A stretch of 64,000 nucleotides of DNA from Fibrobacter sp. UWB11 (GTDB lineage Bacteria > Fibrobacterota > Fibrobacteria > Fibrobacterales > Fibrobacteraceae): NCBI RefSeq assembly GCF_900143015.1, contig NZ_FSRT01000003.1, forward strand, positions 248,001 through 312,000. The letters are read 5' to 3'. The stretch's first letter is position 1, and every line of letters starts with the position of its first letter. The translations under genes were made by a program, and so were the position numbers. Below the pieces are notes generated by a model that made no database searches, was not told where the DNA came from, and saw only the letters and a list, made by a program, of their open reading frames with translations. This document shows positions 1-64,000 of the stretch, in pieces.

Positions 1-543
1 ATTCCGGCAGAACGCCTCACAGCACTTGAAGTGGCAAAACGTCAAGTGGGTTACGTACTCCAGAACGCAGCGCTGATTTCAAACCTGAGAGTCATAGATA
101 ATATCGCCCTCCCGCTCCGTTACCACAAAATAGGAACCGAGGCCGAAATCAACAAGAAAGTCAACATGGCAATGGACTTGATGCGTGTCCGTAATTTTGC
201 GACCATGTTCCCGCACGAACTCAGCGTAGGCATGCAAAAACGTGTCGCCATTGCTAGATCCTGGGTGAGAGACCCGAAGCTCCTTCTTATGGACGAACCG
301 ACCGCAGGGCTCGACAACTACAACCGCAGAAATCTCATGCCGTTGATCGACAACATGCGAACCATGTTCAAGACGTCCATCATCATCGTCACGCACGACC
401 TTACAATTGCGAAGGAACTGGATTGCAACCTCGTATTTTTGCACAAGAAAAAGCTTACCGAACCGCACTCTTTTGATTACTGGCTCCACTCGGATAGCGA
501 AATTTCCAAAGACCAGTTCCGCGACCTTCAATCCAATGTTTAG
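1..543 (+). CDS. ABC transporter ATP-binding protein, MlaF-like (5' end missing)
   Basis: The reading frame is open from base 1, so the gene begins upstream; the first GTG in view (31) is internal. The visible part covers a Q-loop region (VGYVLQNAALISNLRV), the ABC signature LSVGMQKRVAIAR, a Walker B (LLLMDEPTAGLD) and the switch histidine (IIVTHDL). The Walker A lies off the window. The short length after the H-loop and the signature variant LSVGMQKR (usually LSGGMRKR) fit the MlaF/Ttg2A group, ATPases of inner-membrane lipid transporters that work with MlaE and MCE proteins. That assignment is inference, supported only loosely by an MCE protein gene at 31595. The Ser in place of the first signature Gly is a minor oddity. 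pyrC follows after 44 bases. Confidence 0.8.
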   Translation: MPAERLTALEVAKRQVGYVLQNAALISNLRVIDNIALPLRYHKIGTEAEINKKVNMAMDLMRVRNFATMFPHELSVGMQKRVAIARSWVRDPKLLLMDEPTAGLDNYNRRNLMPLIDNMRTMFKTSIIIVTHDLTIAKELDCNLVFLHKKKLTEPHSFDYWLHSDSEISKDQFRDLQSNV

Positions 544-587
544 TTCTGAATTCAGATTTCAGAACGGACATTTTTTAGAGAAACCAA

Positions 588-1619
588 ATGAATTCTTCGA
601 CTACAAACAACACCGAACTTACCCTTCCTTTACCAGACGATTTCCATGCGCATTTGCGCCAGGGCGAACTGATGCCCGGTTATGTCCGTGATCTCGTAAG
701 CCAGTTTGGCCGCGCCATCATTATGCCGAACACCGTCCCCGCCATGACAAGCGCAGCGGCAATTGCAGATTACAAAAAGCAAATTCTCGAAGCCGCAGCC
801 CCTGTGCGCCCGGATTTCGAACCGCTCATGACATTCAAGCTGAACCCGAACTACACGGAACAGGACTTGAAAGACATGATGGCCATAGGTGTTGTCGCCG
901 GCAAATACTACCCCGCAGGAGTCACTACCAACAGTGCCGACGGTATCAGCGATTTTGAAGCAGTATTCCCCGTTGTCGCCATGATGGAAAAACTCGGACT
1001 CGTCCTTTGCGTTCATGGCGAAGAACCAGGTGAATTCTGCCTTGACCGCGAACCCGCATTCATCAAGCGCGTCGAAACGCTTGCCGAAAAGTTCCCGAAA
1101 CTCCGCATTGTATTCGAGCATTTGAGCAGTGCAAAGTCTGTCGAAGCCGTCAAGCGCCTCCCCGCAAATGTTGCCGCCACATTCACGGTGCATCACTTGA
1201 TGATGACCTTGGACGATATCGTCGGCGATGCACTGCGCCCGCACCACTTCTGCAAACCGCTACCCAAGCGCCCCGAAGACCGCAAGGCAATCCGCGAAGC
1301 GGCCTTCAGCGGCAATCCAAAATTCTTCCTCGGCACCGATTCCGCCCCCCACCAGCAGGGCAAAAAGGAATGTCCGTGCGGAGCCGCCGGGGTCTATAGC
1401 GCCCCCGTCGCCATCCCGCTCTTGGTACAGGAATTTGACCGCGCAGGCGCTCTCGACAAACTCCCGAATTTCATCGCGGGATTCGGCGCCGACTTTTACG
1501 GTCTACCGCGCACAACAAAGCAAATCAAGGTTGTCAAGGAATCATGGACTGTTCCTGCAATCGTGAACGGAGTTGTGCCGCTCGCCGCCGGACAAACGCT
1601 CGAATGGAAACTGAAATAA
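588..1619 (+). CDS. pyrC: Dihydroorotase (class II)
   Basis: Catalyses reversible cyclisation of carbamoyl aspartate to dihydroorotate, the third step of pyrimidine synthesis, in the cytoplasm. The 343-residue length and metal ligands match the E. coli type enzyme: HxH at His20 and His22 followed by Arg24 (DDFHAHLRQG), the carbamylated lysine Lys106 (AGKYYPAG), His143 (VHGEE), His178 (FEHLS) and Asp251 (GTDSAPHQQGKKE). All catalytic residues are intact. A rho-independent terminator follows the stop. Another pyrimidine gene, pyrF, lies far away at 34336 in an isoprenoid operon, so the pathway is dispersed here. Confidence 0.97.
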   Translation: MNSSTTNNTELTLPLPDDFHAHLRQGELMPGYVRDLVSQFGRAIIMPNTVPAMTSAAAIADYKKQILEAAAPVRPDFEPLMTFKLNPNYTEQDLKDMMAIGVVAGKYYPAGVTTNSADGISDFEAVFPVVAMMEKLGLVLCVHGEEPGEFCLDREPAFIKRVETLAEKFPKLRIVFEHLSSAKSVEAVKRLPANVAATFTVHHLMMTLDDIVGDALRPHHFCKPLPKRPEDRKAIREAAFSGNPKFFLGTDSAPHQQGKKECPCGAAGVYSAPVAIPLLVQEFDRAGALDKLPNFIAGFGADFYGLPRTTKQIKVVKESWTVPAIVNGVVPLAAGQTLEWKLK

Positions 1620-1663
1620 TGACTTAAACCGCATTTTTCATGCAAAATGCGCAAATTTCATAC

Positions 1664-1691
1664 AAAAATTCGTCTGAAAAGGCGAATTTTT
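1664..1691 (+). terminator. Rho-independent terminator after pyrC
   Basis: A stem of about 11 pairs (arm AAAAATTCGTC, arm GGCGAATTTTT with one G-T pair) closes a short A-rich loop and runs straight into a run of T, 45 bases after the pyrC stop. Confidence 0.8.
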
Positions 1692-1791
1692 TTTGTACAT
1701 ATAAAAAAATTTTTCCTTATTTGCTTTTTTTACTTATATTAGAAAAGCTAATCCAAAGGAATCATACCATATTTCAATCGGAGGTTTCATA

Positions 1792-2406
1792 ATGAATTTG
1801 GTAAAAACAATTGGTCGTTTTCTTCCGGTAGCCCTCTCCCTCGCAGTGCTCGTAGCCTGCGGCGATAAGAAATCTGAAAAGCCAGCTCCAGTCAAGCAGC
1901 CCGAACCAGCAAAGGTCGAAGCTCCGGCACCGGAACCAGAACAGCCGGCTCCGTTTGACTTCTCCAAGTTTGCAGCCATCAAGAACAACTCTCAGGTATA
2001 CTTGACCACCCGTGGCGAAGTTGAAGCATTCCTCAACGACGCATTTGCCAAGGTCGAAAATGGTCAGGCTTCTGCAATCGAATTCCCGAACGTCAGCAGC
2101 CTCTTTGAACTTGCTAGCGCAGAACTCAGCAGCGAAGGCCGCGCCATCATCGCTGAACTTGCACCGAAGTTCGCAAAGACCAACATGGAAGCCTCCATTC
2201 TCGTTGAAGGCTACACCTGCGACCTCGGCGGAGTTGCTTACAACGATGAACTTTCTCAGCGCCGCGCCGAAACTGTCAAGGCAGAAATTGCCAAGTACAT
2301 TCCGGCATCCAAGATCACTGCTAAGTGGTATGGCAAGCGCATGTTCAAGAAGTTCAAGTACGGTTCTAGAGAAGAATACCGCCGCGTGAACATCCGCATC
2401 CAGTAA
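1792..2406 (+). CDS. OmpA-family peptidoglycan-associated lipoprotein
   Basis: A 204-residue exported protein. The start is fixed by GGAGGT six bases before ATG. A signal peptide ends in a lipobox (LVAC, Cys23 as lipidated residue), followed by a Pro/Glu/Lys/Ala-rich linker of about 35 residues (repeats of PAP/EPA) that could span from the outer membrane. Residues about 95-204 form an OmpA C-terminal domain, with ELSSEGRAIIAEL, EGYTCDLGG and NDELSQRRAETVKA in the usual order of the peptidoglycan-binding fold. Expected role: tethering the outer membrane to peptidoglycan, as for Pal. No tol genes are adjacent, so it may be a Pal paralogue. It stands alone between two terminators. Confidence 0.9.
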   Translation: MNLVKTIGRFLPVALSLAVLVACGDKKSEKPAPVKQPEPAKVEAPAPEPEQPAPFDFSKFAAIKNNSQVYLTTRGEVEAFLNDAFAKVENGQASAIEFPNVSSLFELASAELSSEGRAIIAELAPKFAKTNMEASILVEGYTCDLGGVAYNDELSQRRAETVKAEIAKYIPASKITAKWYGKRMFKKFKYGSREEYRRVNIRIQ

Positions 2407-2436
2407 TTCTTCTTTACGGATAAACATCACAGTTTG

Positions 2437-2466
2437 AAAAAGTCCCGCTCATTGGCGGGACTTTTT
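2437..2466. terminator. Bidirectional rho-independent terminator
   Basis: A perfect 12-pair inverted repeat (AAAAAGTCCCGC and GCGGGACTTTTT) with a 6-base loop lies between the convergent ends of the OmpA lipoprotein gene and the minus-strand TPR gene. The A-run and T-run make it usable in both directions. Confidence 0.9.
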
Positions 2467-2493
2467 CGTTATAGAAATTAAAGGAAATTGCCA

Positions 2494-4524
2494 TCAATAT
2501 TTAAGCGATGACATCTTGGTGATATTTCCATCAGCATCGAATGTTATATTGAAATAACCTTTACCTTCAAGAGTGCTTATAAAAAGCGGAACTGTCTTCG
2601 ATGCAAAAGAGGATTGCTTTTCAAAAGAGACATCAATGTTTTCGCCATTTAAAACAACCGACGACGCAAGCACCGCATCTTTGCTATTCAGTTCCCCGAA
2701 CGAGAAGAACGGATTTAGCGCCACCAAGAATCTCGGGAAATGGAATACCATTTTCTTTGAACCAACGACACTACTCAACAGACCTTCTTTTTCTTTCATT
2801 TCGTAAGAACAGCCCGTAGTCAACTGAAAGAGCGTTGCCTTGCTAAAGCGCTTACCGCTCATCTTTTTCGAAATATTCGTACGCTTAATTTTGTCTTCAT
2901 CGACCCAGATAATCAAGCTATCCGTCATGATAATCGCTCTTGCAGAAACAATATCTTCAACGCTGTTCTTTTGCTTTCCGTACAATTCGTAATTCAATTG
3001 GAGTTTTCCGAAATTTGCCTTAGAATAAGGTTCGATGTTATTGATTGTTGTTTCCATCTTTTTGACCAAATAATCATCGGCATACATATCGGTCAGGTGC
3101 AAGCAAATAAACAGGCGGACATTGGAAAGGCGCTTATCGGAGCGGTTTTCAATTTCAATAGCAAGTTTATCCGAGAACGAAAGTGTCGGATTGTACGTTT
3201 GCAAATCCAAGAAAGAATGTTCCTCGAAAATCATGTCCAAGATTTTGGGCATATACTGTTCGACAAACTTCATGTCAGAAATCAAGTAATCATACACTTC
3301 CTGATTTCCACGACGGAAAAAGTGCTTTAAAATTTCTTCTTTGGCAGCGGAGTAATTTTCTTTGTTGTAGGCGACCATTGCCTTTTGGAAGTTCGGTGAA
3401 TAGAATCCAAAGCCTTCCATCATGGACTTGTAATGCTTCAACACGACATGGCCTTCTTTAGACTTCAGAATATAATTGCGGTAATTGTAGGAATTGTACA
3501 TGTCCAATAATTTTTCCGCTTCACGAGGATATTCTACAGAAGACTGGTCAAACAAAGTAGCAGCTTTCGCGTTATCGCCTTGCTGCGTGTAATAAGTACC
3601 AAGCAAAAGTAAAGCCGGTGCAGCTTTATCAGGATGTTCTTTTATGTATTGGTTCAGAATGTCGCGGGCGTTATCCGCATTATGCACATCACCGGAAACG
3701 TCTAGACCCTTTTCTGCTTTATAAAGCAAGCAAAAAGATTTAAGCAGTTGCGATTCTGAATCGGTAGGATACTTCTGCAGCACAGCATTGAGCGATTCAA
3801 GTGCACCATCGATATCGCCATTGTTAATTGCAAGATACGCCTTGTCACGCAACAAGCACATTTCATTCCACATCGCCAAATACTTCAAATAAAGTACAGA
3901 GTATTCACTCAAGTAATTCAAATACGCATCTTTATTTTCTTCCAGCGCTTTTTTGGCGCTCTTTTCTATTTCATCATTCTTCAAAATCTCGTTATAAAAA
4001 TTTGCACCCGAAGATACACCTACCGTTGCAAGCGATAAAAATGCAGTAGGATCAAATCCTCCCGTTGCAGCAATTTGAGCAATCGGAGATGTCACATTCT
4101 TAAGATCTACAGATTTTTTTATGGCGTTCCAATAACGTTTCTTTTGCGTTTCGTTCAAATCATATTCTGCCGAACGGATTCCCTTGTACAACGGGAGCAG
4201 TTTCTTTTCTGCTTCAAGGACTTCATCCGGGATTCCGCTGTAATCTTGAGTTGCCAAAAATTGCAAATACTCAAACATGCTCTCGGTCGTCGAATAGCCA
4301 TCGTTCAAAATATGGAACAAGCGAATTGTCTTTTCGAGATCAAGCGGTTTATCATCACGCTTTTGAGGAATACTTTGTTCCTCTTTTTCTGCATTTTCAA
4401 AAACAGTCTCTACAGAATCAATTTCTTTTTGAATTTCAACTTTTTTAGAATGATGCGACACCAAAAGATACGCGACAGGAATCGCGATAACGATAACCAA
4501 GAATAACAAGCAACCTTTTTTCAT
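2494..4524 (-). CDS. Membrane-anchored TPR protein of unknown function
   Basis: A 676-residue protein I do not recognise as a named family. The N-terminus (MKKGCLLFLVIVIAIPVAYLL) is one hydrophobic helix, either an uncleaved anchor or signal; Cys5 is too near the start for a lipobox. A charged helical region follows, then at about residues 230-420 helical pairs typical of tetratricopeptide repeats (NNGDIDGALESLNAVLQKYP; LLGTYYTQQGDNAKAATLFD). The C-terminal 250 residues look beta-rich, with no motif I can name. The gene starts 18 bases after the upstream RyR-domain gene, so the two are very likely co-transcribed and may work together; a TPR partner would suit a scaffold or adaptor role (inference). 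Confidence 0.75.
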   Translation of the reverse strand: MKKGCLLFLVIVIAIPVAYLLVSHHSKKVEIQKEIDSVETVFENAEKEEQSIPQKRDDKPLDLEKTIRLFHILNDGYSTTESMFEYLQFLATQDYSGIPDEVLEAEKKLLPLYKGIRSAEYDLNETQKKRYWNAIKKSVDLKNVTSPIAQIAATGGFDPTAFLSLATVGVSSGANFYNEILKNDEIEKSAKKALEENKDAYLNYLSEYSVLYLKYLAMWNEMCLLRDKAYLAINNGDIDGALESLNAVLQKYPTDSESQLLKSFCLLYKAEKGLDVSGDVHNADNARDILNQYIKEHPDKAAPALLLLGTYYTQQGDNAKAATLFDQSSVEYPREAEKLLDMYNSYNYRNYILKSKEGHVVLKHYKSMMEGFGFYSPNFQKAMVAYNKENYSAAKEEILKHFFRRGNQEVYDYLISDMKFVEQYMPKILDMIFEEHSFLDLQTYNPTLSFSDKLAIEIENRSDKRLSNVRLFICLHLTDMYADDYLVKKMETTINNIEPYSKANFGKLQLNYELYGKQKNSVEDIVSARAIIMTDSLIIWVDEDKIKRTNISKKMSGKRFSKATLFQLTTGCSYEMKEKEGLLSSVVGSKKMVFHFPRFLVALNPFFSFGELNSKDAVLASSVVLNGENIDVSFEKQSSFASKTVPLFISTLEGKGYFNITFDADGNITKMSSLKY

Positions 4525-4542
4525 TTTTAGCCTTTCGAAATA

Positions 4543-6189
4543 TTATCCGTTCATAATGTATTCAGCATTTTCAAGGATATAAGAATCCTTCATCTTCATG
4601 TCTTCAGGCAAGCGATCAAAAGGAATGATATCGTGACGAGTAAATGTTCTTTCGTCGGTCGGACCAGAGCGATACCCCATCAAAAGCATGGACATCATCC
4701 AACGGCGATGTTCAGCATCGCGTAATAGGGAATCGTCATCCGTGATTTCAAAGCAGCGTTTGCGAAGGGGCAATGCGTTTGCACAATAAATCGATGCGGT
4801 CTTATCGGCTTCACTCAAACGATACCACAATTTTTCTTCGGTATCGCGCGTATCGGGATTCAGATGGCGTTCGCGAACATAGTTAGCACGTTGCCCGCGT
4901 TCTACACGCCTAGAATGTACAAACTCCTTCATTTCGTCAATGTCGCCCATAATGCGCACATAGCCGTACATTCCACTTTCGTTGATGTTCTTGATGATTT
5001 CGTCATTGGCTTCACGCCAGTAAACGGCGATGTCGGCATTGTCATAAACAGCACGCGGCAAATGCACAAGTGTCGAAATCGCCTTGGATGCATCTTCCTT
5101 ACAAATGCACACCACAAGACGTTCCTTGGGGCTTGCCGCTACGGCCGCAATAAAATTACGAGCCAAATCCGCTTCGCAGTATGCATCTACAAAATTCCAC
5201 TCCACATCAAGATAGTCGCCACGCGATGTTTCGGGATCATGAGTGACTTTGTTACCATTCGCGTCGACATAGGTGTATTTGGAGAGTCTAAAAAGTCCCA
5301 TGCGAGAAACAACTAGACGGTCTACCCACTTTTCACAATCTTCATCGACAAAGGTTATGCACGTTTTTAAATTTGTTCGTTTAAAATTAGGATAATGGCA
5401 CACGTTTGCAACAGCAAAAGCAACCGCCTGAGCAATGGGACCCGTGCCAATCAGCACCACATGCAAACGTTCATTTTCGGCTTCGCGGATGGTCGGCAAA
5501 AAATCCGTTCCGACAAGCAACTGTTCCGACATGAATTCGTATTCATTAAATACGTCGACCAGCAAATGACCTTTATTCTGTTCCGGCGCCTTCAAGTACC
5601 ACAGCACTTCCGAAGTCGAAGGTTCGCACAAAAGCAAATGGCAATGGATATCGCGCATCGCCTTTTCGCTAATGGTGCGCAACACCTCAATGCAATGCAA
5701 GTTACGGGAATCACGTTCCGGGCCATCTTCGCCAATCACAAGAATCATATCGGCCAGAAGCGCACCCGCATAAAGCAAATCTTCTTCGCTTTCGTAATCT
5801 TTTTTATAATGGATAAAATGGCCATCAATATCGCGGCGGCTCATGACAACAATCGGACGCTTATCGCCTTTAAGTGCCCGCAGAATACTTTTGAGCTGGT
5901 GACCCGCGCCAAGCACAAGCACATGACCGCGAACATCGACATGCTTTTTGCCTTCACGCATCGATTCCGACGTATTCTTGAAAACATTAATCATGACGCT
6001 GATAAACAGCACCGCAAAAACAACATAGCCCGATAAAAAGCCCTTCCAGCCAAGTGACTTTTCGCCAAGCACCCAAGAGCCAAGCATCACACCGGCAACA
6101 AAAATAATCAGCGACAAGCCCAGCAAAATCAAAAGTTTCTTGGCGATTCCATTCGACCATGCGCCTTTTATTAGACCTTTAAAATTCAT
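4543..6189 (-). CDS. Two-TM membrane protein with tandem TrkA-N-like domains and C-terminal RyR domain
   Basis: A 548-residue protein. Two hydrophobic helices (about residues 18-42 and 52-71) are followed by two Rossmann units: GHVLVLGAGHQLKS near residue 90 and HVVLIGTGPIAQAVA near residue 245, each with the glycine-rich turn of TrkA-N/RCK nucleotide-binding domains. The last 100 residues match the RyR repeat (AEHRRWMMSMLLMGYRSG, then PFDRLPEDMKMKDSY), a module known from ryanodine receptors and from bacterial proteins. The loop between the two helices is only about ten residues and has no TVGYG-like selectivity filter, so it does not look like a normal K+ channel pore. Plausible role: membrane sensor of a nucleotide ligand (inference). 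It precedes the TPR gene by 18 bases. Confidence 0.85.
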   Translation of the reverse strand: MNFKGLIKGAWSNGIAKKLLILLGLSLIIFVAGVMLGSWVLGEKSLGWKGFLSGYVVFAVLFISVMINVFKNTSESMREGKKHVDVRGHVLVLGAGHQLKSILRALKGDKRPIVVMSRRDIDGHFIHYKKDYESEEDLLYAGALLADMILVIGEDGPERDSRNLHCIEVLRTISEKAMRDIHCHLLLCEPSTSEVLWYLKAPEQNKGHLLVDVFNEYEFMSEQLLVGTDFLPTIREAENERLHVVLIGTGPIAQAVAFAVANVCHYPNFKRTNLKTCITFVDEDCEKWVDRLVVSRMGLFRLSKYTYVDANGNKVTHDPETSRGDYLDVEWNFVDAYCEADLARNFIAAVAASPKERLVVCICKEDASKAISTLVHLPRAVYDNADIAVYWREANDEIIKNINESGMYGYVRIMGDIDEMKEFVHSRRVERGQRANYVRERHLNPDTRDTEEKLWYRLSEADKTASIYCANALPLRKRCFEITDDDSLLRDAEHRRWMMSMLLMGYRSGPTDERTFTRHDIIPFDRLPEDMKMKDSYILENAEYIMNG

Positions 6190-6248
6190 GATACGCCCCT
6201 GATAAATCCAATAATATTATTATAGCTAATTTTTTCGAGCACAACGCT

Positions 6249-9200
6249 TTAGCACTTGACGCCAGCACCACTGAGGACGCTACGGCCACCGCACGGAGTA
6301 ACTTCTATATGCGTAGGAAGTTCGCTCTTGACCAAATCCACATGCGTGATGACTCCTAGAAGTTTGCCTTTTTCCTGCTGCATTTTCTGAAGCACAATGA
6401 CCGTCTCCTGGAGCATCTTGGAATCAAGCGTTCCAAAGCCTTCATCGAGAAACATCGAATCAATGCGCACATTTCTGCTTGCAAGCGTCGAGATTCCAAG
6501 CGCAAGCGAGAGACTTACAAGGAATCCTTCGCCACCAGAAATATTGTCAATCGGGCGCACAGCATCGCTGTTGTCATGATCGACAAGCTGAATATTAAGT
6601 GTATTCGGTTCAGTAATCATTTCATAACGCGGGAACATATCGCGCAGATAGCTATTTGCAATTTTCAGCAAATTACGCAGCGTAATCGTCTGGATAAAGC
6701 GAACAAATACATCGCCATTGCCCGTATCAAGCCTATTGCCGTTAAACCAGCGTTGCATCTGTTCCCAGTCAGCGCGTTTCGACTTGAGTTTTGCAAGTTC
6801 CGCCTGCATGTCATTGAACCTTTGACGAAGCTGAGCGTCATTTTCCTTTTGCGCAGCCCAAGTGGCAAGATTTACAGTGCACTCATTCAGTTTAGCCTTA
6901 GCCGATTCGCTATTGTGCTTTGCCAAATCTTCGGATTCTTCGAAGTTTCGCTTCTCTAAATGTTTGGCGAGCTGATCATTAAAATTCTTGACCGAAGTCT
7001 GTGCAGTTGTTAAATTGTCTTCAACATTCTTTTGTATTTGCTGAAGCGACTTGCGTTCGGCTTCGGGAAGTTTTGCAGCAATAAACTCTTGTTCATCCGC
7101 AAAGGATTTTGACGATAGATTTTCAAGGAACAGTGTTTGCGTTTGTGCAAGTTTCTGTTTTGCATCAGCAATACGACGTTCCAATTCCACAATAGAATTG
7201 TCTAGCGCAATTTTAGCTTCACGCATTTGCTGTTCTTTACGGAGCGATTCACTGGCCAAGGCTTCTGCAGACTCACGTAAAGTTCGCGCCTTATTACGTT
7301 CTACTTCAACTGATTTCTCGCCAAAAATTTCCTTGCGTTTTGCATCAAGCGTATTCAGATTTTGCTGAATTTCATTTTGCTTGGCAGAAGCTTCTTCCAA
7401 CCGCACCTTTGCGCGAGCAAAATTGTCTTGATGTTGGACTTTAGCAGAATGGTCCATATTCAAATCATTCTCAACTTTGACCTTTTTCTCCTGCGCTTTT
7501 TTCCACCAAGAATTTTTCTTTTCCAACTCAGCAACCAAAGTGTCAATATCTTCCATGCGGACATTCGAAAACCATTCTGCAAAAGCAGTTTCAACATCCT
7601 GAGAAATTTTCTGCAATTTGGATTGAGACTTTTTAAGCGATTCTTCTACGGCATTTGCTTCGCTAACAATATTTGCACGATTTACTGCAGCTTGATTTAC
7701 TTCGTTCTGCAAAGATTCGAACTTTTCTTTTTTCTGCAGATAAACATTCTTCAGTTCAGAAACCTTTTGTAGAATTTCGCGTGCTGTTTCAATTGATGCC
7801 GACAACTTCCACGATTCGAGTTTTACATTCAATTGTTCAAGCGAACGCGATTCATCATCCGCGCTTTCGTTCTTTTTGCGCAGACATTCATCAAGCACTT
7901 CTTCAAAATATTTCTGCTGCGTTGCAAAGCCATCGAGCGCACGCTGGACCAGTTCCATTTCACCATTGATTTTGCGCAATTCATCTGCAAAATCATTCAA
8001 GCGGTCAGCTCCATTTTCAACCTTTTCGGCATTTTCACAAGAAACGTGCTCTCGAGAGCCACAGACAGGGCAAGGCTCGCCTGACTTTAAGTGATGACGC
8101 AATTCTGCAACAACAACAGGAATATCGTCCTGAATAATCCTTTCTTTCTCTTTTTGCAAAGACGATATTTTTTCAAAAGACTGAGCACTCTCCGCCTTTA
8201 CATTATCAAGTTGTTTTTGTTTTGCATCTATTTCGACTTGCAAACGTTCAAGTTCCTTTCGCTGACGTTCCGCATCATCTGCAAGGCGATTCATTTCAGG
8301 AAGTATATTTACAAGTTCTGCATCGACTTGATGTTCCGTCAAATACTCCTGCAATATTTGCAATTCCCTTTTCTGCGTTTCAAAATCAGCATCAAAATTT
8401 TGCAGGGATTTTTTAAGATTTTCAAGTTTCTGGATTTCATCAGATACATTTTCGCTTTCAGATTTCCATTCTGCAATCTGCGATTTCAAAAGCGAAATTT
8501 GTCCATCAATCAATTCATCTTTCGAATTTTCTGCAATGTACTTCGTAACTTTTTCCAAAGCCTGTTCATTATCAGAAATCCGTTTATCTGTTTCACCAAT
8601 TTTCTTTTGAGCGTCCTCGGATTCGGCCACAGACTTTGCAACAGAATCGTTTACATTTTGGAGTTGACCTCGAGCATTTCGAATATCAACATCTAGCGAC
8701 GAAACTTGTTCCCACACCGTTTCATTTGCAGAGTAATCCGCTTTGCACTTTTCAAAAGCAGCCTGTGCTTCGCGATTTTTCACAGAAGCCTGTTCAAGAT
8801 CAGATACAGCAGCCGGAAGCTTTCCCTTATTTTCTACAAGTTGCGATTCAATGCGTGCAAGATTTTCACGTACAGAATTAAATTCGACAAAAGACGATTC
8901 CACTTCTTGAGCATGCAAAGCGCGTTCTAACTTATTGCGATTCGGTTCAAATTCTGCTTTTGCACGTTCCGCATTTTCAAGCTGTATTTTTGCATCCGAC
9001 AAAAGCTTTTCAAAGCCATGCAGATTTTCAAACCATGTGCAAATATAAAGGAGACGTTCTGCATCTTTTGCAAGCGTTTGCTTTTGCAACTCCGCCGCAG
9101 AAATTTTCGTATTCAAATCCGTGAGTTCTTCTTCGCTCAATAAACTCACATCACCCATTTTACGTTCAACATCTTCGACAGCTTTATCGGCGCTTGCATA

Positions 9201-9776
9201 CAAATCATGAACAGCCACTGCAATTTTTCTATAGATACCATCACCCGTAAGCTTTTCGAGAATCGCGGCGCGTTCATTTTCATTACACTTCAAGAACTTA
9301 TTAAATTCGCCCTGCGCAAGCATCATCGACTTTGTAAATTGGCCAAAATCAAGACCAATCACGCGAGTCATTGTAGCTTCAATTTCAGACTGTTTCGAGA
9401 ACGAACATTCTACCGTTTGTGCGGTCTCGTCCGTCAGCACCCAAGAATACTTTTGAAGTTTATTCGTTCTTGCAGAACGGTGTTGTTCCCAACGGGCAGA
9501 ATAAATAGTATTGCCACATTCAAAAAACACCTTTGCATAGCAATTCTTGGCGCCATAAGTCATCACTTCATTGGATTCGCCCACAATGGCACCCAAGCGA
9601 GGCGTTTTACCATACAAGCCAAGGCAAATAGCATCAAGGATAGAAGTCTTTCCAGAACCGGTCGGACCCGAAATGCAAAACATACCGCTTTTTGCAAAAT
9701 CCGGGGACTCAAAATCAATCGTCCATTCGTGAGCAAGGGAGTTAATATTGCAAAATTCAATTTTCTTAATTTTCAT
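6249..9776 (-). CDS. sbcC: Exonuclease subunit SbcC (Rad50-like ATPase)
   Basis: The 1175-residue ATPase of the SbcCD nuclease, which trims hairpins and blocked DNA ends. Walker A (GPTGSGKTSILDA) is near residue 38. Long heptad-rich coiled coils fill residues about 180-1000, split by the zinc hook CPVCG near residue 568. The signature NISGGEGFLVSLSLALG lies near residue 1078 and Walker B FLDEGFGTLD near residue 1107. All parts of an intact SMC-type head are visible and the length is normal. SbcD lies nine bases upstream in the same direction, so the two subunits are co-transcribed. RmuC lies just upstream of that. Confidence 0.97.
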   Translation of the reverse strand: MKIKKIEFCNINSLAHEWTIDFESPDFAKSGMFCISGPTGSGKTSILDAICLGLYGKTPRLGAIVGESNEVMTYGAKNCYAKVFFECGNTIYSARWEQHRSARTNKLQKYSWVLTDETAQTVECSFSKQSEIEATMTRVIGLDFGQFTKSMMLAQGEFNKFLKCNENERAAILEKLTGDGIYRKIAVAVHDLYASADKAVEDVERKMGDVSLLSEEELTDLNTKISAAELQKQTLAKDAERLLYICTWFENLHGFEKLLSDAKIQLENAERAKAEFEPNRNKLERALHAQEVESSFVEFNSVRENLARIESQLVENKGKLPAAVSDLEQASVKNREAQAAFEKCKADYSANETVWEQVSSLDVDIRNARGQLQNVNDSVAKSVAESEDAQKKIGETDKRISDNEQALEKVTKYIAENSKDELIDGQISLLKSQIAEWKSESENVSDEIQKLENLKKSLQNFDADFETQKRELQILQEYLTEHQVDAELVNILPEMNRLADDAERQRKELERLQVEIDAKQKQLDNVKAESAQSFEKISSLQKEKERIIQDDIPVVVAELRHHLKSGEPCPVCGSREHVSCENAEKVENGADRLNDFADELRKINGEMELVQRALDGFATQQKYFEEVLDECLRKKNESADDESRSLEQLNVKLESWKLSASIETAREILQKVSELKNVYLQKKEKFESLQNEVNQAAVNRANIVSEANAVEESLKKSQSKLQKISQDVETAFAEWFSNVRMEDIDTLVAELEKKNSWWKKAQEKKVKVENDLNMDHSAKVQHQDNFARAKVRLEEASAKQNEIQQNLNTLDAKRKEIFGEKSVEVERNKARTLRESAEALASESLRKEQQMREAKIALDNSIVELERRIADAKQKLAQTQTLFLENLSSKSFADEQEFIAAKLPEAERKSLQQIQKNVEDNLTTAQTSVKNFNDQLAKHLEKRNFEESEDLAKHNSESAKAKLNECTVNLATWAAQKENDAQLRQRFNDMQAELAKLKSKRADWEQMQRWFNGNRLDTGNGDVFVRFIQTITLRNLLKIANSYLRDMFPRYEMITEPNTLNIQLVDHDNSDAVRPIDNISGGEGFLVSLSLALGISTLASRNVRIDSMFLDEGFGTLDSKMLQETVIVLQKMQQEKGKLLGVITHVDLVKSELPTHIEVTPCGGRSVLSGAGVKC

Positions 9777-9785
9777 CGTACACCC

Positions 9786-11057
9786 CTATGCTTCGTGCGC
9801 CTTGCTTACCGCTTCATTAAACAAACTAATGAACTTATCGTACTGATTTTTTACTTCTTCGGATTCGTCATTTTCTTGAAGATTCGTGGCAATCAACATT
9901 CTAAAGTAGTCTTCTTTCGTGTACTGTTTTGTTGACTCCACACAATCATCAAAGCCTTTTACACCGCGTAAAACATCTCGCGAAATGCGATGACGCTTGA
10001 CCACAAAATGCTTGCCCGATTCTTCGGCTTCCAGGGCGTCATTCAAGCTCACAAAATCACCCGATGTCAAAAGCAAATCGACATAGGTTTCCATCGGCTT
10101 GGCAACAAGTTCTTTTTCCAAGTTGCGCAATTTCAACTTGAGCGTTTCGATATCGCCTTTGAACTGTTCAAAGCGAACCGCTTTCGGGACTTCTATTTTT
10201 TCGACAACAGGAACCATACCTTGAGCAACATCAACAGTAAGCACATAGCGTTTGCAATTCGCTTCATCGAAGCCCATCACGAACGGAGAACCGGAATAAC
10301 GCACTTTCGGATTTTTTGCAACCATCGATGTGTAGTGAATATGCCCTAAAGCAACATAATCAAGTTCACTCGGGAACGTAGTAACATCCACATTTCCAAG
10401 CGTACCTACAACTTCTCGAACACCATCATCCACGGAAGTTTCAGGAATCACTTCATTTTCGCCAGCAACTTCAGCATCGCGACCAGAAAGATTGGCCGCA
10501 TACAAATGACCTGTTGCTATAATAGGAATGTTACGATTACCGCGCAATTCAACAGCATGGCTATACACATCTGCATAAAGGCGCTTTAACAAATCTTCGT
10601 CTGAACTGGCACCTTTATAAAACTGTTCCAGTTCCAAATTGCGCATGAACGGCACGGCGCAACAGATACCGATAACATGACCTTCACCATCTTTCAATTC
10701 AATAACCAAATCATCAACTTTACGATTATTGATAGAACCGATGACTCTGATATTCAAAGCATCAAGAATCCCCGCAGGTGCATCAAGCAGCGTTCCCGAA
10801 TCGTGATTACCCCCCACCACAATAACATTGGAGCACTTTGTCGTAAGGAGTGAAGCTAAAAATTTATAATACTGCGTCTTTGCAATATTCGAAGGATTTA
10901 CCACATCGAAAATATCACCCGCAATAACAAGCGCCTGTGCACCAATCGTTTCAATTTCGGCTTTCAGCCATTCTAAAAACGCACCCGTTTCTCGCGTGCG
11001 ATCAATATCATGCATTGTATTACCAAGATGCCAGTCTGCGGTATGGATAAACTTCAT
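9786..11057 (-). CDS. sbcD: Exonuclease subunit SbcD (Mre11-like phosphoesterase)
   Basis: The 423-residue nuclease subunit paired with SbcC. Calcineurin-like phosphoesterase motifs appear in order: HTADWHLGN at residues 4-12, GDIFD near 47, GGNHDS near 80, ATGHLY near 183 and ALGHIHY near 238. These supply the two-metal site for 3'-5' exonuclease and hairpin endonuclease activity. It lies nine bases upstream of sbcC and 37 bases after rmuC, in one minus-strand run devoted to DNA end processing. Confidence 0.97.
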   Translation of the reverse strand: MKFIHTADWHLGNTMHDIDRTRETGAFLEWLKAEIETIGAQALVIAGDIFDVVNPSNIAKTQYYKFLASLLTTKCSNVIVVGGNHDSGTLLDAPAGILDALNIRVIGSINNRKVDDLVIELKDGEGHVIGICCAVPFMRNLELEQFYKGASSDEDLLKRLYADVYSHAVELRGNRNIPIIATGHLYAANLSGRDAEVAGENEVIPETSVDDGVREVVGTLGNVDVTTFPSELDYVALGHIHYTSMVAKNPKVRYSGSPFVMGFDEANCKRYVLTVDVAQGMVPVVEKIEVPKAVRFEQFKGDIETLKLKLRNLEKELVAKPMETYVDLLLTSGDFVSLNDALEAEESGKHFVVKRHRISRDVLRGVKGFDDCVESTKQYTKEDYFRMLIATNLQENDESEEVKNQYDKFISLFNEAVSKAHEA

Positions 11058-11094
11058 TCTAAAACACCTCTATTCTACACAATAATAGTTTTTT

Positions 11095-12231
11095 CTACTT
11101 TAACTTTTCGTTGACCGTCTTTGCGCTTGCAATCCCAAGCTGTTTCATGGTTTCAAAACGGCTAAGGATATTTCCCTTGCCATCTTTCAATTGTCCAAGC
11201 GCATCGGCATAAGTCGTTTGCACCACATTCAGCTGGCGTCCCATCTTCACAAAGTTATCCGTAAAGCCGCAGAATTTTTCATAAAGTCCTTCGGCCGTTT
11301 TCATAATATTCACGCAATTTTCTTCTTGGCGCGTATTCTGCCATGTCAGCAAAATGAGATTCAACGCAAGCATCAAATTCGTCGGATTGATAATCAACAC
11401 GCCCTTACGATAAGCCTTTTGTGCAATGGCCGGATCCTTATTCACCGCCAAGATGTAGCTACCTTCATTCGGCACAAACATAAGCACATACGGAACCGCA
11501 TGCGGAACGACCTTCGGGTAATTCTTATCTGCAAGTTCATCGACATGTTTTACGATGCTTGCCAAATTTTCCTTGCACGCGATTTCTCGCGCTTCGTCAT
11601 TTTCTGCAGAAACATAATCCGTATAAGCTGTAAGTGAGACTTTCGAATCGACAATCACGTTAGAGCCATCCGAACATTTCACAATAACATCTGGGCGTAA
11701 TTCATGACCGTTTTCATCCGTGTAGCTTTTCTGCGTAAAGTATTCCATATTTTCGCGCAGGCCGCTATCGCTCAAAATATTCGAAAGCACTACTTCGCCC
11801 CAGTCGCCCTGCACTTTGCCTCGATTCTTGAGGGCATCGGCAAGATTTTCCGCATCCATCCCGAGTTTGCGCGATTGTTCGACCATCGTTTTGATAGCGC
11901 CATTCAGTTCCGCAATATTCTTGTCGTTCCCTTCTTTTGCACGTCCAAGCATTTCGCGCATATTATCGAGTTCTTTGAGCAAAGGCTTCGTAAAAGTTTC
12001 CATGTGCTCACGGTTTTCGCCCTTGAATTCCTCACTGCGTTCCTTAAGCAATCGCGCAGAAACAGCCTCGAATTGAGATTTCATTGCCGAAAGTTCCGCA
12101 TTGAATAAAGCCTCGTGATTTGCATGAGCAGAACGCCCCAATTTATGCACCACAAGAGCCCCCACCAAAACACCAATAGCAAAAGCCACAACAGCAACCG
12201 CCGAAATAATCAAAGAAGTCATGTCCATCAT
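11095..12231 (-). CDS. rmuC: DNA recombination protein RmuC
   Basis: 378 residues with an N-terminal hydrophobic helix (about residues 6-30), a charged coiled-coil stretch (about 35-110) and the conserved RmuC domain (NRGKVQGDWGEVVLSNIL; RPDVIVKCSDGSNVIVDSKV; NPTNLMLALNLILLTW). The VDSKV and E..V elements resemble a PD-(D/E)XK nuclease core. RmuC limits inversions at short inverted repeats in E. coli. Its position beside sbcCD, also specific for inverted-repeat structures, is a sensible pairing, since this genome carries palindromic repeats (see repeat features). Confidence 0.95.
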   Translation of the reverse strand: MMDMTSLIISAVAVVAFAIGVLVGALVVHKLGRSAHANHEALFNAELSAMKSQFEAVSARLLKERSEEFKGENREHMETFTKPLLKELDNMREMLGRAKEGNDKNIAELNGAIKTMVEQSRKLGMDAENLADALKNRGKVQGDWGEVVLSNILSDSGLRENMEYFTQKSYTDENGHELRPDVIVKCSDGSNVIVDSKVSLTAYTDYVSAENDEAREIACKENLASIVKHVDELADKNYPKVVPHAVPYVLMFVPNEGSYILAVNKDPAIAQKAYRKGVLIINPTNLMLALNLILLTWQNTRQEENCVNIMKTAEGLYEKFCGFTDNFVKMGRQLNVVQTTYADALGQLKDGKGNILSRFETMKQLGIASAKTVNEKLK

Positions 12232-12341
12232 TTCACCTCAGTCCAAATATATAAATAGTTAATGTCTAATTCTGACAATTTTGATAGTCAAAAGAGCATA
12301 GTCAGTAAAACTTTCGAACTAAATTAACTATCTTTATTGCA

Positions 12342-12719
12342 ATGGATTACGAATACAGTGTCATAGGTTCTATTTTCTGCAAAGCAGATATTCTTTCTGC
12401 CGCCGCCGAGAATTCTGTTTTTACGTATAACGGCTACAATTTCGCGCTCCGAAAGTTCAGTGACTGTATAAGCGTAAGTCTCCACGGCACCACCGATGAC
12501 ACATCCAGCAACATCAGTGAAATTTGCCACAACATCTCCGAAAAAGATGTTTCAGATGTTTGCAAGTTCCTTTCCGAAAAATACGCCTGCAAAGTTTCCA
12601 TGCGCAAAGGTTACGAAGTTTACGGCAATGCCAATGTTTTCAACGGAGGCTCCGATTACGAAGTCATCGAAGAGAAATGGTTTAAGGTCCAATTCGAAAA
12701 CGGAATTCAAGTGGTCTAA
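12342..12719 (+). CDS. Small orphan protein, unknown
   Basis: A 125-residue reading frame with balanced amino-acid composition, no signal peptide, no membrane segment and no motif I recognise. It is the only plus-strand gene between the rmuC and histidine kinase genes and overlaps the histidine kinase stop by four bases, tail to tail. No clear Shine-Dalgarno precedes the ATG. A 68-codon frame on the opposite strand (12324-12530) competes over the first half, but the plus frame is longer. Probably real and lineage-specific. Confidence 0.55.
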   Translation: MDYEYSVIGSIFCKADILSAAAENSVFTYNGYNFALRKFSDCISVSLHGTTDDTSSNISEICHNISEKDVSDVCKFLSEKYACKVSMRKGYEVYGNANVFNGGSDYEVIEEKWFKVQFENGIQVV

Positions 12720-15700
12720 CGAAAGAATTTTGCGAGGGTAGCGCAAAGGACTTCAACGTCAACAGGCTTTGCCACGTGATCGTTCATTCCCGCATCCATT
12801 GCAGCACGCTTATCTTCATCGAACGCGTTTGCCGTCATTGCAATAATTGGCACGTTCGAAATATCCTTATCCTTCATCGCACGAATTTGACGCGTCGCCT
12901 CATAGCCATCAATTCCCGGCATCTGGATATCCATCAAAATAGCATCATACTTGACCGATGAATACTTGAGCTTTTCTACAGCAAGGTCACCTCGTTCCAT
13001 TGCAGTTACTTCAACGCCACGATCCTCAAGGATTTCCGTAGAAATTTCACGATTGAGCGCATTATCCTCAACAAGCATCACCTTTCGGCCAATAAAATCA
13101 TATTTCTTAGGTTCACTCAAGTGCGTTTCAAAATCAATCTTCGAACCCGATGAACCACAGAACTTCTGCAAGATGCAATGCAAATCCGACAAGAACAACG
13201 GTTTTGCAAAGAACGATGTCACGCCCGCTTCAAACGCTTCCTTTTCAATATCAATCCAATCATACGATGTCAGCACGACTATCGGCACAGCCGTTCCGAC
13301 AACCTTACGGATTTGTCGCGTAATCTGGATTCCCTTCATTTCGGGCATATTCCAGTCAATCAAGAACAAGCGATAATCGTCGTTTGCTTTGTGCGATTTT
13401 TTGATACACGCAAGGGCTTCATCACCCGACATGCACAAATCATAGCGCAAGTTTTCCTTCTTTAACGCAGCGGCTACAGTTTTACAAATATCCGGTCGAT
13501 CATTTACAATCAAGCAATGCAGCCCTGCAAATTGTTCACTTGCAACAGAAACAGGCGATTCTTCACCAAGTTTGAACTTGAATGTCATGAGGACTTCAGT
13601 CCCCACTTGTTCCTGGCTCTTAATATTGATTGTCCCGCCCATCATATCCACGATATTCTTCGTGATGGACATACCAAGGCCAGTTCCCTGAATACCGCTC
13701 ACCGTCGAAGAATTCACGCGAGTAAACGGAGCAAAAATTTGCTTCAAGAATTCTTCATTCATGCCGATACCATTGTCTTTCACCAAGAATTCATAAATGG
13801 CATAGCCCGGTTCAGCAGAAACTTCCTTAATGTTCATCGAGACAGCACCCTTTTCAGGAGTGTACTTGATGGCATTAGAAACAACATTCAACAAGACTTG
13901 ATTCAAGCGCAATTTATCGCACATGATCATTTCGTTGTGAACATTTTCAAGTTCAACAACAAACTGCTGCTTACGAGAGCGAACATCCGAAAGAACAATT
14001 CCCTTTAAGGTATGGATAATATCCGAAAGGCTTTCCAACCGATTCGTAATATTCATCTTTCCCGACTCAATGCGGCTCATATCAAGAACGTCATTGATGA
14101 GCGAAAGCAGATGCTCCGAAGATTGGCTGATTTTCGAAAGGTAGTCAGCCACCTGTTCCTTGTTGTCGATATGTTCTGTGGCAAGGCCCGTAAAGCCGAT
14201 AATTGCATTCATCGGCGTACGAATATCATGGCTCATGTTGTTAAGGAATGTCGTCTTTGCACGGCTTGCAGAATTTGCCATCAAGAGCGCTTGTTCCAAA
14301 GCCTCTTTATCTTTTTTCTGCTTACGCGTTTCTTCGTCAACGCTATGGAAACCAGCAACAATTTGCACCGGATTTGTCGCCGTCAACACAAATTTAATTT
14401 GCCAATATTCAACATGTCCAAAGACATCCGCCTTGAAATTCACATAATAAGCATTCTTGTTTTTGAGATTTTCAAGAATGACATCTCTACGAGTAGATTT
14501 CAAAAACAGTTCGTAGTCTTCTTTGCTTACAAACTTTTCAACAATTACGCCAAGGCGTTCGTTAAAGCCCTTGATTTGCGGCCACTCCGGGAATAAACGC
14601 GGGAATAAATCCGTACAGCGATAAACATTTTCTCGCATGGAAACCGCATCGATATAGCACACCAAATCGAAGTCTTCGGCAAGGCCCTGAATCACGGCTT
14701 GCTGTTGAATTTCCTTGCGTAAAATATCGTCCTTGTCGGCAAAACCAAGTGCTGCAAATTTCGGATGGTTCGAATCGCCCACCTTCACGAATTTCATCTC
14801 GCAATAGCGATTCAAGAAATTCACGTACATGGTTTCAAAACTCTTTCGAGTCGAAAGTTGCTCACGGATATTCTTGATAGAACCGGCCTGCAACATACGA
14901 TTCTTGTAAATGCCACTAACAAACTTATCTACATAAACAGAGTACGCCGTAGAATATTTGACATTACGTTTAAACGTTTCACCAAACGAATTCGCAGTTG
15001 TCTTGTTCATGGAATAAGGCGTCATTTCTTCCGTTTCAAGATCGATGTAATAAACCGACGTGTATTCCGCAGAAAGCGCTTCGATAATGGAAATATTGCG
15101 TTCCAGTTCTTCTTTCTGTTCCGCAATTTTCTTGTTCAACTGGATTTTTTCGGCACGCTTTTTATCGATTGTTGCAAACGTCATAATGACAAGAGTTGCA
15201 ACGCCGTTTCTGCGTTCCACTACCTGCATTATAAAGCTCAACCATGGATTCCTGAAGCACGAAGCCTTGAAAATCAATTCACGGCGATCATCATGGGCAA
15301 GCAATCTTTGAATATACTGCGGACTTGCAAGACGAATCCATTCATCCTTGTATTCGCTATCGACAAGCTGCACCATTCTAAAGGCGCGATAAGAACAAGT
15401 GCTACGTTGCCTTTTATCGCCAAAATCAACCGCCTTTGATGGTAAAATTTCACGAGCCGAATCGTTTGACAAATCGCAAAGAAGAACAGCCTCGTATTCC
15501 GCCATAATCTTGTCATAAACAAAGCGGGCGCTGACTTCATCGTCGCGGTCAGCAAAGGCTACAACCATGGCGGTTGGCTCTTCGGTTTCAGCATCAACCT
15601 TCACGAACTTCATTTCGCTGTAGCGCACTTGCCCAGCAAAATTCGAACGGAAAAGAATCACATAAGTCTTATTGTTTCTAAGGTAAGCCTTGATATTATT

Positions 15701-17209
15701 GATATCACCGGCTTCAAGCATTTTTTCTTTATCGGCATCATAAACAAAGTCATTTACAAATCGCAAATACGCGTCATTGTACTTCGATCCAGATTTTATC
15801 ATGACATCGTAATAATGCTGCGACATGTCGTTCATGGAATACGGAATCACTTCATCGGTCAAAAGGTTGATATACATAACCGATGAATATTCTGAAGCAA
15901 GCACATCGATAATCGAGAGGTTGACTTCCAGTTCCTTCTTTTGCTGGGCGAGTTTTTCACTCAGGCACAGCCTTTCGGACTGGTCCCTATCCACAGCGGC
16001 TGCGGTCATGACGAGCATTGCTGGGACACCGTCAATCCTATCCAGAACACGAAATACGTTGCGACACCAAAAATACGAGCCATCTTCTGTCAAATGCTTA
16101 AAGACTATTTCTCGTCTATCCGTTTTCGCAAAAATCCGTTTTAATTTTTCGACACTCCCAAATTCATTCCACTGTTCACGAAATTCTTCATGAACAAATG
16201 CAGACGCATTTTTGAAGCCGACTTCAAAAGGAAGAATATCCTTTTCCTTGACATCGTTGTAATACTTCGACCTACGAACAACCTGTATTATGTTTTCTTC
16301 CAAGTTGATAAGGTCTATGTTTGAAAATTCTTCACCGACTTTTTCGTTGATTTTTTTGTTAATTACTTCATCGTTTTTATTGACAAAGCCCACCAAAAAT
16401 TCATTATCGTCACCGATATCAAAACGCATCACGCGCACTTCGTACCAGCGGGCATATCCAAGGGCAATGTCGCGGAACAGGTAGCGGAAGCTATGTTCAC
16501 GGGAAAGGCGACTGATGATGTTGTCCATCTCTAGACCTTTCAGCATCATCTCCCGATCAGCAGGGTGGATGATATCCATGGCCACAAGGCCCCTCGCGCC
16601 ATCCATCTTGCCTTCGAACGGGAAAAATCCCTTCAGTTCTTCTTTGCAGTAAAGCGTCCTGAACGTGTTCTTTGTCGGATTGAATACAAAAACGGATTCC
16701 ACCTTTTCGCCGAACTTCATAACGATGCTCTCGTTCAGGTGGCGTTCGAGTTCGTAACGTTGCTTGGAACGGATATCACGGTCCACATTGCGCAAGCGGA
16801 GTACAAAGCCCTTAAGCCCTTGTTCCCCGCGGTCGGCAAAAAAGCTCATTTGGAAATAGACTTCCGTACCGTCGAAAAGGCACCTGAAAGGCACTACATA
16901 CTGCGAATTTTTCTGGAGATTCTGGACAATGACATCGCGAAGAGTACTCTTATAAAAAATATCGCGGTCTTCATCACAAACAAAATTATCACGGATTAAA
17001 ACAAGGCGCTTACGGAGGTTGCATTCTCCACGAAGTGCTGGGACACGAGCCACAAGAAATTGGCTAGCATGGAAAATTTCAACATCTTCGTCTTCTGGAG
17101 TTTTCGTCAAATCCACATAGCAAACACAATCGAATTCATCAGCAATGGAATCAATAATCGCATTGCTTTTTTCGATCCGAGACTGTTGATTTGCATTGTT
17201 TTTTATCAT
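12716..17209 (-). CDS. Multi-PAS hybrid sensor histidine kinase with two receiver domains
   Basis: A 1497-residue cytoplasmic signalling protein with no membrane segment. Residues 1-960 hold at least four related sensor modules of roughly 130 residues (compare NLQKNSQYVVPFRCLFDG, YLRNNKTYVILFRSNFAG and NLKNKNAYYVNFKADVFG), plus two more PAS-like units. Then come the HisKA dimerisation helix with phospho-acceptor His994 (NMSHDIRTPMNAIIGF), the HATPase domain (GIGMNEEF, GTGLGMSI), receiver 1 with Asp1285 (FLIDWNMPEMKG) and receiver 2 with Asp1427 (ILMDIQMPGIDGYEA). In receiver 1 the acidic pocket reads VNDR where receiver 2 has VEDN, so receiver 2 is the more canonical. No cognate regulator is adjacent. 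Confidence 0.93.
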   Translation of the reverse strand: MIKNNANQQSRIEKSNAIIDSIADEFDCVCYVDLTKTPEDEDVEIFHASQFLVARVPALRGECNLRKRLVLIRDNFVCDEDRDIFYKSTLRDVIVQNLQKNSQYVVPFRCLFDGTEVYFQMSFFADRGEQGLKGFVLRLRNVDRDIRSKQRYELERHLNESIVMKFGEKVESVFVFNPTKNTFRTLYCKEELKGFFPFEGKMDGARGLVAMDIIHPADREMMLKGLEMDNIISRLSREHSFRYLFRDIALGYARWYEVRVMRFDIGDDNEFLVGFVNKNDEVINKKINEKVGEEFSNIDLINLEENIIQVVRRSKYYNDVKEKDILPFEVGFKNASAFVHEEFREQWNEFGSVEKLKRIFAKTDRREIVFKHLTEDGSYFWCRNVFRVLDRIDGVPAMLVMTAAAVDRDQSERLCLSEKLAQQKKELEVNLSIIDVLASEYSSVMYINLLTDEVIPYSMNDMSQHYYDVMIKSGSKYNDAYLRFVNDFVYDADKEKMLEAGDINNIKAYLRNNKTYVILFRSNFAGQVRYSEMKFVKVDAETEEPTAMVVAFADRDDEVSARFVYDKIMAEYEAVLLCDLSNDSAREILPSKAVDFGDKRQRSTCSYRAFRMVQLVDSEYKDEWIRLASPQYIQRLLAHDDRRELIFKASCFRNPWLSFIMQVVERRNGVATLVIMTFATIDKKRAEKIQLNKKIAEQKEELERNISIIEALSAEYTSVYYIDLETEEMTPYSMNKTTANSFGETFKRNVKYSTAYSVYVDKFVSGIYKNRMLQAGSIKNIREQLSTRKSFETMYVNFLNRYCEMKFVKVGDSNHPKFAALGFADKDDILRKEIQQQAVIQGLAEDFDLVCYIDAVSMRENVYRCTDLFPRLFPEWPQIKGFNERLGVIVEKFVSKEDYELFLKSTRRDVILENLKNKNAYYVNFKADVFGHVEYWQIKFVLTATNPVQIVAGFHSVDEETRKQKKDKEALEQALLMANSASRAKTTFLNNMSHDIRTPMNAIIGFTGLATEHIDNKEQVADYLSKISQSSEHLLSLINDVLDMSRIESGKMNITNRLESLSDIIHTLKGIVLSDVRSRKQQFVVELENVHNEMIMCDKLRLNQVLLNVVSNAIKYTPEKGAVSMNIKEVSAEPGYAIYEFLVKDNGIGMNEEFLKQIFAPFTRVNSSTVSGIQGTGLGMSITKNIVDMMGGTINIKSQEQVGTEVLMTFKFKLGEESPVSVASEQFAGLHCLIVNDRPDICKTVAAALKKENLRYDLCMSGDEALACIKKSHKANDDYRLFLIDWNMPEMKGIQITRQIRKVVGTAVPIVVLTSYDWIDIEKEAFEAGVTSFFAKPLFLSDLHCILQKFCGSSGSKIDFETHLSEPKKYDFIGRKVMLVEDNALNREISTEILEDRGVEVTAMERGDLAVEKLKYSSVKYDAILMDIQMPGIDGYEATRQIRAMKDKDISNVPIIAMTANAFDEDKRAAMDAGMNDHVAKPVDVEVLCATLAKFFR

Positions 17210-17260
17210 TTGTGCCCCACCCTACAAAATATATGAAAAAATGCAAAAATGTTATTTTTT

Positions 17261-17274
17261 CATGTCAGAACATG
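17261..17274. promoter_or_regulatory. Short palindrome upstream of the histidine kinase gene
   Basis: CATGTCAGAACATG has 5-base arms around a 4-base centre, 52 bases upstream of the histidine kinase start. It could be an operator for that gene; this is only a symmetry observation. Confidence 0.3.
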
Positions 17275-17315
17275 AGATAAACATCACAAATATGCGCATG
17301 TCGGATTTTTATTTC

Positions 17316-17528
17316 TTAACAATCCATATTTTCTAACATTTTTTCGTCACTATTCTCTTCTAAATGACGTTCTGCAGTCTCTGCAATTTTGGCACTATGG
17401 CCACGCAATGCAGCAAACGGGCTAAAAATTTTCGCCCGGTTAGCAACGGACATCCGCGGGTGTTTCATCAAGAAATTCCAATCATCCCTCGGATAGGGCA
17501 AATCAATTATGTCTTTGTAATCGTTCAC
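17316..17528 (-). CDS. YolD-like small protein paired with Y-family polymerase
   Basis: A 70-residue protein whose centre (HPRMSVANRAKIFSPFAALRG) resembles the conserved core of YolD-like proteins (PQMS..RAAQF.PFAAL.G). In Bacillus these are encoded beside UvrX-type Y-family polymerases, for example yqjX beside yqjW, and are thought to act with them in damage tolerance. Here it is directly downstream of the polymerase gene with a four-base ATGA overlap, so translation is coupled. The family assignment is from memory of the motif. The biochemical role is not known to me. Confidence 0.7.
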   Translation of the reverse strand: MNDYKDIIDLPYPRDDWNFLMKHPRMSVANRAKIFSPFAALRGHSAKIAETAERHLEENSDEKMLENMDC

Positions 17529-18925
17529 GCTTTGTGCCCTCCGATTTGTTCATTGCGTTCGCGGGTGGTAGCGCCTTCCTGCATATCCATTCCCTTGAAA
17601 ATTGCATTTTTCCCAAAGCGCTTTTTTATTGCAATTTGCGCAAGCATCATTTTCTTTTCACGTTCTACTTTTTTCACATCCGTGAACAGGTCATAACTTT
17701 CTTGCGTTGCGCTTAACACATTATTCGCAGTCAAGTTCAAGCGCTTTACCGTAAGCAACGGATTCATGATGCGGTCTGCAAGTTTCATCACCGCATCGGC
17801 AATCGTCGACACCGAAGACGTATAATTTAACAATGGTGCAGTCCCGTGCGCAGGTTTTGGAATCGTGCGTCCATAACCATCCACTACGGTTTCGCCATGA
17901 TAAATTCCTTTATCCACATTTTCACGGTCATAGCCCACATGGAGCGTAAGCCCGTTCGTCACAAGACCTTTTTCCACAAGGTCGAGCGCAAGCGTTTCGA
18001 CCATTTCGCGAATGACAATTTTCGCCTTGGCACACTCATACGCACAGCTCAAAACTTGTCCGCCGCCAATACTGTGCGTCTTGGATTTATAACGCTTGAT
18101 TTCGGCAATGCCGCATGGCTCATAGCCCCACGCATGGTCAATCAGGATTTCCGCATTCACACCGAACATCTTGTACAGCGCATCAGGCTTCTTGACGCTA
18201 GCACGCGCAAGATCGCCCATCGTATAAATACCACGGCCATTGTTCAAATAGCAATGTTCCAAGCGCTCCGCAATTCCACGCCCCAATTGCCAAAAACTCG
18301 TCAACGGTCTGTGATTCCAAAGTTCCTTGCGGTATGTCATTTCGTCAAGTTCCGCAATGCGAACGCCATCTGCATCTGGCGCCACATGCTTTGCCATCAC
18401 ATCCATCGCGATTTTGCAAAGGTAAAGGTTCGTCCCGATGCCCGCCGTTGCCGTAATTCCCGTCGTTTCAAGCACATCGCGAATCATGTCCTTCGCCAAT
18501 TCACGCGCCGACTTTTTGTACATCGAAAGATAATGCGTCAAGTCAATAAAACATTCGTCAATCGAGTAAACGTGAATATCCTCTTCGCTTACGTATTTTA
18601 AATAAACTTTATAAATGCGGGTAGAATATTCCACATACTTCGCCATTTGCGGAGGCGCAATGATAAACTGGACATCTTCCCCCGTTCGGCATTTCACCTC
18701 TCGCAACTTCTGGTTGACTTCGAACAAACGTGCTCGTCCAGGAATTCCGTACGCCTTAAGGCTCGGCGTTACGGCCAAACAAATAGTCTTCTCCGTACGG
18801 CTCGCATCGGCAACCACCAGATTCGTCTTCAATGGGTCAAGACCGCGAAGTACGCACTCCACAGATGCAAAAAACGACTTCAAGTCAATGGCAACGTAAG
18901 TACGGGTTTCGCGGGGCAGTCTCAT
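17525..18925 (-). CDS. Y-family DNA polymerase (DinB/UmuC/UvrX type)
   Basis: A 466-residue translesion polymerase. The palm motifs are intact: AIDLKSFFASVEC with Asp14, and YSIDECFIDLTHY with Asp-Glu near residue 124. The FF before ASVE supplies the aromatic steric gate. TAGIGTNLYLCKIAMD is the helix-hairpin region and residues about 240-420 fit the little-finger domain. No beta-clamp motif was identified with certainty. The overlap with a YolD-like gene places it nearer the UvrX/YqjW branch than E. coli DinB. I found no obvious match to the reported Fibrobacter LexA site (TGCNCNNNNGTGCA) in the 90 bases upstream, so SOS control is not evident. Confidence 0.92.
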   Translation of the reverse strand: MRLPRETRTYVAIDLKSFFASVECVLRGLDPLKTNLVVADASRTEKTICLAVTPSLKAYGIPGRARLFEVNQKLREVKCRTGEDVQFIIAPPQMAKYVEYSTRIYKVYLKYVSEEDIHVYSIDECFIDLTHYLSMYKKSARELAKDMIRDVLETTGITATAGIGTNLYLCKIAMDVMAKHVAPDADGVRIAELDEMTYRKELWNHRPLTSFWQLGRGIAERLEHCYLNNGRGIYTMGDLARASVKKPDALYKMFGVNAEILIDHAWGYEPCGIAEIKRYKSKTHSIGGGQVLSCAYECAKAKIVIREMVETLALDLVEKGLVTNGLTLHVGYDRENVDKGIYHGETVVDGYGRTIPKPAHGTAPLLNYTSSVSTIADAVMKLADRIMNPLLTVKRLNLTANNVLSATQESYDLFTDVKKVEREKKMMLAQIAIKKRFGKNAIFKGMDMQEGATTRERNEQIGGHKA

Positions 18926-19011
18926 ATTCTAAATATACGAAATTCACTGCTCATAATTTCACTTAATCTTTAAATGCTGGCATCAAAGGTGCCGCAATAA
19001 AACACAAGATT

Positions 19012-19986
19012 CTACAAGCTTGCGAGAAGCGCAATCAACCCCAAGAACATCCCGATTTTCACGGCAGTTTGGGCACGCCTGTAATTTTTCTTGTGCGCCT
19101 GATAAAGCACATAGGCAAAGCAAGGCGTGAGCATTATAGCTGTAATATACAAGAACAGCGGTTGCATGCCCAAGAAGAACACCGGGATAGGTAGAGAAAT
19201 CCAAGTAAAGAGGACAATCGCTCCAGCAAGACGCCTTGCAGTTGCGGCACCTGCTATAAGCGGGAACGTCATAATGCCCGCCTTGAGGTCGCCGGTTTCG
19301 TCTTCCAAATCCTTATAAATTTCACGAGCCAACGTCAGCAGGAAAGCAAAACCAATTGCAGGGAAAATACCGGAAACAAAATTCTCGGGAAACGGGTGCA
19401 AAAAGCTGTAGAAATACAGTAGAGCAAAGAACAAAGGAGTGGTGCAGAGAATCGCAACCGTCATATTCTTTATAAGCGGAATATGCTTGAGCCACCTGTT
19501 GTAAGCAATCAGGAGCGCACCGAGAAGCACGAAAAACCAAAGTGGAGATGTAGCGGCAACAAAGCCGTTCAAAACTTTATCGGAATTGTAGATAACATTT
19601 AATTTATCAATCTGAATCTCGATTGTTCCGAGATTCTGCAAAATAGCATTAAGGAGTCCACAGAATAACATCAACGCAAGCATGGCAATCCAAGCCCTGC
19701 GCGCAGCCTTTACCGAAACTTTCCCAGTTACAAGCGGACGTTCCGGACGGTTCATCTTGTCACTTTCCAAATCCAGAATGTCGTTCTGGATATTCGCAAA
19801 GCCAATGGCAAAAGCAAAACCAAGCGCCTGCACTACCCATCCAAGGCGAAATTCGGATTCGCCATACGAAACCATTACAAAGTAAGGATAACTCGCCCCA
19901 AGCAATTCATAACCGATAAGCAACGTAATCACGGCAATTACGATATTTACAGGGCGGGTCATTTTGAGAAGGGCTGCAAGCATCAC
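19012..19986 (-). CDS. UbiA-family prenyltransferase
   Basis: A 324-residue polytopic membrane protein with about eight to nine hydrophobic helices. Both Asp-rich motifs for Mg-prenyl-diphosphate binding are present: NDILDLESDKMNRPERP near residue 65 and KDLEDETGDLKAG near residue 224. The family moves an isoprenoid chain onto an aromatic ring or polar head group. NRPERPL and the motif spacing fit the MenA/geranylgeranylglycerol-phosphate synthase side of the family, but the acceptor cannot be told from sequence. It stands alone. Its prenyl donor could come from the IspA encoded at 38315. Confidence 0.88.
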   Translation of the reverse strand: MMLAALLKMTRPVNIVIAVITLLIGYELLGASYPYFVMVSYGESEFRLGWVVQALGFAFAIGFANIQNDILDLESDKMNRPERPLVTGKVSVKAARRAWIAMLALMLFCGLLNAILQNLGTIEIQIDKLNVIYNSDKVLNGFVAATSPLWFFVLLGALLIAYNRWLKHIPLIKNMTVAILCTTPLFFALLYFYSFLHPFPENFVSGIFPAIGFAFLLTLAREIYKDLEDETGDLKAGIMTFPLIAGAATARRLAGAIVLFTWISLPIPVFFLGMQPLFLYITAIMLTPCFAYVLYQAHKKNYRRAQTAVKIGMFLGLIALLASL

Positions 19987-20007
19987 CTACAAATATACAA
20001 ATATTGC

Positions 20008-21384
20008 TTATCTGTACTTCAATTCAGGGTGCGCTTCGTAGTACGCATTCTTAAAGGCATACATGCGCTCATCGGCAAGTCGCATCGCCTTGCGAATGTC
20101 CTTCTTGCCATAACAAGAGCCTATCGAGAAACGGACATCTTCTGTTTTTCCCGACAAGAAATGGACTCGAGCAAGACGGTTCTGCAATTCGTCTTCTTCA
20201 ATTGCGGGGATAAGAATCATAAATTCGTCACCACCCGCACGGTACACATCGCCATCATGGAATACTGCCTGCAAAATCGAGGCCGCCGAGCACAACATTG
20301 TATCGCCAGCACTATGGCCTTGGTCGTCGTTCACACGCTTAAGCCCATTCAAATCTGCAAAAAGCACAGCCACCGGCACAGGTTCGTGACCTGCGACAAT
20401 TTCGTCAACACGGTTGTTCATCACATTTCTGTTCTTAACGCCCGTCAACGAGTCTATTGTACTCATAATTTCAAGTTTGTTCAAAAGCTGATAACTTGCA
20501 ATTTCAGAAGCAAGGAAGAACGTCGTCACTTCGAGAGTTTCCTTAATCTTCATTACATCGTCAACATTGAAATTGATGACCCACATGTAACCGAGATGTT
20601 GTTTACCATGCCGGAGCGAGAAAAGCACCACACTATGGACTCCGGCCTGTTTGAGCGATTCTGCCCAAATCGGGTTTTGCTCACGCAGCTTTTCCATATC
20701 GCGTTCATCTTTTATGATAATACACGTGCTACCCGCAAGCGTATCCGGCCACGTTTTAGCCACATTGTAAAAGTCATTGATGTAGCGCGACATCGGGAAC
20801 AAGCCCCTCCCTTCGCGAAGCGATTCCGCAAAGTTCGTACAGCTACGCTTTTCATCATCCACCAGCAAAATGCAGCAATGGCCGGCACCACAAATATCGC
20901 AAATGTCCCCCACAACTTCCTGGAACGCACTCCTCACGTCTTCCGAGCCACGCAGTTTGATGCAAGACTTCAACACATTAGAGGCCGTTTCCGCAGACAG
21001 GTCCGCCATTGCAGAAGAATCCGCCTTGGGGGCGACATCATAACAATAAAAGCAATAACCAATATTTTCTTGGTCAGAATCCAGCGGCAACAGGAACATA
21101 TTGAGCCACAGATTCATCATGTAGAGATTGACATAAGCATGAAGCGGTCTGTTTTCACGAATACAGCAGCAGCAATGCTCTTCAAAATTCGGATTTTTCG
21201 GGAAACATGCTTCATACGGACAGCCAGGCACAAAAGGATGATGTGTCAAGGCTTCGATATCTTCACAATGCGCCTTGTTGCCAGCAACAACGCGGATATT
21301 CCCATAGGAACCGTCTGGGAAAAACTCGACCGAAACGACACAGGCCTTCCCTCTGTGGTGCGATAATAAGCTATCAAAATCCAT
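20008..21384 (-). CDS. Diguanylate cyclase with Cys-rich N-terminal sensor and GAF-like domain
   Basis: A 458-residue cytoplasmic protein. The C-terminal GGDEF domain (about residues 305-455) has the intact active site RAGGDEFMIL near residue 380 and the GTP-binding FADLNGLKRVND. The position of the inhibitory RxxD site reads FHDG, so product feedback is not expected. Residues about 130-290 fit a GAF domain. The N-terminal 120 residues are cysteine-rich (CPYEACFPKN; EEHCCCCIREN; GYCFYCYD), which could bind metal or respond to redox; this is inference. The opposite strand is open for 445 codons here, but the GGDEF motif settles the coding strand. Confidence 0.92.
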   Translation of the reverse strand: MDFDSLLSHHRGKACVVSVEFFPDGSYGNIRVVAGNKAHCEDIEALTHHPFVPGCPYEACFPKNPNFEEHCCCCIRENRPLHAYVNLYMMNLWLNMFLLPLDSDQENIGYCFYCYDVAPKADSSAMADLSAETASNVLKSCIKLRGSEDVRSAFQEVVGDICDICGAGHCCILLVDDEKRSCTNFAESLREGRGLFPMSRYINDFYNVAKTWPDTLAGSTCIIIKDERDMEKLREQNPIWAESLKQAGVHSVVLFSLRHGKQHLGYMWVINFNVDDVMKIKETLEVTTFFLASEIASYQLLNKLEIMSTIDSLTGVKNRNVMNNRVDEIVAGHEPVPVAVLFADLNGLKRVNDDQGHSAGDTMLCSAASILQAVFHDGDVYRAGGDEFMILIPAIEEDELQNRLARVHFLSGKTEDVRFSIGSCYGKKDIRKAMRLADERMYAFKNAYYEAHPELKYR

Positions 21385-21552
21385 GTGGATGTCCCCTCTT
21401 TAATCGACAGGTATTTACTAATATATATCTTTTTATTTAGAATATACCGCCTCGCAGACGCCCCTAAGCCCAAAACACGCAATTTTGGCCATATTTTCGG
21501 TGTTTTTTCGACAACACATCCTTTTCAAACAGGCAAAAACTATATTCTGCAC

Positions 21553-21795
21553 ATGAAATTTGCGGCAATCCTCGTATTAAGCCTCTCGCTACTGATCACA
21601 AGCACATTTGCCGTGTCGCTTACACCTCCGCAGGTTTATGCCGTAAAAGAAGACCGCTCGATGGCATCGAATATAGACACATCAAACACATTCTCCCCTT
21701 TAAAAGCTTTAGTTGCAGGAACCTCTATTGGACTTACTATAGGCGGACTCGGGATGATGGGCCTAGGAATTACCGGCATGGTATGGTCATTCTAA
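21553..21795 (+). CDS. Small secreted or membrane-associated protein
   Basis: An 80-residue protein starting at ATG 21553 with a clear signal peptide (KFAAILVLSLSLLITSTFAVS). After it comes a polar stretch of about 30 residues and a C-terminal Gly-rich hydrophobic segment (LVAGTSIGLTIGGLGMMGLG) resembling a glycine-zipper membrane helix. A longer in-frame start exists at 21385, but it would bury the signal sequence inside the protein. A bidirectional terminator begins two bases after the stop. Function unknown. Confidence 0.65.
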   Translation: MKFAAILVLSLSLLITSTFAVSLTPPQVYAVKEDRSMASNIDTSNTFSPLKALVAGTSIGLTIGGLGMMGLGITGMVWSF

Positions 21796-21796
21796 C

Positions 21797-21831
21797 AAAA
21801 AAAGCACTCCGCAATTGCGAAGCGCTTTTTT
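21797..21831. terminator. Bidirectional terminator between convergent genes
   Basis: An outer stem AAAAAAGC / GCTTTTTT encloses an inner palindrome CGCAATTGCG. It lies between the small secreted protein gene (+) and the lipoprotein gene ending at 21853 (-), and can serve both. Confidence 0.85.
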
Positions 21832-21852
21832 ACATTACTTGTTTGTTGGAGA

Positions 21853-22758
21853 TTATTTGTTGCCGCTACGGAGTTTAGAACCAACAGCGCGGAGAATATC
21901 CTTGACCTGTTTTTCGCTAATCGTAGAAGTTTCGCCACTCTTAGCAAGGCCCGTTGCGTTGTGGAAATTCTTCAGCACATCAACGCACTCTGCCGATGCA
22001 AGAATATCTTGGTCGTAAAGTTCGAAGTTAAAGAAGTCATCCGTTTCGCCACTATCAAATTCGTCTTGATAATTCTTGAACGCCTTAGAGCAATCGGCCT
22101 TATTATAAGCATAAAGGAAATCATGCTTGACAGTGCAAGTCTTGCCCGCATAAGAAAGCGTGTAATTAATGGATGTTTCCGAATGGGAGACATAAGCCAT
22201 TTCAAGACCTTGGATGCTAATCTTATCGCATTCCATCTTCACAGAAGACTTCGGGACCTTGGCGATTTGAGACATCGTTTCTTGCATTTCGCCAAAATTC
22301 TGGAATAGACACGGCGTGTTGATATAAATAACTTCATTATAATAAGGATCTTCGAGCACAACGCCTTCGATGAGCGCATTGTTCACAGTCGAGGCCTTAT
22401 AGAAGTTTCCATTCGGGAACGATTCCCCTGCAATAGTCTTAAAAGCATAAACGTTTGAACCAGCACCATCGCCCAAATCAATTTGCGCCTTATCATCATC
22501 GGACTTTGTTATAGAACCACGCTGAGTCGTCGTTTTCCATACAGGCTCATTTGCATATGCCGTGCAAGACGCTTTAACAATATCCAAAGTTCCATCGGCA
22601 GCATAATTAAATTCGCCCATTTGAGTTACAATGAAACCTGTCGGGAGAGTCGGTGTCGGAGGGCCCGGGACTGCCGCCGTAGCGCTATTATCAGAAGATG
22701 ATAAACAACCTGTCAATGCTAAAGTTGCGGCGGGAAGGAGAGCCAAGAGCTTTTTCAT
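21853..22758 (-). CDS. Lipoprotein of unknown function
   Basis: A 301-residue exported lipoprotein. The signal sequence ends in a lipobox (LALTGC, Cys18), followed by a Ser/Asp/Asn-rich stretch and a Pro/Thr-rich linker (PGPPTPTLPTG). Four further cysteines (in KASCTAY, NTPCLFQ, KMECDK and GKTCTV) could form disulfides. The body looks beta-rich. I do not recognise a family. It is a single gene, closed by the bidirectional terminator downstream. Confidence 0.75.
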   Translation of the reverse strand: MKKLLALLPAATLALTGCLSSSDNSATAAVPGPPTPTLPTGFIVTQMGEFNYAADGTLDIVKASCTAYANEPVWKTTTQRGSITKSDDDKAQIDLGDGAGSNVYAFKTIAGESFPNGNFYKASTVNNALIEGVVLEDPYYNEVIYINTPCLFQNFGEMQETMSQIAKVPKSSVKMECDKISIQGLEMAYVSHSETSINYTLSYAGKTCTVKHDFLYAYNKADCSKAFKNYQDEFDSGETDDFFNFELYDQDILASAECVDVLKNFHNATGLAKSGETSTISEKQVKDILRAVGSKLRSGNK

Positions 22759-22897
22759 ATAATCCTCTTTATTAAATTGTCTTTACCAATGTATATTAAT
22801 TTTATGATTCCCGTATCAGTTTGATTGTATTTATTCTCAAAATACAATCTTTGTCTGAAACAGACCATCTTTTGCCAAAAATTTTTGCATAAAAAGT

Positions 22898-22921
22898 AAA
22901 ACCCGCACTAAGGCGGGTTTT
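22898..22921 (-). terminator. Rho-independent terminator after the BatC-like pair
   Basis: A perfect 9-pair inverted repeat (AAAACCCGC / GCGGGTTTT) with a 6-base loop; on the minus strand it is followed by a T-rich run. It lies about 100 bases past the stop of the 23023-23736 gene. Confidence 0.8.
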
Positions 22922-22934
22922 AAAGTTTGTTTTC

Positions 22935-23046
22935 GCGACATTCGCCTTACCAGCTTTGCGCAGGCGCAAGACTCTGCGCCTCGGTCATGCCGGCAAGCAA
23001 GCTTGCCGTCGCGACTCTCGGCTTACCAGTCTTTGGCAGGGCGGAC
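22935..23046. repeat. Imperfect duplication of the 3' end of the adjacent gene
   Basis: The segment 22935-22970 resembles 23011-23046 (shared GCGAC..TCG.CTTACCAG.CTTTG, about three quarters identical). The second copy contains the last codons and stop of the 23023-23736 gene; the first lies beyond the stop and keeps a TAA at the equivalent place. Between them lies a 41-base segment (22980-23020) that has a relative at 44807-44847. Confidence 0.55.
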
Positions 23047-23736
23047 TTGGCCGCGGACGGGTTTCCAAGGCTTGCGTTCGCCGTTTTGTTCGTCAAAGTC
23101 CTTGAGGAGCTGGGCAGCTTCTTCAGGAGTCAACTCACCAGGCGCAAGCGGCTGCGGTTGTTCTTGATCGGAACCGTTGCTATCGCTGGAATTGCCTTCG
23201 GACTGTTCGGGCTGTTGCTGTTCACCAGAACCGCCATTGCTATCGGAACTTTGCTGTTGGCTGTCGCTAGATTGACCATTCTGACCTTGATTCTGTTGAT
23301 CCTGATTTTGGTCATTCTGGGCGCTAGAAGAACTCTGGTCACCATTTTGATTCTGGTTCTGATCCTGATTTTGGTCCTGATTATTTTGGTCTTGATTCTG
23401 GTCGTTCTTAGGATCGTTTTTCTTATTTTCGTTCTTCTGCTCATCCTTCGCTTCGTGAATGCGATCGAGGAGCATCTGCAATTTTTGATCGTTCGGATAA
23501 TATTGCAAGCCTTCGTTACAAGTAATTTCTGCAGTAGGCAAACGATTTTCAATATACTGGAACGCAGCATCGCCATAGTATGCAGAAGCCGACTTCGGAG
23601 CCGCGAATGCAACCACCGCAAAAAGCAATACAAAGCCCAACGCTACAGAGATCCTTCGACTCCGCCTAACGGCTCCGCTCAGGATGACACAATTCTCTCG
23701 TCTCTCGTCTTTCGTCTTTCGTCTCAGCATAGCCAT
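23023..23736 (-). CDS. Exported Q/N-rich TPR-like protein (BatC-like), with repeat-derived N-terminus
   Basis: A 237-residue protein. GGAGGTGA lies just before the ATG, and the upstream stop and this start share one base (TAATG), so the start at 23736 is well supported. The signal-like hydrophobic stretch (ALGFVLLFAVVAFA) begins only at about residue 33. The 30 residues before it are encoded by a heptamer array and by a copy of the dispersed palindromic repeat (residues about 17-28). A TPR-like unit (residues about 50-85) is followed by about 90 residues almost wholly Gln, Asn, Asp and Ser. Together with the upstream TPR gene it resembles BatC-type proteins of Bacteroidota-like aerotolerance loci; that is inference and no VWA-domain genes are adjacent. 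Confidence 0.75.
   Translation of the reverse strand: MAMLRRKTKDERRENCVILSGAVRRSRRISVALGFVLLFAVVAFAAPKSASAYYGDAAFQYIENRLPTAEITCNEGLQYYPNDQKLQMLLDRIHEAKDEQKNENKKNDPKNDQNQDQNNQDQNQDQNQNQNGDQSSSSAQNDQNQDQQNQGQNGQSSDSQQQSSDSNGGSGEQQQPEQSEGNSSDSNGSDQEQPQPLAPGELTPEEAAQLLKDFDEQNGERKPWKPVRGQVRPAKDW
23651..23688. repeat. Dispersed palindromic repeat, copy inside a coding region
   Basis: ATCCTTCGACTCC, a short variable part, then GGCTCCGCTCAGGATGAC. The same ends occur between genes at 47824-47874 and in related form at 34220-34314. Here the copy lies in frame near the 5' end of the BatC-like gene. Confidence 0.75.
23694..23725. repeat. Heptanucleotide tandem array near a start codon
   Basis: Four 7-base units (TCTCTCG twice, TCTTTCG twice) plus a partial fifth, encoding residues about 4-14 of the BatC-like protein. 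Seven is not a multiple of three, so gain or loss of a unit would shift the reading frame. Confidence 0.8.
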
Positions 23737-24491
23737 TAGATCACCTCCAAATCGTTGTCGGTGTTGCTAGCGTCAATCTTGGCCTTGGGCTTACGACCGG
23801 CCTTGATTTCAATAATGTCATCAATGCGTTGCACGTGACCGCTCAACTGGCTTGCAGTTTCATCTTCAGCAATCAAGTTCTCGAGCATTTGCTTGCCTTC
23901 GGCATACTTGCCATCCTTGCAAAGCTGGAGAGCACGAGCCAAAACTTGTTTTGCCTTATCGCTCAGCGGAGGTTGTTTCTGGTCGTTCTGATTCTGGTTC
24001 TGGTCCTTGTTTTCTTTTTGCTTGTCGAGTTCTTCCTTGAGCTTGCGCTGGACAATTTCGACGTTCTTCTTTGCATTTTCAAAATCGTTGTCGAGGTCAA
24101 TCGCCTTTTTCAAGTAAGCGACAGATTCACGCCAAGCGGCAATGCGGGCACTCGGTTCTTGAGCTTTTTCGCCAACACGGAAATGCGTATTCGCCAAATT
24201 GTAGGCAGCCTTGGCGGCCATTGCCTTATCGGGCATGCGCACGGCACTTTCGAGTTCCTTCTTGGCCTCTTCGAAATTCCCGAGCTTGTACTGGCACGTC
24301 CCAATGTTATAAAAGAGCAATGGATTTGCAGGTTCCTCTTGCCTAGCTTTCATATATTTTTCAAGCGCACCGGCATAATCACCAGCGGCATAAAGCTTAT
24401 TGCCATCGTTGATAGGTCTTGCAAAACCCACCACGACCATAAGCATCATCAAAGAACATGTCTTAAAAACAGTAGAAATTCGCATATTCAA
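23736..24491 (-). CDS. TPR protein, BatC-like
   Basis: A 251-residue protein with an N-terminal signal sequence (STVFKTCSLMMLMVVVGFARP). Three or more tetratricopeptide repeats follow (GNKLYAAGDYAGALEKYMKA; FYNIGTCQYKLGNFEEAKKE; ESVAYLKKAIDLDNDFENAK), then a Lys/Asn/Gln linker and another helical pair (LQLCKDGKYAEGKQMLENL). The layout of periplasmic TPRs with a Gln/Asn-rich linker fits BatC of aerotolerance operons, though I cannot exclude a generic TPR scaffold. It overlaps the next Q/N-rich gene by one base and has a strong ribosome site for it at its own 3' end, so both are made together. Confidence 0.78.
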   Translation of the reverse strand: MNMRISTVFKTCSLMMLMVVVGFARPINDGNKLYAAGDYAGALEKYMKARQEEPANPLLFYNIGTCQYKLGNFEEAKKELESAVRMPDKAMAAKAAYNLANTHFRVGEKAQEPSARIAAWRESVAYLKKAIDLDNDFENAKKNVEIVQRKLKEELDKQKENKDQNQNQNDQKQPPLSDKAKQVLARALQLCKDGKYAEGKQMLENLIAEDETASQLSGHVQRIDDIIEIKAGRKPKAKIDASNTDNDLEVI

Positions 24492-24536
24492 CTTCTTCGG
24501 CTTTTTTCGAACACCAATATATCAAATTTCAACTTC

Positions 24537-26126
24537 TCAGAGTAATTTTGCAGGGGCCGCAACAATATATTTTCCAAAATTACGTACAGTAAACCCTTGC
24601 TGTTCAAACATTGAAAGTCTGGAATCCTTATTTTCCAAGAGATAAATCGCATGACTATCCACTCTGTTCATATCAAATGTAAAGACATAGCGATCAAATT
24701 CGTGCACGTAGAGGAACGCACTCGGGAAATTGATATAGCGAACCGTCGATAGGTACGAATTTAAATCCACCTTGCCATAAAAAAGCACACGGGGATAGCT
24801 CACGTTCGGGTCTACATAAATTTTGCCACCGGGTCTCACCAAAGATTGAGCAAAGTCCATTGCATCGCCAACGCCTTCGCAGAAATTCGAAGCAATTTGA
24901 TCTTTGTACTTTGTAAAATACTCCCTTTCGAAATTTGCAAAGCTCAAGAGGTACGCCACCAGCGGCACGTAAATCATCTTGGGATGGATATAGCTAAACG
25001 CCAAAATAATCCCCTGTGCAGCCATTACAATTATCGGGATGAAAATCAGGTTTACGCGGTTCACATTGACACTGATTAAAATGCCAATAGCAAATGCGGC
25101 AAGCAACCAAGCGAGCATAAAAACAGATAGTCCCAACTTGCGCGCACAAACATCACGGACCGCCTGCCAAATGTTTTCCACAAGTCCGACAAAGAAAAAC
25201 GCAAGCGTTACCGGATAGAAAAGCCCGAAATTTCTTATATAATTCCAAGGAAGTCCATCCGATTGATTTTTCAAGATGTTCCAGAGATTCATGAAATTTT
25301 CGGGAATCTTTTGGAACGAAATTTCGCTTGCTCTGAAATAGACCAGCTTGGGAATACTAATGAACGGCAAACGAATTTCGGCAATGACGCCCTTGTTCAC
25401 AAGCATGAAAAGTATGAGCGGTAGCGCAAGCATGGCGAGCACGCCAAGCGAAATCCACGTGTAACGATTATTGTTTATTGACTTTGTCCAAAGCCCATAA
25501 AGTACGTTTACCAAAACAATAAACGGAACTGCAATCCAGATAGTCGCATACGCATAAAGTGAAAGTCCATAAAACACAGCCGATGCAATCAGGAACTTTG
25601 GCTTTTCAAGACCTTTCACAAAAAAGAAAAGTCCGAACAGCACAAATCCCGGAGCCAAATTTGATTCAAGCGCCCAACGCGAAAGCATCACATGCCATGG
25701 AGAAATAGCAAGCAAGAATGTAGCCGCCAAAGCAATGCGAACGTTCGTAAAGCGGCGCATCAAATAGAAAACAGCCACAAGCGATAACAGCCCCACCAAG
25801 AGCATCGGCATGCGAATCACCCAGACATGCATGCCGAAAAGCGCAACAAACGGAATCATCAAATACGATTCAAGCGCATTCATGCCGGAACCCCAGGCAG
25901 TCAAATAAACCGGCAAGCGGTAGCCGTAAGAATCCGCCGCATGGTGCAAGAGCGTGTAGGCGTTATAAGCGGCAAAAGCCTCGTCTTGGTTGATATCGCC
26001 TGGCACAGAGCCAAACATATAGACTCGAGCAAAAATGCCAAGCAGCAAAACAATCGCCAAAACAATTTGCACAACCGTAACTTTGGCAACGTCGAACGAT
26101 TTCAGCCAACCAAGAACTTTGTTCAT
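24537..26126 (-). CDS. Integral membrane glycosyltransferase (ArnT/PMT-like, GT39/GT83 type)
   Basis: A 529-residue protein with about twelve hydrophobic helices. The first extracytoplasmic loop carries NQDEAFAAYNAY, where the DE pair matches the catalytic acidic motif of lipid-linked sugar transferases such as ArnT. MRRFTNVRIALAATFLLAISPWHVMLSRW is also typical of the family (given here only as a region near residue 125). I chose ATG 26126 because it forms TGATG with the upstream stop and has GAGGAAG before it; an in-frame ATG at 26159 would overlap the upstream gene by 34 bases. Likely role: moving a sugar from a polyprenyl-phosphate donor onto a surface glycan or protein. Confidence 0.82.
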   Translation of the reverse strand: MNKVLGWLKSFDVAKVTVVQIVLAIVLLLGIFARVYMFGSVPGDINQDEAFAAYNAYTLLHHAADSYGYRLPVYLTAWGSGMNALESYLMIPFVALFGMHVWVIRMPMLLVGLLSLVAVFYLMRRFTNVRIALAATFLLAISPWHVMLSRWALESNLAPGFVLFGLFFFVKGLEKPKFLIASAVFYGLSLYAYATIWIAVPFIVLVNVLYGLWTKSINNNRYTWISLGVLAMLALPLILFMLVNKGVIAEIRLPFISIPKLVYFRASEISFQKIPENFMNLWNILKNQSDGLPWNYIRNFGLFYPVTLAFFFVGLVENIWQAVRDVCARKLGLSVFMLAWLLAAFAIGILISVNVNRVNLIFIPIIVMAAQGIILAFSYIHPKMIYVPLVAYLLSFANFEREYFTKYKDQIASNFCEGVGDAMDFAQSLVRPGGKIYVDPNVSYPRVLFYGKVDLNSYLSTVRYINFPSAFLYVHEFDRYVFTFDMNRVDSHAIYLLENKDSRLSMFEQQGFTVRNFGKYIVAAPAKLL

Positions 26127-27859
26127 CACTTCCTCTTTGTCACGATGATGTTCAGCCAATCCGCATGGTCATAAGCGTTATCGCCATCAGCATCGGCCTT
26201 GAGGATAATCGTCTGCTTGCCGCCAATATAGACCTTACCCGATTGCGGCTTTTTATTGCCAAAGACCACATCACCTTTCCAAAGCGTTTCTTCGGGAGTT
26301 GCAACAATAAAGCGAACAGAACCACCGCCACCTGCTTCATCATCAACGGCAACAACAAATTCCAACGAATCAGCATCGGCCGGCATCTTAAAGAACAATT
26401 CAGAATTGGCGTGCGTGCCAATACCATTCTTGTATTGCTGACCACGAACCGTAAGCGTTGCACCGTCGACCGAACGTCCCTTTTTCGGGCTACCGTACTG
26501 TTGCGTGTAATGGTCAATCGGCAAATCCGTAAGGTAGAACTGGTTATCACGGAGTTCCACATTCACCGGCATGAGTCCCACAATTTCAGCGATGAGCATC
26601 GGGAAGAGGAACAGCGCAAGCACTACGTATGGTGTAAAGCGCGGGAACGGAATACGGGCAAGTTTTTCAATCAACGCAGGGAACGCCTTCGGTGCAAAAT
26701 TATGCACAATGCCGGCCACAAAAACAAGTATCGCAATCCCCGAAACTGGGACCCACAAATCAGCGCCCTTGAAGCCGTTGACCATGGAAATGTTCATGGC
26801 ACAAACGGCAGTCACAAGCAAAGTCCAAATCCAAGCCTTCTTTGTTTCGAGAACCATCCACACGCAAGCAAACGGAACTGCGTAAATCAAGTAACGTTCA
26901 TGCATGCCCGGCAGCACAAGGAAGAACGCGAACGCTTCCCAAGTTGCAAGTTCAAACGTGCGGCGGAGCGTCTTTGCAAAAAGAGCACACTTCAAAATAT
27001 ATGCCGAGACAATCACGAATAAAATCTTTCCAATCCACGACGGCGAAAGCAAAAAGCCGATTCCTTCTGGAGAAAGTCCAAAAAGCGGATTTGCATCGCG
27101 ACTCGTATTGCCGACAAAGAACATCCAAATGTTAGCAGCATTGTAAGTCGAGAACGGGTACTGTTCCGTCGTATTCAAGTAAGCGTGAGTCAAAAGCCCC
27201 GACAAATTCCCTGCCACAAAGAACGGCAAGAGCACAAGTACAATTGCAACCGCCATGAGCGGGAGACCGCGCCAGGATTGCTTATAGCGACGGAGGAAAA
27301 TGCCGCCGAAAATCGGCAAAAGCAAAATCATCTGGAACTTTGCCAAGAGCGCAAGCGCAAAGAACATCGAAGCGTATTTGAGCAAGCCGCGGAAATTGAT
27401 GCAATAAAGAGCCGCGATTCCAAAAATGCAAGGGAACAAATCTACCTGTCCCCAAATCGGGCCATCGAGCAAAAGCGCCGGATTCAAAGCCACAAAGGCG
27501 AGAGCCAAATGCGCAGAAAGTTTCGGCAAATTATAACGCGCCACCAAACGGCTCGCCAAATCTACAAGCCCCACATGGCCAAAGAAAACAGGCCAAAGGC
27601 AGAAGAACTTGATGAGCGTTCCCTTTTCTATCGGGATGTTCGCCAAGTTATGAACTTGCGCCACGATCCACAGCCAAAAAACGTAAAGCGGAGGATAGTT
27701 GCCGTTAAAGCGCTCAAGCCCATTTTTTGATAATTGCTTGACCCAATCTACCCAATAATTCTGGTCGCCACCAAAAGCGGCCGCATTCGAGCAGAACAAG
27801 TTCGCAAGGAGACAGATAACACCCCATATCAAAAAATATTGAATAGCCTTATTTTTCAC
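26126..27859 (-). CDS. Membrane glycosyltransferase fused to a C-terminal NPCBM domain
   Basis: A 577-residue protein. Residues 1-440 are polytopic with about ten helices and resemble mannosyltransferase-type GT-C enzymes; the loop FGGDQNYWVDWVKQLSKNG after helix 1 holds the likely acidic site. Residues about 465-577 form an NPCBM-type carbohydrate-binding domain (GQQYKNGIGTHANSELFF; FVVAVDDEAGGGGSVRF; ADWLNIIV). A sugar-binding domain on a polyprenyl-sugar transferase suggests that it holds the acceptor glycan at the outer face of the membrane (inference). It overlaps the upstream acyltransferase gene by 11 bases and the next gene by one base. Confidence 0.82.
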   Translation of the reverse strand: MKNKAIQYFLIWGVICLLANLFCSNAAAFGGDQNYWVDWVKQLSKNGLERFNGNYPPLYVFWLWIVAQVHNLANIPIEKGTLIKFFCLWPVFFGHVGLVDLASRLVARYNLPKLSAHLALAFVALNPALLLDGPIWGQVDLFPCIFGIAALYCINFRGLLKYASMFFALALLAKFQMILLLPIFGGIFLRRYKQSWRGLPLMAVAIVLVLLPFFVAGNLSGLLTHAYLNTTEQYPFSTYNAANIWMFFVGNTSRDANPLFGLSPEGIGFLLSPSWIGKILFVIVSAYILKCALFAKTLRRTFELATWEAFAFFLVLPGMHERYLIYAVPFACVWMVLETKKAWIWTLLVTAVCAMNISMVNGFKGADLWVPVSGIAILVFVAGIVHNFAPKAFPALIEKLARIPFPRFTPYVVLALFLFPMLIAEIVGLMPVNVELRDNQFYLTDLPIDHYTQQYGSPKKGRSVDGATLTVRGQQYKNGIGTHANSELFFKMPADADSLEFVVAVDDEAGGGGSVRFIVATPEETLWKGDVVFGNKKPQSGKVYIGGKQTIILKADADGDNAYDHADWLNIIVTKRK

Positions 27860-29012
27860 TGGACACTCCCGAACGTTTAAAACTGATCTTTATAGAATTG
27901 CCTTTTTGGTAAAGAATACCAACTCCTTTCCAGAAATATCCCAAAAGAATCGAAGCGATATACGTCATCACAATAAGGGTCACAAGGGACGGAATAGCCA
28001 ATCCCGTTGCTGTGACAATCTTTGCCGGCAATCCAAAGTAGTAGCAGAAGAACGAATGGATAAGCCACATATAAGTGCTTTGACGGCCAATATACCAGAT
28101 TCCCTTTTTCAAGAGTTTGGTGCGATTCAACAAGTCCATGCTTGCAACAGTCAAGACTGGAATAAAGAAGATATCAAAGATATCGCCCACTTCATTTTGA
28201 CGCATGGCAATAACAAGGCACCAAATAGCAATATCCGTCAAAGGAGTCAAAAGTCCATGTTGCTTTGCAGAATTATTCAAACGATCAAGAAGTCCGTTTC
28301 TCGCAACAATTGCCCCCATCCAGAAGCAAGCGGCATAAGGAGCAATCTGGCAGAAGAATCGAAGGTACATGTGGCTATTTCCGAGAACGCCAAGAGCAGT
28401 CACCGTTTTCAAGCCAGGGAAAATATGAGCAAACAGCAAAGCAACGACAACCGCTAGGAAAATATTGACTCGTGCAGAGAATCGGTCGATAATAGCCCTG
28501 ATAAACGGGAAAGTCACCAAAGCGAATACATAACTTATCAGGAACCACCATTCCCTGTTATAGGTCGATGTAAAACCTAAAAAGTTCGAAATCACCTCCC
28601 TATGTACAAACCTACTATATCGCGTATAAATAAACGGATCCGCGCAATAAGGGTCTTGCGAAGAAAAGAAGAGAAAACCAATCGGAATAAATACAAGGAA
28701 AACGCTCCAATAAGTGAAATAAAGTCTCTTGAGGCGCCCTACGATATCGTAACGTTTCCCAAAGGAGCTTTTATACACGCCATAACCGCCAAAGAAGAAA
28801 AACATCGGAACGCAAATTTTGCCAAAAATGCCAAAATAAGTGACCGCCGGTATATTGAAAACGGTAAAAAGGCTATCGAACCCGCCACCTGGAATTCGAA
28901 CAGGGAAAAACCAAAGATGATGGAGAAGCATCCAGATGATTGCGATTCCCTTCATGATTTTGGTATCGTCGGGCGTCAAAAAATTATCTATTTCTTTTGA
29001 GATTTGTTGCAT
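27849..29012 (-). CDS. Acyltransferase 3 family membrane protein
   Basis: A 387-residue protein with about ten helices. The opening (KGIAIIWMLLHHLWFFP) has the conserved His of acyltransferase 3 proteins, which move acetyl or succinyl groups onto sugars of surface polysaccharides. PMFFFFGGYGVYKSSFGK and YNREWWFLISYVFALVTF are further family landmarks. It is first in a minus-strand run with two glycosyltransferases, so the target is probably the glycan they build. A second acyltransferase of the same family starts on the opposite strand 115 bases away. Confidence 0.88.
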   Translation of the reverse strand: MQQISKEIDNFLTPDDTKIMKGIAIIWMLLHHLWFFPVRIPGGGFDSLFTVFNIPAVTYFGIFGKICVPMFFFFGGYGVYKSSFGKRYDIVGRLKRLYFTYWSVFLVFIPIGFLFFSSQDPYCADPFIYTRYSRFVHREVISNFLGFTSTYNREWWFLISYVFALVTFPFIRAIIDRFSARVNIFLAVVVALLFAHIFPGLKTVTALGVLGNSHMYLRFFCQIAPYAACFWMGAIVARNGLLDRLNNSAKQHGLLTPLTDIAIWCLVIAMRQNEVGDIFDIFFIPVLTVASMDLLNRTKLLKKGIWYIGRQSTYMWLIHSFFCYYFGLPAKIVTATGLAIPSLVTLIVMTYIASILLGYFWKGVGILYQKGNSIKISFKRSGVSSEK

Positions 29013-29042
29013 ATTAAGTCTTTTTGGTGAATTGGTCTACGA

Positions 29043-29094
29043 ATTATAGAAATCTTTTAAACGCTTGCCATTTACATTGTTCCTATTTTATAAA
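29043..29094. promoter_or_regulatory. Divergent promoter pair with overlapping -35 elements
   Basis: Plus strand: TTGCCA (29065-29070), 18-base spacer, TATAAA (29089-29094), pointing at the acyltransferase gene starting at 29128. Minus strand: ATGGCA (29071-29066), 17-base spacer, TATAAT (29048-29043), pointing at the acyltransferase gene starting at 29012. The two -35 hexamers overlap. Confidence 0.5.
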
Positions 29095-29127
29095 TTTCAG
29101 CGCATGAATAAAGGAGAAGGATTAAAG

Positions 29128-30252
29128 ATGCCCCAGATAAAGAGCAAAGACCATTCCATTGAACTCGTCAGAATTATCGCATGCTTACTCGTTATTATGG
29201 CGCATAGCCAGCTAGGCGTTGTAGAAAACAGTGCCATTGTAAGCGGAAGGCTTGCATTTTCGACATTTATCGCAGACGATGTTCCGCTATTTCTCTTGGT
29301 CACGGGTTTCTTTTTCTTCGGGAGAATCAAAAGCGATTCCGACATTATCCAAGTATTCCCCTACAAGGCAAAATCCTTCCTGTCGCGCGTTTACATTCCG
29401 ACTGTTGTCTACATTCTGATTAGCATTTTCTACCGCTATTTCACGGAACATTTGCCGTCTATTGCAAACGCAGACTGGGATTACCTTGGACGATTCATTT
29501 TCAGGCTCGCTCCAGGAGACCATCTGTGGTACATTTGTACTTACATGTCCTTTATTTTCTTTTTCCCGATGCTTGCATTTGTCTGCCAAGACAATCCGCA
29601 AAAGAACAAATTAAGACACATTTTGCTTGGAATCGCCATTGCAGGCGCCGTAGTTGGCGACATTCAGTATTTCTTTAAAATGAGCATGTTCGATCTCGAC
29701 AAATTCCTTTGGGGCTACTGCACCATATTCCTCATTCTCGGCTATGAACTTTCGTTGTTCATCCGCAAGTTCGACAATCGACAGAAAAAACTTTTTGCAA
29801 TTGGAATCGTAATTTACTTACTCGGATTTTTCATCAAGTTCGGCCTGCAAAATTACATGTTCTCCGAATACGGCTATGTCAACAATCGCTTCCGCTGGCT
29901 CCAATGTTCGCCTTGCTTTATCACGGCAACAGGAATGTTCATCACCGTCTATGGATTGGGCAATTTCATTAAGGCAAACAACATTCCAACCCGCATCATC
30001 AATTACATCGGGTCGTGCACGTTTGCAATTTACCTATTCCACATGTTGGTCATCGGAGCCACAAGACCATGGCAACGAGAACTTATTGGAAAGTTCGATA
30101 ACGCAAAGACATTCTTCGATGCCGCAGCATACTACATCAGCTACGCGCTCGTCGTCTTCGGCATTTCGTTAGTTGTCGCAATAATCTTTAAATACGTTGT
30201 CGAAAAGCCTGTAGCAAAGCTCTTTAGCAAAAAAGAGCCTCGACAAGCTTAA
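29128..30252 (+). CDS. Acyltransferase 3 family membrane protein
   Basis: A 374-residue polytopic protein. I place the start at ATG 29128, which follows GGAGAAGG at a good distance; the frame is open from 29065, but that part overlaps the predicted promoter. SIELVRIIACLLVIMAHSQLG holds the conserved Arg and His (the motif is split here: ELVRIIACLLVIMAHS). PLFLLVTGFFFFGR and GDHLWYICTYMSF match the family pattern. Predicted to O-acylate surface polysaccharide sugars. It is transcribed away from its paralogue at 27849 and ends 29 bases inside the convergent M18 peptidase gene. Confidence 0.87.
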   Translation: MPQIKSKDHSIELVRIIACLLVIMAHSQLGVVENSAIVSGRLAFSTFIADDVPLFLLVTGFFFFGRIKSDSDIIQVFPYKAKSFLSRVYIPTVVYILISIFYRYFTEHLPSIANADWDYLGRFIFRLAPGDHLWYICTYMSFIFFFPMLAFVCQDNPQKNKLRHILLGIAIAGAVVGDIQYFFKMSMFDLDKFLWGYCTIFLILGYELSLFIRKFDNRQKKLFAIGIVIYLLGFFIKFGLQNYMFSEYGYVNNRFRWLQCSPCFITATGMFITVYGLGNFIKANNIPTRIINYIGSCTFAIYLFHMLVIGATRPWQRELIGKFDNAKTFFDAAAYYISYALVVFGISLVVAIIFKYVVEKPVAKLFSKKEPRQA

Positions 30253-31528
30253 TCATGTCCGCGTGGTCGCTTGCGGCCATCATCTCGCGAATGCTGTGCA
30301 TGCTGAGCATGGGTTCGCCGATATCGACCGTCGGTATTCCGAGATTTGCAGAAACCGTCGGGCCCACCGTACTGCCACACGGCATGTCGTTTCGCGTGAT
30401 GAATACCTGCAACGGGATTCCCGCCTTTTCGCATAGCAGGCGAAGCTGCGCAGAACTCATCAAGTCACTCGCGTAACGCTTTTGTGCGTTAGTCTTGAGC
30501 ACAATGCCCTTGCCCAACAGCGGGGCGTGATTCGGTTCGTACTTTTCCGTGTGGTTCGGGTGTTCCGCATGGGCCATGTCGATAGAGAGCGCGATGGACT
30601 CTGCAAGCGTTGACGAGAGAGGCGCTTGGGCCCTATCGTGCTCGCGCACTCCAGGGTGACAGTCATTCTGGAGCGAAGCGATAGAATCCAAAACACTTTT
30701 CAAGAAATTGCCAGCAGCTCCTTCGCGGGTGGTAGAACCGACCTCTTCGTTATTGAAGAAGCAAGCCACAAGGCAATCGTTTTCAGCCGACTTTGCACCC
30801 ACAATCGCTTCGGCAATGGCATGGCAGCTGCTCAAGTTATCGAGCCTTCCCGAATAAATCCATTCATCGTTAAACCCGCCACGATTTGCAGGCTGGGCAT
30901 CGAACAACTGCACATCGAAATCTATCAAGCGCGCCTCTGCAGGGAGTTCCTTTTCAAGCGCCTTCACAAATAAGTTCTTGCGATTTTCAGAAGCGCTACA
31001 ATTCGAAGCGCCCGCCCACAACGCATTAAAATCTATTTGCGGATTCACCTTGAGGCCATCCTGATTCACACCACGATTCAAGTGAACTGCCAATTGCGGA
31101 ATCCTGAAAAGTTTTTCACCGCGGAACAACTTCGTTTTGAGCGTTTGGCCATCAGCTGCATCCACATAAGCAAGCATGCCCGCATATCCCAAGTCGCGAT
31201 CGAGCCAGCTCGTGTAAAGCGGAGAACCGTAAACCTCCGTATGGAGCGTACAAACGCCCGCATTCATGCCATCTGGATTCGGGGAAATCTTGAGCGTCGG
31301 GAAATCCGTATGCGCAAGTGCAATCCTGAACTTTGAAGCCTCGCTCCATGCTTTAGGCGTGCGGAAAGCTATGATAGACGCGCCACGGCACACGAAATAC
31401 GCTTTTCCAGGTTCAAGAGCGCTACCACAATCAAAATTGGCAAAGGAATTCTCTCTGAAATACGATTTCAAAGCATCCACCGTATGGTACGGAGTTACTG
31501 CAGTATTCAAAAATTCAAAAAATTCCAT
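30224..31528 (-). CDS. M18 family aminopeptidase
   Basis: A 434-residue zinc aminopeptidase. Start ATG 31528 is preceded by GAGGAAAT; an in-frame ATG ten codons earlier lacks this. Metal-site motifs: LAHTDFPTL near residue 83, SGRLDNLSSCHA near 220, FNNEEVGSTT near 255, IDMAHAEHPN near 305 and the C-terminal HSIREM. All are intact, so the enzyme should be active. Between the NEEVG helix and DMAHA the loop contains residues encoded by two inverted copies of the dispersed palindromic repeat (about 20 residues including SIASLQNDCHPG). That loop varies in length in the family. M18 enzymes release N-terminal Asp/Glu or hydrophobic residues. Confidence 0.92.
   Translation of the reverse strand: MEFFEFLNTAVTPYHTVDALKSYFRENSFANFDCGSALEPGKAYFVCRGASIIAFRTPKAWSEASKFRIALAHTDFPTLKISPNPDGMNAGVCTLHTEVYGSPLYTSWLDRDLGYAGMLAYVDAADGQTLKTKLFRGEKLFRIPQLAVHLNRGVNQDGLKVNPQIDFNALWAGASNCSASENRKNLFVKALEKELPAEARLIDFDVQLFDAQPANRGGFNDEWIYSGRLDNLSSCHAIAEAIVGAKSAENDCLVACFFNNEEVGSTTREGAAGNFLKSVLDSIASLQNDCHPGVREHDRAQAPLSSTLAESIALSIDMAHAEHPNHTEKYEPNHAPLLGKGIVLKTNAQKRYASDLMSSAQLRLLCEKAGIPLQVFITRNDMPCGSTVGPTVSANLGIPTVDIGEPMLSMHSIREMMAASDHADMIKLVEALFC
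30629..30689. repeat. Inverted pair of dispersed palindromic repeats inside the M18 gene
   Basis: CCCTATCG...CTCCAGGGTGAC (to 30660) is followed at 30663 by TCATTCTGGAGCGAAGCG and ATAGAATCC in reverse orientation. The halves match the intergenic copies at 34275-34314 and 47824-47874 and could pair as a hairpin. The whole lies in frame in the M18 coding region. Confidence 0.65.
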
Positions 31529-31543
31529 ATTTCCTCGAAAAAA

Positions 31544-31572
31544 TTCAATTAAATTCAATTTGACAATATAAT
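31544..31572 (+). promoter_or_regulatory. Candidate promoter for the MCE gene
   Basis: A perfect TATAAT (31567-31572) with a weak -35 TTCAAT (31544-31549) at 17 bases, ending 22 bases before the MCE protein start. Confidence 0.4.
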
Positions 31573-31594
31573 CTATTTATATTTCACGAAAGTA

Positions 31595-32584
31595 ATGGCA
31601 TTTCAAAAGATAAAACAGATTAACTGGATGGAAATGTCCGGCCTCTTGGTCGGCGTTATTAGCACTGTTGCCATTATGATTTTTTCATTGGTGCTTTACC
31701 ATTACCTTTTTAACAGAGTTATCAAGGTCAAGGAATATAGGCTCCACAGTACTTTCGAAAAAGCACTCGGCCTTAGACCGGGAACTCGCGTACAGATTAG
31801 CGGTGTCGAAGTCGGGCAAATCACCGACATGCAGATTAACGACGATGGCATGGGCGTGCTCATGGAATTTTCCATCCGTCAAGAATTCCAGAACCTGATT
31901 ACCGACAGTGCGACCGTTTACGCCATCCGCGACCAGAACTTAATTTCGGCTCGTGTCGTCAACATTGACATTAAAAAGGGCAAAGGCCGCGTACTGCAAG
32001 ACGGGGACTTTATCATTGCAGGCAAGGCACAGGACATCGAAACAGTCCTTGAAACAACCAATGAACTTTTGGGACGTGTAAATACCCTTATCGATGCAGC
32101 CAACACACTCGTCGATATGGCGCTTGATACCGGAACCACCATGGGTGCCTTGTTCGGTTCCCGCAATCTGTACGACAACTTAAACCGTCAGTTGTACCGC
32201 CTCGACGAAATCACGTTCCTCGGCAAGAACGTCCTGAAAAAGACATCCTATTTGCTGGATACAATGAAAACGGATGTACCGCAACTAGTGAGCCGAGCAA
32301 ACGAAGTCACGAACAACGTAGGCCTTTTACTTGAAGATTTCAAGCCTCTCCCGAACAAAGTTACAACGCTCCTGAATTCCATGGATTCTACCGTCGGACG
32401 TGTAGACCACCTCGTCACAGACTTCGGTACGGTCACAACTGGGCTGCAAGACTTTATGAACACGACGGAATCCACATTGCAGAGTGCAGACGACCTAATG
32501 AACGGCATGTCTAAGATGTGGCTCCTGAGAGGCAACGTACCCACGCATGATTCTGTGCCCTTTGTCGTGGAGACGCTATGGTAA
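31595..32584 (+). CDS. MCE-domain protein (MlaD-like)
   Basis: A 329-residue protein anchored by one N-terminal helix (about residues 14-38). The MCE domain follows (about 45-120: FEKALGLRPGTRVQISGVEV, then ARVVNIDIKKGKG), and then a long helical tail rich in heptads (residues 140-300) typical of MlaD/PqiB-like lipid-shuttle proteins. MCE proteins form rings that pass phospholipids between membranes with an MlaFE-type ABC transporter. The ABC ATPase at the start of this window is about 31 kb away, so a link between the two is speculative. The next gene overlaps its stop and is probably co-translated. Confidence 0.88.
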   Translation: MAFQKIKQINWMEMSGLLVGVISTVAIMIFSLVLYHYLFNRVIKVKEYRLHSTFEKALGLRPGTRVQISGVEVGQITDMQINDDGMGVLMEFSIRQEFQNLITDSATVYAIRDQNLISARVVNIDIKKGKGRVLQDGDFIIAGKAQDIETVLETTNELLGRVNTLIDAANTLVDMALDTGTTMGALFGSRNLYDNLNRQLYRLDEITFLGKNVLKKTSYLLDTMKTDVPQLVSRANEVTNNVGLLLEDFKPLPNKVTTLLNSMDSTVGRVDHLVTDFGTVTTGLQDFMNTTESTLQSADDLMNGMSKMWLLRGNVPTHDSVPFVVETLW

Positions 32585-33357
32585 TGCAAAACGCCTTGAA
32601 ACTCGCTCTTTGCGTTGCGCTTAGCGGAACCGCAGTATTCGCCTCGGAATCCGGAAAGCTCGCGGCCCGCGCACAAAAATCCTTGAAAGCAGGGAACTTT
32701 GCCAAAGGCTATTCGCAGCTGGATCGCGCGCTCATTGCAAGCCGCAAAGAAGCCGACAGGCGCTCTGAAGCACGCATTATGATTGCCATGGGGCAAGTCC
32801 GAACCAGAAGCCTTGATTTCAGCATGGCTGATTCGCTCTTGAATTACGTCGAAAACGAAGGCTTGGACCGTTCAACAAGGGCAATGCTCGTCAAAGCGAA
32901 AATGGCCTTGAAAAACGACACTGAAAAATATGGCGAAGCGGTGAAACTTTGCGAAGGTTTCGACGAAGACGTTCTAGACAAGCTCGATGACCAATTGCAA
33001 GGAGCATTTTATTCGGAATGTGCAATTGCCTATGCTGGCAGCCAGAATGGCGAAAAAGCAGCCCAAGCACTCAAGATGGTCGGCAAGAGCACCGATGATG
33101 ATACGGGCATTTACTACTGGACTGAAGCTCGTTTAGCAGACATGCAAAAATCGGGAAATGCCGATTCGCTCTACCGCAAAGCCGAAGCAAAATCTGTCGA
33201 AGCAAATACACCTTTTGCAACAGCCAACATTCTTTACCACCGCGGAAAGGTTTTAGAGAAAACTAACCCCACCGAAGCAAAAAAAGTCTTTGCCCGTTGC
33301 AAGACCGCCTTCGAACTCATGGGACTTGAGAAAAATTCCAAGAGATGCGGGGATTAG
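32578..33357 (+). CDS. Exported TPR-like protein
   Basis: A 259-residue protein with a signal sequence (LKLALCVALSGTAVFASE) and helical repeat pairs in the mature part (AQKSLKAGNFAKGYSQLDRA; NILYHRGKVLEKTNPTEAKK), indicating a tetratricopeptide solenoid. Its ATG lies seven bases inside the MCE gene, so the two are translationally coupled and it may be a periplasmic partner of the MCE protein (inference). No catalytic motif is visible. Confidence 0.78.
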   Translation: MVMQNALKLALCVALSGTAVFASESGKLAARAQKSLKAGNFAKGYSQLDRALIASRKEADRRSEARIMIAMGQVRTRSLDFSMADSLLNYVENEGLDRSTRAMLVKAKMALKNDTEKYGEAVKLCEGFDEDVLDKLDDQLQGAFYSECAIAYAGSQNGEKAAQALKMVGKSTDDDTGIYYWTEARLADMQKSGNADSLYRKAEAKSVEANTPFATANILYHRGKVLEKTNPTEAKKVFARCKTAFELMGLEKNSKRCGD

Positions 33358-33358
33358 A

Positions 33359-34210
33359 TTATTTCTTTTCTAAAGAATCCGCGGCATTTACTTTAGCTGT
33401 ATCAGCAGCAGCCGTAGTGTCTGCAGGAGCGGGTTCCTCGACTTTTTTCATTGCGAGGAGCTGGTTATAAACAATAACAGGTGGAATTTTCCCTTCGACC
33501 ATGTTATCGACAAGGGCTTTGACCTTTTGGTAATTTTCGTCCTTGTTGTAATCCACAATTAAGCCCTTGTAACCAAGAAGCCTAAGAATTTTGGCATAGA
33601 AGCTTGTGCGGAATTTTTTGAAACGCGGTTGGAACACATCGTTCAAAACTGTTTCGAGAGCCGTCTCGGTCTGCATGGAATCAAGTTCAAAGCTGCGGTA
33701 AATCGTGCGGATATGATCAGGAATCGTCGTATCCGGGCTATCGAAATACTTGCGCATCACATTTGCAGCTTCAGTTTTGTTGGGGTATGGTCCACGACCA
33801 ACGCGCAACGCATAATAAAGGGCAAGGCGCCAATTTTCAGGATAAACGCGAGTTGCCCTGCGCAATACAGAAAAATCAGAAGTGTCGGGAGCGTCAATCG
33901 GAGTTACGCCACCGACAAAATAATACGGCGTATAGAACAGCGTATCAAGGCTCGTCGAAAGTTCGGCAACATGGCCGAGATACGCATATTCCCTGCCAGA
34001 GAGGTAGCTTTCACCAAGTTCGGTGAGGCCCTTGATCCAAAAGAGCCCCGCTACCGATGCATCATGCCCTGCAGCCACATAGCGAACAGACGAAGCCTTC
34101 GGCAAGAAGGATTCGTCAAAGTTCGTGCCCGGTAACGGCTTTGCGTAATGGAACGCAAGCGCAATCACTGCAACGGCAACTATGAAGCTAAGGACATATC
34201 GCATATTCAT
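33359..34210 (-). CDS. Membrane-anchored protein of unknown function
   Basis: A 283-residue protein with one N-terminal helix (YVLSFIVAVAVIALAFHYA). The pattern LPKASSVRYVAAGHDASVAGLFWIKG, followed by a TPR-like region with YPENWRLALYYAL (motif given split), recalls uncharacterised anchored proteins of delta-proteobacteria-like genomes in which a LLADLLWIRA segment precedes a PxWRLPFYLGF segment. That similarity is from memory. The last 25 residues are Ala/Asp/Thr-rich and disordered. It ends two bases from the convergent TPR gene. Confidence 0.6.
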   Translation of the reverse strand: MNMRYVLSFIVAVAVIALAFHYAKPLPGTNFDESFLPKASSVRYVAAGHDASVAGLFWIKGLTELGESYLSGREYAYLGHVAELSTSLDTLFYTPYYFVGGVTPIDAPDTSDFSVLRRATRVYPENWRLALYYALRVGRGPYPNKTEAANVMRKYFDSPDTTIPDHIRTIYRSFELDSMQTETALETVLNDVFQPRFKKFRTSFYAKILRLLGYKGLIVDYNKDENYQKVKALVDNMVEGKIPPVIVYNQLLAMKKVEEPAPADTTAAADTAKVNAADSLEKK

Positions 34211-34219
34211 CTCACCACA

Positions 34220-34314
34220 TCATTCTGAGCGAAGTGCGTAGCACGTAGTCGAAGAATCCATCAAGTAAAGCCCTGGATCCTTCCCCTATCGCTACGCTCC
34301 AGGGTCAGGATGAC
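34220..34314. repeat. Inverted pair of dispersed palindromic repeats, intergenic
   Basis: TCATTCTGAGCGAAGTGCG...GTCGAAGAATCC (34220-34259) is mirrored by GGATCCTTCCCC...CTCCAGGGTCAGGATGAC (34275-34314). It fills the gap between pyrF and the anchored protein gene and could fold as a long hairpin ending pyrF transcription. Confidence 0.75.
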
Positions 34315-34335
34315 GTCTTAGAAGAATCAATATAA

Positions 34336-35208
34336 TTATAGTTGGCAGGCCTCTGCGAGTTTTTCGAGTGCATCGACACAATCGTTCGCATAGTTTGCCG
34401 GCGTATCGTTACGCTGCCATGCAAAGTTAAGGCCACTGCTCGAATTGAGCACATGGAACTTACGTTTGCCGCCACCGTTTTGAATAGCCGTAAGCACGGT
34501 CTTTGCATCGCCGCCCTGACCGCCCGGCACGCCCGGAATGGACACGCCCGGAATGAGGAACGGAATTTCGTACTTCTTTTCTTGCGACATGTAGCGCGTG
34601 ATGTTTTCAAGTTCGCCCGGATTGGTAGCACCGACAACAGCACCGAGGTAGCCCTTGCCAGCGTCCCATTCCACAATTTTGTCTGCAACGGAGTAGAATG
34701 CTTCTGCAGCGTCGCGGATCGGAAGGTCCTGGAAGTCATGAGCGCCCTTGTTGCTCGTGCGAAGGAGCACGTAAGCACCGTTTTCGCTATTTTCGCGGAT
34801 GAACGGACCGACAGAATCGGCACCCATCCACGGAGAAACGGTCACGGCATCGGCACGGTAAACATCGTAGGCGGCGTTAGCGTAGGCGGCACTAGACTTA
34901 CCAATGTCACCGCGCTTTGCATCCAAAATAACCGGAATGCCAGCGCTTCTGTAATCGGCAATGAGTTGCTGCAAAACGAGCATCGACTGCACACTCACGC
35001 ATTCGTAATAAGCGCTGTTCGGCTTCACGACGGCAGGCTGCACATTACGCTTGAGGCAGCATTCCAAAATGTCGGAATAGAAGCGCTTGATGCGGTCTTC
35101 GGGAGTGCCTTCGAGCGGAATAAGCTTGAGCACAGGGTCCATGCCCATGCAAACCGGGTTGCCGCACTTTGCAATACGCTGTTCAAGGCGATCGTAAAAG
35201 CACGTCAT
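34336..35208 (-). CDS. pyrF: Orotidine 5'-phosphate decarboxylase (PyrF type 2)
   Basis: A 290-residue enzyme for the last step of UMP synthesis. The active-site motif LDAKRGDIGKSSAAYA (Asp-Lys-Asp network) near residue 95, VSPWMGADSV near 127 and the phosphate-binding FLIPGVSIPGVPGGQGG near 220 identify the longer type-2 family. The start codon overlaps the upstream stop by one base (TAATG), making it the last gene of the ispA-dxs-rlmB-like run. A pyrimidine gene in an isoprenoid operon has no obvious metabolic logic beyond co-expression with growth. Confidence 0.96.
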   Translation of the reverse strand: MTCFYDRLEQRIAKCGNPVCMGMDPVLKLIPLEGTPEDRIKRFYSDILECCLKRNVQPAVVKPNSAYYECVSVQSMLVLQQLIADYRSAGIPVILDAKRGDIGKSSAAYANAAYDVYRADAVTVSPWMGADSVGPFIRENSENGAYVLLRTSNKGAHDFQDLPIRDAAEAFYSVADKIVEWDAGKGYLGAVVGATNPGELENITRYMSQEKKYEIPFLIPGVSIPGVPGGQGGDAKTVLTAIQNGGGKRKFHVLNSSSGLNFAWQRNDTPANYANDCVDALEKLAEACQL

Positions 35209-36449
35209 TACTTCAATTCCTCCTGAATCTGAGCGGCTTCGTAAGAGAGAATGCCATGTGCGACAGCCACATTCAGAGATTCAAGTTCACTGCTCATCGG
35301 GATCTTCACCGTTTCGTCGGCAAGTTCGATGAAGTACGGATTCGTGCCAGCGCCTTCGTTACCCACGAGGAACGCCATCTTGCGGAGCTTATGCTGCGGA
35401 ATCTGGCGGAGGGACTGCTTGGCGTGCAAATCCGTTGCGATGATGGTGTACCCCTTGCTGCGCAAGAAGTTGATCTGGTCCACGAGATCTACGTCGAATT
35501 CAAACGGAACGCGGAGGAACGTGCCCGAGGAACCACGCACAACCTTCGGGTTGAACGGGCTCACGGTACCACGACCAAGAATCATGCCCGAAGAATTGAA
35601 ACCGAGGCTCGTGCGGAAGAGCGTGCCGAGGTTACCCGGATCCTGAACAGCATCGACGAGCGTAAGCACGCTGCGGCTCGTTTCGTAAACAGGCTTCTTG
35701 CTTGCGATGTTGCAGTAAGCGATAATGCCCTGCGTTGTCATCGTCGAAGAAAGGCGCTTCATCTGTTCTTCAGTGAGAGTGTGGAGCGTAATTTCGGCAT
35801 CGTTAATGGCTTCGATGAGTTCTTCGTTTTCGAAACCTTCGACAACGTAAACAGAAATCACGAGTTCGCGATGATGCTTCACGAGTTCTTCGACAACGTG
35901 AACGCCTTCGCCAAGGAACTTGCCTTCGCGTTCGCGACCCTTTTCAGTCGTGCAGGCGATAAGGCGCTTGAACCAAGGAGGCGTAGAACCGGCATCTTCA
36001 ACAGCTTCGATCTGAGCTGCACGAGCTTCGAGTGCGGCTTCATCCAAGTTCTCGTCAACCGCTTCCTTTTGTTCCGGACGCTGGCGATAAACAGGAGCGT
36101 TCACGGCACCATCACGGCGCGGGCCACGGTTAAACGGCTTGTCACCAAAGCGGCGCGGGCGGCGGTCGCGATCAAAGCGTCCACCACGGCGTTCTTCACG
36201 GTTGAACGGGCGGTCTTCGCGATTGTCGTCGCGATCGAAACGGCGTTCACCACGATCAAAGCGACGGTCGCCGCGGTCGCGGTCAAAACGACGGTCGCCA
36301 CGATCGCCACGGCCAAAGGGCTTGTCGCCAAAGGAACCGCGGTCGTCGTCGTTACGACGAGGGCGGCGTTCAGGAGCTTCGCTGACTCCAAATTTGCGGT
36401 CAAGCGTCATTCTTACAGTACGCTTCGGTTTGTTTTCTTCTTCACTCAT
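35208..36449 (-). CDS. SPOUT (TrmH/RlmB-type) RNA methyltransferase with Arg-rich N-terminal extension
   Basis: 413 residues. The C-terminal half is a TrmH-family methyltransferase with the knotted SAM site: LVDAVQDPGNLGTLFRTS (motif 1), FLVGNEGAGTN (motif 2) and IPMSSELESLNVAVAHGI (motif 3). A substrate-binding domain lies at about residues 155-235 (RLIACTTEKGREREGKFLGE). This suits 2'-O-methylation of 23S rRNA as by RlmB, though tRNA is possible. Residues about 25-95 are a tract of FDRD, GDRR and FGDKPF repeats, like RG-rich RNA-binding tails, and are not part of the usual family. It overlaps dxs by four bases and pyrF by one. Confidence 0.92.
   Translation of the reverse strand: MSEEENKPKRTVRMTLDRKFGVSEAPERRPRRNDDDRGSFGDKPFGRGDRGDRRFDRDRGDRRFDRGERRFDRDDNREDRPFNREERRGGRFDRDRRPRRFGDKPFNRGPRRDGAVNAPVYRQRPEQKEAVDENLDEAALEARAAQIEAVEDAGSTPPWFKRLIACTTEKGREREGKFLGEGVHVVEELVKHHRELVISVYVVEGFENEELIEAINDAEITLHTLTEEQMKRLSSTMTTQGIIAYCNIASKKPVYETSRSVLTLVDAVQDPGNLGTLFRTSLGFNSSGMILGRGTVSPFNPKVVRGSSGTFLRVPFEFDVDLVDQINFLRSKGYTIIATDLHAKQSLRQIPQHKLRKMAFLVGNEGAGTNPYFIELADETVKIPMSSELESLNVAVAHGILSYEAAQIQEELK
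36165..36330. repeat. Degenerate coding repeat for the Arg/Asp/Phe tract
   Basis: Repeated GCGGTCGCGGTCAAAACG-like units on the plus strand encode the FDRDRGDRR-type tract of the methyltransferase. Unit lengths vary but keep the frame. Confidence 0.6.
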
Positions 36450-38314
36450 AGTTTTTCCATCAACTGTTTGGCGACGGATTCCCCGTCAATTTTCAAGATC
36501 TTGTAGAGAGCTTTGATTTCTCCCTGTTCAACGAATCTGTCCGGAAGACCAAACCGGTACAGTTTCTTGTCCGTATAGCCGAGGTCGGACAATAGTTCCG
36601 CAATAGCTGAACCATAGCCACCTACGAGCGTGTTGTCTTCCAAGGTCACAATGACATTGTGGCTGTCGAACAACGAACGGTAGCATTCCTGGTCGAGCGG
36701 CTTAATAAAACGGGCATCCACAAGCGTCGGGTTGTATCCGTTTTCACGAAGCACGGAGGCTGTTTTCTTGAGTTCATTTGTCATGAAGCCAGCACCTAAA
36801 AGCAAGATGCCAGAGCCCTTCTCAAGAATCTTGGGGCTTTTATAATCAAACGGACCTTCCGAAGGCTTGAGTTCTGCTTCAAGCGCAGTGCCTCTCGGAT
36901 AGCGGATAGCCACAACGCCTTCCATGTCAATTGCAGCTGTAATCATATCGCGCAATTCATTTTCGTTGGAAGGAGCCATGACTGTAATTCCTGGAACCGT
37001 ACGCAAGAACGACAAGTCGAAAGCGCCATGATGCGTCGGACCATCCGCACCGACAAGACCGGCACGGTCAAGCACGAGCACCACATGCAAATTCTGGAGT
37101 GCAATGTCGTGGATAATCTGGTCGTAGGCGCGCTGCATGAACGACGAGTAAATCGCGACCACAGGTACAACGCCATCACAAGCCATGCCCGCCGCAAACG
37201 TAACAGCATGCTCTTCGGCAATGCCCACGTCAATCACGCGGTCCGGGAGTTCCTTTGCGACGATATCCATGCCGCAGCCCGTAGGCATTGCAGCCGTGAT
37301 ACCCATAATGCGCTTGTCCTTCTTAGCAAGGTCCAAAAGCGTATTGCCGAACACGCTCGTCAAAGACGGATTCGGATTTCCCGGAGCAAGCGGGAGACCA
37401 CTTTCGGGGTCGAACGCACTGCAACCGTGATACTTTGTCGGATTCTTTTCGGCAGCGTCAAAGCCGCGGCCCTTTTCCGTGAGCACATGGACAAGGCACG
37501 GGCCTTGCTGGTTCTTCACGCGTTCGAGAATCATCACAAGTTCATCGATATCGTGACCATCAATCGGACCAAAATAACGGATGCCCAAGTCTTCAAAGAA
37601 GCGTCCCGGCTTCACGGCATTCTTCGCCGCATTCTCGACCTGCAAGAAGAGGTCACGGAAACGGGAACCCAGAATGCCCGGCAAACGATTCATCACGCGA
37701 TCCAGGTCGGTACGCATCTTGTTGTAAACCGGATCCGAAATAACGCGGTTCAGGTACTTGCTAAAACCGCCAATGTTCGGAGCGATACTCATCTTGTTAT
37801 CGTTCAAGATGATGGTCATGTTCTGCTTGGAGGCGCCAACGTTATTGATAGCCTCGTAAGCCATACCGCCCGTCATGGAACCATCGCCAATGACAGCAAC
37901 AACATTGTTGTTACGGTTGAAATGGTCGCGTGCAACTGCAAAGCCAAGAGCTGCCGAAATCGAGGTCGTCGCATGCCCAGCCCCAAAACAGTCGTAAACG
38001 CTTTCGTTCCTCTTCAGAAATCCGGAAATACCGCCCTGCTGGCGCAAGGTATCGAAGCGGTCGTAACGGCCGGTCAATAACTTGTGCACGTACGCCTGGT
38101 GCCCCACGTCCCACACGATTTTATCGTCGGGTGCATTGAACACGTAGTGAAGCGCAAGAGTCAGTTCAACAACGCCAAGGCTCGATGCCAGGTGACCGCC
38201 ATGTTTGGCCACCTGCCCAATAATGGTTTCGCGAATCTGCGAAGCCAAGTGGTAAAGCTCTTCAACAGAGCAGTGCTTCAAGTCCTGAGGCGACTTTACG
38301 TCTTTCAGTTCCAT
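36446..38314 (-). CDS. dxs: 1-deoxy-D-xylulose-5-phosphate synthase
   Basis: A 622-residue TPP enzyme joining pyruvate and glyceraldehyde 3-phosphate, the first step of the MEP isoprenoid pathway. Landmarks: VWDVGHQAYVHKLLTGR near residue 68, TPP motif GDGSMTGGMAYEAINN near residue 142, the transketolase signature DRAGLVGADGPTHHGAFD near residue 415 and the C-terminal GGYGSAIAELL. Length and order are normal. It begins the base after ispA ends and overlaps the methyltransferase gene by four bases, so supply of precursors and chain elongation are co-expressed. Confidence 0.97.
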   Translation of the reverse strand: MELKDVKSPQDLKHCSVEELYHLASQIRETIIGQVAKHGGHLASSLGVVELTLALHYVFNAPDDKIVWDVGHQAYVHKLLTGRYDRFDTLRQQGGISGFLKRNESVYDCFGAGHATTSISAALGFAVARDHFNRNNNVVAVIGDGSMTGGMAYEAINNVGASKQNMTIILNDNKMSIAPNIGGFSKYLNRVISDPVYNKMRTDLDRVMNRLPGILGSRFRDLFLQVENAAKNAVKPGRFFEDLGIRYFGPIDGHDIDELVMILERVKNQQGPCLVHVLTEKGRGFDAAEKNPTKYHGCSAFDPESGLPLAPGNPNPSLTSVFGNTLLDLAKKDKRIMGITAAMPTGCGMDIVAKELPDRVIDVGIAEEHAVTFAAGMACDGVVPVVAIYSSFMQRAYDQIIHDIALQNLHVVLVLDRAGLVGADGPTHHGAFDLSFLRTVPGITVMAPSNENELRDMITAAIDMEGVVAIRYPRGTALEAELKPSEGPFDYKSPKILEKGSGILLLGAGFMTNELKKTASVLRENGYNPTLVDARFIKPLDQECYRSLFDSHNVIVTLEDNTLVGGYGSAIAELLSDLGYTDKKLYRFGLPDRFVEQGEIKALYKILKIDGESVAKQLMEKL

Positions 38315-39202
38315 TTATTTCACTCGGGTAATGATGTATGCAGCAATGGAACGGAGGATAGAGGTATCGCACTTGAGGCTGTCCAAAGCCTTGATGGATT
38401 CCTCGTAAAGTTCCCTTGCTCGTTCCCTTGACTTTTCCAGTCCAACGATGGACGGGTAAGTAGCCTTGCCCTTTTCGATGTCAGACCCGGCATCCTTGCC
38501 GAGTTCTTCGGTCGTAGAGACAATGTCCAAGATGTCATCCACAATCTGGAAGGCAAGCCCGATAGAGCGGCCATAGTTGCGGATGATTTCCATATCACTC
38601 TCGCTTGCGTCTGCAAGCATCGCACCCACCAAGAGGGCAGCTTCAATCAATGCTGCGGTCTTGTGGTAGTGAATGTAATCGACAATTTCGAGATCGACAG
38701 TCTTGCCTTCACATTCGATGTCGGTCATTTCGCCACCGATCATGCCGTAAGTGCCGAGCAAGTGAGCAAGGAGTTCGATAGCCTTTGCGTTACCGGTCTT
38801 GCCCATCATTTCGAATGCGTGAATGCAGAGAGCATCGCCCGCCATCACGGCTGTCGCTTCGCCAAACTTCTTGTGGCTCGTGAGCTTACCACGGCGGTAG
38901 TCATCGTTATCGACGCACGGAAGGTCATCGTGAATAAGGCTGAACGTGTGGAGCATTTCGAGAGCGCTCGTCGCAAGCCAAATCTTGTCTCCCTTGCCGC
39001 CAAACATGTCGAACGTGGCCTTGGCAAGTCCCGGGCGCAAGCGTTTGCCGCCTGCGAACATGGAATAGCGCATAGCCTCGTGCAGACGGCACGGACGGTC
39101 CTTTACTGGGGGGAGATGTTCATCAAACTTCGCCTCGGCATCTTTAGCGATGCGGGCGAGATATTCCTGGGCAATTTTTGCTTCTGATTCAATAGACTGC
39201 AT
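38315..39202 (-). CDS. ispA: Polyprenyl (farnesyl/geranylgeranyl) diphosphate synthase
   Basis: A 295-residue trans-isoprenyl synthase. The first Asp-rich motif DDLPCVDNDDYRRG (near residue 92) has the four-residue spacing of bacterial short-chain synthases, with HTFSLIH five residues before it. The second motif is FQIVDDILDI near residue 222. GKRLRPGLA near residue 52 binds the diphosphate. Phe and Ser before the first motif point to farnesyl or geranylgeranyl length, but the product length is not certain. First gene of the four-gene minus-strand operon with dxs. Confidence 0.93.
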   Translation of the reverse strand: MQSIESEAKIAQEYLARIAKDAEAKFDEHLPPVKDRPCRLHEAMRYSMFAGGKRLRPGLAKATFDMFGGKGDKIWLATSALEMLHTFSLIHDDLPCVDNDDYRRGKLTSHKKFGEATAVMAGDALCIHAFEMMGKTGNAKAIELLAHLLGTYGMIGGEMTDIECEGKTVDLEIVDYIHYHKTAALIEAALLVGAMLADASESDMEIIRNYGRSIGLAFQIVDDILDIVSTTEELGKDAGSDIEKGKATYPSIVGLEKSRERARELYEESIKALDSLKCDTSILRSIAAYIITRVK

Positions 39203-39270
39203 GTATACAAAGATACTTAATTCAGACCTATCTTAAAAGGGCATGCTATTAAAAGTATGGTTTTTAAATC

Positions 39271-40887
39271 TTAGAAAAGCGCGCCGTAGAGCACTATATC
39301 ATCCAAATAGAATTCAGATCCGTTGCGGACGAAGAAATGCAACTGGCGGACATCGTCCTTAAGCGAATTCCATGTGAAATAGCAGTTGCTTACATCCTGG
39401 GAATTATAGCATAGATCACCGGACTTGATGACATATCGCGTCCACTTCTGCGAATTCAGATCTATCCATTCCGAGGCGGCTTTGAGCGAAACCCCTTTCA
39501 CTTCCGATTCTTTATCCCAGTTTTCGAGTGACACGCGGATCTGTCCGGAACCCTTCGCATAGAACGCAATGGAATCAAGCGAAGAGAAGTTCCAGCCTTC
39601 AGAACGAAGCAACGTACCCGTTACAACCCAAGCATAAATGTTGTTCGTCCCAATCAGATTGTACTTGCCATGGAATACCTTTGACTTGCGGTCCTTATCA
39701 GTTTCAAAAGCCTTGGACAAGACCTTGGAACCAATGGAATCCACGCTAAAGTACCAACCTGCCGTATCGCCTTCAAAATCCTGCAATACAATAGACGGGT
39801 AGTCAAATTCAGCGGAGCCTGCAGAAGGTTCAATTTTCTTAGTTACACATAAACTATCTTTATTATCAACAACATAAAATTCAAGCGTATCCGTTGTCGG
39901 GAGCATCGGAAGCGAGAAAATGCCTTCTTCGTTTGTCTTCGTCATGACATCCAAACCATAGACGCCCACCCAAGCATACTTATCGCCAGCATGGAGTGTT
40001 ACGCGGCTCATGTAGTTTGAAGTCTCTTGCAACTTGACCGTATCGAGCTGGGCAATTTGCTTTGCCGAGAGCACCTTGGAATAAGAAGAACCCGACTGCA
40101 CAACCGTCAAGCGGTAATCGCCGTCACTCAAGGAATCAATTGCAAACACGCCATTCTTGTCCGCATAAGCATCCGCTTTGACGATAACATTGTTCACATG
40201 CAAGGAATCTACACGAGCATTAGCCTTACGGATTGCCAAGGATGCATAAGGCACGGGCTTGCCATCGGCAACGGCAACAAACGTAATCATGCCTTCGTAC
40301 GGATTCGGCAGCAAGTCAATTTCTTCGTTTTCGCTCGGATTCAATTTTACAGACAAATCGCCATACACGGTATTATTGTCACCGCGCAAGAAGTACACCT
40401 GCAACGAATCATTGGGAGGCAACTGCGACAACTGGAAGCGGCCAAGCGAATCCGAACGCACCAGCACGTCCATACCGCGCACGCCGACCCAAACAAAGTT
40501 GCAGCTATCAGGCACATCGGCATAACCGCCAAGAGAAGCCGTAGGTTCCAACTTCAAGGAATCAAAGTTCGCATCGTCATCCGAAGAATAAAGCCCTGTA
40601 AAGGCAGAACCACCATGCACAATCGTCAGGCGGTAATCGCCCTTCGGCGCTTCAAATTCAAAATATCCATTAGCGTCGGCATAGAAATCTGCGTTAACGA
40701 TTTCATTTGTCGCATTGTCAACGGACGTCGTGTGGTCAACATTTCGAATAGCAACTCTTGCATACGAAGCAACACGGCCATCGCCAACATAGGCGAATCC
40801 GCAAATGCCGTTCGTCGTCTCGCTGCCAGGACCGCCCGAGCAGCTCCAAAGCAAGAGAGCTGAAATTATACAGGCTAGCCGTTTCAT
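39271..40887 (-). CDS. Large lipoprotein with repeated carboxypeptidase-regulatory-like domains and a CBM-like C-terminus
   Basis: A 538-residue lipoprotein (ALLLWSC, Cys16), preceded by AGGAGAAG before the ATG. Two similar units appear at about residues 28-185 and 200-350: each has AYVGDGRVASYARVAIR-like or AVADGKPVPYASLAIRKA-like strands, NVIVKADAYADKNGVFAI, then YRLTVV.SGS.Y. Each resembles a carboxypeptidase regulatory-like fold. Residues about 365-538 look like a carbohydrate-binding beta-sandwich (DSIAFYAKGSGQIRVSLENW; FYLDDIVLYG). It overlaps the upstream TIGR02147-type regulator by four bases. Likely a surface carbohydrate-related lipoprotein; substrate unknown. Confidence 0.82.
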   Translation of the reverse strand: MKRLACIISALLLWSCSGGPGSETTNGICGFAYVGDGRVASYARVAIRNVDHTTSVDNATNEIVNADFYADANGYFEFEAPKGDYRLTIVHGGSAFTGLYSSDDDANFDSLKLEPTASLGGYADVPDSCNFVWVGVRGMDVLVRSDSLGRFQLSQLPPNDSLQVYFLRGDNNTVYGDLSVKLNPSENEEIDLLPNPYEGMITFVAVADGKPVPYASLAIRKANARVDSLHVNNVIVKADAYADKNGVFAIDSLSDGDYRLTVVQSGSSYSKVLSAKQIAQLDTVKLQETSNYMSRVTLHAGDKYAWVGVYGLDVMTKTNEEGIFSLPMLPTTDTLEFYVVDNKDSLCVTKKIEPSAGSAEFDYPSIVLQDFEGDTAGWYFSVDSIGSKVLSKAFETDKDRKSKVFHGKYNLIGTNNIYAWVVTGTLLRSEGWNFSSLDSIAFYAKGSGQIRVSLENWDKESEVKGVSLKAASEWIDLNSQKWTRYVIKSGDLCYNSQDVSNCYFTWNSLKDDVRQLHFFVRNGSEFYLDDIVLYGALF

Positions 40888-41720
40888 TTTGACTTCTCCT
40901 GTAATTTCTTGGTAAACGCAAGCGGGAACAACTGAACATTCAGCTGGAACACGGTATCATCGCCAGTTCCATCCTGCGACAGACGGAGCAGGTCCGAACG
41001 GAACTCCTTGATTTTTTCGCGGATGAGCTGAATGTCGTTCATGTTGAACGTCATCGTCACGGTACTGATATCGCGAAGAGGGGGCGCATGGCGTTCAAGC
41101 GATTCACCCGCAAGGCGAATCGTTTCTTTCTGGAATGTCCGAACAGCTTCGGATCTCCAGTTGCCACCTGTACTCACAAACGTATCATTCACTTTCCAGT
41201 ACCCGTCCTTTCCCTCAGAAATCATGTTCAGGTCGTGGAGGAGCTTGATAGCATCCTTGGCCTGCTCCACCGTGATTGCCGGCGTGCAAGACTCCGCGAG
41301 CCCTTCATAATCATCTTTAAAATTACAAATACCGATTACGGAACGGATAGCGTTATAGTACCAATGACGGTAAAATTCCAGTTCTTTTTTGGCAAGACGC
41401 TTCAAAGGGATACCTTTCAAGGCCTGCATCTTCTCATAATGGTTCAACGCTTCCTGGTCGCTCTTTGCACGTCCGAAGTACACGAGTTCCGACCAGTAGG
41501 CCGCTTCCTTTTCGTCAAGCTCGAAAAATTCAGCCATCGGCTTGATGAAGTTTACCGCAAGGTGAATCTTGCCCTGCGAAATACGGAGAAGATTTCCTGG
41601 ATCCGCACCGAGTTTCATAGCCATGTATCGCCAGGATATAACGGTCTTACGCTTTTTGAAATCTTCAAAAGCATCTCTAATCCATTCGCGATAATCAGTA
41701 TATTCAAAAATCGGTTTCAC
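40884..41720 (-). CDS. TIGR02147-family regulator (DUF4423-type)
   Basis: A 278-residue cytoplasmic protein. The N-terminus (FEYTDYREWIRDAFEDFKKR), then an HTH-like region (AMKLGADPGNLLRISQGKIH), EAAYWSELVYFGRAKS and the C-terminal half (FQKETIRLAGESLERH; STVTMTFNMNDIQLIREKI) match the TIGR02147 family as I remember it, frequent in Fibrobacter and Bdellovibrio. It is presumed to bind DNA. The lipoprotein gene starts within its last four bases, so it probably controls or senses on behalf of that lipoprotein. Confidence 0.85.
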   Translation of the reverse strand: MKPIFEYTDYREWIRDAFEDFKKRKTVISWRYMAMKLGADPGNLLRISQGKIHLAVNFIKPMAEFFELDEKEAAYWSELVYFGRAKSDQEALNHYEKMQALKGIPLKRLAKKELEFYRHWYYNAIRSVIGICNFKDDYEGLAESCTPAITVEQAKDAIKLLHDLNMISEGKDGYWKVNDTFVSTGGNWRSEAVRTFQKETIRLAGESLERHAPPLRDISTVTMTFNMNDIQLIREKIKEFRSDLLRLSQDGTGDDTVFQLNVQLFPLAFTKKLQEKSK

Positions 41721-41856
41721 AGAAAATCCTTAAGTCAAACAGCACCTCGCGCCATCTCAAGACAACATTCCTTTTCTCATCCAACACGAGACAATGCGGG
41801 CGGTTTGAACCATCATAAAGATATCTTTATACACATCAATAGGTTAGTGCACAGAT

Positions 41857-42225
41857 TTATCGTTCGTTGTGAAATTTTACAACGGAAGCCGAACCGGCAG
41901 AGCAGGTCGCCTGCCAAGAACATTCCTGCAAATCGCTAAACCGTTCGTCGCTACAGCGGCCATTAAAGGCGAGAGCGCCGTTTTCATCAATGCGGTAAGC
42001 GACATCGTAAGAAATTTCAACAAGCTTGGACTTAGTCACTACCGGATCGCGCATCACCAATGAAGTGATTTCAATCACACAATTGTCTTTCGATTCCGAG
42101 GCTTCGGCAGCCTGGTCAACCGGATTCCAATGGAGCTGGATTTGCTTGAAGTCGTCCACTTCTGGATGCTTGGTACAAGACACAAGCAAAGTGACCAAAA
42201 CTGCAAGAAGAAGCCAGCCACGCAT
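41857..42225 (-). CDS. Small lipoprotein
   Basis: A 122-residue lipoprotein (LLAVLVTLLVSC, Cys17). Four further cysteines (DNCVIE, GRCSDE, QECSWQ, ATCSAG) probably make two disulfide bonds. No family recognised. It starts 11 bases after the frameshifted diguanylate cyclase gene, so it belongs to that transcript. Confidence 0.7.
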   Translation of the reverse strand: MRGWLLLAVLVTLLVSCTKHPEVDDFKQIQLHWNPVDQAAEASESKDNCVIEITSLVMRDPVVTKSKLVEISYDVAYRIDENGALAFNGRCSDERFSDLQECSWQATCSAGSASVVKFHNER

Positions 42226-42236
42226 TTTCGAAATCC

Positions 42237-43575
42237 TTAATGGTTACGCCTGAACGTTGCCACGGTAACGCGGTTACGTCCACTTTCCTTCGATGTGTAC
42301 AAGGCCTTGTCGGCACGGGCAATGAAGGACTTCGGATCTTCGCCCGGAACCATCTCGGTCACGCCAAAGGAGCAAGTCACCTGCTGCTGCGTAATGAGCG
42401 TTGACGATTCAATTGCCTTGCGGAGTTTTTCAGCAAGGAACGCGGCATTCTGGATGCTCGTGTCGTCACTCAGAATCACAAACTCTTCGCCCACCCCAAC
42501 GCACGAGGGAATCCGTATTGCGGATCATGCCCTGCACAAGCTTTGCAAGGTTCACGAGGACTTCGTCACCAACAAGATGACCATAAGTATCGTTCACTTC
42601 CTTGAAGTGGTCGATATCGAAAATCATGAACGACACAGGGCCGCCCGTCCTGTTCAGCTTTTCCTGTTCGCGGAGGAGAACGCCGCTAAAGCCAGCACGG
42701 TTGAGGCAACCGGTAAGCGGGTCTTCCCTACTGGACTTTTCATACTCGCTCTTCTCGATTTCCAAAGCACGGAGGTTCTTCTTGAGTTCTTCCTGCTTCT
42801 TTCTGTTAATTGCGCGTTCGCGGCTGTAGTCAAAGAACCTGATAATCAAGATGATAAGGAAGGTGACGAACCAAAGAGCGACAAGCGTCGTCACGAGGTC
42901 CACCTGCGAAATCTTCTTGCCCTTAAAGCGGAGCCTGTTGATTTCCATGCCGCCATAACCGAGCGGAGCGTTCGTACCCGTCTGGATTTCAATCAGCGGA
43001 ATATTCGAAAGGTCTACACGCGCCTTGTGCACGTTGATTTCGTTCTGGGAAACCCACCAACCAGCCACGCGGAATTCCTGCGGGACAAACACGGCCGGGT
43101 ACGGTTCCTTGGTCGGAGTAAATTCGATTTCGTTGAACTTGAGGGAAGTCTCGTCGTTCTTACGGTAGAGACCGCTGTCGTAACCACGCATGTAAAGGCG
43201 CACGGAGCCTTCGTTACGCGGCTTGAGCCATACGAAAAGGCTGTCGTACTTGGAAAGGTCAAGCCCCTTGGACTTACCATCGCCCAAATAAATCTTGATG
43301 CCCACATACGGGTAAGCATAGCCTTCACGGAGTTCATACTCGATAACGACAGAACTGTCGGTACGCATCATGGAGATTGCCGAAGTACCACCATCTACGG
43401 AGTCGGCACTAGCAACTACATAAGGATGTTCACCGAGATTGATGTCTAAAATATCGTCCAAGAAATGCCTATATGCGAACATGGCTACGGCGGTCACCAC
43501 CAATAGCACAACAATCAGGAAATTCATCCTGAAAAGGGCATACACTTTTCTCATAACCTTTGAAGACATAATCAC
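42237..43575 (-). pseudogene. Membrane diguanylate cyclase, frameshifted in the GGEEF motif
   Basis: The first frame (43575-42466) gives one membrane helix (residues 15-32), a periplasmic beta-rich domain (about 45-220; [20 protein letters not shown] resembles CBM-like sandwich domains), a second helix ([19 protein letters not shown]), a charged linker and the first half of a GGDEF domain including [19 protein letters not shown] and the inhibitory site RNTD. It then reads [11 protein letters not shown] and stops. The rest ([10 protein letters not shown] to the end at 42237) continues in the next frame. One extra C in the run at 42490-42492 explains the break; without it the motif reads RWGGEEFVIL. 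Either a real inactivation or a sequencing error. Start may be GTG 43575 or ATG 43569. Confidence 0.88.
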
Positions 43576-43634
43576 ATATCCGTTTTAGACCATGACATTC
43601 TAAATATACAAAAAAGGACGTTTTTAACTTGAAA

Positions 43635-44684
43635 TTATCTTGAAAGCCACCCTCCAAGTCGAGCGATTATGGGCCTCAAGGTATTCGCGAGTTCTTCCTG
43701 GGAATGAGTGTCGGGGTGACCATGCAAACCGACATTCGATGTAAAGACGTGTTTGTAGTCCAAGTCCTTGTATCCAGCGGCAATTTGTTCATCGTAAATA
43801 GACTTTATTGTCGGACCAAGGTCATCATTAGGCCAAACTTTCGTAGAAACAAGCAAAAATTTCACACCTGGGTGAGCTTTACGGAGCTTTTCAAGCAATT
43901 TTGCATACGCTTTCTTGAATTTTCCTTTATCTGCATACGGCGGATTCCCCTGAAAATCGTTAATTCCCTCGAAAATCACAATCACTTGCGGGTGGAACTT
44001 TTCCAAATCCCAGCGTTCCGGCTTTGAATACGAGGTCACCGAACCCATGACCGTGTAATCATAGAGGCGTTCATACGTCCATTCGGGTACCATATTGTCG
44101 TAGTTGCGCACAAGACCGCGTCCGCTGTAGGCATTCACCTGGTAGTCGGCATTGAAACCGCTCGCAAGGAGGTAGGCATAGCTCTTGGAGGCATTTGTCT
44201 TGTCGAACTCGGGAGCGTCCTCTGCAGAGGAACCCTCGCAACCGTAACCAGCGGTAAAGGAATCGCCGATGAACTCGATGCGGCGACTGGACGGCTTGGG
44301 GGCTTCACCAAACTCGCCATCGACAGAAATGCCGTAGAACTTGATTTCAGGAACACCGCTTTCGCTAATCTTGATAAAGCGGTACTTGCGGAACGAACCG
44401 TCGTCCTGCACTTTGATGGTTCGGTTTTCCTTAGAATCGACTTCGAACTGTTCAATCTGCTTGCCGTCACGGTCAAGGCGCCAGCGAGAATGGCCTTCGA
44501 CCGTAAACGTAATTTTGGAGGCCCTGGCGTTAAATGTGATGGATGCGGCAGGCGCACTGGCACGGCTTACACCGCCTGCATGGGACCAACGGCCATTGAA
44601 CAACAGATTTTCCATAGTCGAGGAAGCTCCGAACGAGAACGCAGCAAGCGCACTCAGCAAAAGGAATATGCGGACAAGATTCAT
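43635..44684 (-). CDS. CE2-type SGNH carbohydrate esterase
   Basis: A 349-residue secreted esterase. ATG 44684 opens a signal peptide (LVRIFLLLSALAAFSFGAS); an upstream TTG start would disrupt it. The N-terminal beta-sandwich (SITFNARASKITFTVEG; RYRFIKISESG-like strands) followed by an SGNH domain is the layout of CE2 acetyl-xylan or glucomannan esterases. Motifs: FIGDSFTAGYGC with the nucleophile Ser near residue 140, YSGRGLVRNY, FEGINDFQG and HPDTHSQEELA with the catalytic His. Removing acetyl groups from hemicellulose fits the plant-fibre lifestyle of Fibrobacter. It stands alone between two gene groups. Confidence 0.88.
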   Translation of the reverse strand: MNLVRIFLLLSALAAFSFGASSTMENLLFNGRWSHAGGVSRASAPAASITFNARASKITFTVEGHSRWRLDRDGKQIEQFEVDSKENRTIKVQDDGSFRKYRFIKISESGVPEIKFYGISVDGEFGEAPKPSSRRIEFIGDSFTAGYGCEGSSAEDAPEFDKTNASKSYAYLLASGFNADYQVNAYSGRGLVRNYDNMVPEWTYERLYDYTVMGSVTSYSKPERWDLEKFHPQVIVIFEGINDFQGNPPYADKGKFKKAYAKLLEKLRKAHPGVKFLLVSTKVWPNDDLGPTIKSIYDEQIAAGYKDLDYKHVFTSNVGLHGHPDTHSQEELANTLRPIIARLGGWLSR

Positions 44685-44780
44685 TGAAGGAATGATAGAA
44701 AAAATTGGGCTACCGCCCAAAACCTATTTTAAAATTCATTATTAAAAGCACGTCATGCGGGCGGGGCCCCAGCTCGGAGT

Positions 44781-44847
44781 TGACGCCTACGGCGTCAGCG
44801 GCTTCACTCGGTTATGCCGGTCTGCAAGCAGCCCGTCGCAACACTCG
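44781..44847. repeat. Hairpin plus dispersed repeat, intergenic
   Basis: TGACGCCTACGGCGTCA (44781-44797) has 7-base arms. It is followed by a 41-base segment (44807-44847) that shares CTCGGT.ATGCCGG...GCAAGC...CCGTCGC with 22980-23020. No gene lies in 44685-44953. Confidence 0.55.
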
Positions 44848-44900
44848 TTTTGCACGCAACTGCGAAGGAATAGCCTTGGCCGACGCTTTTTTTCAAAATA

Positions 44901-44937
44901 AAAAGGTCACCCTATCAGAATAGGATGACTGTTTTTG
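44901..44937 (-). terminator. Imperfect terminator after the XPB-like gene
   Basis: CCTAT/ATAGG and GTCA/TGAC arms with one mismatch, flanked by an A-run and a T-run, lie 17 bases past the stop of the minus-strand gene at 44954. Confidence 0.6.
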
Positions 44938-44953
44938 CATTTAATTAGGTTAC

Positions 44954-46849
44954 TTACGCTTGCGGGGCAGTAGCCTTCTTGCTTAAAACCTTGATTTCTT
45001 GAATAAACGAAAGGTCGAGCGAGAACTTTTCTTCCTTGCCGCTTTCCTGGATTTCGACCATCGACGGGGACTTTGCCAAATGGAGCGCATGCACATAGAA
45101 CATCTTTTCTTCAAGCTTTGCGTTTCGCTTGGACTTGTCCATAATTTTTGCAGCAAGCGGAGTGCCCACCGTCTTTGCATAGCGCAAGACCTTCACAAGA
45201 TCGAACGTGCTCAGTTTCTGATAAACGCTACCGTACTTGGTAGAATCCATCGTTGCCTGGGCAGAAGCTTCGTCAGCCTCGTCTCTCAAATCGTAGTCGA
45301 TTTTCTTGGATTCCGGCCATGCAATCGAGAATTCTGCCTTCCATTCGTCTTGGGCAGCGGGCGTGCGATTTTCGGTCGATTCGCCAGCATACGGGAAGAA
45401 GCCGTAGTTCTCGAGGATTTCGAATGCGCGAGATTCCAGTTCAGGATTCAAAATGAAGCCGTAACCCGGGATGTATTCTTCGGTGCATTCCATGAACTGC
45501 GGGAAGCGAGAAAGTTCGCTAAGCACTTCGGCACTTTCGACCTTGAGGAGTCGAGCCGTGCGCACCTTGGCACCGTAGAAAGAAGCATTCCATTCGGCAA
45601 GTGTCGAAGAAACGTTCTCAGGCGGCTTGAGCCAGTTGCGAAGATTTTCAACTTCGGATTCGGGGAAACCGCACTTGAGGCCAGCAACGTACGTTTCTTT
45701 TTCGAGCGTGAAGCAAAGGAACGTTTCGTCGTTCTTGACTTTAGCAAGGCATGCGAGAGAGTAAAGCACACGCGGAGCCATGCCGGTAGAAACGACCAAG
45801 TCAAAGTTCGGGAGCGCCGTAAGGTTTGCTTCGGGTATAGACGCAATAGACGTATCAAGCCAATCCCTACCCGACTTGCTCAGAACAACAGAAGTAATTT
45901 TACCTTGAGCCATGCGGAAATCGACAAGGCCCAAAATCCAAAGTTCGCAAAGCGGACGCGGCATGAATTCCCAAGGCAACACCTTGTTCTTTTCTTGAAT
46001 GCGGTAAGACGGATCCATCACCCAGAAGAGGAGAGCTGCATCAGCTGCGGAAAGGCCTTCGCCCAAGCCGCTCAGCAAGCGAGCGCAAAGATTACGGTCG
46101 CCATGGAAGCGTTCCTTGATCCACCAAGAAATTACATCTTGATGCAAGCGGAACCCGTTCTTATGAATAAAATCAATTGCGGTTGCCGACGGAAGCAAGA
46201 AGGAGTTTTCGCGTTCAAGCCAACCGTTCTGCACGAGAAAACTAAAGATAAGCGAAATTTCGTGTTCGCAAGCCTTTTCGGAAACATGACGAGACGAAGT
46301 AAACGCTTCGGCGCAAATCTGGCGGCCACGGCGATGGAGCGTCCCGTTCGCGTTGATGCGGAGTTGCTTTTTCTTGGCGTTCGCAAGCACAATGCAAATA
46401 TGCCAATCCAAAAGGTTCTGGAAAGAAATCAACGGGGATACCGTGTCGATTTCGCCTTCGGGCTTGATGTCAAAGCAACCGACAAAATCGCCAAAGCCCA
46501 TGTAAATCGGGGTGCCACCTACGAAAGAGCGGTAAATCACGTATTCACGGCACATCGTAAGGAGGAACGTCTGGAGTTCGCGATTTTTGCTTACAGGGAC
46601 CGTCAGTCGAAGTTCGTTAAATGCAAGTCCTCTAGACCCGCTATTATAAATCAAATTCAGGCAGCGGCGCTGCCACATTTCCATCTTGGAAAAGAGTCCC
46701 GCAACGCGTTCCTTGTCGGAATAAAAAGACAGTGTTTCGGACTGGATGAGAGCATTGTTTAAAAGTCCCTTTTTGCCGAACGCCTTAGCATGGGCGTTGC
46801 GAAGCAAGGGCTTGGACATACCATCAAAAAAAGCGTTTAAATCAAACAT
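44954..46849 (-). CDS. Protein with XPB/Ssl2-like helicase-associated domain, no helicase motor
   Basis: A 631-residue cytoplasmic protein. The central region (about residues 340-460: TALPNFDLVVSTGMAPRVLY; TFLCFTLEKETYVAGLKCGF; LAEWNASFYGAKVRTARLL) fits the XPB/Ssl2-like helicase N-terminal (Helicase_C_3) domain, which is usually followed by the SF2 motor. No Walker A or DEAD/DEAH motif is present, so this is a stand-alone version. The N-terminal 300 residues look like repeated winged helices (LNLIYNSGSRGLAFNELRL). The opposite strand is open for 587 codons here, but that frame has no recognisable domain. Possibly a DNA-repair or transcription accessory factor. Confidence 0.75.
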   Translation of the reverse strand: MFDLNAFFDGMSKPLLRNAHAKAFGKKGLLNNALIQSETLSFYSDKERVAGLFSKMEMWQRRCLNLIYNSGSRGLAFNELRLTVPVSKNRELQTFLLTMCREYVIYRSFVGGTPIYMGFGDFVGCFDIKPEGEIDTVSPLISFQNLLDWHICIVLANAKKKQLRINANGTLHRRGRQICAEAFTSSRHVSEKACEHEISLIFSFLVQNGWLERENSFLLPSATAIDFIHKNGFRLHQDVISWWIKERFHGDRNLCARLLSGLGEGLSAADAALLFWVMDPSYRIQEKNKVLPWEFMPRPLCELWILGLVDFRMAQGKITSVVLSKSGRDWLDTSIASIPEANLTALPNFDLVVSTGMAPRVLYSLACLAKVKNDETFLCFTLEKETYVAGLKCGFPESEVENLRNWLKPPENVSSTLAEWNASFYGAKVRTARLLKVESAEVLSELSRFPQFMECTEEYIPGYGFILNPELESRAFEILENYGFFPYAGESTENRTPAAQDEWKAEFSIAWPESKKIDYDLRDEADEASAQATMDSTKYGSVYQKLSTFDLVKVLRYAKTVGTPLAAKIMDKSKRNAKLEEKMFYVHALHLAKSPSMVEIQESGKEEKFSLDLSFIQEIKVLSKKATAPQA

Positions 46850-46925
46850 TATGCACCTTAAAGCAGGGTGCCAAATATAATAAAAAATGGGCCGTTAGTT
46901 AAGGGGCTACACACGTGAACAGGTA

Positions 46926-46977
46926 TTGAACAATGGGGGAGGGTTCCGCCCTTAGGGGTATGTTAATCATTGTTCAA
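46926..46977. repeat. 10-base inverted repeat around the stop of the AT-rich lipoprotein gene
   Basis: TTGAACAATG (46926-46935) and CATTGTTCAA (46968-46977) are exact complements 32 bases apart, with a smaller AGGG/CCCT pair inside. One arm lies in the last codons of the gene. It may be a terminator or the edge of an acquired segment. Confidence 0.5.
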
Positions 46978-47652
46978 AGGTCCACAATGCAATTCAGGAT
47001 TCTTTTCCTTTTTTTCCCAGCATTTTAGCAACTCAATTTTCTTTTTTACCCGAATTTCATCACCTCTGCATCTACCAGCGTACAAATCTTTTAGATACGC
47101 ATAATAATCTTGTTCAGACCTAGGACTATAGTATATATTGCTGACAATAATGAAATCAAAATGTTTATTTTTCGAGGCCCCGTATTTTCCACGCCATAGC
47201 AACAATCTACCCATATATTCTCCTGTTACAGGTTTTTCAGCAGATTCTGCTATTAGTTTTTTCTCTAGGCTATCAATAATTTTTATTTGCTCTTCATTTA
47301 ATTTTATATACGATTCACAATAATCAGACCATAGTATATCACCACCAATTTTATTTTTCGAATAAATAAACGATTTACTACCATATAAATAAATCAACAA
47401 ATCATCCTTTAAAGAAAAAACACTATCATTAGCTGCATAAGTATTTAAGAAATCTTCTATTGCCACACCCATATAAAATTTGAAACGTTCTTTTTCATAT
47501 TTGCAATATTCAGGCAAATCCCCTTTTGTAAAAAAGCCATGTTCCTTGCATTCTTCGTTTAGAACCTCTACATCTTTTTCGCCACATCCAGCAACAAATA
47601 GAGAATTAAACAACATAACAATAAAGGCAAAAAGTCTAACTGCATTCTTCAT
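46963..47652 (-). CDS. AT-rich orphan lipoprotein
   Basis: A 229-residue lipoprotein (NSLFVAGC, Cys23) with many Lys, Tyr and Glu and six more cysteines (NEECKEH, PEYCKYE, SDYCESY, AGRCRGD, LKCWEKK, LHCGPL), suggesting disulfides. Its DNA is visibly richer in A and T than all its neighbours, with codons such as ATA, AAA and TTA common. That fits recent acquisition or a fast-evolving orphan. No family recognised. Confidence 0.7.
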   Translation of the reverse strand: MKNAVRLFAFIVMLFNSLFVAGCGEKDVEVLNEECKEHGFFTKGDLPEYCKYEKERFKFYMGVAIEDFLNTYAANDSVFSLKDDLLIYLYGSKSFIYSKNKIGGDILWSDYCESYIKLNEEQIKIIDSLEKKLIAESAEKPVTGEYMGRLLLWRGKYGASKNKHFDFIIVSNIYYSPRSEQDYYAYLKDLYAGRCRGDEIRVKKKIELLKCWEKKEKNPELHCGPLNND

Positions 47653-47953
47653 TTTCTATCCACTTTAAATATTCAACTACTTTTTACACATTCATTTTAA
47701 CAAATCAATATACAAAAATTCGTTTTTCCTACAAAAAAGGCGATGCCGCAACAAGTGCGGCATGACAAAGCAGCAGGAATATGTATGACAAAGTCAGCGC
47801 GGTGGCCGGCATGTCAAGTCACTGGATCCTTCGACTTCCCCTATCGCTACGCTCCAGGGTTCGCTCAGGATGACACCTTGCAAAGCATCCTCGATTTACT
47901 TCGACAAGCTCAACACAGGTCGCGAGGATAGCTGCTTAGGATAATGTTCGAGA
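47653..47953. other. Longest gene-free stretch; holds repeats
   Basis: Contains an AT-rich 5' part that may hold the lipoprotein promoter, a 7-pair hairpin at 47743-47763 (ATGCCGC/GCGGCAT) and a copy of the dispersed palindromic repeat. No plausible gene was seen. Confidence 0.7.
47824..47874. repeat. Dispersed palindromic repeat, full-length intergenic copy
   Basis: GGATCCTTCGACTTCCCC, TATCGCTACGCTCCAGGG, then TTCGCTCAGGATGAC. It shares both ends with 23651-23688 and the centre with 34275-34314 and 30629-30689, so it serves as the reference copy. Confidence 0.75.
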
Positions 47954-50674
47954 TTACTTCACGAATCTTTCGATATCGGAGACGGAGCCTGCGATGCGCT
48001 GCTTGAAGTTCCAAATGCGGGAGAAGGTCTTGCCGTAGCGTTCGAGGATAACACGGTTATCCAAAATAAGGACCTTGCCGGAATCGGAATCGTTGCGCAA
48101 GAGGCGCCCCATACCCTGACGGAGTTCGATGTAAGCTTCAGGTACAAAGTAATCCTTGAAGAAGTTCTTGTTGGCAGCCTTCATCTCGTTCGTGATACCA
48201 GCGACAAGCGGATCTGTCGGGTTCGGGAACGGGAGCTTCGTAATGACGAGCAACTTGAGCGCATCACCCGGGAAATCCACGCCTTCCCAAAGGCTTTGGC
48301 AGCCCAAGAGGCAAGCGCCACGTTCCTTGCGGAACATCGCCACGAGACCGTCAAGCGAGCCATCGACATGCTGGCAAAGCAAAAGCTTGTTGCGTTCGGC
48401 AAATGCCGGAGCAAGTGCAGCCTGCGCCTTCATCATCGTTGCGACACTTGTGAAGAGCACCATCGTATTTTCTTCGACATTCGGAAGCACCTTCAAAAGC
48501 GTATCGTTCAAGGCATCGCCAAATTCCGGAGCCGAAGGCTTCGGGAGGAACTTTGCGACCATCACAGAGCGGCGTTCATTCACATCGGACTGTTCCGTAT
48601 AAACGCGAACAAACGGCTGTTTTACCCTGAGCGTATCCATACCCATTTTCTGCAAGAAGTACGAAAGGTCTGCCTGCACAGAAAGCGTTGCAGACGTGAA
48701 CGTCGCAGACTTGATCCACGGGTAGAATTTTTCTTTCCAGACTTTACCGGAGTGGAGCGGAACTGCATGCAGCTTGATGGTATGCGGATTAAACGGCTCT
48801 TCCATGTAGAAGACCCAATCATTGCGGCCAGCCTTTGTGACAAATTCAAAGTCCGAAATGAAATGTCCAATTTCGGCCATACGGCCATCGAGGTCGCTCA
48901 CGACACCCTTGAGGGCCTCCATGTTCGCAGCCGCGGCAACGAGCTTTTCAGCAAAGCCACGGGCATTGTTGTACTGTTCGAGGAACGTAGCCGGGTCTGC
49001 TTCGTATTCAGCGAGAATGCTATTCGTGTACGTAAAGCCGCTACGGCCATTCTTCTGTTTGGCAAGCTTTTTGCCAATCTTCATGAAGAAGCGGTGCAGA
49101 GCCTTTTCAGCTTCGGCCAAGGATTCAGAAAGTTTGTCGCAAAGTTCGTGAAGTTCCGGCTGTTCTGCCGGGATACGGCTTGCAATTTCTGCAATGAGGC
49201 CATCGCCACCAGCTTTGGAGGGTTCAAGCGTTTTCGCAATATTTCTGAATCCGAAGAACGAGATAGAACGACCAAATATCTGGTTGCTGATTTCGGGCAA
49301 GCGGTGCGCTTCGTCAAAGACGATGTGCTCGTAAGACGGGAGCAACGCAAAATCAAGTTGCAAGTCCGAAAGGAAGAGCGAATGGTTCACGAGCACCATG
49401 TTCGCATTCATGGCCTTGCGCTTTGCAATGAGCGCCGGGCAGTTTTCGTGACACGAGTGATTTTCGCCATTGCAGCAAGAGGCACTGCACGAAAGCTTGG
49501 ACCAAAGCACACGATTGCGGCTCTGGCTAAAGGAATTACATTCGTTGATGTCGCCCGTTTCGGTTGTGAGCACCCATGGTATCAGAGCCATGAAGGAATC
49601 ACGTTCTTCAGCGGAGAGGAGCGTTTGCGGATGCATCAACAATTCTTCGAACTTGCGAAGGCAAAGGTAATTGTCGCGGCCCTTCAAAATTGCGGGGCGG
49701 AGCTCGCCATTGTAAATCTTTGCAATCTGCGGGATAGATTGCGTCCAGAGCTGTTCCTGCAAAGTGCGAGTTGCCGTACTGATTAAAACACGTTCGCCAG
49801 TAATAGCCTTGTTCGCTGCGGTAATCAAGTACGAGAGTGTCTTGCCAGAACCGGTCGGAGCTTCGAGCACGCAGAGGCCGCCCTTGTACATGTTGCGTTC
49901 CATGACCGAGGCAAAATCTTGCTGGTTGTGGCGCGGCTTGTAATCATCGACAACAAACGAAATGAATCCGCCTTCCTTGAAGAACTCACTCACGCGCGGA
50001 GCCCTGGACTTGGGCAAAGCTTCCGGAGCAGGAGCGGATGGCAGCTTGTACTTCGGAGCAGCAAGTTTTTCGACTTTTGAAGTGAAAAGCGTCTCGTAGC
50101 CAGAGCCCTTGGCAACTTGAGAAAGAGCATCGTAGATCCACGGGTCCATCGTAGAAATCTTTTCAAGAGCCTTTACAAACAAGCGACCGCATGCATCGGC
50201 ATCGGGCAAAGCGCGGTGAGCACGGCTACGTTCAATATCGAGTTCCTGCACAAGAGTATCAAGGCGATGGTTCGGAACATCCTGGAACGCAATGCGCGAA
50301 AGCGTAAGCGAATCCCAGAACACATGGGAATCGTAAGAAATGCCGACCTTTGCAAAAGTCTGCTTGAGGAACTTGGAATCAAAAACGGCATTATGGGCTA
50401 CAATCGGAAGATCCCCGACAAACGAGCAAATCTGCCCTGCAACCGTTGCAAAATCCGGAGCACTTTCCAAATTTGCCTTGTTAATGCCGGTAAGCGTCTC
50501 AATAAAGGGACGAAGTTCTGCAGAAGTCGGCTTCACCAGAAAATCGAGATTTTCCTTCGGTTCGCCATTTTCAAAGCGAACTAAAGCCACCTCGATGATT
50601 TCGTCTTTCTCGAAATCAAGTCCGGTCGTTTCCAAGTCTAGCGCCACAAATGCGGGAATTTTTTCCATCTTCAT
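47954..50674 (-). CDS. dinG: DinG-family helicase with N-terminal DnaQ-like exonuclease domain
   Basis: A 906-residue protein. Residues 1-170 are a DEDDh exonuclease: ALDLETTGLDF, VAHNAVFDSKFL and HRALPDADACG. The XPD-type helicase follows: Walker A APTGSGKTLSYL near residue 268, four Fe-S cluster cysteines (SCSASCCNGENHSCHENCPA) near 395-410, Walker B VFDEAHRLPE near 450 and motifs V-VI (SLWEGVDFPGD; GRLLRNDSDSG) near 855. The exonuclease fusion matches the Bacillus/Staphylococcus-type DinG. It acts on damaged or structured DNA or R-loops. ATG 50668 may be the true start, since AAAGGA is better spaced for it. It lies seven bases after the Ig-like lipoprotein gene. Confidence 0.94.
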   Translation of the reverse strand: MKMEKIPAFVALDLETTGLDFEKDEIIEVALVRFENGEPKENLDFLVKPTSAELRPFIETLTGINKANLESAPDFATVAGQICSFVGDLPIVAHNAVFDSKFLKQTFAKVGISYDSHVFWDSLTLSRIAFQDVPNHRLDTLVQELDIERSRAHRALPDADACGRLFVKALEKISTMDPWIYDALSQVAKGSGYETLFTSKVEKLAAPKYKLPSAPAPEALPKSRAPRVSEFFKEGGFISFVVDDYKPRHNQQDFASVMERNMYKGGLCVLEAPTGSGKTLSYLITAANKAITGERVLISTATRTLQEQLWTQSIPQIAKIYNGELRPAILKGRDNYLCLRKFEELLMHPQTLLSAEERDSFMALIPWVLTTETGDINECNSFSQSRNRVLWSKLSCSASCCNGENHSCHENCPALIAKRKAMNANMVLVNHSLFLSDLQLDFALLPSYEHIVFDEAHRLPEISNQIFGRSISFFGFRNIAKTLEPSKAGGDGLIAEIASRIPAEQPELHELCDKLSESLAEAEKALHRFFMKIGKKLAKQKNGRSGFTYTNSILAEYEADPATFLEQYNNARGFAEKLVAAAANMEALKGVVSDLDGRMAEIGHFISDFEFVTKAGRNDWVFYMEEPFNPHTIKLHAVPLHSGKVWKEKFYPWIKSATFTSATLSVQADLSYFLQKMGMDTLRVKQPFVRVYTEQSDVNERRSVMVAKFLPKPSAPEFGDALNDTLLKVLPNVEENTMVLFTSVATMMKAQAALAPAFAERNKLLLCQHVDGSLDGLVAMFRKERGACLLGCQSLWEGVDFPGDALKLLVITKLPFPNPTDPLVAGITNEMKAANKNFFKDYFVPEAYIELRQGMGRLLRNDSDSGKVLILDNRVILERYGKTFSRIWNFKQRIAGSVSDIERFVK

Positions 50675-50681
50675 CCATCCT

Positions 50682-52451
50682 TTAAGGCAATGCCGGCAAG
50701 TTCGGCATCAGTTGTTCTAAATCGTTTGCACCACTCTTGATTTTCAACGTATCAATCGGGGATCGCCATGCAGAGCCAAAGCTAAAGGGATTCAAAGAAC
50801 CGCCATTGGGAAGTCCAGTCCCTTTATCTGCATAATAATAATCAATAATGTAACCACCTTCAACAAGGTCGTTAAAGGAAAATACTCCATAAGAAGAGCA
50901 CTTTGCATATTCAAACTTGCCAGTTTCTACAGACTTGAGGCGGACAACAGCACCCGCCTTTGCACCAGGAATTCTGCCAGCCATCGAAGCAAGCTTCAAT
51001 TTGGAAACGGATTCAAACGTAAGTTTGTTTTCGTACTTTGTCTTGATTACTGTATCACGGACGCCATTGCTATCGGCCTTGGCCAAAGTCGTATCGGCAT
51101 AGCCACGCAACAAGTTGAACTTGGAATCTGTCGGCCACGGGGCATCGCGCTTTACAAGGTAGCGGACCGGATCGAGCTTTTTCGCAGCAACTTGAACGGT
51201 ATCCTTATTTTCGACAATAAAGAACATATCCTTCAAGGAATCGACAACAGGCTTGTTGTAAATAACAATCAAGGAATCTTTCGGGAATGCATTTTTAGCC
51301 TTTCCTGTAAGCTGAACAGTCTGGATTTTCGGAGCAAGCGTATCACCCTCCATTTCTTTCCATTCAATTTCAGCATAATTTCGAGCGGTATCCAGCACAT
51401 GATTCAAAGAATCCTTGCCATTGGAGCAAACAAACTTGTACAAAACCTCGTCTTTCGGCTTCGGGTCAAAGTAAAAGCGCGGAGCGCTAGATGTGCTGAG
51501 ATAAACAAGTCGAGGATAAAGCGTATCGCCATCCTTCGAAGACAAATAGCAATTGGAGGTATCCGCAAAAGCAGAATCAAAATAAACACGGCGCGTGAAA
51601 TTCGCTTCGAGCACATCCTTAAAAGGCTGCGTTACGTTGTCCAGTTCCATTAAAGACGTATCTTGGTTCGCAAGCGCAATCCACAAAGTATCATGCACCG
51701 TTTCATTCAACTGCAAGTCCGAGACCCAAACACCGGCAAGTTCTGACGAAGGTTCAATCTTGTGGTTGCCATTCCCATCGACAAATGCGACTACGCGATA
51801 ATGCCCAGCTTTAAGCCCCGTAAACGTAAAGTTTCCAATGCTATCAGCCGCCGTGATGTAAAGCGGTTCTTCTTTTGTAAGCATCGGGAGCGAATCTAGC
51901 ACATGCGTGACCGTATCGCGGTACTTTTCAAGATAGCGCTTGGATTCACGTTCAGCACCCATCAAATAAAGCCCTACGCTCGGATAATTCTTTTTGCGGA
52001 CAAGAGAATCCGGCACCATCACTCGGCCCGAAAGCGTCAGGGAGTCAATGATAGCCCCAGTCGAAAAAACAACCTGGAAAGGCTTTGCAAGTGCATTACC
52101 GCGCAAGTCCTTGATGCCGCCCGCAAAAGTAACCGTATAAGTCGTACCGGTATCGAGTTCCGCACGCGAATAAACTTCGAGCATTTTGCCGTGAACTTCG
52201 TAGCGCAATTTCTTTTCAATCGGAGGCGAAATCGAAATTGCACCACGCGGAATCGAAGCGTTAATCCATTCGTCGAATTCCAACTTCACCGACAGTTCAT
52301 TCGGATGGTTCGTAGTCATTGGCGCCGGAGACACCGCCGCGACACGCGGCGGGAGCTTGTCTTCGGGTCCACCCGAAGGAGCCACCTGCGTTGCGCAAGC
52401 AGCTATCATCAGGCATGACGCCAATAAATATGTAACCTTCGAGAACTTCAT
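50682..52451 (-). CDS. Ig-like (Big_5) domain lipoprotein
   Basis: A 589-residue lipoprotein (LMIAACATQ) with the GGPEDKLPPRV sequence that often follows the lipidated Cys in Bacteroidota proteins of this type. Residues about 35-130 form a bacterial Ig-like domain (LSVKLEFDEWIN; TTYTVTFAGGIKDLRGNAL). A carboxypeptidase-regulatory-like part (GNFTFTGLKAGHYRVVAFVD) follows near residue 215. The remaining beta-rich region is unassigned. I use ATG 52451; a GTG at 52457 overlaps the lepB stop by four bases. Function unknown; probably a surface or periplasmic protein of the inner leaflet side of the outer membrane (inference). Confidence 0.82.
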   Translation of the reverse strand: MKFSKVTYLLASCLMIAACATQVAPSGGPEDKLPPRVAAVSPAPMTTNHPNELSVKLEFDEWINASIPRGAISISPPIEKKLRYEVHGKMLEVYSRAELDTGTTYTVTFAGGIKDLRGNALAKPFQVVFSTGAIIDSLTLSGRVMVPDSLVRKKNYPSVGLYLMGAERESKRYLEKYRDTVTHVLDSLPMLTKEEPLYITAADSIGNFTFTGLKAGHYRVVAFVDGNGNHKIEPSSELAGVWVSDLQLNETVHDTLWIALANQDTSLMELDNVTQPFKDVLEANFTRRVYFDSAFADTSNCYLSSKDGDTLYPRLVYLSTSSAPRFYFDPKPKDEVLYKFVCSNGKDSLNHVLDTARNYAEIEWKEMEGDTLAPKIQTVQLTGKAKNAFPKDSLIVIYNKPVVDSLKDMFFIVENKDTVQVAAKKLDPVRYLVKRDAPWPTDSKFNLLRGYADTTLAKADSNGVRDTVIKTKYENKLTFESVSKLKLASMAGRIPGAKAGAVVRLKSVETGKFEYAKCSSYGVFSFNDLVEGGYIIDYYYADKGTGLPNGGSLNPFSFGSAWRSPIDTLKIKSGANDLEQLMPNLPALP

Positions 52452-52453
52452 TC

Positions 52454-53806
52454 TCACTTAATCAAATCAATAATCTTGCCAATGCGGGTGAATCGAACAC
52501 GGAACGGAATGCGCCACCAAGTAAGCGGATTGCCGAGAGCAAACTTTCCATCATCATTTTCAAACGAGAAGTAAATGATAAATGCCTTTGCACGAATATT
52601 GCGCAGCGAAACAAGTCCCCAATAACGGCTATCGGCGGAATTGTCGCGATTATCGCCCATCATAAAGAATTGCGGATACTTAACAACATAGCGGTCAATT
52701 TTTTCGGAACCCAGATAAAGGTTGCGCTGGATTTCAAAATGGTTCTTTTCTTCAACTTCAGTAGAATCCGTAGAATCAACCGGTGCCGGAGGCACCATGT
52801 TAAGGCGCTTCACGTTACCATCGAGATCCTGAAGAATAGAGCCTTCAAAAGACACATAGCTTACAGGGCGCGTAAAGCCGCGGTTCAAATCAGGATCGTG
52901 CGGATCGAGCATCGGCAAAAAGCCAATCTTCGCAAGTTCCCTGAAATAGTTGAACGGCATCGCTCCGGACAAAGAATCGCCAAGAGTGAGACGCTGCTGG
53001 AGCACGGTCTGGTTTCTCGAAAGCATCGCATTCAGCAAGAGAGAGCGATCGTTCTCGACCGGGAATTTGAAATCATTAAACACGTAATTGTTGTTTTCAC
53101 GGCCATTACGCAAAAGCGAAAGTTCCAGGCGCACAGAAGAATCCGGATTTTCCTGAGCCACAAGCGAACGTAGCCACCAGAGTTTAATCATCGGGAGAGA
53201 ATCTACGTACAGCGTATCGCCAACGGAGGGCACCACAAATTCTTCGACTTCGTCTCTCGGCGAAAGCGTGCGAACGCTAGCGGTCCACTTTCCGAATGCG
53301 GGGAGCGAATCCTGACGCTTGCCGTTCAAGAAAAGTCTGCCACCATGAACAGCAACGGTATCGCCACTTACAGCAACACAACGTTTGATGTAATCCTTCG
53401 GGCCATCAGCGTAATGCACCAAGTGCGGCTGTCCATTTTCGGGGGCATGGTCCCAATAGTAATTGCCCAGCATAAGTGCGTTGAACAAATGCGTGTAGCG
53501 CTTGGGATTGTTATCGGGATATTCCGGTTCGCCCGGATAGCGGAAAATGACGACATCGCCATGTTTAGGCACTGCGTATCCCGGGAAATTCTGGTTCGAG
53601 AACGGAATCGGCGAACCATAAGTAAACTTGAGGCCAAGCAAAAAGTCGCCAGTCTTGAGCGAATCTTCCATGGAGCCGCTCGGAATCTGGAATGCCTGGA
53701 TAACGTACTGGATAACAATCAGTGCAAGGATAACCGGTACAATAACTTCACGTGTAAATGATTTAAGAAACTTCTTTACGTTCTTTTTTGGAGATGTCTG
53801 TTCCAT
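52454..53806 (-). CDS. lepB: Signal peptidase I
   Basis: A 450-residue S26 peptidase that cleaves signal peptides at the outer face of the inner membrane. One N-terminal helix (REVIVPVILALIVIQYVIQAF) precedes box B with the nucleophile (IPSGSMEDSL, Ser near 45). The general base is in YIKRCVAVSGD (Lys near 140), and box E is MMGDNRDNSADSRYWG near 380. Between the last two an insert of about 200 residues makes it longer than the E. coli enzyme (324), as is common in Bacteroidota-like groups. ATG 53806 follows GGGAG; an in-frame TTG four codons upstream is less likely. Confidence 0.94.
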   Translation of the reverse strand: MEQTSPKKNVKKFLKSFTREVIVPVILALIVIQYVIQAFQIPSGSMEDSLKTGDFLLGLKFTYGSPIPFSNQNFPGYAVPKHGDVVIFRYPGEPEYPDNNPKRYTHLFNALMLGNYYWDHAPENGQPHLVHYADGPKDYIKRCVAVSGDTVAVHGGRLFLNGKRQDSLPAFGKWTASVRTLSPRDEVEEFVVPSVGDTLYVDSLPMIKLWWLRSLVAQENPDSSVRLELSLLRNGRENNNYVFNDFKFPVENDRSLLLNAMLSRNQTVLQQRLTLGDSLSGAMPFNYFRELAKIGFLPMLDPHDPDLNRGFTRPVSYVSFEGSILQDLDGNVKRLNMVPPAPVDSTDSTEVEEKNHFEIQRNLYLGSEKIDRYVVKYPQFFMMGDNRDNSADSRYWGLVSLRNIRAKAFIIYFSFENDDGKFALGNPLTWWRIPFRVRFTRIGKIIDLIK

Positions 53807-53818
53807 CAATACTCCCAA

Positions 53819-54583
53819 TTACAAACTCTTGACCGTCTTTACAAAGTTACGGCTAACGGTAATCTGTGTTTTATTCTTGTCTCGAAGCACAACGCAAAGG
53901 CGGCCACTGTCCGTCTTACGTATTTCGGAGATATAGTCAATTGCCACCAAATGCGCACGATGCACGCGAACAAACTGGCGCGGGTCAAGCCGCTTTTCCA
54001 ATTCCACAAGCGTAAGGTCAATAATGTACTGCGATGTGGTCGTGTATGCGGTCGTGTACTTTTCTTCGCTCTGGAAACGAATCACCTCGTCCATGTTCAC
54101 AAGCAAAATGCGGTCAGGTTGCTTGACCTGCAAGCGCTGCATGTAAAGGCCGCTCGCGCTCATCATTTCCTTGAACTTGTCCCACGAGAAATCTGCCGGA
54201 ACGCCTTGTCCGCTTTTGTGCGGCATGCGCTTATGGAGTTTCGCCATTGTCGCCTGCAAACGCTCGGGATCAATCGGCTTCAAAAGGTAATCAACGACAT
54301 TTTCTTCGTATGCACGGAGCGCAAAGTTGTCGTAGGCCGTCGTAAACACGATGAGCGGAATATCATCTTCGTTCAGAGACTTCAATACTTCGAAAGCATC
54401 CATATCCGGCATCTGGATATCAAGGAAAATGACATCCGGATCGAGTTCATGAATCTTTTCAATCGTCTGCGCGCCAGAAGCCGCTTCGCCCAGGATTTCA
54501 ATTTCGCCCGAATAAGCTTCGAGCAGGGAACGCATGCGTACGCGTGCTAGAGGTTCGTCATCGGCAATTAAGGCAGTAAACAT
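53819..54583 (-). CDS. LytTR-family response regulator
   Basis: A 254-residue regulator. Receiver domain residues 3-118 with the acidic pair ADDEP, phospho-acceptor Asp55 (VIFLDIQMPDMDAFE), switch Thr (FTTAYDNF) and VDYLLKPID. LytTR DNA-binding domain residues about 150-250 (LVNMDEVIRFQSEEKYTTAY; FVRVHRAHLVAIDYI). No histidine kinase of the LytS type is adjacent, so it is an orphan in an envelope operon. It ends 12 bases before lepB. Confidence 0.93.
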   Translation of the reverse strand: MFTALIADDEPLARVRMRSLLEAYSGEIEILGEAASGAQTIEKIHELDPDVIFLDIQMPDMDAFEVLKSLNEDDIPLIVFTTAYDNFALRAYEENVVDYLLKPIDPERLQATMAKLHKRMPHKSGQGVPADFSWDKFKEMMSASGLYMQRLQVKQPDRILLVNMDEVIRFQSEEKYTTAYTTTSQYIIDLTLVELEKRLDPRQFVRVHRAHLVAIDYISEIRKTDSGRLCVVLRDKNKTQITVSRNFVKTVKSL

Positions 54584-54595
54584 ATCGATAAGCTC

Positions 54596-55024
54596 TTACT
54601 TTTTAAGTTTTTTATAAAAACGAATTAGCACAGCCTTCATGCCATCAGAATCACGATAGACATCGCCAAGCTTCATAAAGGCAAGATTCCCTACCCTATC
54701 ACGCTTGAACGCCCAATTTATCGAATTCTCCGACAAGCTGACCTTAACAATACTATCGGCATACACGAACGTTCCGCGGAGCGTATCGACTTTCGCGGAA
54801 TCTTTGAGGATAGTCTCGACAGCAACAACCTTGCCGTCATTGAACAAGTCCATATCTACAACACGCTGCCTGCAATCATCACAAGGCATTTTTCCTGAAT
54901 AAAAGCCAAAAACATCCGCAGGAATTTCTACGGGCGGCAAATCAGGAAGCGGCTCCGTTTTTTGTTCGGAACATCCCAAAAAAAGTCCACACAGCATTAC
55001 AGTTAGCGCATAGGCATACTTCAT
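54596..55024 (-). CDS. NlpE-like lipoprotein
   Basis: A 142-residue lipoprotein; ATG 55024 opens a signal peptide with lipobox LFLGC. GFYSGKMPCDDCRQRVVDMD matches the N-terminal NlpE barrel, including the CxxC that in E. coli NlpE senses copper and redox stress at the envelope. The remainder (GKVVAVETIL; GTFVYADSIVKV) continues the beta-barrel pattern. A TTG start eight codons earlier is possible. It lies 12 bases upstream of the LytTR regulator in the same transcript; a link between the envelope sensor and the regulator is tempting but unproven. Confidence 0.78.
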   Translation of the reverse strand: MKYAYALTVMLCGLFLGCSEQKTEPLPDLPPVEIPADVFGFYSGKMPCDDCRQRVVDMDLFNDGKVVAVETILKDSAKVDTLRGTFVYADSIVKVSLSENSINWAFKRDRVGNLAFMKLGDVYRDSDGMKAVLIRFYKKLKK

Positions 55025-55070
55025 GCATAATAATCTAAAAAAATTCAATCAAGACAAAAGGAAGGCTGCT

Positions 55071-55970
55071 TTAAAAACCGGTAGAATAGACCAGTCTAAA
55101 GCCAATCGTCACTTTGGATTGCGCAGGATTTAGCTTTTCACGTTCCTTTGGTGCAAGTGCGGTTACCTTGTCCGACCAGCCACCACCGCGGATAACGCGA
55201 AAATCACCAGTTTTGGGGCCCGCGTAATTATTGCTCCCGTTTTTCGGATAAGTGTCATACCAGTCATTTACCCATTCAGCAACATTACCGGCCATATCGT
55301 AAAGACCAAAAGCATTCGGCAACTTTTGAGCCACTTCATCAGGACCCGTAGTTTGTCCATAATACGCATACTTTGTTGCAACGTCGGTATCCCAATAATA
55401 CGTCGTCGAGGTACCACCGCGAGCAGCCACTTCCCATTCATTTTCAGTCGGGAGGCGGATGGATGCAACGGAGTAATTGATGGTCAAATCTACTAAAGAA
55501 GAATCACCGGCAATGGACTTGTAAACATAGGCCGTATCAAGCCCAACAAGCTTTGAGAACGCATTGCAGAAGAGTGCTGCACGGAACCAGTCCACATCCG
55601 AAACGGCGCGATTTTCGCCACTCTTAAGCTGTTTCGGCAAACTGTTCATGACAAATTCATAGGTCTTTTGAGTCACTTCCGTTGTTGCAATTGCAAACGA
55701 ATTGACTCCAAAAGAATTCACACCACGGGTAATCGTTGCCTTGGGAATAGTCGACCATTCGAACATGGTAAAGACCGTGGAGTCCACCTGCGGCGAACCT
55801 TTACTCGAAGACGACTGATTCACGGGGGACGAACGGCCATTATCACTAGGGATAATAGCTTCGCCTTCGACAGACTCACCACTAGCCGTGCAGGCTCCAA
55901 GCGCAAAGCACATTCCAAGCGATAAAACCGCTACCGACACGCCATGCGATAAAATCTGTTCCAGACGCAT
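55071..55970 (-). CDS. Formylglycine-generating-enzyme-like (SUMF1) lipoprotein
   Basis: A 299-residue lipoprotein (CFALGAC) with GGAGGGTG before the ATG. The mature part is an FGE-sulfatase fold: FAIATTEVTQKTYEFVM, IRLPTENEWEVAARGG, FGLYDMAGNVAEWVNDWYD and VIRGGGWSDK. Of the two active-site cysteines of true formylglycine-generating enzymes I see no clear pair in the C-terminal part, so it may bind rather than oxidise a substrate. This fold is widely reused in exported Fibrobacter proteins. It starts 21 bases downstream of the large M6-like gene. Confidence 0.85.
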   Translation of the reverse strand: MRLEQILSHGVSVAVLSLGMCFALGACTASGESVEGEAIIPSDNGRSSPVNQSSSSKGSPQVDSTVFTMFEWSTIPKATITRGVNSFGVNSFAIATTEVTQKTYEFVMNSLPKQLKSGENRAVSDVDWFRAALFCNAFSKLVGLDTAYVYKSIAGDSSLVDLTINYSVASIRLPTENEWEVAARGGTSTTYYWDTDVATKYAYYGQTTGPDEVAQKLPNAFGLYDMAGNVAEWVNDWYDTYPKNGSNNYAGPKTGDFRVIRGGGWSDKVTALAPKEREKLNPAQSKVTIGFRLVYSTGF

Positions 55971-55991
55971 AGTTCACCCTCCGTTTATCGA

Positions 55992-58900
55992 CTAACGAAC
56001 GACACCCACGCGGTAAAGTTTCTGTTTCGTCTTGCCGCTTTCGAACTTGACCTTCAGTCGAGCGGTATAGATATCGCTACCGAGATTATGCAAGTCGAGG
56101 TTAGCTTGGTTCATGCCAGCAACGCCATCCGGGATATCCTTCTTGAACACGCACAAACCCGTAATGTCATAAAGTTCAAGCTTTATCGAGCGCGGCTTAG
56201 CACCAAGTCCCATGCGGACCTTCGCTTCGCCACCGCGAACCGGGTTCGGGAAAATGAAGAATTCCGAAATTTCATCCTGCGATTTTACAGCATCGACATC
56301 GCCAAGCTTGGATGCATCGAAGAATCCCGTGCGTTCATTGCCCGCAGCCGGGAGTGACCATGCCGACGCAGCCTTTTCGGCGCCATCGGCGGCCTTGTCC
56401 AAGCGGAACGCAGTCACGCGATTCCTGTGGAATGCGTAAAGTTCAGGGCCTTTGGAATTCTTGACCGCATCCGTTACAAAAATGCTCATCGGCGCAATCT
56501 GCGATACAGAATCGATTATTTCAAAGCCGCCTGCAGCAATCGGGAAACGGTCAGAAACGCGTTTGCCCTTGCCCATGTATGCGTAAACAAGGCCATCGCT
56601 TGACGGCACCAGAATTTCAGGAATCTTATCGCCAGTCACATCGACCACAAGCGGGTCACTATGGAATCCGTAAATCGGAGTACCACGATTAATCGTTACC
56701 GGGAAACCATCAATCGGGAGGCCAAAGCGATCAAGAGCATAGACCAGATTGTCGCCCAGGAATACAATTTCCGGATAAGCATCGCCATTCAAATCGCCAA
56801 AGGCAATTCCAGAATTTTCATCATAGAGACCACTTGTACCAGAAGCCCCGCGCTTATAGACATGCGTCCATTCGGCAGACTGCTTACCACCTTCACCAAG
56901 TTTAAAGCTAGCCACCGTACCGCGACTGCCAAGCATCACCGCTTCAACTGTTCCATCGCGATTCAAGTCCGTACATGCCACATGGAACTTTTCATTCTTG
57001 GATGCATTCACCTGCGCAATTCCGGCATTTTGCTTGCTAAAGCTCGGCTTTGCATCGGCCTTGTTTTCGAGCGAGAACTTGCGCATAAAGATTTTGCCAT
57101 CTTCACCAACAACAACCGCGAAGTAATCTTGCTTGTCCACCTTGCAAAGAGCCATGTCTTGCGGGTGAGCGATATTTTCGGTCGAGGTAAATGAGCGAGT
57201 CATTTCGTCAGTCAAGTTCACAGTCCAGAATCCCGAATCTGAAGCAAAGAACAAGTGCGAACTTGCAACAATCGGGCCAACCAATGCGGACTGAATTGAA
57301 GGAGCGCCCGAAACGGATTTTTGCAGATCCATCACGTCTTGCATCGGAACGCCAGAATTAAACGATGTACGCACCAAATGCTTTTTGTGCAAGGAATAAA
57401 CGCGTTCGCCATCGCCTGCAAGCCCGACAAGAGGACCATAGCTCGGGCCCAAGCGGTACAGCGGCACATCTACAGTCTTATTCTTTTGCGAGACCTGCTT
57501 TTGCACCACAGACGTATCCGAAACAAAAAGCGTATCGCCAAGTGCGTTCAACGCCTGGAGCGTTCCATCTTCAGAAGCAAACACAACAGCCTTGCCCGTC
57601 GATTCATCTTCGTAATTGACGAACACGGCTCCGCGCACAGCACTTGCAAGCCCAACATTCTTCGGGAACTTCGAATTTTCGATGCTGCCGTCATCAACGC
57701 TAATCGTCACACGAATAACAGGCGCCGCAAAGTTAATGACACTATCGCCCATGAACGCATTTGCTGTCTTTTCGACGCGAGCGTCCTTCGGAATTTCCAC
57801 AGAAATCTTGAAACCGGTATAACCACCCTGCGTTGTCGCTGTATTGGCATAACCTGTCGGCAAAATCGTCTTGACCGTATCAAACTTCTTGTCCTTAGCG
57901 TAGCGCAAATGCGGGAGCAAGTCCGCACCACTACCATAATCCTGAGTATCTTCACCAATTGCATTCTTGAACATTTTTCCAATGCTCAAAACATTGTCCG
58001 ATTCCACAAGCGTAAGTCCAAACTGGTGATCGCGATTGAACTCGCCACCCCACTGGTTTGCAGACCCATAGCGCAACGATTCGCGCAAATACCAGTCATT
58101 CACCTTCCATACGGCAATCCCGCTCGCCGGGAGGCCCGCATCAAAGCTGTTCACGCCAAGCACAAGGCCACTTGCCTTTTTCTCATTGCGCTTGCATTTG
58201 CCATCGTTGCAAATACTATCCTCGAACACCGTATAGAGGCTATCTACAAGAATAGACTTAAAAGTCGTATCGTTATTTTGCTTTGCCTCGCCAAGATAAA
58301 CCTTTACCGAGCCATCCTTATTCCAGGAACGCTGGCGGTTTTCAATCAAGATGTATTCGCTTGCACTCAAAGGGACCTTCACAATTTCGGTCCCGAGACC
58401 GCTACCTGCAGCAGCAATATCGACCGTTACCGGATGCCCCGCCGTCGGGCGGACCTCCTTGACGTTGGACCAGCCCATGTATGCGCGTTCCCAAGCCGCA
58501 GGCAACACTGGGAAGAATCCGTTACCCGCATTGTAGCCCGCAAAGTCCATAATATCAAAATAACCGAGACGCGATGTTCCCTTGACATCGTCGAACGTAT
58601 TGGGCAATCCGAGTTCGCGACCGATCTGGTTCACCACGATACCGTTGATACCCCAGTTAAGCCCATCCTGCGAAGCCGTTTCGCTCACCACCATCATGGA
58701 CTTAATTGTATCAACCGCGGCACCTTTCAGCACAATACCGTTATTCACGGAATCCTTTGCAATTACGACACCCGGGAGAGTATCCGGCAAAAAGACCCAT
58801 TCGTTACGTGAAATATAGACGTCAAAAAAATCACCCGGCGTATTCGCACCCTTCGTACCCATACTGCCGCCATCCAGCAAGCTACTGGAACCGGCATGTG

Positions 58901-59411
58901 CAATCATGAACGCACGCTTGGTATTCGGATTCTTGGAAAGCGGAATATTGAACGGAGAACCGTTTTCGGACTTGTGCGCCGCCATCACGGCATCATAGAC
59001 AAAGCGCAAGTAATCGCAACTGCGAGCAGAATCGTACTCGGCCGTTTTTTCGCCCTTCATCTTTTGCGTGCGGTTATAGTCAATCATCTGCTTGTCGAGC
59101 GTGTAGACCGTAGGAAGGATGCTATCCTTGATGATAAGCTCGCCACCGCTTGCCGCCTTGTAATAAGCGCTAGCAAAATTCAAATGCTTTTGCCAATAGT
59201 ATTTATTGCCGCGGCTTTCGGACGGATCCAGGTTGTAAGTCCCGGTATCGGAGCCAAAAACACCCGTACCCGTAGTAAGCGAGTTGTCGGGAGATTCTTT
59301 CTTGAACTGCACGCGCAGCACGAAAACTTCAAGCGTGTCAGCGGCATGCGCCAACGACATTAGGGAGAATACACCTAAAAACAATGCGAAAAACTTGGCA
59401 TTCAACTTCAT
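55992..59411 (-). CDS. Large exported protein with degenerate M6 peptidase domain and type IX-like sorting signal
   Basis: 1139 residues. The signal peptide (FFALFLGVFSLMSLAHAAD) is followed by an M6 (immune-inhibitor-A-like) domain over about residues 25-340: the order VVNQIGRELGLPNTFD, LGYFDIMDFAGYN, PAAWERAYMGW matches AHE.GH.LGLPDLYD, DLMG, SAWEK..LGW. However, the zinc motif HExxH reads NQIGR (Asn261, Gln262, Arg265), so all three ligand/catalytic positions are changed. Residues about 640-1020 contain FG-GAP/VCBS-like units (IAFGDLNGDAYPEIVFLGDN; VVDVTGDKIPEILVPSSDG). The last 85 residues (FFIFPNPVRGGEAKV to the end) resemble a T9SS type A sorting domain. Probably a surface binding protein. 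Confidence 0.85.
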   Translation of the reverse strand: MKLNAKFFALFLGVFSLMSLAHAADTLEVFVLRVQFKKESPDNSLTTGTGVFGSDTGTYNLDPSESRGNKYYWQKHLNFASAYYKAASGGELIIKDSILPTVYTLDKQMIDYNRTQKMKGEKTAEYDSARSCDYLRFVYDAVMAAHKSENGSPFNIPLSKNPNTKRAFMIAHAGSSSLLDGGSMGTKGANTPGDFFDVYISRNEWVFLPDTLPGVVIAKDSVNNGIVLKGAAVDTIKSMMVVSETASQDGLNWGINGIVVNQIGRELGLPNTFDDVKGTSRLGYFDIMDFAGYNAGNGFFPVLPAAWERAYMGWSNVKEVRPTAGHPVTVDIAAAGSGLGTEIVKVPLSASEYILIENRQRSWNKDGSVKVYLGEAKQNNDTTFKSILVDSLYTVFEDSICNDGKCKRNEKKASGLVLGVNSFDAGLPASGIAVWKVNDWYLRESLRYGSANQWGGEFNRDHQFGLTLVESDNVLSIGKMFKNAIGEDTQDYGSGADLLPHLRYAKDKKFDTVKTILPTGYANTATTQGGYTGFKISVEIPKDARVEKTANAFMGDSVINFAAPVIRVTISVDDGSIENSKFPKNVGLASAVRGAVFVNYEDESTGKAVVFASEDGTLQALNALGDTLFVSDTSVVQKQVSQKNKTVDVPLYRLGPSYGPLVGLAGDGERVYSLHKKHLVRTSFNSGVPMQDVMDLQKSVSGAPSIQSALVGPIVASSHLFFASDSGFWTVNLTDEMTRSFTSTENIAHPQDMALCKVDKQDYFAVVVGEDGKIFMRKFSLENKADAKPSFSKQNAGIAQVNASKNEKFHVACTDLNRDGTVEAVMLGSRGTVASFKLGEGGKQSAEWTHVYKRGASGTSGLYDENSGIAFGDLNGDAYPEIVFLGDNLVYALDRFGLPIDGFPVTINRGTPIYGFHSDPLVVDVTGDKIPEILVPSSDGLVYAYMGKGKRVSDRFPIAAGGFEIIDSVSQIAPMSIFVTDAVKNSKGPELYAFHRNRVTAFRLDKAADGAEKAASAWSLPAAGNERTGFFDASKLGDVDAVKSQDEISEFFIFPNPVRGGEAKVRMGLGAKPRSIKLELYDITGLCVFKKDIPDGVAGMNQANLDLHNLGSDIYTARLKVKFESGKTKQKLYRVGVVR

Positions 59412-59428
59412 GATTATAATTTACAAAA

Positions 59429-59456
59429 GTAGGCCGTAAGCAGTAGGCTGTAGGCA
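59429..59456. repeat. Heptanucleotide tandem array in the 5' leader
   Basis: Four 7-base units (GTAGGCC, GTAAGCA, GTAGGCT, GTAGGCA) lie 18-45 bases upstream of the M6-like gene start. Confidence 0.8.
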
Positions 59457-59502
59457 GAAAAAAGTTACTCGTTAATTGTTATTAACTAATAATTTTTAGG
59501 AT

Positions 59503-60282
59503 TTACTCACCGATGAGCTTATAACTTCTCGGGATATTGAGGCGCCAGGTACCCGAGCCAAAGGGTTTTCCGCGATTGACTCTTCTCACATCCAAGTCGA
59601 GGAAGGTTGTCGTATCACGAACAAAAGAAATTTTCGACGGAGTTTTGACACCCTTGAATTCCTTGTATTCCCCGATAATAATCCGTTCGCGGCTCCCATC
59701 GCGGCCAGGCATTTCGAGCCACTGCACTTCGCCATTCTTTTCGGCATACGCAAAATGGCGGCCCGACATTTCACGGGCTTCGACAATTTTCATAGCGACA
59801 GAATCGGCGTCAACGGTATCGCGCGACGATTTGACTTCGAACTTTTCAGGCAAAACCTTTCCGTCAAATAGCCCCGCCACCTGATGAATATGTACCAGCG
59901 GAAGCGACGGATCGTTCAAAAGCCCGACCATGTAGCCGGCGCCCTTCGTGTACATCTTTTCTATGGGGAACACCATCTGCCAGCCATCCTCAAGCCACAA
60001 GAGCGAGGCAACGCCAATGCCAAGCGTGCCCGTCAATTCCATGCGGTAGCGCTTATTCGGGACAGAAAAGAGGACAGCATCCAAATCTTGAGTCTTGCCA
60101 TCCGGCAAATAAATCGTGAGCGAGAAAAAAGCCTTCAAGCTGTCAGCAGGGGCCTCGGCACCGGGAACAGCAGGAGCAGTCGATTGCTTTCCGCCAACGC
60201 ATCCGGTCAAAAGAAGCGACAGCAATAGCAGTAAAAACAATCCCCGCACAAGGGCAGAACATTTCGCCACATTGAAGGTCAT
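59503..60282 (-). CDS. Lipoprotein, possibly LolB-like fold
   Basis: A 259-residue lipoprotein (LLLSLLLTGC, Cys28) with an Ala/Pro linker. The body is beta-rich (AFFSLTIYLPDG; KRYRMELTGTLGIGVASLLW; WQMVFPIEKMYTKG), recalling the LolB/LppX-type half-barrel in which the second strand set refers to a lipid-bound surface. It begins six bases after the TPR lipoprotein gene and overlaps its operon; the two may be partners. Assignment of fold is tentative. Confidence 0.68.
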   Translation of the reverse strand: MTFNVAKCSALVRGLFLLLLLSLLLTGCVGGKQSTAPAVPGAEAPADSLKAFFSLTIYLPDGKTQDLDAVLFSVPNKRYRMELTGTLGIGVASLLWLEDGWQMVFPIEKMYTKGAGYMVGLLNDPSLPLVHIHQVAGLFDGKVLPEKFEVKSSRDTVDADSVAMKIVEAREMSGRHFAYAEKNGEVQWLEMPGRDGSRERIIIGEYKEFKGVKTPSKISFVRDTTTFLDLDVRRVNRGKPFGSGTWRLNIPRSYKLIGE

Positions 60283-60288
60283 ACGAAC

Positions 60289-62205
60289 CTACTTCTTTTT
60301 GCCAAAGAACTTCAATACAGCGGGGTGCTTCGGATTCAGCTTTTGCAATTTTTTGTACGACTTGCGGGCTTCTTTCTTTAAGCCAAGAGCTTCTTGAATT
60401 GCGCCCAAGTGTTCCCAGAACACATCGTCGCGGCTCATTTTCTTGCTGTCAATCAATTGCATCGTCTGGTAAGCTTCGTCAAAGCGGCCCATGCGGTACA
60501 AGCCCCAAGCCTTGGAATCCAAATAAGCGTCCTTGCCTTCGCCATCTTTTTCAAGCGTGAGCGCTTCGAGCACAAGCTTATATCCCTTCTCGACTTCGGC
60601 AGGAGTGCGGTTGATTTCGATTAACGAATAGCCGTAATAGTTCAAAGTCGAAGCCATTTCGTGCGGCGAGAATTCAGGCAGTTTCAATAACGCTTCAAAA
60701 TGGCGGAACGATTCGTCATAGCGCTTGAGGCGTTCCAAGTTCATCGCCATCGAAAGGCGCACGCGGCTATACGAAGAATCCTTTGCGAAGAACTTTTCGA
60801 GCATGGATTCTGCTCTTGTGCGGTTTTCAACTGCACGAGCCTTTTTCGCAGAATCGGCACGCAAATCCTTTTCAATGTCCAGAGCTTCACCGATAAGCGC
60901 TCTCGAATAGATGTCCAAAACCTGCAAGTACTTGATTTGCGCTTCGTTCTTCATCTGCACGAGATTTGCAGAATCCACAACGCCAGGGAGCGGTTTCCAC
61001 GTTTCCCAAAATGTCATGAGAGAATCGAGCAGCGGGAAAGCCTTTTCGTATTTATCGGCAAGAGCATACACGGAAGCAAGCAACATTCTGGTATCGCCGT
61101 TCGATACGGAGTCGGACTTTTCGGCATACTTGATAGCCTCTGCATAATTCTGCTCGCTTGCGAAAATATTCACAAGTCCAAGGTAAGCGCGGTTTGCATA
61201 TTTCGGCTGCCCTTGCAGTTTATCGACAGATGCGAGCAAATGCACCTTCGCGCTGTCGCGCATGTCGATATCGTATTCGTACTGGCCTATAAAGCACAAA
61301 ACCGCAGGCGTACGCACGCCATCTTCGTAATACTTCTTTTTAGCAAAGGCATAGGCGCTGTCCCCAGGAATCGAAGAAAGTACCATAATCGTCATTTCTT
61401 CATCTTCGGGTTTTGCACTTGTGAGCGTATCGACAACAGCAACAGCTTCCTTAAAGCGCTTCATTGCCATGAGACCGCGAACTTTCTGCAAGAGCATTTG
61501 CTTGTCGCCAGTAGCATCATGAGCCTTTCCGAAAAGTTCTACAACTGCAGAATCGCGACCCATGTCCAAAAGGAGCGAAAGCTGGCGCTGGAACAATGTG
61601 GAAATGTAATTGACCTTGGGCAAAAGCAAGTCGTAAACGCGAACAAGTTCCTTTTCATCGCGAACCATTTCAAGGAACAAGCTATAATCATAAAGGAGGC
61701 CCATGTCCTGATAGCGCGAGGAATCAAGGCCCATCACAAAATACTTGCGGCAAGAATCAACTTCGCCCGCCTTTACATAAAGACGTGCAAGCAAAGCATA
61801 CTGAGCAGCAGTGCGTTTACCCTTGAGCTTGGAAGCCTTTTTTGCTTCGACGAGGGCAAGCGAATCTTCGCCCGCGGCAACTAGACGTTCGGCAACGCCA
61901 AATCCCAAATAGCGGCTTGTCGGATCGGCCTTGTAGGCCTGTTTCCAAAAGAAATCCGCCTGGCGATGTTCACCGCGCATTTCCATGGTTTTTGCAAGGA
62001 AGAAAAACTCATGGGCGGCTTCGAGATCTACCTCGACCTTGGGCTGCTTGGAATCGACATCCTCGGCGACTTTTTTCACCAAGGCTGAATCAGCTGCGGT
62101 TAGAGTTTTTGTATCAACGTCACTCTTTTTGGCAGGAGCAGAGCTACAGGCGCACAAAGCCGCCATTCCCAAAGAAAGCACCCACGAAAAAAGTACATGA
62201 CGCAT
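60289..62205 (-). CDS. Large TPR lipoprotein
   Basis: A 638-residue lipoprotein (GMAALCAC, Cys20) with at least eight tetratricopeptide-type repeats spread over residues 60-630 (FFLAKTMEMRGEHRQADFFW; ALLARLYVKAGEVDSCRKYF; LGLVNIFASEQNYAEAIKYA; WGLYRMGRFDEAYQTMQLI). The C-terminus is very basic. Such proteins are usually periplasmic scaffolds for outer-membrane assembly or polysaccharide export. It is the first of two lipoprotein genes, six bases apart, and follows the PASTA gene by 20 bases. Confidence 0.8.
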   Translation of the reverse strand: MRHVLFSWVLSLGMAALCACSSAPAKKSDVDTKTLTAADSALVKKVAEDVDSKQPKVEVDLEAAHEFFFLAKTMEMRGEHRQADFFWKQAYKADPTSRYLGFGVAERLVAAGEDSLALVEAKKASKLKGKRTAAQYALLARLYVKAGEVDSCRKYFVMGLDSSRYQDMGLLYDYSLFLEMVRDEKELVRVYDLLLPKVNYISTLFQRQLSLLLDMGRDSAVVELFGKAHDATGDKQMLLQKVRGLMAMKRFKEAVAVVDTLTSAKPEDEEMTIMVLSSIPGDSAYAFAKKKYYEDGVRTPAVLCFIGQYEYDIDMRDSAKVHLLASVDKLQGQPKYANRAYLGLVNIFASEQNYAEAIKYAEKSDSVSNGDTRMLLASVYALADKYEKAFPLLDSLMTFWETWKPLPGVVDSANLVQMKNEAQIKYLQVLDIYSRALIGEALDIEKDLRADSAKKARAVENRTRAESMLEKFFAKDSSYSRVRLSMAMNLERLKRYDESFRHFEALLKLPEFSPHEMASTLNYYGYSLIEINRTPAEVEKGYKLVLEALTLEKDGEGKDAYLDSKAWGLYRMGRFDEAYQTMQLIDSKKMSRDDVFWEHLGAIQEALGLKKEARKSYKKLQKLNPKHPAVLKFFGKKK

Positions 62206-62225
62206 TACAAACTCCCAAAAATATC

Positions 62226-62987
62226 TTAGTCAGCAATAATAAAGTTTACGCGAGTACCCGGCTTCAGATAGTCACCGTATTTCGGAGACGTTTCGATAAC
62301 AGAACCAGGACGTGCGCCTTCTTCATTCTTTTGACGCTTTACAGAACCAACCTTAAAACCAAGCCTATCCATTTGCGGATAAACTTCATCCATGAGAATT
62401 CCTTCGAAATTGGGGAGCAAAATTCGACCTGTCGTAACGCCGGCAGAAATCACGACCTTCACCGTATCGCCAACACGAACGGTATCGCCAGCAATCGGGA
62501 TTGTACGAATCACGACACCGCGCGGAATACTCTGGTGGGCGCCCTTCACAATTTCACCTTGAATAAGGCCAGCTCGGGCAAGCGAAATATCGGCTTGCTT
62601 TTGGCTCTTGCCACGCAAATCAGGAATAACAACCTTGCGGAGACCGAGGCTTTTCGTGAGCTTTACCGTGCGTCCAATTTTTGCAGTGCGGCCAGCTTTG
62701 GGCATTTGCACAAGCACCATACCTGCAGGCACCTGCGTGCTGTAGCGGCCTTCTTTTATCCATTCGTACTTAAAGCCAGCCGAAGTCAAAGCCGCTTCTG
62801 CAGCTTTTTCGGAAAGGCCTTCCAAATTCGGAACTTCACCTGTACGGGCGAATGCACCTGCAAATGCAGGCATCAAAAGCTTATCGACCATAAAGACAAG
62901 CGCGACAACAACAACAATCCAAATGACGAAAGCCTTGAAAAAAGCTGTTTGCCTTATCTTATTCCAAATCGATTTTATTTTATTCAT
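62226..62987 (-). CDS. Membrane-anchored PASTA-domain protein
   Basis: A 253-residue protein with one N-terminal helix (about residues 17-40) and three PASTA domains outside: VPNLEGLSEKAAEAALTSAG, VIPDLRGKSQKQADISLARA and LPNFEGILMDEVYPQMDRLG, each followed by the usual P.aG..V......G. PASTA repeats bind peptidoglycan stem peptides or muropeptides. There is no kinase or penicillin-binding domain attached, which is common for stand-alone versions in Gram-negative Bacteroidota-like groups. Likely a cell-wall sensor or scaffold. Confidence 0.9.
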   Translation of the reverse strand: MNKIKSIWNKIRQTAFFKAFVIWIVVVVALVFMVDKLLMPAFAGAFARTGEVPNLEGLSEKAAEAALTSAGFKYEWIKEGRYSTQVPAGMVLVQMPKAGRTAKIGRTVKLTKSLGLRKVVIPDLRGKSQKQADISLARAGLIQGEIVKGAHQSIPRGVVIRTIPIAGDTVRVGDTVKVVISAGVTTGRILLPNFEGILMDEVYPQMDRLGFKVGSVKRQKNEEGARPGSVIETSPKYGDYLKPGTRVNFIIAD

Positions 62988-63004
62988 AACAATTCTTGTC
63001 GGGC

Positions 63005-63715
63005 TTAGCCCTTAGTAGCTTTTTCTTGGAGCGCATCTTCGTCAAAGATGACAATATCCTTGCCGGTCATCGCAATGGCGTTCGCCCTGACAAGCAAGGA
63101 ACAAATGCGGCTTACCGTTTCGCGAGTCGTTCCCGACATATCGGCAAGTTGCTGCTGCGTCGGACGGTTATGGATAACAGTCACCATGTTTCCGTTGTCC
63201 GTATGGATGCGGACACCGCGTTCCTGCATCAAGTTCAGAAGCGTTCCTGCCACGCGGCCGGATACAGACATTGTCGAAAGCGAGCCAATCTGCTTGTTCG
63301 CCTTGCGGAGTCTCTTGCAAAGTTCGCTCATGAGCGCCATTGCAATTTCGGGAGTCTTGCGAATCAAGCTAAGGAAAGATTCACGGTGAATGACAAGCAA
63401 AGTTGCATCAGTCACCGTACGGACGGAGGCAGACCGGGGTTCGCCGTCAATGAGCGACATCTCCCCGAAAAAGTCCCCGCGTTCAAGGAAAGACAAAATG
63501 GTTTCGCGGCCATCGATGCCCGTCATATAGACTTGCACGGAGCCGGTGGCGATTAAGTACAAAGCCTGTACGGAATCGTCACCTTCCAAGACCACAGTCT
63601 CATCGCGATTGAAGTTTTTAACGATTACCAGATTGGCAATCATTCCCAACTGTTCTTCGTTGAGCTCCGAGAAGAGTTCAACTCCCTTCAACAAATCAAC
63701 TGCGGTCATATCCAT
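63005..63715 (-). CDS. Crp/Fnr-family transcription regulator
   Basis: A 236-residue regulator. ATG 63715 follows AAGGGG; the frame is open for 21 codons further upstream but those overlap purA and lack family similarity. The cyclic-nucleotide-binding fold (GDDSVQALYLIATGSVQVYM; FLERGDFFGEMSLIDGEPRS) ends in the phosphate-binding EPRSASV region, compatible with cAMP or cGMP binding. The C-terminal winged helix has PTQQQLADMSGTTRETVSRI. No Fnr-type Fe-S cysteines are present. The gene lies 22 bases after purA and 17 before the PASTA gene, in the same direction. Confidence 0.92.
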   Translation of the reverse strand: MDMTAVDLLKGVELFSELNEEQLGMIANLVIVKNFNRDETVVLEGDDSVQALYLIATGSVQVYMTGIDGRETILSFLERGDFFGEMSLIDGEPRSASVRTVTDATLLVIHRESFLSLIRKTPEIAMALMSELCKRLRKANKQIGSLSTMSVSGRVAGTLLNLMQERGVRIHTDNGNMVTVIHNRPTQQQLADMSGTTRETVSRICSLLVRANAIAMTGKDIVIFDEDALQEKATKG

Positions 63716-63737
63716 TTTATTTTCCCCTTTTTTTGTT

Positions 63738-64000
63738 TTAGTCCAGATCAACGACGATACTCTGGTCGCGCTTAGCACCGATAGAAATCATACCGATCTT
63801 CACGCCAACAAGTTCAGCCATGCGATCGAGATACTTGCGAGCGTTAGCCGGCAATTCTTCGAGCTTACGGCACTTGGTAGTATCGCACTTCCAGCCCGGC
63901 ATTTCTTCGTAAACCGGCACGCAACGTCCGACCTTGGAAAGCTGGTTCGGGAAGTTTTCGATCTTTTCGCCATCACATTCGTAGTGAGTGCAAATCTTGA
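63738..64000 (-). CDS. purA: Adenylosuccinate synthetase, C-terminal part (5' end off window)
   Basis: The frame is open to the window edge. The visible 86 residues carry the end of PurA: KICTHYECDGEKIENFPNQL, then VPVYEEMPGWK, LEELPANARKYLDRMAELVG and a terminal IGAKRDQSIVV. This GTP-dependent enzyme joins IMP and aspartate in AMP synthesis. The family-typical YEEMPGW and the G.KRDQ.I end make the call firm even though the catalytic N-terminus is missing. Confidence 0.93.
   Translation of the reverse strand, partial: KICTHYECDGEKIENFPNQLSKVGRCVPVYEEMPGWKCDTTKCRKLEELPANARKYLDRMAELVGVKIGMISIGAKRDQSIVVDLD

Follow-up and report, generated by a model that had tools for sequence, protein, structure and literature searches.

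The 548-residue protein encoded in the window, by which we mean the whole 64,000 nucleotide stretch of Fibrobacter sp. UWB11 DNA analysed here, is best explained as a pore-less, domesticated offshoot of a family of predicted TIR-signal-gated channels that has kept a sensor for ADP-ribose or adenine nucleotides at the membrane, a reading to which we give a probability of about 0.5. The plan of the family would be TM-pore loop-TM-RCK1-RCK2-RyR, with a pore gated by the RCK unit and coupled to TIR proteins in other lineages. In the clade of the window protein the sensor and the ring would have been retained while the pore and the TIR partner are gone, and the output would no longer be ion flow.

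Gene order and domain architecture

The host is a rumen bacterium, and on the minus strand of the window the genes run in the order sbcD, sbcC, the gene for the 548-residue protein and a gene for a TPR protein (Table 1). The products of the last two are 548 and 676 residues long. An earlier note on this DNA had described the 548-residue protein and a TPR gene 18 nt downstream, and had placed the pair next to sbcC, sbcD and rmuC; its observations on reading frames, architecture and gene order were borne out, and all three neighbours lie upstream of the 548-residue gene. The two membrane helices, two TrkA-N-like folds and C-terminal RyR domain that it claimed are also present, the domains all being remote matches obtained with profiles or structure. 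Scanned as single sequences with Pfam, NCBIfam and PADLOC, the two proteins gave no RyR, RCK or defence match, and profiles were therefore needed. PADLOC 2.0 assigned zero families to the 548-residue protein and zero to the TPR protein, and a phmmer search of the Protein Data Bank with the 548-residue protein alone returned only noise.

Table 1. Features of the locus, in window coordinates
Feature	Position	Strand	Basis or remark
TPR protein, 676 aa	2494..4524	(-)	accessory neighbour; starts 18 nt downstream of the 548-aa gene
RCK-RCK-RyR membrane protein, 548 aa	4543..6189	(-)	ORF call, profiles, Foldseek
RyR (R12-type) domain, residues ~452-548	4546..4836	(-)	profiles and motif residues
RCK2-like Rossmann domain, residues ~240-430	4900..5472	(-)	Foldseek; GxGxxA at 248-253
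RCK1 / TrkA_N-like Rossmann domain, residues ~85-235	5485..5937	(-)	CASTOR profile match, E=0.0012; Foldseek GsuK/CASTOR
TM helix 2, residues 52-70	5980..6036	(-)	hydropathy; aligns with last TM helix of CASTOR-like channels
Inter-helix link, 14 residues	6037..6078	(-)	stands where relatives bear a 30-49 residue pore-loop segment
TM helix 1, residues 19-37	6079..6135	(-)	hydropathy 2.79; AF2 helix 14-40
sbcC	6249..9776	(-)	59 nt upstream of the RyR gene
sbcD	9786..11057	(-)	upstream, beyond sbcC
rmuC	11095..12231	(-)	Pfam RmuC 2.5e-86; context only

On the basis of structure and profiles, the pair of Rossmann domains makes up a dual RCK unit. Foldseek searches with an AF2 model (mean pLDDT 67, below 50 in the RyR region) recovered the dual Rossmann gating-ring fold of GsuK as the best match (2.8e-9), LjCASTOR (7e-7) and also Slo1. 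With an alignment of relatives at 41-48% identity (A1), the gating ring of LjCASTOR matched at E=0.0012, and RyR structures matched as well. The GxGxxA motif is intact in RCK2 of the window protein, and GxGxx[AG] is kept in most members of the family. The second RCK domain of the window protein was matched by structure only. Such a unit would be expected to form a gating-ring-like assembly reading NAD(H)/ADP-type nucleotides. GsuK, a dual-RCK, multi-ligand K+ channel, is reported to be activated by ADP and NAD+ (PMC3510474); the window protein shares the dual RCK, but has neither K+ filter nor pore and carries an additional RyR domain.

In the TPR protein, one hydrophobic segment lies at the N terminus (residues 4-22) and the TPRs span about 225-340, in agreement with the earlier description of a TPR membrane protein 18 bases downstream. 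The pairing itself is not generally conserved in related genomes: of the 18 close orthologues of the RyR gene, only 5 are followed by the TPR gene, and five further TPR homologues (56-60%) are found elsewhere with no RyR gene alongside. We therefore reject RyR-TPR as a general functional pair, and the preferred explanation treats the TPR protein as an optional accessory.

Loss of the pore loop

The order TM-(pore loop)-TM-RCK1-RCK2 is that of CASTOR/POLLUX/DMI1-type channels and their bacterial relatives, in which a pore loop lies between the last two transmembrane helices. In the window clade the link between the helices is only SWVLGEKSLGWKGF, a length of 14 residues; the Fibrobacter relatives have 30-49, and the outside relatives that could be measured, four in number, have 35-56. 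The AF2 model has helices at 14-40 and 44-78 joined in a predicted tight hairpin, and the 548-residue protein has neither a K+ filter nor a pore loop. It differs from CASTOR in this and in its RyR domain, which is absent from CASTOR. The loops of the Fibrobacter relatives carry the motif W...LD[PA][GS], as in CASTOR-type channels, with W...LDPS in L033 and L034, W...LDAG in L035, and W...LDPG and SDAG in CASTOR-like proteins; the model of L034 places a short helix (42-50) within the loop, between the transmembrane helices.

When A1 was compared by hhalign with CASTOR-like channels of other bacterial genomes, E was 1.2e-14 over TM1-loop-TM2-RCK1, and the TM/RCK part of the 548-residue protein shares common descent with these channels. 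Because the window clade falls together with Fibrobacter relatives that have the loop, and the loop is also present in every outside relative that could be measured, the simplest reading is that the pore-loop segment was lost in the window clade only; the short loop is a derived state. The claim that there is no channel selectivity filter holds for the window protein and does not extend to its relatives, where the pore-loop segment remains, and the loop of about ten residues described earlier is indeed short, though 14 residues long by hydropathy.

Could the second helix still make a pore? The protein would then act at the membrane as a non-selective effector gated by ADPR, for instance in abortive infection; in CASTOR-like channels, the helix with which this one aligns does line the pore, and relatives are TIR-coupled. 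We consider this improbable, given the 14-residue loop and predicted hairpin; as described below, the gene is also strongly constrained, found in nearly the whole clade and without a TIR partner, which is ill-suited to a toxic effector.

The RyR domain and a predicted ligand pocket

The RyR domain is, from sequence comparison, real but remote. The Pfam RyR and TrkA_N models did not match the single 548-residue sequence even at E=10, and a genome-wide scan gave no PF02026 match. The C-terminus of the window protein scored 13.0 bits against Pfam RyR (PF02026), below the curated cut-off of 27.4, and matches were likewise below the cut-off in 13 of 16 family members (best 5e-4). With a profile of the C-terminal region (A4), the match to the RyR1 R12 chimera had E=1.1e-6 and that to RyDEP (35tm) 1.1e-3; for structures of bacterial RyR domains the value was about 0.02. 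The HMM search proposed earlier for RyR and TrkA_N thus failed at the level of the single sequence, while homology to solved R12/RyR domains emerged with profiles. Since the AF2 model has a pLDDT below 50 in this region, the assignment rests on profiles and motif rather than on the model.

In the phage protein RyDEP, residues H75, W78, H100 and D117 hold or cleave 2'/3'cADPR, and H75, W78 and D117 contact cADPR/ADPR (PMC13232231). By profile alignment the four positions correspond to H494, W497, R518 and D535 of the window protein. Across 14 divergent members, down to 16% identity, E493, H494, R496 and W497 never vary, and 13 have D535; in the Sinorhizobium members H and W appear by eye to be retained and D to be absent. 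The position of H100 also varies in clear RyR proteins. Together with the RCK2 motif, the conserved RyR residues support a predicted nucleotide pocket, and the RyR domain would bind ADP-ribose or an adenine-nucleotide ligand. The membrane nucleotide-sensing role suggested in the earlier note is supported by the dual RCK, the intact GxGxxA and the retention of the candidate ligand residues in divergent relatives. There are also points against the preferred explanation: R518 stands in place of the phosphate-contacting His, D535 is replaced by Asn in two close orthologues (L014 and L016), and the RyR part of the AF2 model is of low confidence.

The window protein resembles RyDEP and the phage RyR-domain anti-Thoeris proteins in having a RyR/R12 domain with H, W and D residues, but the phage proteins stand alone while the RyR domain here caps a bacterial membrane RCK unit. 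It could be that the protein degrades or sequesters ADPR-type signals, working at the membrane as an enzyme or a sponge in the manner of RyDEP but encoded by the host, since H494 and D535 occupy the positions of the RyDEP catalytic dyad (PMC13232231). This seems very unlikely: several phage RyDEP homologues, most of those tested, bind without cleaving (PMC13232231), the Asn in L014 and L016 falls on the dyad, and a channel-type gating ring would be an odd chassis for a hydrolase.

Relatives encoded beside TIR genes

TIR enzymes produce cyclic ADP-ribose signals that RyR domains can bind, and phage RyR domains bind or cleave such TIR-made signals (PMC13232231). In four independent lineages, 2TM-RCK-RCK-RyR relatives are encoded directly beside TIR-domain genes, at distances of 3, 4, 23 and -11/22 nt. 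In the Fibrobacter genomes G005 and G030 the TIR gene (TIR_2, 2e-16) follows 3 nt after the RyR-RCK gene, within a same-strand run that includes BnzB-like and DUF1353 proteins; in G005 an AbiU/AIPR-like gene lies near this run. In another phylum, G229 encodes a 2TM-TrkA_N-RyR protein that clears the Pfam cut-offs by a wide margin, is co-linear with A1 over 446 columns (hhalign, E=5.9e-9) and lies 23 nt from a TIR-WD40 protein. A search of 345 genomes of that phylum, made after the TIR link had already been seen, found full-length matches in four, of which three were new (G606, G403 and G424), and all four lie beside a TIR gene (4, -11, 22 and 23 nt). The TIR gene of G424 is broken. The position of the catalytic Glu appears by eye to be kept in all of these TIR proteins.

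In G147 a TIR gene is 782 nt away. Other members depart from this arrangement: G040 has vWA and tubulin-like neighbours, and G265 and Sinorhizobium plasmids have DUF4062-STAND/NB-ARC-TPR neighbours. The latter came from a plasmid search with L126, which found three Sinorhizobium plasmids whose partner is DUF4062-NB-ARC-TPR in place of TIR, a miss under a strict TIR rule. Plasmid searches with L158 and with the window protein, and a phage search with L126, gave no match; viral contigs held one partial relative only, beside a phage integrase. A second phylum test centred on G265, covering 7 genomes only, gave nothing new.

Genomes carry 1-5 TIR_2 genes, and three of the TIR-linked genomes hold only that single one. 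Under a simple model the chance of TIR adjacency in 4 of 7 lineages is about 1e-10, a rough figure because the lineages were not randomly sampled. PADLOC gave 0 matches for seven related RyR-RCK proteins. For the wider family, then, the stress or conflict link proposed earlier finds support in neighbouring TIR, STAND or defence-type genes. The arrangement recalls Thoeris (TIR ThsB and signal-bound ThsA), in that a TIR gene adjoins one for a protein with an ADPR-binding-type domain; unlike in Thoeris, the partner is an RCK-RyR membrane protein and not SIR2-SLOG or macro-TM, and PADLOC matched none of those tested.

Since TIR proteins make cyclic ADP-ribose and RyR domains can bind such signals (PMC13232231), a circuit in which a TIR signal would act through the RyR cap and the RCK ring on the channel is likely in the TIR-linked relatives. 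That the TIR-adjacent proteins are ion channels opened or closed by such a RyR cap, with the window protein as their pore-less, sensor-keeping descendant, we propose only tentatively and at rather less than even odds.

The window protein has the same domain order as the TIR-coupled proteins L034, L124, L158, L160 and L159, with a co-linear hhalign alignment of 446 columns involving L113, but has no pore-loop segment and no adjacent TIR gene. The relatives carry a TIR gene in the same operon; we saw none beside the window RyR gene. A search confined to the TIR_2 family found no such protein in the same genome, so that a TIR_2-made ligand would be unavailable to the window protein. TIR_2 was also absent from 8 of 13 searched genomes of the window clade.

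Distribution, synteny and selection

A first survey found the 548-residue gene in 21 of 151 relatives, all of one genus, comprising 18 close orthologues and 3 distant ones. The close orthologues all fall within one Fibrobacter clade, where presence is near-universal. Their confinement to that clade counts against the preferred explanation, as does the lack of TIR_2 in the same genome.

Directly upstream on the same strand, at less than 190 nt, sbcC is found in 14 of the 18 close orthologues, and 17 of the 18 carry the same sbcC type. This would fit a role together with SbcCD in a DNA-damage or phage-DNA response, from a sbcD-sbcC-RyR(-TPR) operon. Such synteny is, however, expected because the species are close; G045 has the RyR gene without that sbcCD, while G020 and G035 have the same sbcC type (80-81%) with no RyR match. 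The interval reaches about 2.9 kb in three loci, with a beta-helix gene in both of those scanned, and the distant homologues have no adjoining sbcCD. The adjacency is common yet can be ordinary inherited synteny, and we regard the partnership as quite unlikely.

The RyR gene has a dN/dS of 0.02-0.06, compared with 0.01-0.03 for pyrC, 0.03-0.04 for rmuC, 0.06-0.07 for the TPR gene, 0.10-0.17 for sbcC and 0.08-0.17 for adjacent sbcCD genes, the ratios being approximate because dS is near or above 1. As its values are like those of pyrC and rmuC, and below those of sbcC and the TPR gene, the RyR-RCK gene is a strongly constrained core gene and not a fast-evolving effector.

This constraint could also point to a housekeeping regulator, in which a membrane-tethered RCK subunit senses the NAD(H)/ADP energy state for a separate K+ or Ca2+ transporter and the RyR domain is a structural cap with no role in immunity. 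Responses to ADP, NAD+ or ATP are reported for the RCK units of GsuK and TrkA, and the window has no defence neighbourhood. We nevertheless think it doubtful: no transporter gene adjoins the surveyed orthologues, the RyR ligand residues are conserved as strictly as any others, and the relatives are TIR-linked.

Of the interpretation in the earlier note, membrane nucleotide sensing and a conflict link for the wider family are supported. The TPR pairing is not, nor is the tie of the window copy itself to stress or conflict, with no PADLOC match, no variable island and constraint like that of pyrC and rmuC.

Implications

For the window protein as a pore-less sensor, two readouts may be considered. 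Binding of the ligand could drive assembly at the membrane or contact with another protein, or the H494/D535 dyad might turn over an ADPR-type signal.

The RCK-RyR membrane architecture in other bacteria is already recognisable by family databases. Literature searches on TrkA-N, RyR and TIR found the RyDEP paper only; neither the form without a pore nor the repeated pairing with TIR turned up in the searchable literature, which left out Burroughs 2015 (NAR gkv1267) and the Yirmiya 2025 preprint on TIR systems. The broader TIR and RCK-RyR module is a more interesting find than the window protein. It yields a prediction for bacterial RyR domains outside phages, namely that such a domain, where it caps an RCK membrane protein, senses a nucleotide made by TIR. 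If true, bacteria would have a counterpart of the link debated in animals between cADPR and the ryanodine receptor, and the prediction would bear on the direct action of cyclic ADP-ribose at animal ryanodine receptors, a question reopened by the RyDEP paper (PMC13232231). The window protein, a sensor that is highly conserved and has no pore, amounts to a natural experiment in which binding of the signal should be separable from conduction of ions.

Gene neighbourhood of the RyR gene

The hybrid histidine kinase encoded beside the RyR locus in the window keeps this position in relatives, and no Pfam matches were found in its long N-terminal part. In one genome an HD-domain protein with an HD_assoc domain (dNTPase-like) begins 5 nt past the RyR gene and replaces the TPR gene. 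In some species beta-helix repeat proteins stand between the RyR gene and sbcC.

Loci and features around RyR genes
Locus	Coordinates	Strand	Feature
Window	12716-17209	-	hybrid histidine kinase, 1497 aa, two response-regulator domains
L036 (G014)	7886-9061		HD-domain protein
L040	10974-13757		beta-helix repeat protein
L026	6211-8952		beta-helix repeat protein
L035 (G040)	814-9550		RCK-RyR gene adjoined by vWA, tubulin-like (Tubulin_2) and 1229-aa proteins
L165	3368-7950		STAND-like and 2TM-RCK-RCK-RyR genes
L126 (G147)	6128-17295		RCK-RyR membrane protein, TIR proteins and RelA/SpoT-SLOG(LSDAT)-RyR protein, one cluster
L064	3-2704		RyR-RCK relative
L160	8545-13774		TIR and 2TM-RCK-RCK-RyR proteins
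L158	8706-11658		TIR and 2TM-RCK-RCK-RyR proteins
L124	4977-10024		TIR and 2TM-RCK-RCK-RyR proteins
L159 (G424)	8316-8633		broken TIR-WD40 gene
L034 (G005)	7622-13347	one strand	BnzB-like, 126-aa, DUF1353, RCK-RyR membrane and TIR proteins

Partners of RCK-RyR genes in relatives

On Sinorhizobium conjugative plasmids (L164-L166) the RCK-RyR gene overlaps a DUF4062-NB-ARC-TPR gene by 4 nt, a pair annotated just as hypothetical and TPR protein. The RyR-RCK relative on an IMG/VR viral contig (41-42% identity) occupies one end of that contig, with a phage tyrosine integrase roughly 1 kb away.

Three loci are two-gene modules whose TIR proteins bear WD40 repeats or a Fib_succ_major domain. In L159 an early stop and a large loss have broken the TIR partner, yet the RCK-RyR gene is still open.

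The same-strand run in L034 has short or overlapping gaps between its genes and recurs in L033, from a second Fibrobacter genome. Its BnzB-like protein has a PADLOC match of 1e-29. The run is a candidate multi-gene defence locus.

Follow-up and report, generated by a model that had tools for sequence, protein, structure and literature searches.

In-frame palindromes in proteins are known mainly from Rickettsia. As described in the available parts of PMC3767692 and PMC2229807, the elements RPE-4, RPE-6 and RPE-7 are short palindromes inserted in frame in conserved housekeeping genes, at solvent-exposed sites and with an ATGAC motif, and their types differ among orthologues. RPE-1 (Ogata et al., 2000, as cited in the same parts of PMC2229807 and PMC3767692) is likewise inserted in frame in protein genes, and differs in being longer (105-146 bp) and in that the same group occurs at similar orthologue sites. 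In the available part of PMC3767692 every orthologue examined carries an insertion at the site, so that a hotspot and a single origin are inseparable in Rickettsia, and a single old, diverging insertion is argued there for RPE-4, RPE-6 and RPE-7. The CGTC-tagged REPs (Di Nocera et al., 2013; PMC3733652) have stems of 8-9 bp and loops of 4-5 bp. In the available text of that paper, the CGTC-1 and CGTC-4 repeats are equated with RPE-6 and RPE-4 and intragenic copies are listed, recB of two Xanthomonas species is given as the one case of differing REPs at nearly identical positions, and the name Fibrobacter does not occur.

The stretch of DNA analysed here, referred to as the window (64,000 nucleotides), holds a comparable insert in a gene for an M18 aminopeptidase (Table 1). 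The preliminary description had placed a head-to-head repeat pair in frame in this gene, and this was borne out: the REP pair (30629-30690) codes in frame for residues ~280-300, between the NEEVG and DMAHA motifs. Element 1 reads GTCATTCTGGAG...GATAGAATCCA on the plus strand, and element 2 reads GTCACCCTGGAG...GATAGGGCC on the minus strand. Element 1 was identical over 29 of 29 nt to an intergenic copy in the source genome (G000:C2:674902-674930), and the pair as a whole had a 91% match at C1:1166270-1166322 of the same genome. The loop region was predicted to fold in the mRNA as a hairpin of -31.8 kcal/mol (z -3.36; equalled by 1 of 200 shuffles), and element 2, taken alone, was also predicted to form one (-14.7 kcal/mol; z -1.95).

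Table 1. Coordinates, strands and attributes of the features in the window.
Feature	Position	Strand	Remarks
M18 aminopeptidase gene, host of the insert, 434 aa	30227-31528	minus	Pfam PF02127 and NCBIfam NF002759
REP element 1, B type, 3' half of the head-to-head pair	30662-30690	plus	Codes for residues ~280-289 (LDSIASLQND) on the minus strand
REP element 2, B type with ACCCT/AGGGC stem ends	30629-30660	minus	Codes for residues ~290-300 (CHPGVREHDRA); REP grammar scan
Whole loop region	30618-30700	minus	Pair forms a single long hairpin in the mRNA (predicted fold)
Intergenic composite, B-type core within A-type REP	47825-47874	minus	
Intergenic composite, B-type core within A-type REP	34276-34314	minus	
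A-type REP at the boundary of two genes	23650-23688	minus	Overlaps 5' end of predicted minus-strand ORF 23023-23736

By their sequence, the Fibrobacter repeats resemble CGTC-tagged REPs more closely than any other known kind of repeat, in tag, AT pair and tail, and depart from them in the lengths of stem and loop. The GTC tag (CGTC/TGTC in PMC3733652, in its available text), which in CGTC-tagged REPs is unpaired and placed at one end, agreed loosely: among 30 genome copies many had TGTC or CGTC and others AGTC or GGTC, and in the M18 pair element 2 has TGTC and element 1 AGTC. The AT beside the tag, which pairs with an AT ahead of the tail in CGTC-tagged REPs, was present as GTCAT...ATC in most listed copies and was partly changed in element 2 (GTCAC...GCC). 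The short, unpaired tail of ATC-CCA type was found as ATCCA in many copies, including the end of element 1, and as ATCTA in others. Both groups also have head-to-head pairs, which predominate among CGTC-tagged REPs and are seen here in the M18 pair and a CobA-HemD pair, and in both the elements are mostly intergenic, lie in frame within genes in some cases, and have no dedicated transposase. In contrast to the stems and loops of CGTC-tagged REPs, the outer stem of a typical Fibrobacter REP is short (ATCCT/AGGAT) and interrupted, and its centre is long and variable (~10-40 nt), often with a nested hairpin.

The likeness to the Rickettsia in-frame palindromes drawn in the preliminary description holds because CGTC-tagged REPs include RPE-4 and RPE-6. 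The traits listed above for RPE-4, RPE-6 and RPE-7 recur in Fibrobacter, where solvent exposure is predicted from a structural model. The likeness is one of mode and not of membership; the organisms belong to different phyla. Unlike the Rickettsia orthologues examined, Fibrobacter has insert-free orthologues within the same genus.

Purifying selection acts on the M18 gene, which is intact. The ORF, taken with the longer start, matched Pfam PF02127 with E 2.2e-111, and the protein scored 450.7 bits with NCBIfam NF002759 (cut-off 356). The source genome (3.76 Mb, 9 contigs, completeness 100%) has named relatives in the gut-bacterial genus Fibrobacter (best identity 86%), and M18 orthologues were present in 49 of 60 relatives. 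The metal-site motifs were conserved in all 35 rows of the orthologue alignment, in agreement with the intact family motifs noted earlier. Excluding the loop, dN/dS was 0.063-0.101 in all 7 M18 pairs, so the gene is constrained with the insert present or absent. An AlphaFold model of the protein (mean pLDDT 75) matched M18 structures; in it the insert starts in the last part of helix 274-287 and continues into a low-confidence loop (pLDDT 54 for residues 291-300), with the next helix at 304. Solved M18 proteins are shorter than the Fibrobacter protein at this position. Since the loop is modelled with low confidence and placed after the helix that follows NEEVG, it is probably surface-exposed and tolerant.

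Alignment with insert-free orthologues, as had been suggested at the outset, placed most Fibrobacter orthologues in the insert-free group. The same residues were sought in distant genera and not found among the 6 class-level outgroup orthologues retained for the tree, which had a short loop of different sequence. The M18 tree was built without the loop from 60 rows (54 Fibrobacter, 6 outgroup), after leaving out L069 (partial) and six further class-level orthologues, L111, L112, L113, L115, L116 and L117 (missed by the motif search). REPs of types A, B or TGC were found in the loop of 10 of the 54 distinct Fibrobacter rows and a PNSE-type repeat in 5, and the remaining 39 had neither label. 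The 10 REP carriers were rejected as one clade (p-AU 6.3e-6), as were, by the AU test, the 3 A-only carriers and the 5 PNSE carriers as groups; these p-values serve as a guide, because the groups were named after the loops had been seen. The parsimony minimum was 6 changes for REP presence and 11 for type; both counts depend on the gene tree, in which some forks are open.

Matches of at least 40 bits to non-orthologous DNA were found for 16 of 59 distinct M18, 8 of 16 LigA and 4 of 8 CoaBC loops, and for 0 of 220 control stretches taken from these genes; the library contains stretches picked for A or B half-sites, which makes loop matches easier, and the controls were searched against the same library. 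With a fuller, alignment-based extraction, matches were found in 9 of 22 LigA loops (L202 omitted as too short; no frame was usable for 1 of the 24 loci) and in 13 of 30 CoaBC loops. Outgroup genomes, whose linker is just 8-9 residues long, make up 7 of these 30 CoaBC rows. Many of the CoaBC matches are to one repeat, intergenic in L063, and may reflect a single old insertion. LigA and CoaBC were picked because the source genome has a REP there, a choice that does not account for the differing repeats in other species. With different repeats in the same loop of related species, the M18 loop looks like a recurrent repeat-to-protein site.

A GAATTC-rich tandem repeat (PNSE[LF]RTPNS) fills the M18 loop in two distant clades (L037 and L065; L034, L101 and L104), and is elsewhere intergenic (e.g., L055 8098-8131). 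A GAGACGA-type intergenic repeat was also found within coding loops, in LigA of L185 and in the M18 loops of L025 and L031.

Third positions of L030 and L055 differed at 1 of 40 in the M18 loop vs 182 of 381 elsewhere, and those of L006 and L007 at 2 of 45 vs 107 of 401. Other pairs compared, e.g., L005 and L006, had no such contrast between loop and rest. The nearest relatives in the L030/L055 clade were without the insert at an exact site. Near-identical loops in otherwise diverged genes suggest exchange between species, and exchange of a short tract would fit because the identity of L006 and L007 also runs over non-REP loop sequence; alternatively, constraint at the nucleotide level could keep such loops alike.

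The half-site pattern GTCATYCTGRRSS occurred 136 times in the source genome and its reversed pattern 0 times; counts were 12-261 in the 36 Fibrobacter relatives searched vs 0-33 in 23 genomes from outside the genus. The profile seed proposed in the preliminary description (47824-47874) proved to be a composite, with an A-type REP enclosing a B-type core. Another REP lay inside 4 of 95 outer elements, among them the intergenic copy that is identical to element 1 over 29 nt. The A-type consensus had 4 of 6 frames open by direct reading, and the observed peptides fit those frames. For the ORF overlapped by the A-type REP in Table 1, the true start may lie downstream of the repeat.

A B-type core inside an A-type REP was also observed in L003 and L099, and in L003 a third inverted repeat is split around the composite, with one half on either side. 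For 79 of 102 elements on contigs C1 and C2 of the source genome, REP orientation tracked the sign of the GC skew (binomial p 2e-8). A switch occurred near 1.25 Mb of C1, and REPs tended to come after the 3' end of a gene in their own orientation.

With the stem grammar, applied to the window and 35 M18-centred loci (720 kb), 31 REPs were found, of which 9 passed the test for in-frame coding. Each of these 9 lies in the M18 loop; a tenth REP, in L035, failed on the flank score only. In the source genome, 102 elements were examined around 95 of the 136 pattern places (the listing covered 100 places, 5 of them unfetched, and the other 36 were unlisted). Eleven were flagged in frame and 7 accepted in 6 genes: aminotransferase (two), CobA-HemD, ABC ATPase, LigA, HrpB and CoaBC. 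NCBIfam hits were above the cut-off for LigA, CoaBC and CobA, and the names of the aminotransferase, ABC ATPase and HrpB come from hits below it. L125 and L134 were dropped as being without a REP 3' half, and L081 (end of frame) and L172 (doubtful ORF) were flagged and left as unsure, outside the accepted 7. The CobA-HemD fusion (L123) had three separate repeat-like in-frame inserts (504-560, 969-1019 and 1494-1571), one of them a head-to-head pair like that of M18.

It is likely, in our assessment, that an intergenic REP-type palindrome pair entered the variable loop of this housekeeping aminopeptidase, and that the loop has been reused and sometimes exchanged. The loop is most likely a tolerated, repeatedly used landing site. 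Repeats would be copied from elsewhere in the genome into the loop and, since they are open in four of six frames, some insertions would keep the frame and survive. The loop would be used again because it is tolerant, and loops would at times be swapped between species via short recombination tracts. As REPs nest in each other, a REP already inside the gene might be the landing site for the next one.

A RAYT transposase as the mover was unsupported. Y1_Tnp (PF01797, RAYT family) was not found in the source genome and was present in 20 of 61 genus genomes; its presence had no link by eye with repeat counts in the 37 genomes covered by both searches, and 3 of 4 RAYT-like loci of relatives were without the REP pattern within 1.5 kb, with the pattern near the remaining one.

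One ancient insertion in the ancestor of the genus, diverged by descent into the different loops, is quite unlikely. Some inheritance is certain, because the F. succinogenes clade carriers L005, L006 and L007 have the first element in common, but the REP carriers were rejected as one clade, the loops match distinct genome repeats of differing types, and the closest relatives of L030 and L055 are insert-free at an exact site. It is unlikely that selection retains the element because it works in place, whether by tuning expression through an mRNA hairpin or through a function of its peptide: most orthologues have no insert, the carriers differ in sequence, and the near-identical tract of L006 and L007 reaches non-REP loop sequence, even though the pair folds as a strong predicted mRNA hairpin and constraint would also give the near-identity of the L030/L055 and L006/L007 loops.

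Chance similarity or an assembly or gene-calling artefact is highly improbable. Several relatives are metagenome assemblies, but the source genome is complete and in few contigs. Chance, pseudogene and artefact were rejected on the 29-nt copy, the half-site count against its reversed control, the intact frame with dN/dS below 0.11, and the control stretches with 0 of 220 matches.

No description of a Fibrobacter in-frame repeat case was found in the open-licence literature, judged by titles and abstract openings. In-frame REPs as such are already known; what is new is the repeated use of one loop by different repeats. A broader reading, put forward tentatively and at somewhat less than even chances, is that the M18 loop and the comparable LigA and CoaBC loops serve as permanent gateways, by which intergenic repeats of several unrelated families become protein again and again across the genus. 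Older repeats would be the landing sites of newer ones, and completed loops would pass between species along recombination tracts of very short length. On this reading, the turnover of repeats would be a principal origin of new sequence in the loops of these enzymes. With many species, several repeat types in one loop and insert-free orthologues, a hotspot and a single diverged insertion can be directly tested against each other in Fibrobacter, and the M18 loops of the genus offer a natural series for how intergenic DNA turns into tolerated protein sequence.
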